Virus record (IMG/VR): IMGVR_UViG_3300025601_000079
Location: 1-30,443 of that record
DNA length: 30,443 nt
Origin: a virus
Reading direction: 5' to 3' (one strand)
The translations under genes were made by a program, and so were the position numbers. Below, piece by piece: positions 1 to 30,443 of this stretch. A model generated the notes under the pieces. That model was not told where the DNA came from, made no database searches, and worked only from the letters and a program-made list of their open reading frames with translations. Position 1 is the first letter of the stretch. Each line of letters starts with the position of its first letter.

Positions 1-82
1 TTATAGATTTGGTATTGGTATTGCAGCAGAAAGTGGGTACACCGAGGAAGACTTTAAGAAACTTGCTGAATTCATAGTATAA
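1..82 (+). CDS. 3' end of an unidentified gene
   Basis: An open frame enters from the left edge and reads to a TAA at 80-82. The visible residues include FGIGIAAESGYTEEDFKKLA, a normal-looking helical protein tail. Only 26 residues are present, so no family can be assigned. It converges on the minus-strand adhesin gene, leaving 13 bases between the two stop codons, and no terminator hairpin is visible there. Confidence 0.5.
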   Translation, partial: YRFGIGIAAESGYTEEDFKKLAEFIV

Positions 83-95
83 TTGAAAATATGGG

Positions 96-2840
96 TTAAT
101 CAGCAGTAAAGATATACGCAGCACCAGTATCAGCAGCACCAGTGTCTTCGTTCTTAGCACCAACAACTACTGTATTTCCATATATAGAAACTGACGCCCC
201 AAATTGATCATCTGCTTGTTTATCAGTTGCTTGTATCTTCCTTTGTTGTGTCCAAGTAGTACCAGATCTGGTGAAAACATAAGCAGCTCCAGCATTACTA
301 CCACCAGTGTCTTCGAGTTGAGCACCAACAATCACTGTATCTCCATATATAGCAACTGAATTACCAAAGTAATCAATTGTTTGTTTATCAGTTGCTTGTA
401 TCTTTTGTTGCTGTGTCCATGTAGTGCCGGATCGTGTGAAAACATAAGCAGCACCAGCGCTAGTACCACCAGTGTCTTCGAGATTAGCACCAACAACCAC
501 GGTATCGCCAGATATAGCAACTGACTGACCAAATTGATCATTTGCTTGTTTATCAGTTGCTTGTATCTTCTGTTGCTGTGTCCAAGTAGTACCGGATCGT
601 GTGAATATATAAACAGATCCAGCATTAGCACCACTAGTGTCTTCGAGTTGAGCACCAACAATCACTGTATCTCCATATATAGCAACTGAATTACCAAAGC
701 TATCACCTGCTTGTATATCAGACGCTTGTATCTTCTGTTGCTGTGTCCAAGTAGTACCAGATCGCGTGAATATGTACACAGCTCCAGCATCAGCACCACC
801 AGTGTCTTCCCACATGGCACCAACAACTACTGTATCTCCATCAATAGCAACTGATATACCAAAGATATCAGTTGCTTCTGCATCAGATGCTTGTATCTTT
901 GCTTGTTGTGTCCAAGTAGTACCATCTCTAGTAAAGATATACGCAGCACCAGCATTAGTACCACCAGCGTCTTCATAAGTAGCACCAACAACTACTGTAT
1001 CTCCATCAATACCAACCGCACCACCAAAGTAATCAGTTGCTTCTGCATCAGATGATTGTATCTTCTGTTGCTGTGTCCAAGTAGTTCCAGATCGGGTGAA
1101 GATATAAGCAGCTCCAGCATTAGCAGCAGTAGTGTCTTCTGCCTGTGCACCAACAATTACGGTATCACCATAAATAGAAACTGACGCCCCAAAGATATCA
1201 CTTACTTCTGGATCAGATGCTTGTATCTTAGCCTTTTGTGACATCAATGACCAATTTACAGAATATAGGTTATAGATATATGCTTTACCTGAATTAGTAC
1301 CACCAGCATCATCTTCGAGATAAGCACAAACGATTGCATAGTTACCAGATATTGCAACTGACCTACCAAAGAGATCAGCATAACTTGTACCATAAGCATT
1401 AGGATTATCTAAGGTGTGTAGTAACGCACCCGTTGTGACATCGAAGATATATGCTTTACCTGAACTAGTGCCACCAGCATCACCTTCGCTAACAGCAGCG
1501 ACGACGGCATAGTTACCAGATATTGCTGCAGAATACCCAAAGTTATCATTTAAACTTGTACCATAAGCATTAGGATTGTTTAAAGTATGAACTAATGCGC
1601 CAGTTGTGACATCGAAGATATATGCTTTACCTGAACTAGTGCCACCAGCATCATCTTCGCTAACAGCAGCGACGACGGCATAGTTACCAGATATTGAGAC
1701 CTGATTGCCAAAGCCATCGCTATCACTTGTACCATAAGCATTAGGATTATCTAAAGTATGAACTAATGCGCCAGTTGCGACATTAAAGATATATGCTTTA
1801 CCTGAATTAAAGCCACCAGCATCACGTTCGCCATACGCGGCGACGACGGCATAGTTACCAGATATTGCAACTGACTGACCAAAGTTATCATTAAGACTTG
1901 TATTATAAGCATTAGGATTGTTTAAAATACGAACTAATGCGCCAGTAGAAACATCGAAGATATATGCTTTACCTGAATCAGTTCCTGCCGCGTCATCTTC
2001 AAATTTCGCACCAACGATGGCATAGTTACCTGATATTGAAACTGATATACCAAAGTAATCTAGAAAACTTGTACCATAAGCATTAGGATTGTTTAAAGTA
2101 TGAACTAATGCGCCAGTTGTGACATCGAAGATATATGCTTTACCTGAACTAGTGCCACCAGCATCATCTTCGCCAGTCGCGCCGACGACGGCATAGTTAC
2201 CAGATATTGCAACTGATATACCAATGCGATCGCCAGCGCTTGCACCATAAGGATTAGGATTATCTAAAGTATGAACTAATGCGCCAGTTGCGACATTAAA
2301 GATATAGGCTTTACCTGAATTAAAGCCACCAGCATCACCTTCGCCATAAGTACCAACAATTGCATAGTTACCTGATATTGCAACTGACTGACCAAAGAGA
2401 TCATCAAGACTTGTATCATAAGCATTAGGATTATCTAGTATCTGAGAGATAATATATCCTGGAGTTGGTGTACCAGCACCATAACTAGTATCATTAACTA
2501 TGATACTAGCAGAGACGTCTGGGTACTCATCTAGAGCTATTCTTAGAGTTTCTACACCTTCGAGTGATCTATCATTAGATAATATCAATGCTATCTGGGA
2601 TACTTTATTATGTGATGTGGTAAAAGATCCGGTCAAAGATCCGCTGAATAAGTCACCAGAATCTATCCCAGTTATAGTGTATGGTACTGATATTCCCGAT
2701 ACTTCAGACTCAGAGTAAAGGTATATAATGATCTCAGTGCCCTCGTCAACAGAAGAAGCTTCACTAATGAATAAACTATAAGGCAAGAGTAGTGCTACGC
2801 CAGACAAGCCATTTAAACCCAATGATGTTAGAAATGGCAT
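96..2840 (-). CDS. Repeat adhesin with 14 FG-GAP-type units (putative double beta-propeller)
   Basis: Likely a tail-associated receptor-binding or host-adhesion protein of 914 residues. Residues 1 to about 125 look like a Calx-beta-type sandwich (VDEGTEIII, VPYTITG, EGVETLRIALD). Residues of about 131-532 hold seven units of about 57 residues (NPNAYGTS, FGxSVAISGNYAVV, SGKAYIF). Residues of about 533-914 hold seven more of about 55 residues with a different consensus (KIQASD, DTVVVGA, GAAYIFTRSGTTW). This resembles FG-GAP repeats (PF14312 type), which build seven-bladed propellers in integrin alpha chains. I start at ATG 2840, one base after the fibre stop, with AGG upstream; an in-frame start at 2891 would overlap the fibre gene by 50 bases. 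It is last in the late fibre operon. The receptor role is inferred. Confidence 0.8.
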   Translation of the reverse strand: MPFLTSLGLNGLSGVALLLPYSLFISEASSVDEGTEIIIYLYSESEVSGISVPYTITGIDSGDLFSGSLTGSFTTSHNKVSQIALILSNDRSLEGVETLRIALDEYPDVSASIIVNDTSYGAGTPTPGYIISQILDNPNAYDTSLDDLFGQSVAISGNYAIVGTYGEGDAGGFNSGKAYIFNVATGALVHTLDNPNPYGASAGDRIGISVAISGNYAVVGATGEDDAGGTSSGKAYIFDVTTGALVHTLNNPNAYGTSFLDYFGISVSISGNYAIVGAKFEDDAAGTDSGKAYIFDVSTGALVRILNNPNAYNTSLNDNFGQSVAISGNYAVVAAYGERDAGGFNSGKAYIFNVATGALVHTLDNPNAYGTSDSDGFGNQVSISGNYAVVAAVSEDDAGGTSSGKAYIFDVTTGALVHTLNNPNAYGTSLNDNFGYSAAISGNYAVVAAVSEGDAGGTSSGKAYIFDVTTGALLHTLDNPNAYGTSYADLFGRSVAISGNYAIVCAYLEDDAGGTNSGKAYIYNLYSVNWSLMSQKAKIQASDPEVSDIFGASVSIYGDTVIVGAQAEDTTAANAGAAYIFTRSGTTWTQQQKIQSSDAEATDYFGGAVGIDGDTVVVGATYEDAGGTNAGAAYIFTRDGTTWTQQAKIQASDAEATDIFGISVAIDGDTVVVGAMWEDTGGADAGAVYIFTRSGTTWTQQQKIQASDIQAGDSFGNSVAIYGDTVIVGAQLEDTSGANAGSVYIFTRSGTTWTQQQKIQATDKQANDQFGQSVAISGDTVVVGANLEDTGGTSAGAAYVFTRSGTTWTQQQKIQATDKQTIDYFGNSVAIYGDTVIVGAQLEDTGGSNAGAAYVFTRSGTTWTQQRKIQATDKQADDQFGASVSIYGNTVVVGAKNEDTGAADTGAAYIFTAD

Positions 2841-2841
2841 A

Positions 2842-5800
2842 TTAAGCACCTGCCCCGTATGTAATAGCGTTCGAGATAACTTTCCACGCATTCGATGTTC
2901 TTATTAATGTGAACGTGAATTGGTCTATGTTATTAGGGGTTCCTTCAGGTAATGTATTATTCGCCCAATTAACTGTGGTGACCACACCATCTATCTGAAC
3001 TCCTGTCGGGGCATATGCACCACCAGCACCTTGTTGCACCATAATAACGAATACGATAGTTCTGTTATCGGTTGTTGGTACATTGGTGAAGTTTGGAACA
3101 AATGACCCTAATATACCAGTATGATAATGAGCAGTTCCTTCCAAGTAAGAAACGCCGATTGTTCCAGATAGACTAGATGGAGTAGTTGTCAACTTCTCGG
3201 TTAATGACTCTGCATAAATCTCCTTAGCAGATAACCTACCGCCGACACCTAGTCCAGAAGAAACGACCAATGCTCCAGTAGACGTACTGGTAGATACAAT
3301 TGCTTCATCTATCAACACACCAGCAGTAGCTGTTGTTGCACCAGCGGTTGATCTTAGTGTTAGTGTTGACCCTGCCGTGCTACCACCATTTATAACTGCA
3401 ACGCTTGGTGTAACTAATGTAGCATTGGTTATTGTACCGCCTGTGACAGAAGGGGATGTTAGTGTAGGGGTCGTTATAGTAGGAGATGTGCCGAATACCA
3501 ATGAACCTGAACCTGTTTCATTAGATATCACTGAAGCAAGTTGAGCAGAAGTTGTTGGAGCAAAGAAATCTAATCTCCATGAATTATCTGCTGCGTCTGT
3601 AATTCCGTAACCAGCAAGCGTACTTGGGGTAGTCGTCAGGTCTGCGAATGCAACTGATTGTAATGCGCTTTCCGCCAGTACACCTTGAGCAGCTGTTGCA
3701 TATGCTGTGGCATCAGTGGTTGCAGCAGTTCCAAAGGTTGGTTTATCTTCTAAGTTACTATATGATCCAGTTGTCGCAACCAACGCCAAGTCTGCCGGTT
3801 GAGTAGCACTGTCTGCAGCAATGCCTTGAGCAGCAGTTGCATATGCAGATGCGTTCGTGGCAGCAGCAGTTCCAAGTGTTGGTTTACCAGCAAGGTCTGA
3901 ATATAATCCTGTAGTTGCAACGGTTGCTAGGTCAGCAGGTTGTACTGCACTTGCCGCGAGAATACCTTGTGAAGATGTTGCGTATGCACTCGCAGCAGTT
4001 GCAGCAGCGGTTCCCAATACGGGTCTGTTAGTTAAACTATTGTATGATCCAGTTGTTGCGACTGCAGACAGATCTCCTGGTTGTGTTGCTGAGTCTGCTA
4101 ATGCTCCTTGAGCCGCGGTTGCATAAGCAGATGCGTTCGTGGCAGCAGCAGTTCCTAGAGTTGGTTTACCAGATAGATCATTATATAATCCACTGGTGGC
4201 AACGTCGGATAAGTCTGCAGAGTTCACCTTTGCGCCTAAAGCACTAGAAATAGTAGTAGCGAAGTTAGGATCATCTCCCAACGCAGTTGCCAACTCGTTC
4301 AGCGTGTTCAGCGTAGATGGAGCAGTACCTACTAAGCTAGAGACTGAAGAATCTACATATGATTCTGTTGCATAACCTACAATAGACTGAATTGCACTGT
4401 CTGCCTTAGCACCTTGTGAAGAAGTCGCGAATGCCTCGACATTTTCTGCAGACGCTGTTCCTAGAGTAGGTCGGTTAGACAAACTTGTATATGACCCGCT
4501 CGTTGCCACTGTCGCTAGATCGCTGGGCTGGGTTGCTGACGATGCTAATGCACCTTGAGCCGCAGTGGCATAAGCAGTTGCATCAGTCGCCGCAGCAGAA
4601 CCCAGAGTTGGTTTATTCAATAAACTATTGTAAGATCCCGTAGTTGCAACCACCGCAAGAGTAGGAGTACCTATAATATCCGAGTAAGAACCGGTCTGAC
4701 CCACTGTCGATATGTTTGGTTTGCTTGCTAGGTCTGCGAAAGCACCAGTGGTAGCGACGGTTGCGAGGTTAGGTTTATTGGAGAGGTCGTTATAAAGTCC
4801 TGTAGTTGCAACGGGTTGTAACAAAGGAGGATTAATTAGATCAGTATACGAACCACTTGTTGCAACGGATGCAAGGCTAGGTCTACCAGATAAACTATTA
4901 TATAACCCTGTTATTGCAACGGCGGCAAGGGCGGGTGTTCCAGATAAGTCAGAGTATGCGGCAGTGGTAGCAACGTTAGCAAAATTTGGAATTCCTATTA
5001 GACTAGAGTATAATCCACTAGTAGCAACAACTGCCAATACTGGTTTTCCTGCTAGGTCGTTGTATAATCCACTAGTAGCAACATCTGCCACGTCTGCAGA
5101 TTGTAGAGCAGTGTCTGCTCTTGTGCCTTGCCCAGAAGTTGCATAGTTGGTGGCTGCAGCGGCGATCGAATCAGTTACATTAGATTGAGTTGTGTACGAG
5201 TTATTCGCTAGGTATATTCCAACTCTACTATCTGTATAATATAACTTAGAACCTTCTATTAGATTACTAGTCGTATGATTTGATATAGATGATACTTGAC
5301 CTGTTACATCGCCAGTTACATCGCCTACTACGTCTCCTGTTAGATTGCCAGTAAATAATGACGCTCTTACTGGAGCATATGTGAATGATGCATGTGTGGT
5401 ATCGATAAATGAGGATGCATCTGGTTCTGGCAGATACCCTTGATAGAATTTCCATGTACCATCTGTCGCATCTCTGAATACTCCAGTGTGTGCATATGTA
5501 CCATCATTGTAGTTACCTGCGATACCCAAATCTGGGTTAGCGACTGTAGACCCATTGTTCAAATAGATCATAGAATCCGTTATAGATAGATTCTGCGCAT
5601 CAAGTGTGATGGTTGTTCCAGATACTGTTAAGTTACCCTCGATAATAACGTTACCAGCAGCAGCGATGTTATTAAAATTTACATTAGAAGTAGTAGAAAC
5701 ATCTTGCCCAATCGATATCTCACCAGATGTTACACTTACACCAGTACCACCAGATACATATGCATCGATCTGATTATTAACACGACCAGTTGTGAAATAT

Positions 5801-7782
5801 AGATTAGAACCTTCTGTGAGGTTATCTGTATAACTGGCTGCAAGTTTAGCATCAAACATCGCTTCGCCGCGTGCTTCTGTATAGTAAAGATTAGAACCTT
5901 CTGTGAGGTTATCTGTTGTCTTAAGAGCGAAGTTTGTATTTACTCTAGTTTCTGTATAGTATAGTTTAGAACCTTCTGTGAGGTTATCTGTTGTCTTACC
6001 CAACAAACTAAGGTCGAAGTCATTATTTGCTCTTGCCGATGTGTAGTAAAGATTAGAACCTTCAGATAAATTACTTGTTGTCTTAAGAGCGAAGTTTGTA
6101 TTTACTCTAGTTTCTGTGTAGTATAGATTAGAACCTTCCGTTAAGTCAGTTGTAGAACTAGCTGCAAGTTTAGCATCAAACATCGCCTCGCCACGAGTTT
6201 CTGTGTAATATAAGTTAGAACCTTCAGATAAATTACTTGTTGTCTTAAGAGCGAAGTTTGTATTTACTCTAGTTTCTGTATAGTATAGTTTAGAACCTTC
6301 TGTGAGGTTATCTGTAGAACTAGCTGCAAGTTTAGCATCAAACATCGCCTCGCCACGAGTTTCTGTGTAATATAAGTTAGAACCTTCCGTTAAGTCATCT
6401 GTAGACTTGGTAGCAATTCGAATATCAAACGCATCGTTATCACGATCAACGGTATAGTAAAGATGAGTACCTTCTGAAAGATCTGTAGTTGAATTGCCTG
6501 ATAGACTCAAACTTGCAGGATTACCACTCTCGTCAGCAACTGTGAATACACCTCCTACATTTGATAATACCAGCCCATCGATGGGCCCATCACCTAAGAA
6601 TATAGAGTTACCACTTAGATATAGATCACGGAATCTTTTAGTTGTAGATCCTAAGTCGTATGTGATATCAGTTGTAGGAACTATACTCGCAGAAACATTA
6701 CCTAATACAGTGTGTACTCTAGCATCGGTGAAGTATAGATTAGAACCTTCAGAAAGGTCAGATGTTGATTTATTAGACAGATCTGTATCAAAGTCTGAAC
6801 TAGTGTATATGTATGGCCTACCAGTAAGATCATCATAAGAACCAGACAATGCAACAGAATTCAGGTCGACTAACGATACTTTATTTGCAATGGAGTTTGT
6901 TATAGTAGTTGCAAAGTTGGGATCATCATTAAGTGCCGCTGCAAGTTCATTTAATGTATCCAGTGCGCCAGGTGCAGAATTTACTAATGTTGCTAGTGAA
7001 CTGTTAACATATCCTTCGGTAGCATAATTATACGCAAGTATAGAAGTCGTGGTCACATGATCAGCAATGTCAGTGGTTTGTACATAATCACTCAATGTAG
7101 TTGCTAGTGACGCAGTTGTCTCATATGAAGATAATGTAGAAGTTAGTGCATTAGAAGTGACATACCCTAACAGAGTATTAGTAAGCGCAATTTGTTGAAC
7201 ATATGTACTGAGAGTAGAATTTAGTGCGTATGAGACAAGGTCATTGGCAACCAAATAACCAGACAAATTAGGAGGATTTGTTAAATCATTATAGTTTCCA
7301 GAGAATAGAGTGGGTAAGTCAGTTAGACTATTATATGAACCACCAAATAAGAAATCTGGTTTATCGGTCAGATCATCATACGACCCTGAGAACAGCGTAG
7401 GAAGATTTGACAAACTTTCGTATGATCCATCGAATACGAATGATGCAATTATACCTTGATTATCAGTTAGATCACTAATGTCGGTAGGGATTGCCGCACT
7501 AGTTATATATCCAACATCATTAGTAAAATCACTAAGAACAGTAGGAGTACCTGATAGATCTGAATATAGTCCGCTGACTGCAGAATCTGATAATCCTGCG
7601 ATAACACCATTGGCTACGATTGTATCCCAATATATCAAAGAATTCCATGTGGTAATACCATTACCAATTTTAGTTTTTCTAGTATCAGTCTCTAATCCCA
7701 GTTCACCATTACCTAGTACTGGGTTTGCCGATGTCCAGTTAGCAGCGGTATCTCTTCTGAACTGAATTCTTGTTATTGCCAT
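2842..7782 (-). CDS. Long tail fibre with Mtd-like N-terminus and repeat shaft
   Basis: A phage tail fibre of 1646 residues. Residues 1-50 (ITRIQFRRDTAANWTSANPV, GELGLETDT, KIGNGITTWNSL) match the Mtd-type N-terminal domain that opens many marine phage fibres. The shaft has 11 copies of a unit around LTEGSNLYYT (residues of about 345-860), then many units around VATSGLYNDLSGKP (about 900-1360). A module around LNELAxALxDDPNFATTI occurs twice. The last 100 or so residues look like a globular tip. It is first in a two-gene minus-strand operon behind an exact TATAAATA box 40 bases upstream. The repeats invite recombination and length variation. The fibre call is firm; the receptor is unknown. 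Confidence 0.88.
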   Translation of the reverse strand: MAITRIQFRRDTAANWTSANPVLGNGELGLETDTRKTKIGNGITTWNSLIYWDTIVANGVIAGLSDSAVSGLYSDLSGTPTVLSDFTNDVGYITSAAIPTDISDLTDNQGIIASFVFDGSYESLSNLPTLFSGSYDDLTDKPDFLFGGSYNSLTDLPTLFSGNYNDLTNPPNLSGYLVANDLVSYALNSTLSTYVQQIALTNTLLGYVTSNALTSTLSSYETTASLATTLSDYVQTTDIADHVTTTSILAYNYATEGYVNSSLATLVNSAPGALDTLNELAAALNDDPNFATTITNSIANKVSLVDLNSVALSGSYDDLTGRPYIYTSSDFDTDLSNKSTSDLSEGSNLYFTDARVHTVLGNVSASIVPTTDITYDLGSTTKRFRDLYLSGNSIFLGDGPIDGLVLSNVGGVFTVADESGNPASLSLSGNSTTDLSEGTHLYYTVDRDNDAFDIRIATKSTDDLTEGSNLYYTETRGEAMFDAKLAASSTDNLTEGSKLYYTETRVNTNFALKTTSNLSEGSNLYYTETRGEAMFDAKLAASSTTDLTEGSNLYYTETRVNTNFALKTTSNLSEGSNLYYTSARANNDFDLSLLGKTTDNLTEGSKLYYTETRVNTNFALKTTDNLTEGSNLYYTEARGEAMFDAKLAASYTDNLTEGSNLYFTTGRVNNQIDAYVSGGTGVSVTSGEISIGQDVSTTSNVNFNNIAAAGNVIIEGNLTVSGTTITLDAQNLSITDSMIYLNNGSTVANPDLGIAGNYNDGTYAHTGVFRDATDGTWKFYQGYLPEPDASSFIDTTHASFTYAPVRASLFTGNLTGDVVGDVTGDVTGQVSSISNHTTSNLIEGSKLYYTDSRVGIYLANNSYTTQSNVTDSIAAAATNYATSGQGTRADTALQSADVADVATSGLYNDLAGKPVLAVVATSGLYSSLIGIPNFANVATTAAYSDLSGTPALAAVAITGLYNSLSGRPSLASVATSGSYTDLINPPLLQPVATTGLYNDLSNKPNLATVATTGAFADLASKPNISTVGQTGSYSDIIGTPTLAVVATTGSYNSLLNKPTLGSAAATDATAYATAAQGALASSATQPSDLATVATSGSYTSLSNRPTLGTASAENVEAFATSSQGAKADSAIQSIVGYATESYVDSSVSSLVGTAPSTLNTLNELATALGDDPNFATTISSALGAKVNSADLSDVATSGLYNDLSGKPTLGTAAATNASAYATAAQGALADSATQPGDLSAVATTGSYNSLTNRPVLGTAAATAASAYATSSQGILAASAVQPADLATVATTGLYSDLAGKPTLGTAAATNASAYATAAQGIAADSATQPADLALVATTGSYSNLEDKPTFGTAATTDATAYATAAQGVLAESALQSVAFADLTTTPSTLAGYGITDAADNSWRLDFFAPTTSAQLASVISNETGSGSLVFGTSPTITTPTLTSPSVTGGTITNATLVTPSVAVINGGSTAGSTLTLRSTAGATTATAGVLIDEAIVSTSTSTGALVVSSGLGVGGRLSAKEIYAESLTEKLTTTPSSLSGTIGVSYLEGTAHYHTGILGSFVPNFTNVPTTDNRTIVFVIMVQQGAGGAYAPTGVQIDGVVTTVNWANNTLPEGTPNNIDQFTFTLIRTSNAWKVISNAITYGAGA

Positions 7783-7821
7783 ATATTATGCTCCAATTTG
7801 TCTTTAGACATGTCTTTTATG

Positions 7822-7829
7822 TATTTATA
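7822..7829 (-). promoter_or_regulatory. T4-type late promoter for the fibre operon
   Basis: The minus strand reads TATAAATA exactly, 40 bases before the fibre ATG at 7782. In T4 this -10 octamer is recognised by gp55 with gp33 and the sliding clamp. The spacing leaves a leader of roughly 25-30 bases. Confidence 0.8.
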
Positions 7830-7914
7830 AAGATTCATGACTCAGTTCGCAAACGGTTTCCGAATCTATTTGAAGATTTTACTCAGCCTGCAAGTATAAT
7901 TCTGTCGAATATAA

Positions 7915-8259
7915 CTATTCTTTTTTCTTGTTAGTGTAAGCATTAGCAGCAAAGAATGTCGCAACTAATCCTGCAATAGCAACAAAATATGTAGGTGCAA
8001 TATCACCTATAATTCCTGCTGCTTTATCTAACCCTAACCATGAAGTAATCATAATTGTTATTGGATATAGTAACATACCAAACAGCGCAAACCATGCCAT
8101 TTTACGCATAGCATCGCGTTGAGCATCTGCATCTTCTAGTTCTTTGCGCTTGAATTCTATATGCAAGTCCAGTTCAGCTTTAGAAATGTGTCCATCCCCA
8201 TTAGTATCTGCTCCTTCTAGACCAGATCCAGATTCTATTGTTAGTTGTTTATCTGTCAT
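7915..8259 (-). CDS. EF-hand membrane protein
   Basis: A 114-residue protein with one canonical EF-hand calcium loop at residues 18-29 (D18, N20, D22, G23, S26, E29; DTNGDGHISKAE). A charged stretch follows, then two membrane segments (about 54-75 and 85-106, the second containing APTYFVAIAGLVATFFAA), and it ends in NKKKE. I recall proteins of this layout in marine T4-like phages, where they are annotated only by the EF-hand. It is last in a minus-strand run of three or four small genes, 12 bases after its upstream neighbour. Calcium binding is well supported by the motif; the role (envelope, lysis or virion assembly) is unknown. Confidence 0.72.
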   Translation of the reverse strand: MTDKQLTIESGSGLEGADTNGDGHISKAELDLHIEFKRKELEDADAQRDAMRKMAWFALFGMLLYPITIMITSWLGLDKAAGIIGDIAPTYFVAIAGLVATFFAANAYTNKKKE

Positions 8260-8271
8260 TTTATTTTTTCC

Positions 8272-8715
8272 TTAATTATATTTTACAATTGCTATCGTAA
8301 TAAAAATAGCACTCGCTATTAACAAAGATCCAACAACGGTATAGAAAGCGCCCATAAATATCTTAACAATTATTTTTTTCCTTGCATACTTTGCTCTTCG
8401 TTCTGCCAATTCTTCTGCTTCGCGACTGCGTTTCATTTCTGATTGAAATGCTAACCAGTCATCCCACATACCACCACGACCTTGGTAGATCATCATTTCT
8501 TTTAATTCAACTTCCTTTGCCGCAAGTTGTTCCGCTGCCATAAATGCTGCAATGTCACTTTTGTATCCATGCTGGTGTGCTCGCTTTTGTATTTCAGCTT
8601 TTAAACCAAAATACTGTGCCATTGCTTCACCTGCTTCGTAGATCTCTTTACCATTCTGCAAGGTTTGTTTAATTACATCGAATGCTGCATTGGCAGCAGC
8701 AAGTTCAGCGATCAT
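8272..8715 (-). CDS. Conserved phage protein with one C-terminal membrane segment
   Basis: A 147-residue protein. The N-terminal half is helical (ELAAANAAFDVIKQTLQNGK), the middle carries MMIYQGRGGMWDDWLAFQ, followed by a charged helix rich in E, R and K. One membrane span at residues of about 115-142 ends in IVKYN. Proteins of this pattern occur next to the EF-hand protein in marine T4-like phages as far as I recall, without known function. Its ATG overlaps the stop of the upstream +1 frame as ATGA, a classic translational coupling. Co-transcribed with its neighbours, probably from the late promoter at 9153. Confidence 0.65.
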   Translation of the reverse strand: MIAELAAANAAFDVIKQTLQNGKEIYEAGEAMAQYFGLKAEIQKRAHQHGYKSDIAAFMAAEQLAAKEVELKEMMIYQGRGGMWDDWLAFQSEMKRSREAEELAERRAKYARKKIIVKIFMGAFYTVVGSLLIASAIFITIAIVKYN

Positions 8716-8957
8716 ATTGGCTCTCCACTAATTGTTTCGATTGGATTCTGCTTTATCAGCATCCTTGCTATCGGATGTTCCGGATTCCCTATCCCCTGCA
8801 GAATCATCACCGGAAGCGTAATCGAATTCCCCTTTTGATCCTGCACTGTCTGTGTTCCCTTTTGTATCCAATGACTCGCCCACAGCACTACTGGCGTCTG
8901 ATATTGATTCTTCTGTTGTGTCATTTGATGATACATCCTGTATGATTTCTGGAGCAC
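8712..8957 (-). CDS. C-terminal part of a probable frameshifted gene (+1 frame)
   Basis: This frame starts with GTG at 8957 and gives 81 residues. The end looks like real folded protein (SITLPVMILQGIGNPEHPIA, RMLIKQNPIETISGEPI). Its TGA overlaps the ATG of the next gene as ATGA, the usual coupling in phage operons. Upstream the frame closes at once with two TAA codons and has no convincing ribosome site. The natural beginning is therefore the signal-bearing frame that starts at 9108, joined by a +1 shift between about 8960 and 8890. It may instead be a separate overlapping gene, or the break may be a sequencing error. Confidence 0.5.
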   Translation of the reverse strand: MLQKSYRMYHQMTQQKNQYQTPVVLWASHWIQKGTQTVQDQKGNSITLPVMILQGIGNPEHPIARMLIKQNPIETISGEPI

Positions 8958-9108
8958 TTGTTATTACTGAAAATGGCGCTGCTAGTACGTTATCGCATCC
9001 GTTCTGATGTAAAGTTGCTGTTGGAAGTCGAGTCAGTGGCGATCGAAGTGCGATCGAAAAGGATATATACATAATAAAACTAGCAACGATAGCTAATTTA
9101 TTGTACAT
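8728..9108 (-). CDS. Secreted or lipoprotein-like N-terminal part of the same probable gene
   Basis: A 126-residue frame. Residues 1-20 (MYNKLAIVASFIMYISFSIA) look like a signal peptide or membrane anchor. Residues of about 37-57 (GCDNVLAAPFSVITSAPEII) read like real protein. From residue of about 58 the translation turns into an S/D/G/E-rich low-complexity string that ends at a TAG. That is what an out-of-frame reading of the overlapping +1 frame would look like. I think the first 50-60 residues belong to a longer protein that continues in the other frame. A genuine acidic tail cannot be excluded. The late promoter at 9153 lies 45 bases upstream. Confidence 0.5.
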   Translation of the reverse strand: MYNKLAIVASFIMYISFSIALRSPLTRLPTATLHQNGCDNVLAAPFSVITSAPEIIQDVSSNDTTEESISDASSAVGESLDTKGNTDSAGSKGEFDYASGDDSAGDRESGTSDSKDADKAESNRNN

Positions 9109-9152
9109 TAATATATCCAGGGATTTATCTCCAAGATATTATTATTACCTTT

Positions 9153-9160
9153 TATTTATA
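9153..9160 (-). promoter_or_regulatory. T4-type late promoter for the 9108-7915 operon
   Basis: The minus strand reads TATAAATA exactly, 45 bases before the ATG at 9108. It stands back to back with the plus-strand early promoter at 9193-9221, so this 136-base gap is a divergent early/late control region. Confidence 0.78.
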
Positions 9161-9184
9161 TAAAAATGATCACCACAATCGGAT

Positions 9185-9221
9185 CGGGTCTATTGCAATT
9201 AAACCCGTTATATGGTATAAT
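9185..9221 (+). promoter_or_regulatory. Early sigma70 promoter with its -35 inside a stem-loop
   Basis: TTGCAA (9193-9198), 17 bases, then TATAAT (9216-9221) with TGG just before it (extended -10). CGGGT (9185-9189) pairs with ACCCG (9203-9207), putting the -35 box in the loop. The T-tract after the stem is poor. It drives the phosphoesterase operon. Confidence 0.7.
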
Positions 9222-9244
9222 ATGAGTATTGAACGGAGAATATT

Positions 9245-10108
9245 ATGAAAACAGCAGTATGCAGCGACCTACACCTAGAGTTTGGCCCGATTGAATTTGA
9301 AAATACAGAAGGTGCTGATGTAATCGTTCTATCAGGCGATATCTGTGTGGCGGCAGATCTAAACAAGATCGACTATAGTTACGGTACAGCGCCAGCAAAG
9401 GTTATGGAGCACTCTGCTCGGCTTGAAAAACTAATCCACTCGTGTTCCAAAAACTTTAAGCATACTATTATGCTTATGGGCAATCATGAGCACTATCATG
9501 GCGACTTTGCAAAGTCTGCGTCCGTCATCCGTGACTTCATTGAGCAGTTTGATAATGTGCATTTCCTTGATAAAGAAATCGTTAAAATCGATGATGTCAC
9601 ATTCATCGGCGGCACATTGTGGACTGATATGAATAAGGAAGATCCAATAACGTTGCACGCAATGTCCGGAATGATGAACGACTATAGTGGAGTTGTTAAT
9701 AGCAATAGAGACGTGCTGTTTCGTGATGAAGAAGGTAATCAACAGGTTCGTGCTGCAAGATTCAGTCCAGAAGATTCCGTTGAAGACCATAAGAAAATGT
9801 TGGAGTATATCCGCATTATGGTTGAGGGCAAGTTTGATCAGAAGTTTGTTGTCTGTGGTCACCATGCCCCAAGTAAGTTATCAACGCATCCACGATACAA
9901 AGATGAACGGATTATGAATGGTGCATACAGTTCTGACTTGAGTGAGTTTATTATGGATCGTCCTCAGATCAAACTGTGGACACATGGGCATACGCATGAA
10001 CCGTTTGACTATATGTTAGGTGATACTCGTATTGTGTGTAATCCGCGTGGTTACATTGGATATGAGATGCGAGCAGAAGAATTTAAATTAAAGTTTGTAG
10101 AGGTATAA
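9245..10108 (+). CDS. Calcineurin-like metallophosphoesterase
   Basis: A 287-residue phosphoesterase of the two-metal calcineurin-like fold. All the metal-binding motifs are present in order: D8 and H10 in SDLHLE, the Asp of LSGDI, GNHEHY, GHHAPS and GHTHEPFDY. Members cleave phosphomono- or diesters in nucleotides, nucleic acids or proteins; the substrate here cannot be told. There is no signal peptide, so it should act in the cytoplasm of the infected cell. A good ribosome site (GGAG) precedes the ATG. It is first in an early operon, one base before the next gene. Confidence 0.88.
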   Translation: MKTAVCSDLHLEFGPIEFENTEGADVIVLSGDICVAADLNKIDYSYGTAPAKVMEHSARLEKLIHSCSKNFKHTIMLMGNHEHYHGDFAKSASVIRDFIEQFDNVHFLDKEIVKIDDVTFIGGTLWTDMNKEDPITLHAMSGMMNDYSGVVNSNRDVLFRDEEGNQQVRAARFSPEDSVEDHKKMLEYIRIMVEGKFDQKFVVCGHHAPSKLSTHPRYKDERIMNGAYSSDLSEFIMDRPQIKLWTHGHTHEPFDYMLGDTRIVCNPRGYIGYEMRAEEFKLKFVEV

Positions 10109-10109
10109 T

Positions 10110-10301
10110 ATGAGTGATGGTGGAAAGGGGTCTGCTCCAAGACCCAAAAGTGTTGACGCAGATACTTTCTCCAGTAATTGGGATGCTATATTTGGTAAGA
10201 AGTCTGTACCTATGCCCGGAACAATTGGTGGTGCTAAATTAATATTTAAGGATGAAGATGAACGAAGCGAACTTTCTAATTCAAACTCTAAGTTGGATTA
10301 A
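10110..10301 (+). CDS. Small conserved phage protein (MSDGGKGS family)
   Basis: A 63-residue protein that opens with MSDGGKGSAPRP and contains NWDAIFGKK. From memory, this start and the W-D-x-I-F-G-K-K block are shared by small proteins in many tailed phages and their function is unknown. It starts one base after the phosphoesterase stop, behind GTAGAGG. Its 3' end overlaps the next gene by 50 bases in another frame. Probably soluble; the glycine-rich start is likely disordered. Confidence 0.75.
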   Translation: MSDGGKGSAPRPKSVDADTFSSNWDAIFGKKSVPMPGTIGGAKLIFKDEDERSELSNSNSKLD

Positions 10302-10554
10302 AGAAGATTTTAAATCTAACTCTTTTCGCTTTTGCGTTGAGTTGTTAGCTTGGGGTATTAGTATTGGATGTGCGATCACAATGGCAGCAACAGTCCCCGA
10401 CCCGCCTCTTATTGTCTTGTATCCTATTTGGATTACTGGCTGCGCTCTTTACGCTTGGGCTGCTTTCACTCGGAGATCTTTTGGTATGCTTGCCAACTAC
10501 ATTCTCTTAGTGACAATCGATGCAGTTGGGTTGACAAGGATGCTTATTGCATGA
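10252..10554 (+). CDS. Small phage inner-membrane protein
   Basis: A 100-residue protein with three likely membrane segments: about residues 28-47 (VELLAWGISIGCAITMAA), 53-70 (IVLYPIWITGCALYAWAA) and 76-95 (FGMLANYILLVTIDAVG). The middle motif VPDPPLIVLYPIW is familiar from unnamed membrane proteins in T4-like and other tailed phages. The start may be ATG 10252 or 10258. It overlaps the upstream gene by 50 bases, so the two are translated from one message. Function unknown. Confidence 0.75.
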   Translation: MKMNEANFLIQTLSWIKEDFKSNSFRFCVELLAWGISIGCAITMAATVPDPPLIVLYPIWITGCALYAWAAFTRRSFGMLANYILLVTIDAVGLTRMLIA

Positions 10555-10592
10555 TAGACTCAAGACCCGTTTAGGCACAAATAAAAACCATC

Positions 10593-11660
10593 ATGCAAAG
10601 AATATCTGATATCCGAACAGTTCATATAGAACTAACCGATAAATGCCAAGCACAGTGCCCGATGTGTGCTAGGAATTATCACGGGGGTCCAACACGCTCT
10701 TTCATCCGTAACTCAGATATTAGTATAGAACAGTTCAAAGAGTGGTTCCCTAGGGAGTTCTTAGCACAGTTGAATAACTTTTACAGTTGTGGAAATTATG
10801 GAGACCCTGCTTTCGCAAGGGATTGTCTAGAGATATATGCATATGTCCGCGAATGTAATCCTAGAACTAAACTCGCTATCCATACCAATGGAGGTATGCG
10901 CAATCCAGATTGGTGGCGTAAGTTGGCAAAGTATAATGTTGAGGTTATATTTGCGGTAGACGGAGTTAAGGGTACTCACGAACTATATCGCAAGAACGTG
11001 AAATATGAAAAGGTTATAGAAAACTTAACTGCGTTTGTTAAAGCTGGAGGCAAGGCAAGAGTTGATAGTTTGGTATTTGCTCATAATGAAAATGATGTCG
11101 ACGAGTTGGAAAGGTACATACTTTCTCTAGGAGTAAAATCTGTGAACTTTGTTAGTACCACAAGGTTCTATGAAATGAAAGAGTATGAAGTACTCGATAA
11201 TAGTGGAAATGTCGAGTACACTATAAAACCTGCTCAGTCAGATAGGTTTAAACAGATTCCTAATAACTCTCTAGAACAATTACTTGATAAAGATTTTAGG
11301 GATGCTGTTATAGAGGAAGTCGATATATCGCCCAAGTGTATGAGCGAGAAGGGTATATATGTCGATCCTCATGGTGATATATTCCCATGTTGTTGGATCG
11401 GGGGTGATTACTTAGAAGAACCAATTTTAGAAACTCTGCCTATACACAAGTTGAGGAACCTAAGTGTACATAACACTAAAGAAGCGTTAAAAGTAATTGG
11501 TGTGGTTAACTGTCGAGATAAAGTGTTATGGGAAGATGATATTTTGTTTAAGCAATTGTCCGAATACTGGTATGGTGAGGATAAATGTATGACTTGCGCA
11601 AGACAATGTAGTACGATGATGTTTCAAGACAATAACAAGTATAAGAGAATTACCACTTAG
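10593..11660 (+). CDS. Radical SAM enzyme with SPASM/Twitch-type C-terminus
   Basis: A 355-residue radical SAM protein. The CxxxCxxC motif is C18, C22 and C25 (CQAQCPMC), which holds the [4Fe-4S] cluster that cleaves S-adenosylmethionine. The barrel follows (HTNGG, VDGVKG). The C-terminus has C249, C266, C267, C307 and a CMTCARQC block (C332, C335, C339), fitting a SPASM/Twitch domain with auxiliary clusters. Such proteins modify peptides, sugars or other substrates, and 'twitch' radical SAM proteins are known in marine T4-like phages. There is no clear ribosome site before the ATG. It lies 38 bases after the membrane-protein gene and overlaps the convergent GNAT gene by 11 bases. Substrate unknown. 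Confidence 0.87.
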   Translation: MQRISDIRTVHIELTDKCQAQCPMCARNYHGGPTRSFIRNSDISIEQFKEWFPREFLAQLNNFYSCGNYGDPAFARDCLEIYAYVRECNPRTKLAIHTNGGMRNPDWWRKLAKYNVEVIFAVDGVKGTHELYRKNVKYEKVIENLTAFVKAGGKARVDSLVFAHNENDVDELERYILSLGVKSVNFVSTTRFYEMKEYEVLDNSGNVEYTIKPAQSDRFKQIPNNSLEQLLDKDFRDAVIEEVDISPKCMSEKGIYVDPHGDIFPCCWIGGDYLEEPILETLPIHKLRNLSVHNTKEALKVIGVVNCRDKVLWEDDILFKQLSEYWYGEDKCMTCARQCSTMMFQDNNKYKRITT

Positions 11661-12210
11661 GATATTTTGATAGGTTTTCTAAGAACACTACTGGGTTTAA
11701 TTTCCATACAGTTTGTTCAGCGCCTCTATAATTTAGTTCTGTTACTCGTGTAAATTCTCCTTGTTGTTCTAGTAAAGGAAAGTATATGTTATGCACCTTC
11801 CGTTGACTTCCCCCATCTAATTGATTACTTGTAGCATACATATTCGAATCCATACCACACCATTCGATCATTTTAGGGATATAGAACTGACATGTCATAT
11901 TTTGATGTTGTATAATGTACCAACGACCTGTTCCTAGACCCTTTCCATTATTTAGAATCACTCCTTCTAACACACATGTCCTAGTAAGTATTCTATAAGC
12001 GTTAGGACCCATTTCAGGAAACGTGTGCGCTGCGACACTTCCAATTGCATTATTGTCTTTGTATAGTATCCATACTTGGGAGAGCTCTTCATTGTGAAAG
12101 CAATCGATCATGACTTTTTGACTAGAGTTATTAACGTGTCCTCTGAGTCTTGATTCTTCATAGAATTCTGTTAAGTCTAATTTTTCATTCCATTCAACTA
12201 GATCATACAT
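11650..12210 (-). CDS. GNAT-like acyltransferase (putative)
   Basis: A 186-residue protein with a GNAT-like strand order: VWILYKDNNAIGSVAAHTF (beta 2-4 region, where a side chain is usually recognised), a YRILTRTCVL strand, then NNGKGLGTGRW, which sits where the acetyl-CoA pyrophosphate loop is expected (usually Q/RxxGxG/A). The family assignment comes from this pattern and is moderate. Its ATG overlaps the kinase-like gene's stop by 8 bases, so the two are co-translated. It converges on the radical SAM gene with overlapping 3' ends. Confidence 0.58.
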   Translation of the reverse strand: MYDLVEWNEKLDLTEFYEESRLRGHVNNSSQKVMIDCFHNEELSQVWILYKDNNAIGSVAAHTFPEMGPNAYRILTRTCVLEGVILNNGKGLGTGRWYIIQHQNMTCQFYIPKMIEWCGMDSNMYATSNQLDGGSQRKVHNIYFPLLEQQGEFTRVTELNYRGAEQTVWKLNPVVFLENLSKYPKW

Positions 12211-12892
12211 ATATTCGTTTAGCCATTTCCATCACTTCTTCTTCAAAGTTGTTTTTAAAGCTGTCAAACGCAAGTAATTGTAAATCTTTATGCTCCACGG
12301 GTAAGTCGATATCGATACCCATAGCATCCATTTTAGGGAATAATTCTTTGCGCCTATCTTCGCTAATATGGCTTAGTACACTTCGCACAGTCATCTTAAC
12401 ATCTTCAGTATCATATGTAAAAAAATAATTCATACTCTTTAACTCACCGGAAACCACAAAATAACTTGAGGGGTGTAGACTATATTTTGTTAAACCTAGT
12501 TCTTTATGTGCCTGTATTATTTCCAGCATCTGGGTATCCCAGTCTACCACAGATTTAGAATATTCTCTACCTCTACATCCAGACATCTCCCACATATCGG
12601 GCCCATCAATGGTTAAATAGATTTTATGATTCTTTAGATCGATGTCGTATTCTGGTACAAGATGTTTGAAGTTATTTCCCATCAGAGTTAAGAACTTAAC
12701 TTCTCTATTGAACTTCTCTTCCATGAGTGTGGGATCTACAACTTGATTATGTCCGCCATGATACCCTTCATCATTGTAGTACCACTGACAGAATGTCTTA
12801 CTGTCCGTACTAATTAGGCTAGTATAAATAAGGTTGTTGCGACACAATCCTTTTTCCGGGACGTTGTTGTAATAGTATTCATATTTTGTCAT
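12203..12892 (-). CDS. Kinase-like protein with degraded catalytic loop (APH-type fold, putative)
   Basis: A 229-residue protein that I read as an aminoglycoside-phosphotransferase/choline-kinase-like fold. FNREVKFLTLM resembles the alpha-C helix with its glutamate, and IYLTIDGPDMWE resembles the hinge. SLHPSSYFVVSGELKSMNY lines up with the family's catalytic loop HGDLHPxNILV...DFG, but the catalytic Asp reads Ser, the metal Asn reads Ser, and the DFG aspartate is not seen. If correct, it is a pseudokinase or has changed chemistry. A second related protein lies at 14774-15322. The ATG is 28 bases from a divergent dioxygenase-like gene. Function unknown. Confidence 0.5.
   Translation of the reverse strand: MTKYEYYYNNVPEKGLCRNNLIYTSLISTDSKTFCQWYYNDEGYHGGHNQVVDPTLMEEKFNREVKFLTLMGNNFKHLVPEYDIDLKNHKIYLTIDGPDMWEMSGCRGREYSKSVVDWDTQMLEIIQAHKELGLTKYSLHPSSYFVVSGELKSMNYFFTYDTEDVKMTVRSVLSHISEDRRKELFPKMDAMGIDIDLPVEHKDLQLLAFDSFKNNFEEEVMEMAKRIYV
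12833..12840 (+). promoter_or_regulatory. Possible late promoter for the divergent dioxygenase gene
   Basis: An exact TATAAATA on the plus strand, 80 bases before the ATG at 12920, inside the start of the divergent kinase-like gene. Position and direction fit, but one such octamer by chance in the window is not unlikely. Confidence 0.4.
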
Positions 12893-12919
12893 AAAAATAT
12901 ATATAAAGGTTATTATATT

Positions 12920-13735
12920 ATGATACGCGGCATTGGCAATAAACCATACATCAATTTAGATCCGTACTTAAACATAGATGGGTTTAAGCAATTGCATCCA
13001 GAAATATCTAAGGGGTTCGCACTTGCACGAGATTATGCCAAAGAAGGTACTTGGATGTCTCCTGGATTTGAATGGAAAGATTCTAGTTATATCATGAACT
13101 GGAAACCTATATATCAAGCATGGGATGAATATCAAAAACTTCCTGCAGATCATCCTATTAAAGTTACTGGTGATACAATAATACCTAAGAACTTCGGTGA
13201 TTATAAGCAACGCAATATATTCACACGATATCTTAAATCTACTCTAGGAGCAAATGACCCATACATTTATTATTTTATTTGGAATGAGGGTGACTGGAAT
13301 GATCGAAATGCGCAAAGACAACTCACCGAGGAGTCGACATACTTTCAAGGAGTTGTTGATTGGGTTATCAACCTACAAAACACTAATATCATTGATCGGA
13401 TCGGCAGGGTTATATTTTTCCATTGTGATCACAATGGCCGAGCGTTTGAACATCGAGATTTAGATGCAAATAATGGTGTACATGATGATAAACAATATAG
13501 CCCGCATAACAATGAATTCATTCATATAAGATATAGAACTAAACGGGGATTTTATATTTGGGATCCTGAAAGTGAAAATAAATATTATCTAAATTGTAAT
13601 GCAGGTTTCTGGAATGATCAAGATTGGCATGGCGGAGAAATTAGTAATGAAGTAGAATATGGGTTACGCATAGATTGTAAATTCACGCCAGAATTTAGAA
13701 AGATTATAGGAGTAGATCACCTAGACCATTACTAA
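12920..13735 (+). CDS. 2OG-Fe(II) dioxygenase-like protein
   Basis: A 271-residue protein with the signature of a double-stranded beta-helix iron dioxygenase in its second half. H178 and D180 (EHRDLD) form an HxD pair, H237 (DWHGG) is the distal histidine, and R250 (YGLRID) is placed to bind 2-oxoglutarate. The strand FIHIRYRTKRGFYIW lies between them. Such enzymes hydroxylate or desaturate peptides, nucleic acids or small molecules. The substrate is unknown. It is divergent from a kinase-like gene, and its end overlaps the convergent Rossmann-fold gene by 32 bases. No clear ribosome site is seen before the ATG. Confidence 0.62.
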   Translation: MIRGIGNKPYINLDPYLNIDGFKQLHPEISKGFALARDYAKEGTWMSPGFEWKDSSYIMNWKPIYQAWDEYQKLPADHPIKVTGDTIIPKNFGDYKQRNIFTRYLKSTLGANDPYIYYFIWNEGDWNDRNAQRQLTEESTYFQGVVDWVINLQNTNIIDRIGRVIFFHCDHNGRAFEHRDLDANNGVHDDKQYSPHNNEFIHIRYRTKRGFYIWDPESENKYYLNCNAGFWNDQDWHGGEISNEVEYGLRIDCKFTPEFRKIIGVDHLDHY

Positions 13736-14216
13736 TTTCTATAGTGGTTGGTAGTATCGACTTACCACTTATAACATTGTCTATCGCATAGATAATTTGT
13801 TCTGATGTTACGCTAGGTATTCCATTGGCGGTGTTACCGTATTTAGAAATGTTAATAAGCGCACTATTTACTATGTTATTATGTACATGGTTTAGGAATA
13901 ACTTTTCAGAGAAATATTCTGGTTTGCATAATAATTTCATACGACTCCATTTAAAATTTGTGACTAAACTACCGAAACTTATATTGATCTTCGCCTTGCT
14001 CTGTTCTAATAATATCCCTTGAGTATATCCAACATGCGCAACATTTAAAAATACATCAGCATCAGCGGTCATATCGACCAGTTTTAAAAATTCTTCTGAG
14101 TTAGTTATGTCCCATCCATATTTCCTACTCACGCATGTTATATTATGCATAGTTGAATAGTGATCTTTTAATATTCTCCCTACAGGGCTTGATGCTCCAA
14201 ACAATATAATATTCAT
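13704..14216 (-). CDS. NAD(P)-binding Rossmann-fold (SDR-like) protein
   Basis: A 170-residue protein that opens with a beta strand and dinucleotide-binding loop, MNIILFGASSPVGR, as in short-chain dehydrogenase/epimerase-like proteins. A second segment, VSRKYGWDITNSEEF, fits the usual cofactor-specificity strand and the D-(I/V) contact. No Y-x-x-x-K catalytic pair is evident (there is KYGNTANG but no clear partner), and at 170 residues it is short for a full SDR. It may be a reductase-like or cofactor-binding subunit. It lies 4 bases after the dioxygenase gene in a three-gene late operon. Confidence 0.6.
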   Translation of the reverse strand: MNIILFGASSPVGRILKDHYSTMHNITCVSRKYGWDITNSEEFLKLVDMTADADVFLNVAHVGYTQGILLEQSKAKINISFGSLVTNFKWSRMKLLCKPEYFSEKLFLNHVHNNIVNSALINISKYGNTANGIPSVTSEQIIYAIDNVISGKSILPTTIEISNGLGDLLL

Positions 14217-14220
14217 AATA

Positions 14221-14772
14221 CTATCCCCAAATATTGAATAGATACTTTGGAGTTAGACCAGCATTAGCACCAGAATGCCATGACATTCGACTACTCCATT
14301 TATATACATTACCTTGATCTTCGTTATAGAAACACTTATCTTCGACAGATAAGAAGTGTCCAGGCCTTGGAATATCGATGTGGCAATGGTATCGATGAAT
14401 TTCTTTTACAGTTGAATTAAGAGTAAACTCATCATCGGTGATATCCCAGTGCCAAGGTGCTACATCTCCAGGCATAACTCTGCTGACCCAACAATTAATA
14501 TAAGAATCCATTCCTACAAAGTCTATGAAAGATTTTACAACACTTATATCGAAATGTTGTTTTGGAAAATACATTCCCCAACTAGCACTCCCACCTTCAC
14601 ACTTCATCTTGTATCCAGCATTTCGTATTGGAACACATACTTCGTCAACGCCTTGAACTGTATGTCCCGCGTCGTGCCTAGGACCAATATATCCAGGTTC
14701 ACTATCGCGTATATCATCTATTACACCATCCCAATCTATTAGATGATTACAGTTACCAATGAATTGAACCAT
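14221..14772 (-). CDS. 2OG-Fe(II)/Asp-hydroxylase-like dioxygenase
   Basis: A 183-residue protein. PGDVAPWHWDITDDEF gives H108 and D110 as an HxD iron pair. RMSWHSGANAG gives H166 as the distal histidine, and K176 (PKYLFNIW) is placed for 2-oxoglutarate. The layout resembles aspartyl/asparaginyl hydroxylases and related phage dioxygenases. I chose ATG 14772, one base after the upstream stop and behind GGAA; the longer frame from 14811 would overlap that gene by 38 bases. It sits between a kinase-like gene and an SDR-like gene in one operon. The substrate cannot be inferred from sequence alone. Confidence 0.66.
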   Translation of the reverse strand: MVQFIGNCNHLIDWDGVIDDIRDSEPGYIGPRHDAGHTVQGVDEVCVPIRNAGYKMKCEGGSASWGMYFPKQHFDISVVKSFIDFVGMDSYINCWVSRVMPGDVAPWHWDITDDEFTLNSTVKEIHRYHCHIDIPRPGHFLSVEDKCFYNEDQGNVYKWSSRMSWHSGANAGLTPKYLFNIWG

Positions 14773-14773
14773 A

Positions 14774-15322
14774 CTATGAATTCCATAACCACTCTTGAAC
14801 GATATTTTCAATGGTGTATTTGTATGTCTGCGCTATGTCTAATATACCATCATTAAATTCGAATCTATCCTTGTTATTAATAATATGCGATATATCAGAT
14901 TCTAATATTTTTTGGTCTGCTGATATACATGCATACAGATCCATCACAAACACTTTAGAATCCTTAACATAGAATGTATGTGGGTATAGGTTTAGTTTAT
15001 ATAAATCACTTTTCTCTAGGTCTGAGAGTATACTCTTAACTTGATCTTGCCAGTCGTCGGGCAACCCTTGCTTAAAGTGTATTAAGTGATTAAGGTTTGT
15101 TGCACTTTCCCACTTGAACACGATTTCCATTTTTTCATTATCACTAGATACTATCTCTGGACAATATGGTTTGTTGGATATCAACTCCAATCCAGCAATT
15201 TCTGAGTCATACCAATACTTCTCATTAAACTTCATCACGAAGATTTCTTGATTGTAGTGACCATTATATACTACGCTGGGTACGCTTAGATATGCTCCCT
15301 CATATTTTCTGAATAATTCCAT
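14774..15322 (-). CDS. Kinase-like protein, paralogue-like partner of 12203-12892
   Basis: A 182-residue protein. KLNLYPHTFYVKDSKVFVMD lines up with the HGDLHPxNILV...DFG core of APH-type kinases. The catalytic Asp reads Asn and the metal Asn reads Thr, but an Asp remains at the DFG position (VMDLY). EIVFKWESATNLNHLI may be the hinge region, and the N-lobe is short. The pattern echoes the protein at 12203-12892, so these may be diverged relatives. It is first in a three-gene operon behind an exact TATAAATA box. Function unknown; activity is doubtful from the substitutions. Confidence 0.5.
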   Translation of the reverse strand: MELFRKYEGAYLSVPSVVYNGHYNQEIFVMKFNEKYWYDSEIAGLELISNKPYCPEIVSSDNEKMEIVFKWESATNLNHLIHFKQGLPDDWQDQVKSILSDLEKSDLYKLNLYPHTFYVKDSKVFVMDLYACISADQKILESDISHIINNKDRFEFNDGILDIAQTYKYTIENIVQEWLWNS

Positions 15323-15354
15323 GTGATACCTTTACCAATTTGTGTTGTATCAAA

Positions 15355-15362
15355 TATTTATA
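15355..15362 (-). promoter_or_regulatory. T4-type late promoter for the 15322-13704 operon
   Basis: The minus strand reads TATAAATA exactly, 33 bases before the ATG at 15322. This places the kinase-like/dioxygenase/Rossmann operon among late genes. The small plus-strand frame at 15379 diverges from it. Confidence 0.78.
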
Positions 15363-15378
15363 ATATATATACATTATC

Positions 15379-15513
15379 ATGTATCCAAACTATCAAGAAC
15401 ATCTTAAAATGATAAAAGAACTTACTGAGCGTATTTCTCAAATTCACATCTTGATTGAAAACAGCAAACCAAAAGTTGTTAGTAAAATACCATCTTGGAT
15501 GAGAAAACCTTAA
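15379..15513 (+). CDS. Small hypothetical protein (44 residues)
   Basis: A short frame beginning MYPNYQEHLKMIKEL and ending VVSKIPSWMRKP. The middle (KMIKELTERISQIHILIEN) would form an amphipathic helix, possibly a coiled coil, with a basic tail. The start codon has no clear ribosome site, only an AT-rich run, so translation is uncertain. Composition and the helix suggest a real small early protein. No family recognised. Confidence 0.45.
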   Translation: MYPNYQEHLKMIKELTERISQIHILIENSKPKVVSKIPSWMRKP

Positions 15514-15637
15514 ATACTAAATAAAACAAACACACTGCCTTAGGACCGTTAGCTTACGAGCATGTGTAGGGTGGGTACTACCCAGACGATAGATCGCCAT
15601 TCAATCGTTGAAGTGCCACTTATTATAAGGGAACTGT
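15514..15637 (+). other. Non-coding gap with possible structured leader
   Basis: A 124-base gap before the 15638 gene with no open frame. Pairings seen: ACACA (15530-15534) with TGTGT (15563-15567), TGGGT (15572-15576) with ACCCA (15580-15584) around a 3-base loop, and ACGAT (15586-15590) with ATCGT (15604-15608). A ribosome site AAGGG follows. It matches no riboswitch or tRNA that I know. Confidence 0.3.
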
Positions 15638-15889
15638 ATGAATCTTGTAGAACAACTCGCTAAACTTGCAATGCAAGTAGAGATAGATGATCCTATAGAT
15701 TGGGGTATGTTAGAAATCCGAGAAGAAGATGCGTATATGCTTATGTCTTCAAATGTATTGGATATGTACCTAAGTGAAGACAAGGACAGTCGCGACATGA
15801 TTATGCTCGCAACAGCTGTAAAACTGGTTGTCGAAAATTATGTTTTGAATTTAAGGTTAATGGAGATGAGCAGGAATGGTACAGAATGA
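15638..15889 (+). CDS. Conserved phage hypothetical protein (83 residues)
   Basis: An acidic helical protein that begins MNLVEQLAKLAMQVE and carries DDPIDWGMLEIREEDAY and a following LMSSNVLDMY. The DPIDWG...EEDAY pattern is, from memory, shared by unnamed proteins of marine T4-like phages. A good ribosome site (AAGGGAACTGT) precedes the ATG. It overlaps the next gene by 14 bases, so the two are likely co-translated. Function unknown. Confidence 0.72.
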   Translation: MNLVEQLAKLAMQVEIDDPIDWGMLEIREEDAYMLMSSNVLDMYLSEDKDSRDMIMLATAVKLVVENYVLNLRLMEMSRNGTE

Positions 15890-16148
15890 CGATGATATAT
15901 TTGATTTTGGTTTCAGCGCTGTTGATGAAACTGAGTTGGACTCGGTACAACAAGCGTCTACAAGTGCAAAAAGCGCAGCACAAAGTGCAGACGACTTAAA
16001 ACACAAGTTAGATGCGCTGTATTCAGCAATACTACCATTGTTAGATAATCTAAAGAAAAATCCTGAGAAGGACTATATACATTGGCCAAACAGGGTAGAC
16101 AAAGTTGAACAGTTTGAAAAGCATATAAGTAAAATCGTCAACGACTAA
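15876..16148 (+). CDS. Conserved phage hypothetical protein (90 residues)
   Basis: Starts MVQNDDDIFDFGFSAVDETE, then a helical run rich in A, S and Q that could form a coiled coil, and ends with LLDNLKKNPEKDYIHWPNR. The FDFGFxAVDE start and NPEKDYIxWPNR block are, as I recall, strongly conserved among marine T4-like phages, always without a known role. It overlaps the upstream gene by 14 bases and is followed by the M15 peptidase gene. Confidence 0.75.
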   Translation: MVQNDDDIFDFGFSAVDETELDSVQQASTSAKSAAQSADDLKHKLDALYSAILPLLDNLKKNPEKDYIHWPNRVDKVEQFEKHISKIVND

Positions 16149-16175
16149 CTAACTATATTTTCCGAAGGAGATAAT

Positions 16176-16640
16176 ATGAAACTATCTAAAAACTTCAGCA
16201 TGGCTGAATTTACTAAATCTCAAACCGCCGAACGCAAGGGTATTGATAATACTCCACAGGGTGAGCACCTAGACGCTGCAAAGGCACTATTTGAAAATGT
16301 TGTACAAAAAGTACGCGACCAGTTTGGTGTCACCACTATTAATAGTGGATATCGTAGTCCAGAACTTAATGCCGCGGTTGGTGGTTCTGCTACATCTCAG
16401 CATTGTAATGGTGAAGCCGCTGATATTGAAGTTCCTGGCGTGGCCAACGGTGATATTGCTACCTGGATTGTAGAGAACACCGACTTTGACCAAGTCATCC
16501 TTGAGTTCTATACTCCAGGTATTCCAGACTCAGGTTGGGTCCATGTGTCATACAAAGCAGACGGAAGCAATCGTGGTAAAGCACTGACTGCATCTCGCGT
16601 AAATGGTAAGACGGTTTATTCGGTAGGCATCAACGTATAA
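16176..16640 (+). CDS. M15-family peptidase (putative endolysin-type D,D-carboxypeptidase)
   Basis: A 154-residue zinc peptidase of the Peptidase_M15_3 type that cleaves peptide cross-links in peptidoglycan. SGYRSPELN precedes the zinc ligands H76 and D83 (SQHCNGEAADIE), and the third ligand is H123 in WVHVSY. There is no signal peptide, as expected if a holin or another route releases it, or if it acts from within the virion. The ribosome site is very strong (AAGGAGATAAT). A second, unrelated wall hydrolase lies at 27965. It may be the phage's lysin; that is inference. Confidence 0.88.
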   Translation: MKLSKNFSMAEFTKSQTAERKGIDNTPQGEHLDAAKALFENVVQKVRDQFGVTTINSGYRSPELNAAVGGSATSQHCNGEAADIEVPGVANGDIATWIVENTDFDQVILEFYTPGIPDSGWVHVSYKADGSNRGKALTASRVNGKTVYSVGINV

Positions 16641-16659
16641 TTATATAAGGAACTTTGCT

Positions 16660-16992
16660 ATGTTAAAATCAATTATCGCAATTGCGTTTTCGGTTGTCAT
16701 GTTCAGTGGTTTCGCCGGCGAAGTTCCTGCGACAGAAATACATAATGATAACCTGCCTGTCGAGTGTGGTAAATCAGAACCCTTGCTTGCTCTGTCGATG
16801 CAAGACTACGGCGAGCAATTAACTGCAACATGGGTAGATTCTCGAGTTGGTCGTTATGTTGTTATGGTATCTCCCGAAACTAACGAAATGACACTATTCC
16901 TTTTAATAAAGGAAACATCGTATGCATGTATCATTAGCATCGGTGTCGACTACAAAACGAACGCTAGTTATGTTGATAAACCTCTATTATAA
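16660..16992 (+). CDS. Small exported protein downstream of the M15 peptidase
   Basis: A 110-residue protein with a clear signal peptide (MLKSIIAIAFSVVMFSGFAG), likely cut near residue 19-20. The mature part has two cysteines (C36 and C89) that could form a disulfide in the periplasm, and a beta-rich middle (RYVVMVSPETNEMTLFLLI). It starts 19 bases after the peptidase gene, behind AAGGAAC. Position suggests a lysis accessory role, but no spanin or holin features are seen. Family not recognised. Confidence 0.6.
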   Translation: MLKSIIAIAFSVVMFSGFAGEVPATEIHNDNLPVECGKSEPLLALSMQDYGEQLTATWVDSRVGRYVVMVSPETNEMTLFLLIKETSYACIISIGVDYKTNASYVDKPLL

Positions 16993-17068
16993 ATTAGTTA
17001 ACTACTTCAGGTTGAAGAAACGTATAAAAGAATTGAGAAAAGCGGACCCTTTCATATACGAAGAATAA
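16970..17068 (+). CDS. Tiny basic phage protein (32 residues)
   Basis: A 32-residue frame that overlaps the end of the exported-protein gene by 23 bases. It has an N-terminal hydrophobic helix (MLINLYYKLVNYF) and a tail RLKKRIKELRKADPFIYEE. I recall the ending K-R-I-K-E-L-R-K-x-D-P-F-I-Y as a recurrent feature of tiny proteins in marine T4-like phages. It is below usual gene-calling length. It may sit at the membrane by its N-terminus. Confidence 0.6.
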   Translation: MLINLYYKLVNYFRLKKRIKELRKADPFIYEE

Positions 17069-17076
17069 AATCATAT

Positions 17077-18489
17077 ATGATATTAGGAATTAGTGAAGGG
17101 TTTCATGATGCAGCAATTGCAATCATAGACCCTAATAATGGTGATATTGTTCATGCATCTCACTCTGAGCGATCATCTGGGGTGAAACACGATAGGTATA
17201 TTAGCCCTTGGCAAATTGAACTACTAGATTCTTATGAAATTAGTAAAAGTGCTTATTACGAAAATCCCATACTGAAGAAGTCGCGTCAAATATATGCTGG
17301 TCAATATAAAACTGCATTCACTAAACGCAGACAGACAATAACTGCGGAAGTTAACCATTCACATCACCTCTCTCATGCCGCTGCTGCATTTCAAACTTCA
17401 GATTATTTAGAAGCTTCTTGTGTGGTGGTCGATAGTATTGGTGAATGGGACACGGTTTCAATATGGTCTGCGTACTACGACAATTGTAGAATCGCAAAAT
17501 ATAAAAAAATATACTCTCAGAAATACCCCAATAGCATAGGACTATGGTATTCTGCCCTTACTAAACATGTCGGACTCAAACCATTAGAAGAAGAATATAT
17601 CTTCATGGGTATGGCAGCGTTCGGTAAACACGATCCAGAACTTGAAAAGTTATTAGAAAATTTAAAGAGTTCTAATCTACACCGCGGCATAGGCACTTAT
17701 ACCAGTCAGTTATCTAACTATCCTAACGTCGATATATCTACAACTGCCCAAGTTGTATTAGAAAATTCATTGCGTAAAATATTCTCTATCGCTAAGTCAC
17801 ATAGTAATAATATTTGTTATGCTGGTGGTGTTGCATTAAATTGCGTTGCTAATTCGAAGTTGATTAAAGAATATGGTGATATATGGATTATGCCAAACCC
17901 TGGAGATGCAGGATCAGCATTAGGTGCTGCTGCATTAAGTTATAAAAAGAAACTTAACTGGAATGGTCCATATCTTGGAAGAGAAATCAATAGGAAAGTT
18001 CAAATTGATGAATTGACTGAATATTTAATTACAAATAAAATATGTGGTATTGCTAATGGAAAGTCTGAATTCGGACCTAGAGCATTGGGTAATAGAAGCC
18101 TAATTGCAGACCCAAGGGGAATTGATATAAAGAATTTGGTTAATAATATTAAAAAACGACAATTGTTTAGACCATTTGCTCCTTCTATATTGGCTGAACA
18201 CGCTGAACAATATTTCCGTGGGAGTATGTCAAGATATATGTCAACAACTGCAGAATGTAAATTCTCAGAACAGTTTCCAGCAATAATACATGCAGATAAT
18301 ACCAGTAGAGTACAACTTGTATATAAAGATGATAATACAATATTACGGAAAGTATTAGAATCATGGTATATTAAGACTGGATGTCCAATGTTACTCAATA
18401 CTTCATTGAATATACGAGGGATGCCTATGGTAGATTCTTGGCAAGATGCCATGCAATTTGAAAAATTATATGATGTAAAAATATTCTAA
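17077..18489 (+). CDS. Carbamoyltransferase (NodU/CmcH family)
   Basis: A 470-residue O-carbamoyltransferase that would move a carbamoyl group from carbamoyl phosphate to a hydroxyl. The N-terminal ASKHA-like domain starts ILGISEGFHDAAIAI and has the metal/substrate histidines in NHSHHLSHAAAAF. The C-terminal domain has the hallmark FGPRALGNRSLIADPR, RPFAPSILAE and LNTSLNIRG. At 470 residues it is shorter than the usual 550-600, with shortened linkers but all key motifs. Marine T4-like phages often carry one; the acceptor is unknown (surface sugar, nucleotide or DNA base). It lies 8 bases after the tiny basic gene with no clear ribosome site, and a terminator follows 20 bases later. Confidence 0.88.
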   Translation: MILGISEGFHDAAIAIIDPNNGDIVHASHSERSSGVKHDRYISPWQIELLDSYEISKSAYYENPILKKSRQIYAGQYKTAFTKRRQTITAEVNHSHHLSHAAAAFQTSDYLEASCVVVDSIGEWDTVSIWSAYYDNCRIAKYKKIYSQKYPNSIGLWYSALTKHVGLKPLEEEYIFMGMAAFGKHDPELEKLLENLKSSNLHRGIGTYTSQLSNYPNVDISTTAQVVLENSLRKIFSIAKSHSNNICYAGGVALNCVANSKLIKEYGDIWIMPNPGDAGSALGAAALSYKKKLNWNGPYLGREINRKVQIDELTEYLITNKICGIANGKSEFGPRALGNRSLIADPRGIDIKNLVNNIKKRQLFRPFAPSILAEHAEQYFRGSMSRYMSTTAECKFSEQFPAIIHADNTSRVQLVYKDDNTILRKVLESWYIKTGCPMLLNTSLNIRGMPMVDSWQDAMQFEKLYDVKIF

Positions 18490-18508
18490 AACATGTTGTA
18501 TTTTTACC

Positions 18509-18533
18509 ACGGGACTGCAAAGTCCCGTTTTTT
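18509..18533 (+). terminator. Rho-independent terminator after the carbamoyltransferase
   Basis: ACGGGACT (18509-18516) pairs perfectly with AGTCCCGT (18521-18528) around a GCAA tetraloop, followed by a run of six T (18528-18533). It ends transcription from the carbamoyltransferase operon. Confidence 0.85.
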
Positions 18534-18543
18534 ATGGTATAAT
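18515..18543 (+). promoter_or_regulatory. Early promoter overlapping the terminator
   Basis: CTGCAA (18515-18520), 17 bases, TATAAT (18538-18543), with TGG before the -10. The -35 is formed by the terminator's loop and last stem bases, so terminator and promoter share DNA. Confidence 0.65.
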
Positions 18544-18549
18544 AGCTTC

Positions 18550-18681
18550 ATGTTACAAATTCTCCTATTCATTGTCATAGTATTCCTTATGATCCCAGTA
18601 ATACTAAAGGTTACAATTTTTCTGTGGTTATCCTACGAAGTGTTGTTTACAAGCATCATTAATACCCTTACACTTGCGTAG
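18550..18681 (+). CDS. Possible one-span membrane peptide (43 residues)
   Basis: From ATG 18550 the frame reads MLQILLFIVIVFLMIPVILK and onwards as an almost wholly hydrophobic peptide. The predicted transcription start falls on or next to this ATG, so the message would be leaderless and there is no ribosome site. The stop lies inside the next promoter/stem-loop cassette. It may be a small membrane effector or just an open frame between two cassettes. Confidence 0.35.
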   Translation: MLQILLFIVIVFLMIPVILKVTIFLWLSYEVLFTSIINTLTLA

Positions 18682-18703
18682 GGTATTGTGTTCGTGTTAT
18701 AAT
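18661..18703 (+). promoter_or_regulatory. Early promoter/stem-loop cassette
   Basis: AATACCCT-T-AC (18661-18671) pairs with GTAGGGTATT (18678-18687) with one bulge. The loop carries TTGCGT (18674-18679), then 18 bases, then TGT-TATAAT (18698-18703). Only a weak T-tract follows the stem. It drives the 18734 gene. Confidence 0.65.
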
Positions 18704-18733
18704 AACTCATACATTAGGAAAAAGGAATTGAAA

Positions 18734-19033
18734 ATGTCTAAGTTAACTGAATACACAATTGAAATCTACAAAGCAGACAAGCGTATCAAACGTGATGAGC
18801 GCCACGGCAAAAACAAGGCAGGCTTGCGTTTTATTAAAGTGATGGACTATGCTCCCAGCACCAAAGACTATATTGAGCGTCTTGCAGAAGACTTTCGTAG
18901 GGATGGCGTGGTAGCCAACGTGTTTGAAACCTTTGTGACCAAACAAAACTTAATGGGTGGCATAGAGTTTCAAGAGCGTTATGACACGCCCTACTACTGT
19001 AGCCCAAGCTCAGAAACTTACTGGAGAATGTAA
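18734..19033 (+). CDS. Hypothetical early protein (99 residues)
   Basis: Starts MSKLTEYTIEIYKADKR and is charged, with a basic stretch (KADKRIKRDERHGKNKAG), then FIKVMDYAPSTKDYIERLAE and an aromatic end (YDTPYYCSPSSETYWRM). ATG 18734 follows AGGAAAAAGGAA; an upstream TTG at 18674 lies in the promoter and is rejected. It begins a run of six small genes leading to DNA ligase. Family not recognised; probably a soluble host-takeover or accessory protein. Confidence 0.65.
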   Translation: MSKLTEYTIEIYKADKRIKRDERHGKNKAGLRFIKVMDYAPSTKDYIERLAEDFRRDGVVANVFETFVTKQNLMGGIEFQERYDTPYYCSPSSETYWRM

Positions 19034-19047
19034 TACGCAAGTATTAC
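19030..19047 (+). other. Stem-loop at the gene end
   Basis: GTAATAC pairs perfectly with GTATTAC around a GCAA tetraloop. It overlaps the stop codon of the 18734 gene. There is no clean T-tract directly after it, so it may protect the mRNA end or be a weak terminator. Confidence 0.4.
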
Positions 19048-19100
19048 AAACTTTTGGTTGACCCATATTTACCATTTTAGATTAATACTCGATAATACAC

Positions 19101-19331
19101 ATGTCCAAACAAATTTTTATCATCTACGACAAGAAAACATACGAGGTCTTGAAAACCAAGACCAACTCTGGCGTCAGTGTGCAATACTACGGTATGGGTG
19201 CTGCTCGGGGAGCGTTGACTCGCTTATGTAAGAAGAGCGGTATATTTCCTAATGATCCTTCATACCCTCTGTACCAATACACTATTGCAGATCGTGACTA
19301 CTATACAAAGATGACTGGAAAGACTATATGA
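19101..19331 (+). CDS. Hypothetical early protein (76 residues)
   Basis: Reads MSKQIFIIYDKKTYEVLKTK, then YYGMGAARGALTRLCKKSG and a tyrosine-rich end (YPLYQYTIADRDYYTKMTGK). The ATG has no good ribosome site; a weak promoter-like pair (TTTACC, 17 bases, GATAAT) ends only 5 bases before it. It overlaps the next gene by the ATGA type, which supports it as a real gene. No family recognised. Confidence 0.58.
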   Translation: MSKQIFIIYDKKTYEVLKTKTNSGVSVQYYGMGAARGALTRLCKKSGIFPNDPSYPLYQYTIADRDYYTKMTGKTI

Positions 19332-19579
19332 GCACTTTAACCGAATATTTTGATAAGAAGGCTATCACCGAGAAGTACTCTATCGGGGATCGTGTTGCTG
19401 GAAAATTTGGTAAGATCCCTTTCATGGGAACCGTTGGTAACTGTAGTAGCATGAATGCCGAGGGTGTGTCGGTTGCTATTGTGCATCTTGATTTGCCAAT
19501 GGTTATCAATGACACGACTAGTCATTTCATTAGCGTGTTGAGCAGGACCTTGCGCCCTTTGAAAGAATTGAAATTATGA
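19328..19579 (+). CDS. Hypothetical early protein, possible small beta-barrel (83 residues)
   Basis: Reads MSTLTEYFDKKAITEKYSIG, followed by a beta-rich stretch, GDRVAGKFGKIPFMGTVG, which looks like the turn-rich start of an SH3-like barrel, then VSVAIVHLDLP. The ATG overlaps the upstream stop by 4 bases and its own stop overlaps the next start by 4 bases, a tightly coupled chain. Function unknown. Confidence 0.6.
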   Translation: MSTLTEYFDKKAITEKYSIGDRVAGKFGKIPFMGTVGNCSSMNAEGVSVAIVHLDLPMVINDTTSHFISVLSRTLRPLKELKL

Positions 19580-19815
19580 ATCGCAAATTTACAGCCGAGT
19601 TTGAAGATTATGAATGTGACAATGATCGCCGCTCATACTGGACGGTCATAGAATGGGATGAGGGAGATAATATGGGTAATCGTTCAGGGCGGCAATTTCA
19701 ACCCGCAACTATATACACTGAAGAAAGTGCCAGGCAAGTTGCAGATAGTATGCAGGCTGCGTGGGAGCGCGAGCAGTACCTAAATCAAGAAAGTGCGTTT
19801 GACTACCGTGGCTAA
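19576..19815 (+). CDS. Hypothetical early protein (79 residues)
   Basis: An acidic protein: MNRKFTAEFEDYECDNDRRS, then YWTVIEWDEGDNMGNRSG and a helix ESARQVADSMQAAWERE. The pattern (short beta region, then an A/E-rich helix) resembles small phage proteins of unknown role. It is coupled to both neighbours by start/stop overlaps. Confidence 0.58.
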   Translation: MNRKFTAEFEDYECDNDRRSYWTVIEWDEGDNMGNRSGRQFQPATIYTEESARQVADSMQAAWEREQYLNQESAFDYRG

Positions 19816-20035
19816 TATTCACTTCCTACGCAAAATCGCCGCAGATGAGTTGATGGACACTATGTTCTTTGCAACTGGCCAGCGGGCGACTAAAGTTAAG
19901 TCTCGCTCGCATTGGGACTTGAGCAACGAGTACTTCAAAGTTAAGATCGTTACCAATAGAAACATCACGGTCAATGGTGCTAAGTGTAAAACCATCCACG
20001 ATGCGAAGTGGGAATTACAGGATTTGATATCATAA
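19808..20035 (+). CDS. Hypothetical early protein (75 residues)
   Basis: I start at GTG 19808, which overlaps the upstream TAA and gives MANIHFLRKIAADELMDTM; an earlier GTG at 19793 is possible. It has a helical start, a basic middle (QRATKVKSRSHWDLSNEYFK) and a beta end VKIVTNRNITVNGAK. Ribosome sites are poor for both starts. No family recognised. Confidence 0.5.
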   Translation: MANIHFLRKIAADELMDTMFFATGQRATKVKSRSHWDLSNEYFKVKIVTNRNITVNGAKCKTIHDAKWELQDLIS

Positions 20036-20036
20036 C

Positions 20037-20216
20037 ATGGCAATGAAATTTAGAAATTGGGTTCAAGAAAAGTACTACGAGAACCAAGAGGAACTATTAG
20101 GGTGGTCTGAGATTATCCCATCTGACCATACACTGTCAAAGTACTTTAACGCATATCGCTGGTGGTTAAAACGCGAATACCGCTTTTACCTAAATGGTAA
20201 ATTGAACAAAGACTGA
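20037..20216 (+). CDS. Small aromatic-rich protein before DNA ligase (59 residues)
   Basis: Starts MAMKFRNWVQEKYYENQEEL one base after the previous stop and ends RWWLKREYRFYLNGKLNKD. It is rich in W, Y, K and R, as in small nucleic-acid or protein-binding phage peptides, but this is only composition. It is 3 bases upstream of the ligase gene. Too short for many gene callers. Confidence 0.55.
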   Translation: MAMKFRNWVQEKYYENQEELLGWSEIIPSDHTLSKYFNAYRWWLKREYRFYLNGKLNKD

Positions 20217-20219
20217 TAT

Positions 20220-21515
20220 ATGGCTATACTAAACATACTTGATGAACTAGCATCTGACGCGAGTCGTAACTTTAAGATCGCTACTCTTGAGAAGTATAAG
20301 AACAACGACACACTTCAAACGGTTATCTTTCTTGCTCTAGATCCGTTCACACAGTTCTATATTCGCAAGATCCCAAAGTACATACGAGGTATCCATACTA
20401 TCACTTTCGTAAACGCATGTAAACAGTTGAAGAAATTGTCCTCTCGTGAGTACACGGGTAATGCTGCAATTGACATGTTAGCATCGATGTTGGAAAGTCT
20501 ACCCCAAGATGATGCAAGGGTAATTGAGAGGATTATCCAGAAAGACCTAAAGTGTGGAGTTGCTGCTTCTACGGTCAATAAGGTATGGCCTGGTATGATT
20601 CACGAGTATCCATGTATGCTCTGTACCGCATACGATGAAAAGGTTATAAGTAAGTTTGAGTTTCCTGCGATGGTGCAACTTAAGATGGATGGTATGCGCT
20701 TTAATGCTATTGTTAAAGATGGTGCTGTAGAGTTCCGCAGTCGCAACGGCAAAGAGATTAACCTATTGGGTAACTTATCCCAAGAGTTTATTACACTTTC
20801 CGAGGGAAATGACTTAGTCTTTGATGGTGAGTTGGTATTGTTGTCTGAGGATGGTTCATACATGGATCGTCAGACGGGTAATGGTATTCTTAACAAGGCA
20901 GTCAAAGGAACAATATCAGCAGATGAAGCGATGCTAGTTTCTGCAACACTTTGGGATGTTATACCATATGAAGAATTTAAAAATGGCGTTTGTACATTTC
21001 CGTACGAAGATAGGTTTGCTCGTATTAAGATCTCTCGTTTTTCGGCTGGAAAGTTGCGCATCGTCACTAACACATATGTCGAATCGCTTGATCAAGCACG
21101 AAGCATCTTTAACGCTTACCTTGCTGAAGGTGAAGAGGGAATTATCCTCAAATCAATGACTGGTATCTGGGAAGATAAGCGTACCAAGTCTCAGATTAAA
21201 TTTAAAGCGGAGTTAGATTGTGATCTTAAAATCGTTGATGTGCAAGAAGGTACTGGCAAGTACTCAGGAATGCTTGGAGCAGTTATCGCTGAATCTGCAG
21301 ACGGACTCCTTAAAGTCTCTATCGGTTCTGGTTTTTCTGACGCTATGCGAACTGAGTTTTGGTCTGATCGCGATTTTTTACTTGCTAAAATTGTCGCAGT
21401 GAAGTATAATGCTAGAATAAGTAATAAACAAGGCGAGGAGTCGTTGTTCTTACCTATCTTCCTAGAGATTCGTGAGGACAAGACTTCTGCAGACATGACA
21501 AAGGATATTAAATGA
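20220..21515 (+). CDS. 30: ATP-dependent DNA ligase (T4 gp30-like)
   Basis: Seals nicks in phage DNA during replication, repair and recombination by way of an enzyme-AMP intermediate. Motif I is KMDGMR with the adenylated lysine K155; motif III is FDGELV (E204), motif IV EEGIILK, and motif V QIKFKAELDCD near the end of the catalytic domain. The N-terminal 150 residues resemble the helical DNA-binding region of T4 ligase (RIIQKDLKCGVAASTVNKV). The C-terminal OB part follows (GSGFSD). At 431 residues it is shorter than T4 gp30 (487) but has all the core motifs. The stop overlaps the next start (ATGA). No strong ribosome site is seen, so translation may be coupled. Confidence 0.93.
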   Translation: MAILNILDELASDASRNFKIATLEKYKNNDTLQTVIFLALDPFTQFYIRKIPKYIRGIHTITFVNACKQLKKLSSREYTGNAAIDMLASMLESLPQDDARVIERIIQKDLKCGVAASTVNKVWPGMIHEYPCMLCTAYDEKVISKFEFPAMVQLKMDGMRFNAIVKDGAVEFRSRNGKEINLLGNLSQEFITLSEGNDLVFDGELVLLSEDGSYMDRQTGNGILNKAVKGTISADEAMLVSATLWDVIPYEEFKNGVCTFPYEDRFARIKISRFSAGKLRIVTNTYVESLDQARSIFNAYLAEGEEGIILKSMTGIWEDKRTKSQIKFKAELDCDLKIVDVQEGTGKYSGMLGAVIAESADGLLKVSIGSGFSDAMRTEFWSDRDFLLAKIVAVKYNARISNKQGEESLFLPIFLEIREDKTSADMTKDIK

Positions 21516-21754
21516 TAGATGCATTTGAACTAGATAACGAACTAACACAAACACAGAAACAAGACTTGCGTATAGTATTGTCACTAAACACACCAGAAGA
21601 AATTCAAGACTGGATTGATCATGTCGGTTGGGGTGACTTTGAATATGGTATGTCTCTTATTGAAGTTGCTGCGCTAAAGCAGTTAGAGAAAGATACTGCC
21701 CATGATGATTGTATCGACGCAAAGATTGCATTGTCGAGATGCTTGGATATATAA
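21512..21754 (+). CDS. Hypothetical protein coupled to DNA ligase (80 residues)
   Basis: A soluble acidic protein starting MIDAFELDNELTQTQKQDLR, with NTPEEIQDWIDHVGWGDFEYG and a helical end. The ATG overlaps the ligase stop (ATGA). Its end overlaps the dioxygenase gene by 16 bases. Aromatic and acidic residues suggest a protein-binding surface, but nothing identifies a function. Confidence 0.6.
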   Translation: MIDAFELDNELTQTQKQDLRIVLSLNTPEEIQDWIDHVGWGDFEYGMSLIEVAALKQLEKDTAHDDCIDAKIALSRCLDI

Positions 21755-22293
21755 AAGTATACGACAACGTATTAGATAATATAGATTGTAACAAGTTGAT
21801 AAAGGGTTACGAGGAAAATCTGCATAAGGCAAGGATGATCGACTCTCCTGGAGACAAATACTATTTCATGAAGTGTTCAGATAATCTAAGATGGGATTCG
21901 TACTCAAATAAGGTTGTTGAACTTATGCAGTTGTTGTATAAACAATATCGGCAAGACACTGGTATGAAGATCAACCGTCAGGTTCCAGACAAATATGTAT
22001 TGGAAGATCCTTACATGGAAAAATATAACCCCGACCACGATTTTCGTAAACGAATACACTCCGACTCCCAAGACTCATTCACATCTCATCGATTCTTGTC
22101 CATGACAATATACTTGAATTCAGTTAGTCCGGGTGGTGAAACAGACTTCACACCAAATATAAAATTTAAGATGAACCCTCAACAAGGGTCGGTTATAATA
22201 TTCCCTTCTTATTGGGGATACTACCATAAAGAAAATCATTGCTCTGGCCAAACACCTAAGTACACGATCAACACACATTTAAAATATTTGTAG
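21739..22293 (+). CDS. 2OG-Fe(II) dioxygenase, prolyl-4-hydroxylase-like
   Basis: A 184-residue enzyme of the P4H-type double-stranded beta-helix fold, the clearest of three dioxygenase-like proteins here. Iron ligands are H107 and D109 (RIHSDSQ) and H163 (GYYHKENH), and K174 (TPKYTINTHL) is placed for 2-oxoglutarate. The strand LSMTIYLNSVSPGGETDF is typical of P4H (fLNDVxxGGET). Such enzymes are frequent in marine T4-like phages with unsettled substrates (proteins, DNA or cell-surface compounds). I start at ATG 21739; a TTG start at 21709 would add ten residues. It overlaps its upstream neighbour by 16 bases. Confidence 0.86.
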   Translation: MLGYIKVYDNVLDNIDCNKLIKGYEENLHKARMIDSPGDKYYFMKCSDNLRWDSYSNKVVELMQLLYKQYRQDTGMKINRQVPDKYVLEDPYMEKYNPDHDFRKRIHSDSQDSFTSHRFLSMTIYLNSVSPGGETDFTPNIKFKMNPQQGSVIIFPSYWGYYHKENHCSGQTPKYTINTHLKYL

Positions 22294-22302
22294 GAAATTC
22301 AT

Positions 22303-22542
22303 ATGTCATCTGACGCAGCACCAATTCCAGACTTACCTAGTCCATACGAGTTTAAGAAGATCCGAGTTAACAAGATGCTCAACGCATTATACAATGGAGA
22401 CGAGGTTATCATAGAACGCTGGTGGAAATCGCCTAATGTGTATATGAGTATGGAAATCCCAAGAGTGTTATTTGAAACTAACCAAGACAAGGTCGTCGAA
22501 GTAGCACATGCAGAAGTTAGAAGACGGCTGGCTAAACAATGA
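22303..22542 (+). CDS. Hypothetical protein (79 residues)
   Basis: Reads MSSDAAPIPDLPSPYEFKKI, a proline-rich start, then VNKMLNALYNGDEVIIERWW and VAHAEVRRRLAKQ. A ribosome site (TAGGAAATTC) precedes the ATG. The stop overlaps the next start (ATGA), making a translational pair. No family recognised. Confidence 0.6.
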   Translation: MSSDAAPIPDLPSPYEFKKIRVNKMLNALYNGDEVIIERWWKSPNVYMSMEIPRVLFETNQDKVVEVAHAEVRRRLAKQ

Positions 22543-22733
22543 ACGCATTAGCACAATGGATATTGATTTTTAATATCAATGTCGCGGAAGTACCATCCGC
22601 AGCATACCTAAACTCTCCAGTCGTTATGGACAGTTTTCCTTCTCAGGAGCGATGCGAAACTGCACTACAACAACTCTCTCGAACCTTTGAAGGTACTTCG
22701 AGCAAGGGGTATTGTGTAGGCGAATCCCGATAA
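22539..22733 (+). CDS. Small exported or membrane-linked protein (64 residues)
   Basis: Starts MNALAQWILIFNINVAEVPS, a short hydrophobic N-terminus that could be a weak signal or anchor. Two cysteines follow (one in QERCETALQQL and one in KGYCVGESR), spaced as in small periplasmic disulfide proteins of phages. It is coupled to the upstream gene by a 4-base overlap. Export and function are inferred. Confidence 0.52.
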   Translation: MNALAQWILIFNINVAEVPSAAYLNSPVVMDSFPSQERCETALQQLSRTFEGTSSKGYCVGESR

Positions 22734-22776
22734 CCCCTATATAATTATTTACCTAAACATTAACGGAGATTATACC

Positions 22777-23139
22777 ATGTTTACATTTATTAAAAACCTA
22801 TTTAAGAGCAAACCCCTAGAAGAAGTTCTAGATTCTGAACCTGTGCGCATTACCCCTACACTGGAACTAGTTGCACCAGTTGTTGAAGAAGATACTCCTG
22901 CTGCATTAATCCCTCAACCGGCATGGCCATTTCCCACTGAGGAAAAACCTGTTGCCACGCAAGAAGTGAAGAAAACACTTCCGAAGAAAAATAATAACTA
23001 TAAGAAGAAGAACTCCGCTGTAAAGAAACCAACACCTGTCCAGAAACCTACTAATATACCAGCACCAACTGATCCACTTGCTCCTAATGCTCCACAGAAA
23101 CGCGCTAAGAAGCAAGCAGTTCGTCCAAAGAAAAAGTAA
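22777..23139 (+). CDS. Lys/Pro-rich low-complexity protein (120 residues)
   Basis: N-terminus MFTFIKNLFKSKPLEEVLDS, then an acidic middle and a strongly basic, proline-rich C-terminal half (KKTLPKKNNNYKKKNSAVKK, later KKQAVRPKKK). The tail is probably disordered and could bind nucleic acid or an acidic surface. The first 10 residues could form an amphipathic helix at the membrane. A good ribosome site (ACGGAG) is present. Similar K/P-rich phage proteins are common, but no specific family is claimed. Confidence 0.55.
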   Translation: MFTFIKNLFKSKPLEEVLDSEPVRITPTLELVAPVVEEDTPAALIPQPAWPFPTEEKPVATQEVKKTLPKKNNNYKKKNSAVKKPTPVQKPTNIPAPTDPLAPNAPQKRAKKQAVRPKKK

Positions 23140-23171
23140 TTTTTGTAATTTAGATTGAGAGAAACTATAAT

Positions 23172-23759
23172 ATGTTTATGTTTGATATTGAAACCCTCGG
23201 AGTAGAATCTACTACGGTAATTCTGTCTGCGGGTATCATTTACTTTGACCCAGAAAAAGATGCCGACATCAGTTATAAAGAACTAGTTGAACGCGGGCTG
23301 TTCGTTAAACTGGATGCTAAAGACCAACTAAAGCGCCTGGATCGCACCATCACTAAATCCACCTTGGATTGGTGGGCAAAGCAGGGCGAGTACCAACGCA
23401 GTCAGAGTTTCGACACTAAACCAGACGATATCAAGGTAGAAGAAGGCATTGCTGCGATCAAGAAGTACATTAACAAGTATGCTCAAGGTAAGTTGAACAA
23501 CGAGACCATGTGGGCGAGAGGGTCTTTGGACCAGATGGCGATCGACAGCCTAACAAATAAGTGCGGCGTGGAACCGATTATCAACTTTGCTCGCTGGCGT
23601 GATATGCGCACTGCAATTGATATGCTCACGGGTAGTACTAATGGTTACTGTAAAGTTGCCAATTTAGACATGAACTCAGTACTAAAGCACCATCCTGTAG
23701 ACGATTGCGCCCTTGACATCCTAATGTTGTTGCGTGGTATGCCAGAACCGGAGCAATAA
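23172..23759 (+). CDS. dexA: DexA-like 3'-5' exonuclease (DEDDh)
   Basis: A 195-residue exonuclease of the DnaQ fold, matching T4 DexA/Rv2179c-like proteins. ExoI is FDIETLG (D5, E7). The segment TKSTLDWWAKQ and the RGSLDQMA block (ExoII Asp) follow T4 DexA. ExoIII is HHPVDDCALDIL, where the first H and the D five residues later form the HxxxxD pair. In T4, DexA degrades single-stranded DNA 3' to 5'; here the substrate (DNA or RNA) is inferred. At 195 residues it is a little shorter than T4 DexA (227). It follows the K/P-rich gene and ends before the cassette at 23862. Confidence 0.85.
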   Translation: MFMFDIETLGVESTTVILSAGIIYFDPEKDADISYKELVERGLFVKLDAKDQLKRLDRTITKSTLDWWAKQGEYQRSQSFDTKPDDIKVEEGIAAIKKYINKYAQGKLNNETMWARGSLDQMAIDSLTNKCGVEPIINFARWRDMRTAIDMLTGSTNGYCKVANLDMNSVLKHHPVDDCALDILMLLRGMPEPEQ

Positions 23760-23861
23760 AACCGATTGTAAGGAGATTACCCAGCCTGGGTGATACTAAC
23801 ATGTCCCTAAGAGGTTTAAACTCCTTAAATCGCTCCTGTTGTATTTAAACAACGATTAATA
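23760..23861 (+). other. Non-coding leader or structured stretch with a 15-codon mini-frame
   Basis: This gap carries AAGGAG (23770-23775), a GC-rich hairpin ACCC-AGCCT-GGGT (23779-23791), and then ATG 23801 opening a 15-codon frame to TAA 23848. A small stem, GTTGT (23838-23842) with ACAAC (23849-23853), overlaps its end. The hairpin would bring the Shine-Dalgarno close to the ATG, as is known for T4 gene 38. It may be a leader peptide, a small RNA or remnant DNA. Confidence 0.35.
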
Positions 23862-23889
23862 ACCCTACCATTGCGTAGGGTATTTTTTT
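23862..23889 (+). terminator. Terminator sharing DNA with the next promoter
   Basis: ACCCTAC (23862-23868) pairs with GTAGGGT (23875-23881) around a 6-base loop, then seven T (23883-23889). It ends the dexA-side transcript, and its loop supplies the -35 of the next promoter. Confidence 0.8.
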
Positions 23890-23899
23890 GTGTTATACT
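23871..23899 (+). promoter_or_regulatory. Early promoter in the terminator
   Basis: TTGCGT (23871-23876), 17 bases, TGT-TATACT (23894-23899). The -35 begins in the terminator loop. It drives the two small genes at 23932 and 24126. Confidence 0.68.
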
Positions 23900-23931
23900 G
23901 AACTCTGTTTAGTTAATAAGGAGTTTTTCAA

Positions 23932-24096
23932 ATGTCTTCCCCTTTCATAGTCCGTATTACTGATGAATTTTTATCTGTATTTACAGTAGAAGCCCAAACA
24001 AAAAAAGAAGCTATTAAAATAGTTACTATGTGGTTAAATAATTCAGATTCTACCCCAATTTACGAAATTGTAATTGAAATTAATGAAATTGTTTAA
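23932..24096 (+). CDS. Small early protein (54 residues)
   Basis: Starts MSSPFIVRITDEFLSVFTVE and ends IYEIVIEINEIV, with a helix KKEAIKIVTMWL between; a compact beta-alpha-beta fold is likely. An excellent ribosome site (AATAAGGAG) and its own promoter support it as real. No family recognised. Confidence 0.68.
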   Translation: MSSPFIVRITDEFLSVFTVEAQTKKEAIKIVTMWLNNSDSTPIYEIVIEINEIV

Positions 24097-24125
24097 ATCT
24101 ATTGTATTAATTAAGGAAATTTAAA

Positions 24126-24305
24126 ATGAATATTAATAAATTAACTAATTGGGAATTATTTAAAGTTGCTCCGCATATATTTGCTGAACGAATGGTTAAG
24201 ACTCGTAGGATCTCCGCTAAGGAACTTTTAGATGCATGTTTGACTACCATGACCAGTGAGATGATCGAGGAGATGCTAGAAGACCTTGAACTAGCACCCG
24301 AATAA
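24126..24305 (+). CDS. Small early protein (59 residues)
   Basis: Starts MNINKLTNWELFKVAPHIFA and is mostly helical (SAKELLDACL, EMIEEMLEDLELAPE), acidic at the end. It follows its neighbour by 29 bases behind AAGGAA. It ends just before the next terminator/promoter cassette, so the two small genes form one self-contained early unit. Family not recognised. Confidence 0.66.
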   Translation: MNINKLTNWELFKVAPHIFAERMVKTRRISAKELLDACLTTMTSEMIEEMLEDLELAPE

Positions 24306-24327
24306 TGTTGCATTAATACAACAAATA

Positions 24328-24358
24328 ATACCCCTACACTTGCATGGGGTATTTTTTT
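24328..24358 (+). terminator. Terminator sharing DNA with the next promoter
   Basis: ATACCCC (24328-24334) pairs with GGGGTAT (24346-24352) around an 11-base loop, followed by seven T (24352-24358). Confidence 0.8.
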
Positions 24359-24368
24359 GTGTTATACT
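24340..24368 (+). promoter_or_regulatory. Early promoter in the terminator loop
   Basis: TTGCAT (24340-24345) in the loop, 17 bases, TGT-TATACT (24363-24368). The bases after the -10 (AGTATCATAGTTTGAAA) are shared with the promoters at 25219 and 25516. It drives the Gp88-like gene. Confidence 0.72.
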
Positions 24369-24396
24369 AGTATCATAGTTTGAAACAAAGGTCTCC

Positions 24397-25146
24397 ATGA
24401 AATTACTATCTACAGGCAACCCCAAAGTACTCAAGGGTACAAAGCAGGGATATAATACTTACATACTACACCTCGCTCCGGCAAATTTGTCAGGATACGA
24501 GACATGTGCCAAGAGAACCGCTGGTTGTACTGATGCTTGTCTCAATACTGCTGGGCGTGGTGGTCTGTTCAAGAAGGGGGAGGCCACTAACGTCATCCAA
24601 CAAGCTCGTATCCGCAAGACCAAGATGTTCTTCGAGTCCCGTGAGGTGTTCATGCCCCAACTGGTCAAAGATATTGAGTTGGGTATCAAGCAGTCTGCTA
24701 AGGTAGATTTGACTCCGGTGTTCCGACTCAATGGAACATCAGACCTTGCCTTTGAGAAATATGAAGTGGTTCGTGCTGGAGTTACATACAAGAATGTGTT
24801 CAGTGCGTTTCCAGAGGTACAGTTCTATGACTACACCAAGATCCTCGGTCGTAAGGTGTTAAACATTCCTAACTATCACTTGACGTTCTCAGACGCAGAT
24901 GGCAACGATACTGATGTACGCAAGGCTATCGGTCAGGGGTATAACATTGCTACTGTATTCGGTATCAAGAAGACTCTTGCTATGCCCGAGTCATACAATG
25001 GGTTGCCAGTATTTAACGGAGATGAGAGCGACCTACGCTTCCTCGACCCGAAAGGCGTCATAGTTGGCTTGTATGCAAAGGGCAAAGCGAAGAAAGACAC
25101 CACTGGATTCGTTAAATATCCTACAATTACTCTGACCAAAGTATAA
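24397..25146 (+). CDS. Gp88-like phage protein with cysteine cluster
   Basis: A 249-residue protein that looks like the 'gene product 88' family (PF17338) of phages. It opens MKLLSTGNPKVLKGTKQGYN, then has three close cysteines, C37, C44 and C48 (CAKRTAGCTDAC), which could bind metal. Later blocks VFRLNGTSDLAFE and YDYTKILGR are typical of the family from memory. Its biochemical role is not established. It has its own early promoter and is followed by non-coding DNA. The family call is fairly firm; metal binding is inference. Confidence 0.78.
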   Translation: MKLLSTGNPKVLKGTKQGYNTYILHLAPANLSGYETCAKRTAGCTDACLNTAGRGGLFKKGEATNVIQQARIRKTKMFFESREVFMPQLVKDIELGIKQSAKVDLTPVFRLNGTSDLAFEKYEVVRAGVTYKNVFSAFPEVQFYDYTKILGRKVLNIPNYHLTFSDADGNDTDVRKAIGQGYNIATVFGIKKTLAMPESYNGLPVFNGDESDLRFLDPKGVIVGLYAKGKAKKDTTGFVKYPTITLTKV

Positions 25147-25151
25147 TAATT

Positions 25152-25202
25152 GCGCCGGCGCTCCTGATGGGCTCATAACCCATCTGTTGCAAAAATACAA
25201 CA
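25152..25202 (+). other. tRNA-like structured patch with initiator-type anticodon arm
   Basis: Three stem-forming blocks follow one another: the palindrome GCGCCGGCGC (25152-25161), GATGGG-CTCATAA-CCCATC (25166-25184), and TGTTG (25185-25189) with CAACA (25198-25202). The middle arm has the CAU anticodon loop and the three G-C pairs typical of bacterial initiator tRNA. There is no acceptor stem and no TTCRA T-loop, so it is not a full tRNA. It could be a tRNA remnant or a chance hairpin. Confidence 0.35.
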
Positions 25203-25207
25203 ACTGA

Positions 25208-25258
25208 GAAAATAATGCTTGCAAGTATCCATTTTTGTGGTATACTAGTATCATAGTT
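25208..25258 (+). repeat. 51-base perfect direct repeat, copy 1 (early promoter)
   Basis: Identical to 25505-25555. It contains TTGCAA (25219-25224), 16 bases, TGG-TATACT (25241-25246), and the first bases of the transcript. The similarity extends outward into a TGTTG/CAACA hairpin upstream and a similar leader downstream. It drives the 25279 gene. Confidence 0.88.
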
Positions 25259-25278
25259 CAAAACAAAGAGAGGTTACC

Positions 25279-25503
25279 ATGTATCGCATACCCCGAGTAT
25301 CAACATACCAAGTTGAGTACACTGCATTAGATAGTAATAAAGTAGTACAAGAGCAGCGCACCTTCAATGAGTTCCATGCGCGTGAAGTTGGAACAGTACT
25401 TGCTAATGACGGTTTGAGCGTTCGCGCGGCAGAGATGCTAGTCCAAGGATGGAACAATGTGTCAACTAATGGGGTATATTCTGTTGCATTTTTGCAACAT
25501 TGA
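25279..25503 (+). CDS. Small early protein between two repeat promoters (74 residues)
   Basis: Reads MYRIPRVSTYQVEYTALDSN, then FHAREVGTVLANDGLSVRAA and YSVAFLQH. A beta start and a helical middle suggest a small globular protein. The ribosome site is GAGAGG. The gene is bracketed by two identical promoter repeats, so it could be gained or lost as a unit. Family not recognised. Confidence 0.62.
   Translation: MYRIPRVSTYQVEYTALDSNKVVQEQRTFNEFHAREVGTVLANDGLSVRAAEMLVQGWNNVSTNGVYSVAFLQH
25483..25500 (+). other. Perfect hairpin at the gene end
   Basis: TGTTGCA pairs with TGCAACA around a TTTT loop. It overlaps the last codons of the 25279 gene and lies just upstream of repeat copy 2, like the TGTTG/CAACA stem before copy 1. 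There is no T-run after it. Confidence 0.6.
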
Positions 25504-25504
25504 T

Positions 25505-25555
25505 GAAAATAATGCTTGCAAGTATCCATTTTTGTGGTATACTAGTATCATAGTT
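25505..25555 (+). repeat. 51-base perfect direct repeat, copy 2 (early promoter)
   Basis: Identical to 25208-25258. TTGCAA (25516-25521), 16 bases, TGG-TATACT (25538-25543). It drives the 25574 gene behind AAAGAGG. Confidence 0.88.
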
Positions 25556-25573
25556 TGAAAAAAAGAGGTTCAT

Positions 25574-25894
25574 ATGATCAATGAAAAATTCGCAAATCAC
25601 ATCGGTTACTCTGATGTTAACCCGTTCGAGATCGTTAAGGTAGTATCAGACAAGACCATCGAGGTTCGTGAAATGGATGCTACAGAAGATAAATCTGTCA
25701 AGATGGAGTTCATTCCAGGCGGTTTCTCTGCTGTGTGTACTAACATCCGTGACCAGAAGTGGAAAATCACCTCTGATAATACTGCTCCAGTTATCCGTAT
25801 CCGTCTTAATAAGAATGGTAAATGGAAATGTAAAGATGGTCGCCGCTTCTCGCTGTCAGCCACCCCTGCTAAATTTTACGACTACAACTTCTAA
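25574..25894 (+). CDS. Conserved phage hypothetical protein (106 residues)
   Basis: A beta-rich protein: NPFEIVKVVSDKTIEVREMD, FIPGGFSAVCTN, QKWKITSD, and a C-terminus GRRFSLSATPAKFYDYNF. I recall this C-terminal block in unnamed proteins of marine T4-like phages. It probably forms a small beta barrel. It is the first gene of a run 25574-26776 that shares one promoter, and the following genes are closely spaced or overlap. Function unknown. Confidence 0.68.
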   Translation: MINEKFANHIGYSDVNPFEIVKVVSDKTIEVREMDATEDKSVKMEFIPGGFSAVCTNIRDQKWKITSDNTAPVIRIRLNKNGKWKCKDGRRFSLSATPAKFYDYNF

Positions 25895-25906
25895 GGAAAT
25901 ATTAAA

Positions 25907-26125
25907 ATGCCCGCTACACTAAAACAACGCACTGCCAAGTCCAATACAACCGTTAAACGCATTGGTAAAAATGCCAAGACCACTACTAAGATCAAACGGA
26001 GTGAAGACTTCGACGGTGGTGACCGTTACTTGGGATGGACTGCTAAGGAAGAACAGTCGTACATCCGAGATAGTGGTATCTACGAATCATACTCATCTAT
26101 GAAGGGTATGGATTCATGGGACTAA
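25907..26125 (+). CDS. Basic hypothetical protein (72 residues)
   Basis: Starts MPATLKQRTAKSNTTVKRIG with a strongly basic first half (KNAKTTTKIKR) and an acidic, aromatic second half (WTAKEEQSYIRDSGIYESYS). The basic half may bind nucleic acid. The ribosome site is AAGGAAATAT. It overlaps the next gene by 10 bases. No family recognised. Confidence 0.58.
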   Translation: MPATLKQRTAKSNTTVKRIGKNAKTTTKIKRSEDFDGGDRYLGWTAKEEQSYIRDSGIYESYSSMKGMDSWD

Positions 26126-26481
26126 TGCATCCGATGTATAACATGAGCGGATCTTCTAAAAAGAATAAGAAGATGAAGTTCAAGTCGGCAGAAGCAAAGC
26201 GTGAGTACGAACTCAGTTTAAATTCGGAGTTTGGGGTTGCGCAAAAACGAAAAGGCGTGTATAATTCACACATGACCAATTCTATACTGACACCAAGGGC
26301 ATATGTCCGAGAGACTGCTACTATACTCTCTAGGGGTAATGGTATGGGTAATGCTGCGAAACCAGCAGATAAAGTGTATACTGGATCTAAAATGATTGGA
26401 GTAGCTACGCTACACAAGTCTAATGCTGTTCCGGTATTCTCGAATGAAGAAGCAATCAACATGGCGAATATGCGCCGATAA
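26116..26481 (+). CDS. Conserved marine-phage hypothetical protein (121 residues)
   Basis: Basic N-terminus (SSKKNKKMKFKSAEAKREYE), then LTPRAYVRETATILSRGNGM and a conserved-looking end IGVATLHKSNAVPVFSNEEA, stopping at MRR. I recall the HKSNxVPVFS...MRR ending from many marine T4-like phages, where it is unnamed. The ATG at 26116 lies 10 bases after GAAGGG and overlaps the upstream gene. Function unknown. Confidence 0.72.
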   Translation: MGLMHPMYNMSGSSKKNKKMKFKSAEAKREYELSLNSEFGVAQKRKGVYNSHMTNSILTPRAYVRETATILSRGNGMGNAAKPADKVYTGSKMIGVATLHKSNAVPVFSNEEAINMANMRR

Positions 26482-26482
26482 C

Positions 26483-26776
26483 ATGAAAGAAAATATTATG
26501 CAAGTGACTACAGAACCTACTCTAACTCGCGACGAAATGCTATCACGCCTTGCAATGGATGCACAGCAAGTGGTGTTCACTAAGAAGGACGGTACAGAAC
26601 GAGTGATGAACTGTACTATGGACTTTATGATGATTCCAGTGGAACACCAGCCTGTTATCAAGGAAGATGCACCTGAGCGCAAAATCTCTACCGAGACCAT
26701 CCGTGTATTTGACTTGGATATCAATGAGTGGCGCAGTTTTCGAGTAGATTCAGTAAAATGCTTTACAAACATCTAA
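26483..26776 (+). CDS. WYL_2/Sm-like SH3 beta-barrel phage protein (putative)
   Basis: I start at ATG 26483, one base after the previous stop, giving 97 residues; 26498 is another possible start, and a start at 26423 would lie inside the upstream gene. The pattern VVFTKKDGTERVMNCTM, then DFMMIP, and VFDLDINEWRSFRVDSVKC fits the small Sm-like barrel of the WYL_2 (former DUF2693) type found in phages. Such folds bind nucleic acid or ligands; the role here is unknown. It ends the operon before a new promoter. Confidence 0.65.
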   Translation: MKENIMQVTTEPTLTRDEMLSRLAMDAQQVVFTKKDGTERVMNCTMDFMMIPVEHQPVIKEDAPERKISTETIRVFDLDINEWRSFRVDSVKCFTNI

Positions 26777-26790
26777 TTTTAATATATAAT
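26762..26790 (+). promoter_or_regulatory. Early promoter before the 26821 gene
   Basis: TTTACA (26762-26767), 17 bases, TATAAT (26785-26790), overlapping the end of the previous gene. There is no stem-loop here and no TGn element. Confidence 0.6.
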
Positions 26791-26820
26791 AACCACATAT
26801 TATAATTAAAGGTACATCTC

Positions 26821-27972
26821 ATGGCAACATCAAGCAAAACTACAAAATCTAGATTCTCCGACCCAGACATGAAGTTCTTGGGAGCTGAACCTATGTTCGA
26901 TTCAACTCTTGGTGTTGACTATGAGGGTAGGAATATTGCGTTGCTCAAGGCTCTCAATTGGTACAACTATTTTGTATCTAAGAAAGACCTTATTCCCAAT
27001 ATACTATCCTACGCAAAGACAGAGTTAAAGTTACCTGCAACACAACTCAATCAGTTCAAGTTAGCGTGTCCAACATGGGCGAACTCAACCGCAGGCGCAT
27101 TGGTTAGGATGAGCGATAGTCGTGGATTCGTGCTTAATGATAAAGAGAAAACATTTATCAAAGACCATATCATGAGAGCGGTTGAGGAAGGTTCTAAGAT
27201 CAAGGAGGTCAAAACGTCAGAAGACAAACCTCGTGAAGTCATTACCCCTCAACAGCGTCTGCGTAATAAGGTTAACGTCACTATCATGGAAGACCTTCGC
27301 GTGTTGGAAGACGCATGGTTGGCGAGTCTAACTGAAAAGTTTGATGCATACGCCCTTATGAAGCAACACGACTTACCAGCAATGTCTGTTGGTATGGTTA
27401 CTCCTTGGGTTAATGACCGCATCCAGGAGATGCAAGACGCGATTGATAAATCTTGTCCACAGGCGGTGGAGGCATTCCGTCACTTGGATAAGAAAGAATT
27501 AGTTGCGCGTGTAAAATTGCTAAATAAAGTACTAGATGATTTAAAACGTCATCAAGCGAACTCTAAAACAGTACGGAAGGTCCGTACAAAGAAACCAGTC
27601 GCGGCAACGAAACTAGTCGCTAAGATAAAATTCCTAAAGGAATCACCAGAGTTCAAACTCGTGTCGATCAATCCTGCTACAGTAGTAGGGGCGGCGCGTC
27701 TGTTTGTATTTAATGTGAAAACGAGGACATTGTCTGAGTACATAAGTTCGGGTCCCGATGGTCTGAGCGTTAAGGGTACAAGTCTACAAAATTGGGATAG
27801 TGCTATATCCAAGTCTACGCGTCTGCGTAAACCGGAGGAGTTCTTACCCCTAGTCCTTTCTAAGACACCGAAACAAATCGGTAACGCTTGGTCCAAATTA
27901 ACTACAAAAGATGCCTCTCCAAATGGTCGACTTAACGACGACACCATTTTGATGAGGATAACTAATGGTTAA
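26821..27972 (+). CDS. Conserved marine T4-like phage protein of unknown function (383 residues)
   Basis: A large soluble protein. The N-terminal part is helical (LLKALNWYNYFVSKKDL), the middle has VNVTIMEDLRVLEDAWLASL, then a lysine-rich linker (VRKVRTKKPVAATKLVAKIK). The C-terminal part is well structured (LVSINPATVVGAARLFVFNV, KTRTLSEYI, GLSVKGTSLQNWD) and ends NDDTILMRITN. I recall the same overall design in cyanophage genomes as an unnamed core-type protein. It starts the operon that continues through the hydrolase, gp33 and gp59. The ribosome site is AAAGGTAC. Confidence 0.75.
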   Translation: MATSSKTTKSRFSDPDMKFLGAEPMFDSTLGVDYEGRNIALLKALNWYNYFVSKKDLIPNILSYAKTELKLPATQLNQFKLACPTWANSTAGALVRMSDSRGFVLNDKEKTFIKDHIMRAVEEGSKIKEVKTSEDKPREVITPQQRLRNKVNVTIMEDLRVLEDAWLASLTEKFDAYALMKQHDLPAMSVGMVTPWVNDRIQEMQDAIDKSCPQAVEAFRHLDKKELVARVKLLNKVLDDLKRHQANSKTVRKVRTKKPVAATKLVAKIKFLKESPEFKLVSINPATVVGAARLFVFNVKTRTLSEYISSGPDGLSVKGTSLQNWDSAISKSTRLRKPEEFLPLVLSKTPKQIGNAWSKLTTKDASPNGRLNDDTILMRITNG

Positions 27973-28606
27973 AAAACAAATAATCGGTTCAATCGCTTCT
28001 ATCGCTCTTGCGCTAATATCAGTAACATCTCTGGTACTTACAATACCAAGTATGGTTAGTAGTAACCAAATTGAATATCGGATCACACTCCCAGAAGAAA
28101 CTTCTGAGCCAATTGTGGAGCGGTTGCAACTATCAACCGAACTCAAACCACTAACGAGACAAACTAAACTAAGCATCAAGGACTTAAACTGTCTTGCCAC
28201 TAATGTATACTTTGAGGCACTAAACGAAAGTTTTGCTGGGCAGATCTCTGTGGTGTTTGTTGTTATGAATAGGGTTGTAGATGATAGGTTTCCCAACTCA
28301 ATTTGTAAAGTAGTATATCAGGGAAGGCTTGGCACTGAACAACATGCAGATGATGCTCGCAAAGGTAAGTGTCAGTTCTCTTGGGCGTGTGATGGTAAAT
28401 CAGACACTATCAATGAGGAAACGGATAAGTGGAAACGAGTTATAGAGGTTGCCAAAACAGCGTTTCAGATGTATAATAAGGGGTTCGACATAACAGAAGG
28501 TTCCACACATTATCATGCGACATATGTCAATCCAAAGTGGCGCAATGATAGAAGCATGGAACGCACTGGTAAGATGGACACACATATTTTTTATAAATGG
28601 GGTTAA
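27965..28606 (+). CDS. SleB-like cell-wall hydrolase with membrane anchor
   Basis: A 213-residue protein with one N-terminal membrane or signal segment (residues of about 5-30) and a Hydrolase_2/SleB-type domain (about 71-213). NCLATNVYFEALNES carries the catalytic glutamate E84, and VVMNRVVDDRFPNSIC, CQFSWACDG and GSTHYHATYVNPKW follow as in SleB hydrolases, which cut peptidoglycan glycan strands. The anchor suggests action in the periplasm or as an anchored (SAR-like) enzyme. It overlaps the upstream gene by 8 bases and precedes gp33 by one base. A separate M15 peptidase is at 16176. Confidence 0.88.
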   Translation: MVKKQIIGSIASIALALISVTSLVLTIPSMVSSNQIEYRITLPEETSEPIVERLQLSTELKPLTRQTKLSIKDLNCLATNVYFEALNESFAGQISVVFVVMNRVVDDRFPNSICKVVYQGRLGTEQHADDARKGKCQFSWACDGKSDTINEETDKWKRVIEVAKTAFQMYNKGFDITEGSTHYHATYVNPKWRNDRSMERTGKMDTHIFYKWG

Positions 28607-28607
28607 C

Positions 28608-28832
28608 GTGATTGATGATATTTTAAGTAAGAAACAGTTTAGTGAACTTGCCGAGCAGACCGCTCGTCTAAAACGCATGACGCACATGGAGGCAGTTCTT
28701 TTTATCTGCTCTGAGCGATCGATCGACCCGCAAGATGTTGGTCCATTAATCAGTGCTCCCCTTAAATCTCGTATTGAGGCAGAGGCAATTGCTGATCGTA
28801 TGTTACCTGGACACAATACACTACCAGTATGA
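28608..28832 (+). CDS. 33: gp33-like late-transcription co-activator
   Basis: A 74-residue homologue of T4 gp33, which links the late sigma factor gp55 and RNA polymerase to the sliding clamp and enables late transcription. The helix MTHMEAVLFICSERSIDPQD and the C-terminal KSRIEAEAIADRMLP fit cyanophage gp33 proteins. It is shorter than T4 gp33 (112). I start at GTG 28608, one base after the hydrolase stop; the in-frame upstream extension lies inside that gene. The stop overlaps the gp59 start (ATGA). The order 33-59-32 supports the call. Confidence 0.8.
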   Translation: MIDDILSKKQFSELAEQTARLKRMTHMEAVLFICSERSIDPQDVGPLISAPLKSRIEAEAIADRMLPGHNTLPV

Positions 28833-29440
28833 TTATGATCCAACCATATGATGCATACTCATATTACATGGCGATCAAATTACATTTTGAGCGCGATGGG
28901 TATGACGCTCTGAAATATAACTTTAAAAGTTCTGCAACACCCAAGGCATTCTTGGGTCGTAAGGACAAGTATCACTTCGCAAAGATAGCAAAGAAGTTCA
29001 CTCAACCAAAAGACTTGGTGGAATTCTATGTTTCTAACTTCTCGCGTGGTTCTAAATGGGTTGGCGACATGGTAGAGGATGGTGATGTTCACTACCTTGC
29101 ATGGAAAAGATACTCTGACTCTATGAAATATCGTTTCACAAACGATATAGATACTATGGTAAACTATGCAGATATGAAGGGTCTTAAATTTGACGGACTC
29201 TTCTTATCTACTACTGACGATGCGCATCCGCACATTGTCAAACTACTTCTTCAAGAAGATATATCCCTGGAGACAGTGGTAATCATCGAGAAGATGTTGG
29301 GATTCACTAAACGATTGAACAAGTCAATAACGGAAACACTAGTGTGGCCAGATTTGTCTAAGAAGATTGTGAAGATGACTCCCTTTGTGAGTGCAGACCT
29401 ACCAGTGATGAAAAAAATCATCGTTGAAAAGTTTGCATAA
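28829..29440 (+). CDS. 59: gp59-like replicative helicase loader
   Basis: A 203-residue homologue of T4 gp59 (217 residues), which loads gp41 helicase onto gp32-coated forked DNA. The N-terminal domain is seen as YDAYSYYMAIKLHFERDGYD with KYNFKS and GRKDKYHFAKIAKKF, the middle as FYVSNFSRGSKWVGDM, and the C-terminal helical domain as YSDSMKYRFTNDIDTM onward. It is coupled to gp33 by ATGA and lies just before gp32, as in T4. Its stop region contains the gp32 promoter. Confidence 0.88.
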   Translation: MIMIQPYDAYSYYMAIKLHFERDGYDALKYNFKSSATPKAFLGRKDKYHFAKIAKKFTQPKDLVEFYVSNFSRGSKWVGDMVEDGDVHYLAWKRYSDSMKYRFTNDIDTMVNYADMKGLKFDGLFLSTTDDAHPHIVKLLLQEDISLETVVIIEKMLGFTKRLNKSITETLVWPDLSKKIVKMTPFVSADLPVMKKIIVEKFA

Positions 29441-29461
29441 TTTGCGATACTGTGTTATAAT
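29433..29461 (+). promoter_or_regulatory. Early promoter for gp32
   Basis: TTGCAT (29433-29438), 17 bases, TGT-TATAAT (29456-29461). The -35 overlaps the last codons and stop of gp59. A leader of about 30 bases with AAAAGGAAAA precedes the gp32 ATG. Confidence 0.78.
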
Positions 29462-29496
29462 ATCAATTCAAAATCTGTATAAAAGGAAAATACAAA

Positions 29497-30426
29497 ATGT
29501 CATTTAATGCTCTAAAGAAAAATCGTTCTGCTTCAATTAACAAACTAGTTGAACAAGCACAAGCCGTTGCTGATAAGGCAGGCGGTTCAAAGCAAGAAGA
29601 TAATATCTGGAAACCTACGGTAGACAAGTCTGGTAACGGTTACGCCGTGTTGCGATTCTTGCCCGCGCCAGAAGGTGAAGATGTGCCTTGGGTTCGTTTC
29701 TGGGACCACGGTTTCCAAGGTCCTACTGGAAAGTGGTACATTGAAAAGTCATTGACAAGTATTGGTCAACCCGATCCTGTCTCTGAACTCAACTCTAAGT
29801 TGTGGAACTCTGGTATCGAATCTGACAAAGATCAGGTGCGTAAACAGAAACGCCGACAACACTATGCAGTCAATGCATATATTGTGAGCGATCCGGGCAA
29901 TCCTGCTAATGAAGGTAAGGTATTCATCTATCAGTTTGGTAAGAAGATCTTTGATAAAATCATGGATGTTATTCAACCACAATTCCAAGATGAAGACCCA
30001 GTCAATCCGTTTGACTTCTGGGATGGCGCAGACTTCAAATTGAAGATCCGTCAAGTTGAAGGATACCGTAACTACGACAAGTCTGAGTTTGCAACCCCTG
30101 CTCCATTGCTAGGTGGCGACGACGAGAAGTTGGAAGAAGTCTATACGAAACTAAACCCATTATCTGCTTACACTGATGTTAAGAACTTCAAATCATATGA
30201 AGAACTAGATCGTAAACTAAGTATGGTATTGGGTGGTGCGCAAGCATCTCCAATGAAGACTGCTGAGTCTATGATGGATGATGAGTTCTATACTCCTACT
30301 CCATCTGCGGGTCGCACTGAAAGTGCTGCTGCTCCAAAGAGTGCTGGCGCAAAACCAGTTACCTCCATGGAAGACGACGATGAAGATGCGATGAGTTTCT
30401 TCAGTAAGTTAGCTGCTGACGCATAA
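29497..30426 (+). CDS. 32: gp32 single-stranded DNA-binding protein, no zinc cysteines
   Basis: The 309-residue homologue of T4 gp32 (301), which coats single-stranded DNA in replication and recombination. The N-terminal basic NALKKNRSASINKL fits the cooperativity region (LAST motif type). The OB core includes YAVLRFLPAPEG, VRFWDHGFQGPTGKWYIE, GKVFIYQFGKKIFDK and VEGYRNYDKSEF. The C-terminus is acidic (EDDDEDAMSFFSKLAADA), the site of protein contacts. In T4 a zinc is held by H64, C77, C87 and C90; H71 may match the His, but this protein contains no cysteine at all. Confidence 0.94.
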   Translation: MSFNALKKNRSASINKLVEQAQAVADKAGGSKQEDNIWKPTVDKSGNGYAVLRFLPAPEGEDVPWVRFWDHGFQGPTGKWYIEKSLTSIGQPDPVSELNSKLWNSGIESDKDQVRKQKRRQHYAVNAYIVSDPGNPANEGKVFIYQFGKKIFDKIMDVIQPQFQDEDPVNPFDFWDGADFKLKIRQVEGYRNYDKSEFATPAPLLGGDDEKLEEVYTKLNPLSAYTDVKNFKSYEELDRKLSMVLGGAQASPMKTAESMMDDEFYTPTPSAGRTESAAAPKSAGAKPVTSMEDDDEDAMSFFSKLAADA

Positions 30427-30435
30427 CAGTTCAAT

Positions 30436-30443
30436 ATGCCAAA
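30436..30443 (+). CDS. Possible start of the next gene (cut by window)
   Basis: An ATG at 30436 follows gp32 by nine bases and reads Met-Pro before the sequence ends. There is no ribosome site, so it is only a guess. Confidence 0.25.

Follow-up and report, generated by a model that had tools for sequence, protein, structure and literature searches.

The stretch of DNA analysed here (the window, 30,443 nucleotides) represents part of the genome of a T4-like aquatic phage. It carries an island of seven genes: a radical SAM enzyme of the rSAMw family (10593..11660, plus strand), a weakly assigned GNAT-like (FeeM-like) protein (11650..12210, minus), kinA, with a protein-kinase fold lacking the catalytic Asp (12203..12892, minus), oxA, with a 2OG-Fe(II) oxygenase fold (12920..13735, plus), a short SDR (Rossmann) oxidoreductase (13704..14216, minus), oxB, a probable AspH-like 2OG-Fe(II) oxygenase (14221..14772, minus), and kinB, a second kinase-fold protein (14774..15322, minus). 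These reading frames all lie where the original prediction had placed them, and that of oxB can be extended to a TTG at 14811. When the window proteins were searched against Pfam, PHROG and NCBIfam the island core remained nearly blank, and neither kinA nor oxA belongs to a Pfam or PHROG family. As the window proteins alone were almost without Pfam or PHROG support, the motif assignments were checked on relatives. A carbamoyltransferase gene (17077-18489) is not common to the relatives and was rejected as a member. A structured RNA at 15514-15637 was rejected too (no Rfam match, z -0.9).

The kinase fold is clearest in kinA. Its AlphaFold2 model (pLDDT 93.6) has the bilobal architecture of protein kinases, with 867 Foldseek matches at E<1e-3 and kinases recovered by VIA at Z 12.7 (rmsd 3.8, 186 residues aligned). 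kinB has the fold by homology to kinA (profile comparison probability 96.8%). The kinA/kinB profile matches protein kinases, and the register of the kinA alignment was checked against TTK. A kinB-only profile found nothing in the PDB, and a single-sequence kinB scan of IMG/VR was likewise empty; relatives there were reached only with the family alignment as query. A match of kinB to DUF2661 (E 0.003) was dismissed as chance: it falls short of the cut-off, and just 1 of 78 members of the family has it.

Neither protein has the canonical residue set of an active kinase (HRD Asp, catalytic-loop Asn, DFG Asp and beta3 Lys). The kinA of the window has S138 in place of the HRD Asp, S143 for the loop Asn, N155 for the DFG Asp and Q36 for the beta3 Lys, while its kinB has Asn at the HRD position and retains the DFG Asp. 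Across 78 aligned kinA and kinB sequences the HRD position is never Asp (S in 42/42 kinA; T, N, S or A in kinB), and the loop Asn is replaced by S or by C/T/Y. The DFG Asp is N in 42/42 kinA and D in 34/36 kinB; the beta3 Lys is Q in 40/42 kinA and a mixture of M, K and A in kinB. The alphaC Glu64 and Lys136 (at the position of the HRD His) are invariant (78/78). Because the HRD Asp is never Asp, and the DFG Asp of kinA is always Asn, kinA and kinB are, as judged from these residues, predicted pseudokinases or reprogrammed kinases. With TTK, IRAK3/4, Rio1 and Bud32 (protein kinases and pseudokinases) they share the fold, the profile match and the alphaC Glu, but they differ in the replaced HRD Asp and loop Asn (in kinA also the DFG Asp and beta3 Lys), in having less than 15% identity, and in being virus-only.

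oxA is the most conserved member of the island (69–85% identity over 80 loci). Its model (pLDDT only 81) is a double-stranded beta-helix, and almost all of the matches that head the Foldseek/VIA lists are 2OG oxygenases (Z up to 9.7). The metal triad (H178-x-D180, H237) and the 2OG-binding R250 are invariant in 46 sequences. In oxB, H108-x-D110 and H166 are invariant among relatives, and the same HxD...H pattern of the Asp/Asn beta-hydroxylase family PF05118 occurs in a family labelled C4; PF05118 is matched by 13/64 oxB relatives (best 6.5e-7) and 22/32 C4 members. The window oxB departs from that family in having no Pfam match of its own and in being paired with a pseudokinase.

The radical SAM gene is secure (PF04055, E 2.4e-13; CQAQCPMC at residues 18-25 fits CxxxCxxC), and has a C-terminal Cys cluster of the SPASM/twitch type; it has no SPASM Pfam match, and its nearest NCBIfam models, all SPASM/twitch maturases, score below the cut-off. 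Relatives of it occur in 59/80 kinB loci. The Rossmann call is borne out by an SDR profile match (profile A10, E 1e-7), by 52–56% identity to the counterparts at L033, L038, L060 and L072, and by invariant G7, G13 and K105 with nearly invariant S83 and Y101, that is, the Rossmann glycine motif and the S-Y-K triad. The GNAT-like call has weak matches only (all E>0.04), FeeM being matched by 8/32 relatives and Acetyltransf_1 by 4/32, and its profile had no match in the PDB; the gene is nevertheless present in 64/80 loci for the oxA query and 68/80 for the kinA query. A 44-residue reading frame at 15379-15513 was rejected as a RiPP precursor, and neither it nor any other small ORF is conserved across the islands.

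The pairing of kinase and oxygenase is far above chance and is kept in essentially every relative. Linkage was counted in 80 loci per query, out of 379 and 401 IMG/VR contigs. kinA accompanies oxA in 80/80 loci found with oxA and in 79/80 found reciprocally with kinA, where the lone exception is cut by a contig end, and oxB lies beside kinB in 78/80 loci of an independent kinB query. The original prediction of two kinase-like genes, each adjoining a 2OG-Fe(II)-like gene, agrees with folds, residues and linkage, and the same pairs do occur together in other aquatic phages. kinA and oxA are divergent, with a gap below 150 bp in 61/76 cases (usually 27 bp, the spacing also seen in the window), and kinB and oxB abut on the same strand (gap below 150 bp in 55/60). 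Exactly one oxA and two kinases were present in 10/10 records. The further suggestion that a whole kinase/oxygenase unit was duplicated stands for the kinases, which are paralogous, but was rejected for the unit, since profile comparison of oxA with oxB gave no alignment (probability 9%) and the two layouts, divergent and same-strand, differ.

The T4-type late promoter motif TATAAATA occurs four times in the window, against 3.4 expected by chance, and each of the four copies is at most 100 bp upstream of a same-strand start (p ~2.5e-5). One (15355..15362, minus strand) is ~33 bp upstream of kinB and makes late expression of the kinB operon plausible. Another (12823..12830, plus), ~90 bp upstream of oxA and inside kinA, may be due to chance; it was rejected as a conserved promoter, being found in only 2/51 relatives. 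TATAAATA also precedes some island genes of relatives.

The island represents, in compact form, a large gene cluster conserved in viruses. The clusters of relatives are far larger, with radical SAM genes of SPASM/twitch types (with matches to the twitch model NF033640) and further AspH-like and P4H-like oxygenases; the relatives have 7–15 radical SAM genes each. Most large islands combine the radical SAM genes with a QueC-like ATP pyrophosphatase (PF06508 just over the cut-off), which is absent from the window fragment. They also hold NDP-sugar epimerases (including the SDR24 GDP-mannose/epimerase family), amidinotransferase-like and ligase (AMP-ligase-like) genes, and glycosyltransferase-like proteins; the sugar genes are a variable part, absent from the core set. 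Both these clusters and the missing canonical kinase residues had been overlooked by the original prediction. Genes of phage HTVC008M were tried as landmarks in the large relatives and are too distant for exact island mapping.

oxA and kinA were found in 379 and 401 IMG/VR contigs, but in none of 84,980 prokaryote genomes (two genome-contig scans), and tblastn of kinA, kinB, oxA and oxB against GenBank phages (50,697 records) gave no match. A bacterial origin of the module was rejected, as both prokaryote scans were empty; the kinA/oxA pair is thus known here from environmental viruses and is missing from the collections of bacteria, archaea and cultured phages that were scanned. oxA (dN/dS 0.135), kinA (0.17) and the GNAT-like gene are under purifying selection. 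The window oxA is ~76% identical to that of G006/G009, whereas gp32 has 26–29% identity to theirs or no detectable similarity, and 53% to that of Methylophilales phages and cyanophages without oxA. Since distant backbones share very similar genes, the module probably moves horizontally. Pairwise-distance correlations between island genes are weak (0.14–0.31, indicative only, since the set was picked by oxA similarity); tree-like co-inheritance was accordingly rejected, and members may be shuffled between clusters.

We tentatively favour, at somewhat below an even chance, a virus-specific tailoring module in which the kinase-fold proteins guide the oxygenases, together with the radical SAM enzyme and SDR, late in infection; its target would be a protein, a peptide or a molecule of the surface. 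Each pseudokinase would bind substrate or a nucleotide or cofactor and would hold, gate or guide the oxygenase paired with it, so that hydroxylation in the late phase falls on one defined residue or position. Further changes to that site would then come from the radical SAM enzymes, the SDR and the GNAT-like protein. From gene order only, we infer that kinase and oxygenase interact physically. Since polypeptides are the main targets of AspH-like oxygenases and of SPASM/twitch radical SAM enzymes, the substrate is more likely a protein or peptide, such as a tail fibre or another protein made late, than a metabolite in free form. Counting against such a module are the lack of a conserved small precursor peptide in the islands, the DFG Asp of kinB, with which it could retain nucleotide chemistry, and the sugar-type genes of the large islands, which suit a glycan equally well. 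It is doubtful that dead or reprogrammed kinase folds are obligate 2OG-oxygenase partners, forming a virus-exclusive pseudokinase-guided hydroxylase that acts late in T4-like aquatic phages; to our knowledge, this combination is not known from cellular life.

Those sugar-type genes, and the position of the HTVC008M 2OG oxygenases in a hypervariable host-recognition region, fit an island whose enzymes make or alter a surface glycan or a small metabolite, such as a change of host LPS or virion that blocks superinfection. Sugars would then be the targets of the kinase-fold proteins, GNAT and SDR, and the sugar or a lipid that of the oxygenases. This is rather unlikely, given that the sugar genes are variable and outside the core, that the kinase profile matches protein kinases rather than sugar kinases and lacks the catalytic Asp, and that the oxygenases and radical SAM enzymes are of types usually acting on polypeptides. 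Less probable still are kinase-fold proteins active with changed chemistry (AMPylation, glutamylation or other nucleotidyl transfer), with oxygenases preparing or finishing the same site. The invariant Glu64 and Lys136 and the DFG Asp of kinB are in its favour, and SelO and SidJ, known reprogrammed pseudokinases, are precedents, but kinA also lacks the beta3 Lys and DFG Asp, so that the usual metal-ATP binding is unlikely there. Modification of nucleic acid (a hypermodified DNA base or tRNA), for which other phages use TET-like 2OG enzymes and QueC/QueE, is very improbable despite the QueC-like and radical SAM genes of most large islands, as the former is absent from the window, the oxygenases, either AspH-like or in a separate family, are not TET/JBP, and the promoter is late rather than replication-linked.

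The favoured tailoring module resembles several known systems in part. SPASM/twitch RiPP clusters likewise have a maturase-like radical SAM gene adjoining oxygenases and other tailoring enzymes, but the island differs in its lack of a conserved precursor peptide, its pseudokinase core and its T4-like phage setting. Pelagibacter phage HTVC008M, a marine T4-like phage, has adjacent 2OG-Fe(II)/phytanoyl dioxygenases by its tail and neck genes (KC465899, 57442-59681), but is among the GenBank phages without a match to kinA, kinB, oxA or oxB. Many radical SAM genes are also found in other T4-like aquatic phages: the environmental genome TARA_ERS488813_N000010 has 12 (PMC5332604), and the pelagimyophage host recognition cluster carries radical SAM cassettes (PMC7029224). 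The available portions of these two papers treat them as Fe-S genes or cassettes and do not describe the kinase-fold/oxygenase core pair. In aquatic viromes, ahbD-like SPASM enzymes, queC and P4H-like hydroxylases have been counted separately as auxiliary metabolic genes (PMC9301287), and the module may unite them into one pathway. The two genes of the core pair are very tightly associated, being present in hundreds of contigs and essentially never apart in the loci read, and the seven-gene version of the module in the window is of a size that allows expression and testing. Should the kinase-fold proteins indeed guide hydroxylases, the pseudokinase fold would gain a new role.

Judged from its gp32-like ssDNA-binding protein (53% identity to Methylophilales phage Melnitz, ~52% to cyanophages), a phage-type DNA ligase and T4-type late promoter motifs, this virus record of 30,443 bases is a fragment of a T4-like aquatic myophage. 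Its ORFs match the island layout originally described: a radical SAM gene (10593-11660, + strand), a GNAT-like gene (11650-12210, -), the kinase-fold gene kinA (12203-12892, -), the oxygenase gene oxA (12920-13735, +), a Rossmann protein (13704-14216, -), and the second oxygenase and kinase-fold genes, oxB (14221-14772, -) and kinB (14774-15322, -). Taken singly, the island proteins have almost no match in Pfam, PHROGs or GenBank phages. Two long tail genes lie 4-12 kb from the island, and the fragment carries two different endolysin-type genes (16176-16640 and 27965-28606), an M15 peptidase and a member of a lysozyme-like family. A Nol-like carbamoyltransferase (17077-18489, +), 56% identical to that of AG-345-D19, a single-cell marine virus, but far from the copies in cyanophages, was rejected as an island member, the islands of relatives being without it.

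The pairing of kinase-like and oxygenase genes recurs in other phages in IMG/VR. In all 16 close relatives found with kinA as query, oxA (78-83% identity), kinA and the GNAT-like gene occur as a group, and relatives of oxB and kinB lie near as well. The oxA family query matched 379 contigs; of the 80 loci counted, all have kinA, 78 have oxB, 76 a SPASM/twitch radical SAM gene, 66 kinB and 65 a QueC-like gene. With some redundancy among the contigs, these linkage counts do not represent independent events, but the gene order around the pairs does vary. With the kinA family query (401 contigs matched, 80 loci counted), oxA lies within 3 kb in 79, the sole exception being truncated by the contig end, while an independent kinB query (80 loci) gave oxB in 78 and radical SAM in 77. 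The kinA-oxA gap is below 150 bp in 61/76, nearly always divergent and often 27 bp, the spacing seen in the window. In 55/60, kinB abuts or overlaps oxB (gap <150 bp). Each of the ten records searched whole contains exactly one oxA and two kinases. Both pairs are real and conserved. One related locus has a further oxA-like sequence (L095:1367), divergent at 34% identity and separated from the main oxA by 8.6 kb.

Searched against the PDB, a profile built from 78 kinA/kinB sequences matched only protein kinases, including Bud32-type (best E 4e-5). The structure model of kinA is confident (pLDDT 93.6, pTM 0.90), and both Foldseek and VIA (Z 12.7) place it among the protein kinases. In a residue register set against TTK, the place of the catalytic HRD Asp is taken by Ser in every kinA sequence and by Thr, Asn, Ser or Ala in kinB, and the catalytic-loop Asn is replaced by Ser, or by Cys/Thr/Tyr. 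At the DFG position, 42/42 kinA have Asn whereas 34/36 kinB keep Asp; 40/42 kinA carry Gln instead of the beta3 Lys, and alphaC Glu64 and Lys136 are invariant (78/78). This loss of canonical catalytic residues indicates that kinA and kinB are pseudokinases, or kinases of changed chemistry, maintained by selection.

Duplication of a whole kinase/oxygenase unit, as originally suggested, holds for the kinases, which are clear paralogues by profile comparison, but not visibly for their partners: the oxA and oxB profiles do not align, and one pair is divergent whereas the other abuts or overlaps. The oxygenases look to have been recruited separately, or to have diverged past recognition. The oxA model has a predicted 2OG-Fe(II) oxygenase fold (top matches PHD2, AspH, proline hydroxylases and ALKBH5; Z up to 9.7), with H178, D180, H237 and R250 invariant in the alignment; oxB and C4, an additional gene of the islands, resemble AspH. 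A short SDR with the S-Y-K triad accounts for the Rossmann protein, and profile support for the GNAT-like protein is weak. The QueC-like ATP pyrophosphatase (L002:11094-11774 and 64 oxA loci) has a four-Cys C-terminus and a conserved position beside the SPASM radical SAM gene, in islands with no obvious preQ0 pathway. Another conserved island protein, of 350-480 aa (families c12 and c33; L076:13349-14443, L052:8044-9345 and relatives), has no Pfam match; G68, H108, Q110, S144, P154 and D267 are invariant in its alignment.

The late motif TATAAATA shows no over-representation across the window (4 copies vs 3.4 expected), but all four copies lie at most 100 bp upstream of a same-strand start (p ~2.5e-5), one of them ~33 bp before kinB. 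In relatives it is enriched upstream of C4 (8/46) and of the radical SAM family rSAM10 (7/56), where chance would give 0.004 per 120-bp stretch, but is rare upstream of oxA or kinB. The predicted late action is plausible for the kinB operon, and we infer that it may extend to the remaining island genes. A 44-aa ORF (15379-15513, +), divergent from kinB and sharing its upstream region, has no conserved copy in relatives.

Among 84,980 genomes of bacteria and archaea there is no relative of either oxA or kinA, and tblastn with the two proteins against 50,697 phage records gave no match. All five relatives' contigs of at least 145 kb encode a T4 major capsid protein and 13-15 radical SAM genes each (7-15 in the shorter relatives searched). 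The aquatic T4-like contigs G001, G003, G006-G009 and G015 (e.g. loci L182, L185, L188, L189) have 12-15 each, with several families in long tandem runs. The gp32 of the window is 26-29% identical to that of two of nine relatives, in which oxA is ~76% identical, and was undetected in the other seven; oxA was not found in the phages closest to the window by gp32. Similar oxA genes on distant backbones, missing from the closest phages, point to horizontal transfer of the module plus strong constraint. Rough dN/dS values, most sequence pairs being near saturation, are 0.135 for oxA, 0.17 for kinA, 0.20 for the GNAT-like gene and ~0.5 for kinB and C4.

In its SAR86 phage section, one study describes T4-like marine virus genomes as rich in radical SAM, with 12 genes in a 183-kb genome (PMC5332604), and another reports radical SAM cassettes within the host-recognition islands of pelagimyophages (PMC7029224). 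Frequent viral 'AMGs' include ahbD, queC and P4HA (PMC9301287). No description of the kinase-fold/oxygenase pair was found in the open-access literature searched.

The enzyme families present favour a polypeptide substrate, but no precursor peptide was found among the islands' small ORFs, and sugar-type genes too occur in the larger islands. In several large relatives the island adjoins a fibre-like gene. That the partners are so strictly linked suggests a working partnership between each kinase-fold protein and its oxygenase. As the catalytic residues are gone, its simplest role would be to bind substrate or nucleotide, guiding or gating hydroxylation by the partner oxygenase, and the radical SAM enzyme, SDR and GNAT-like protein may carry out further steps.
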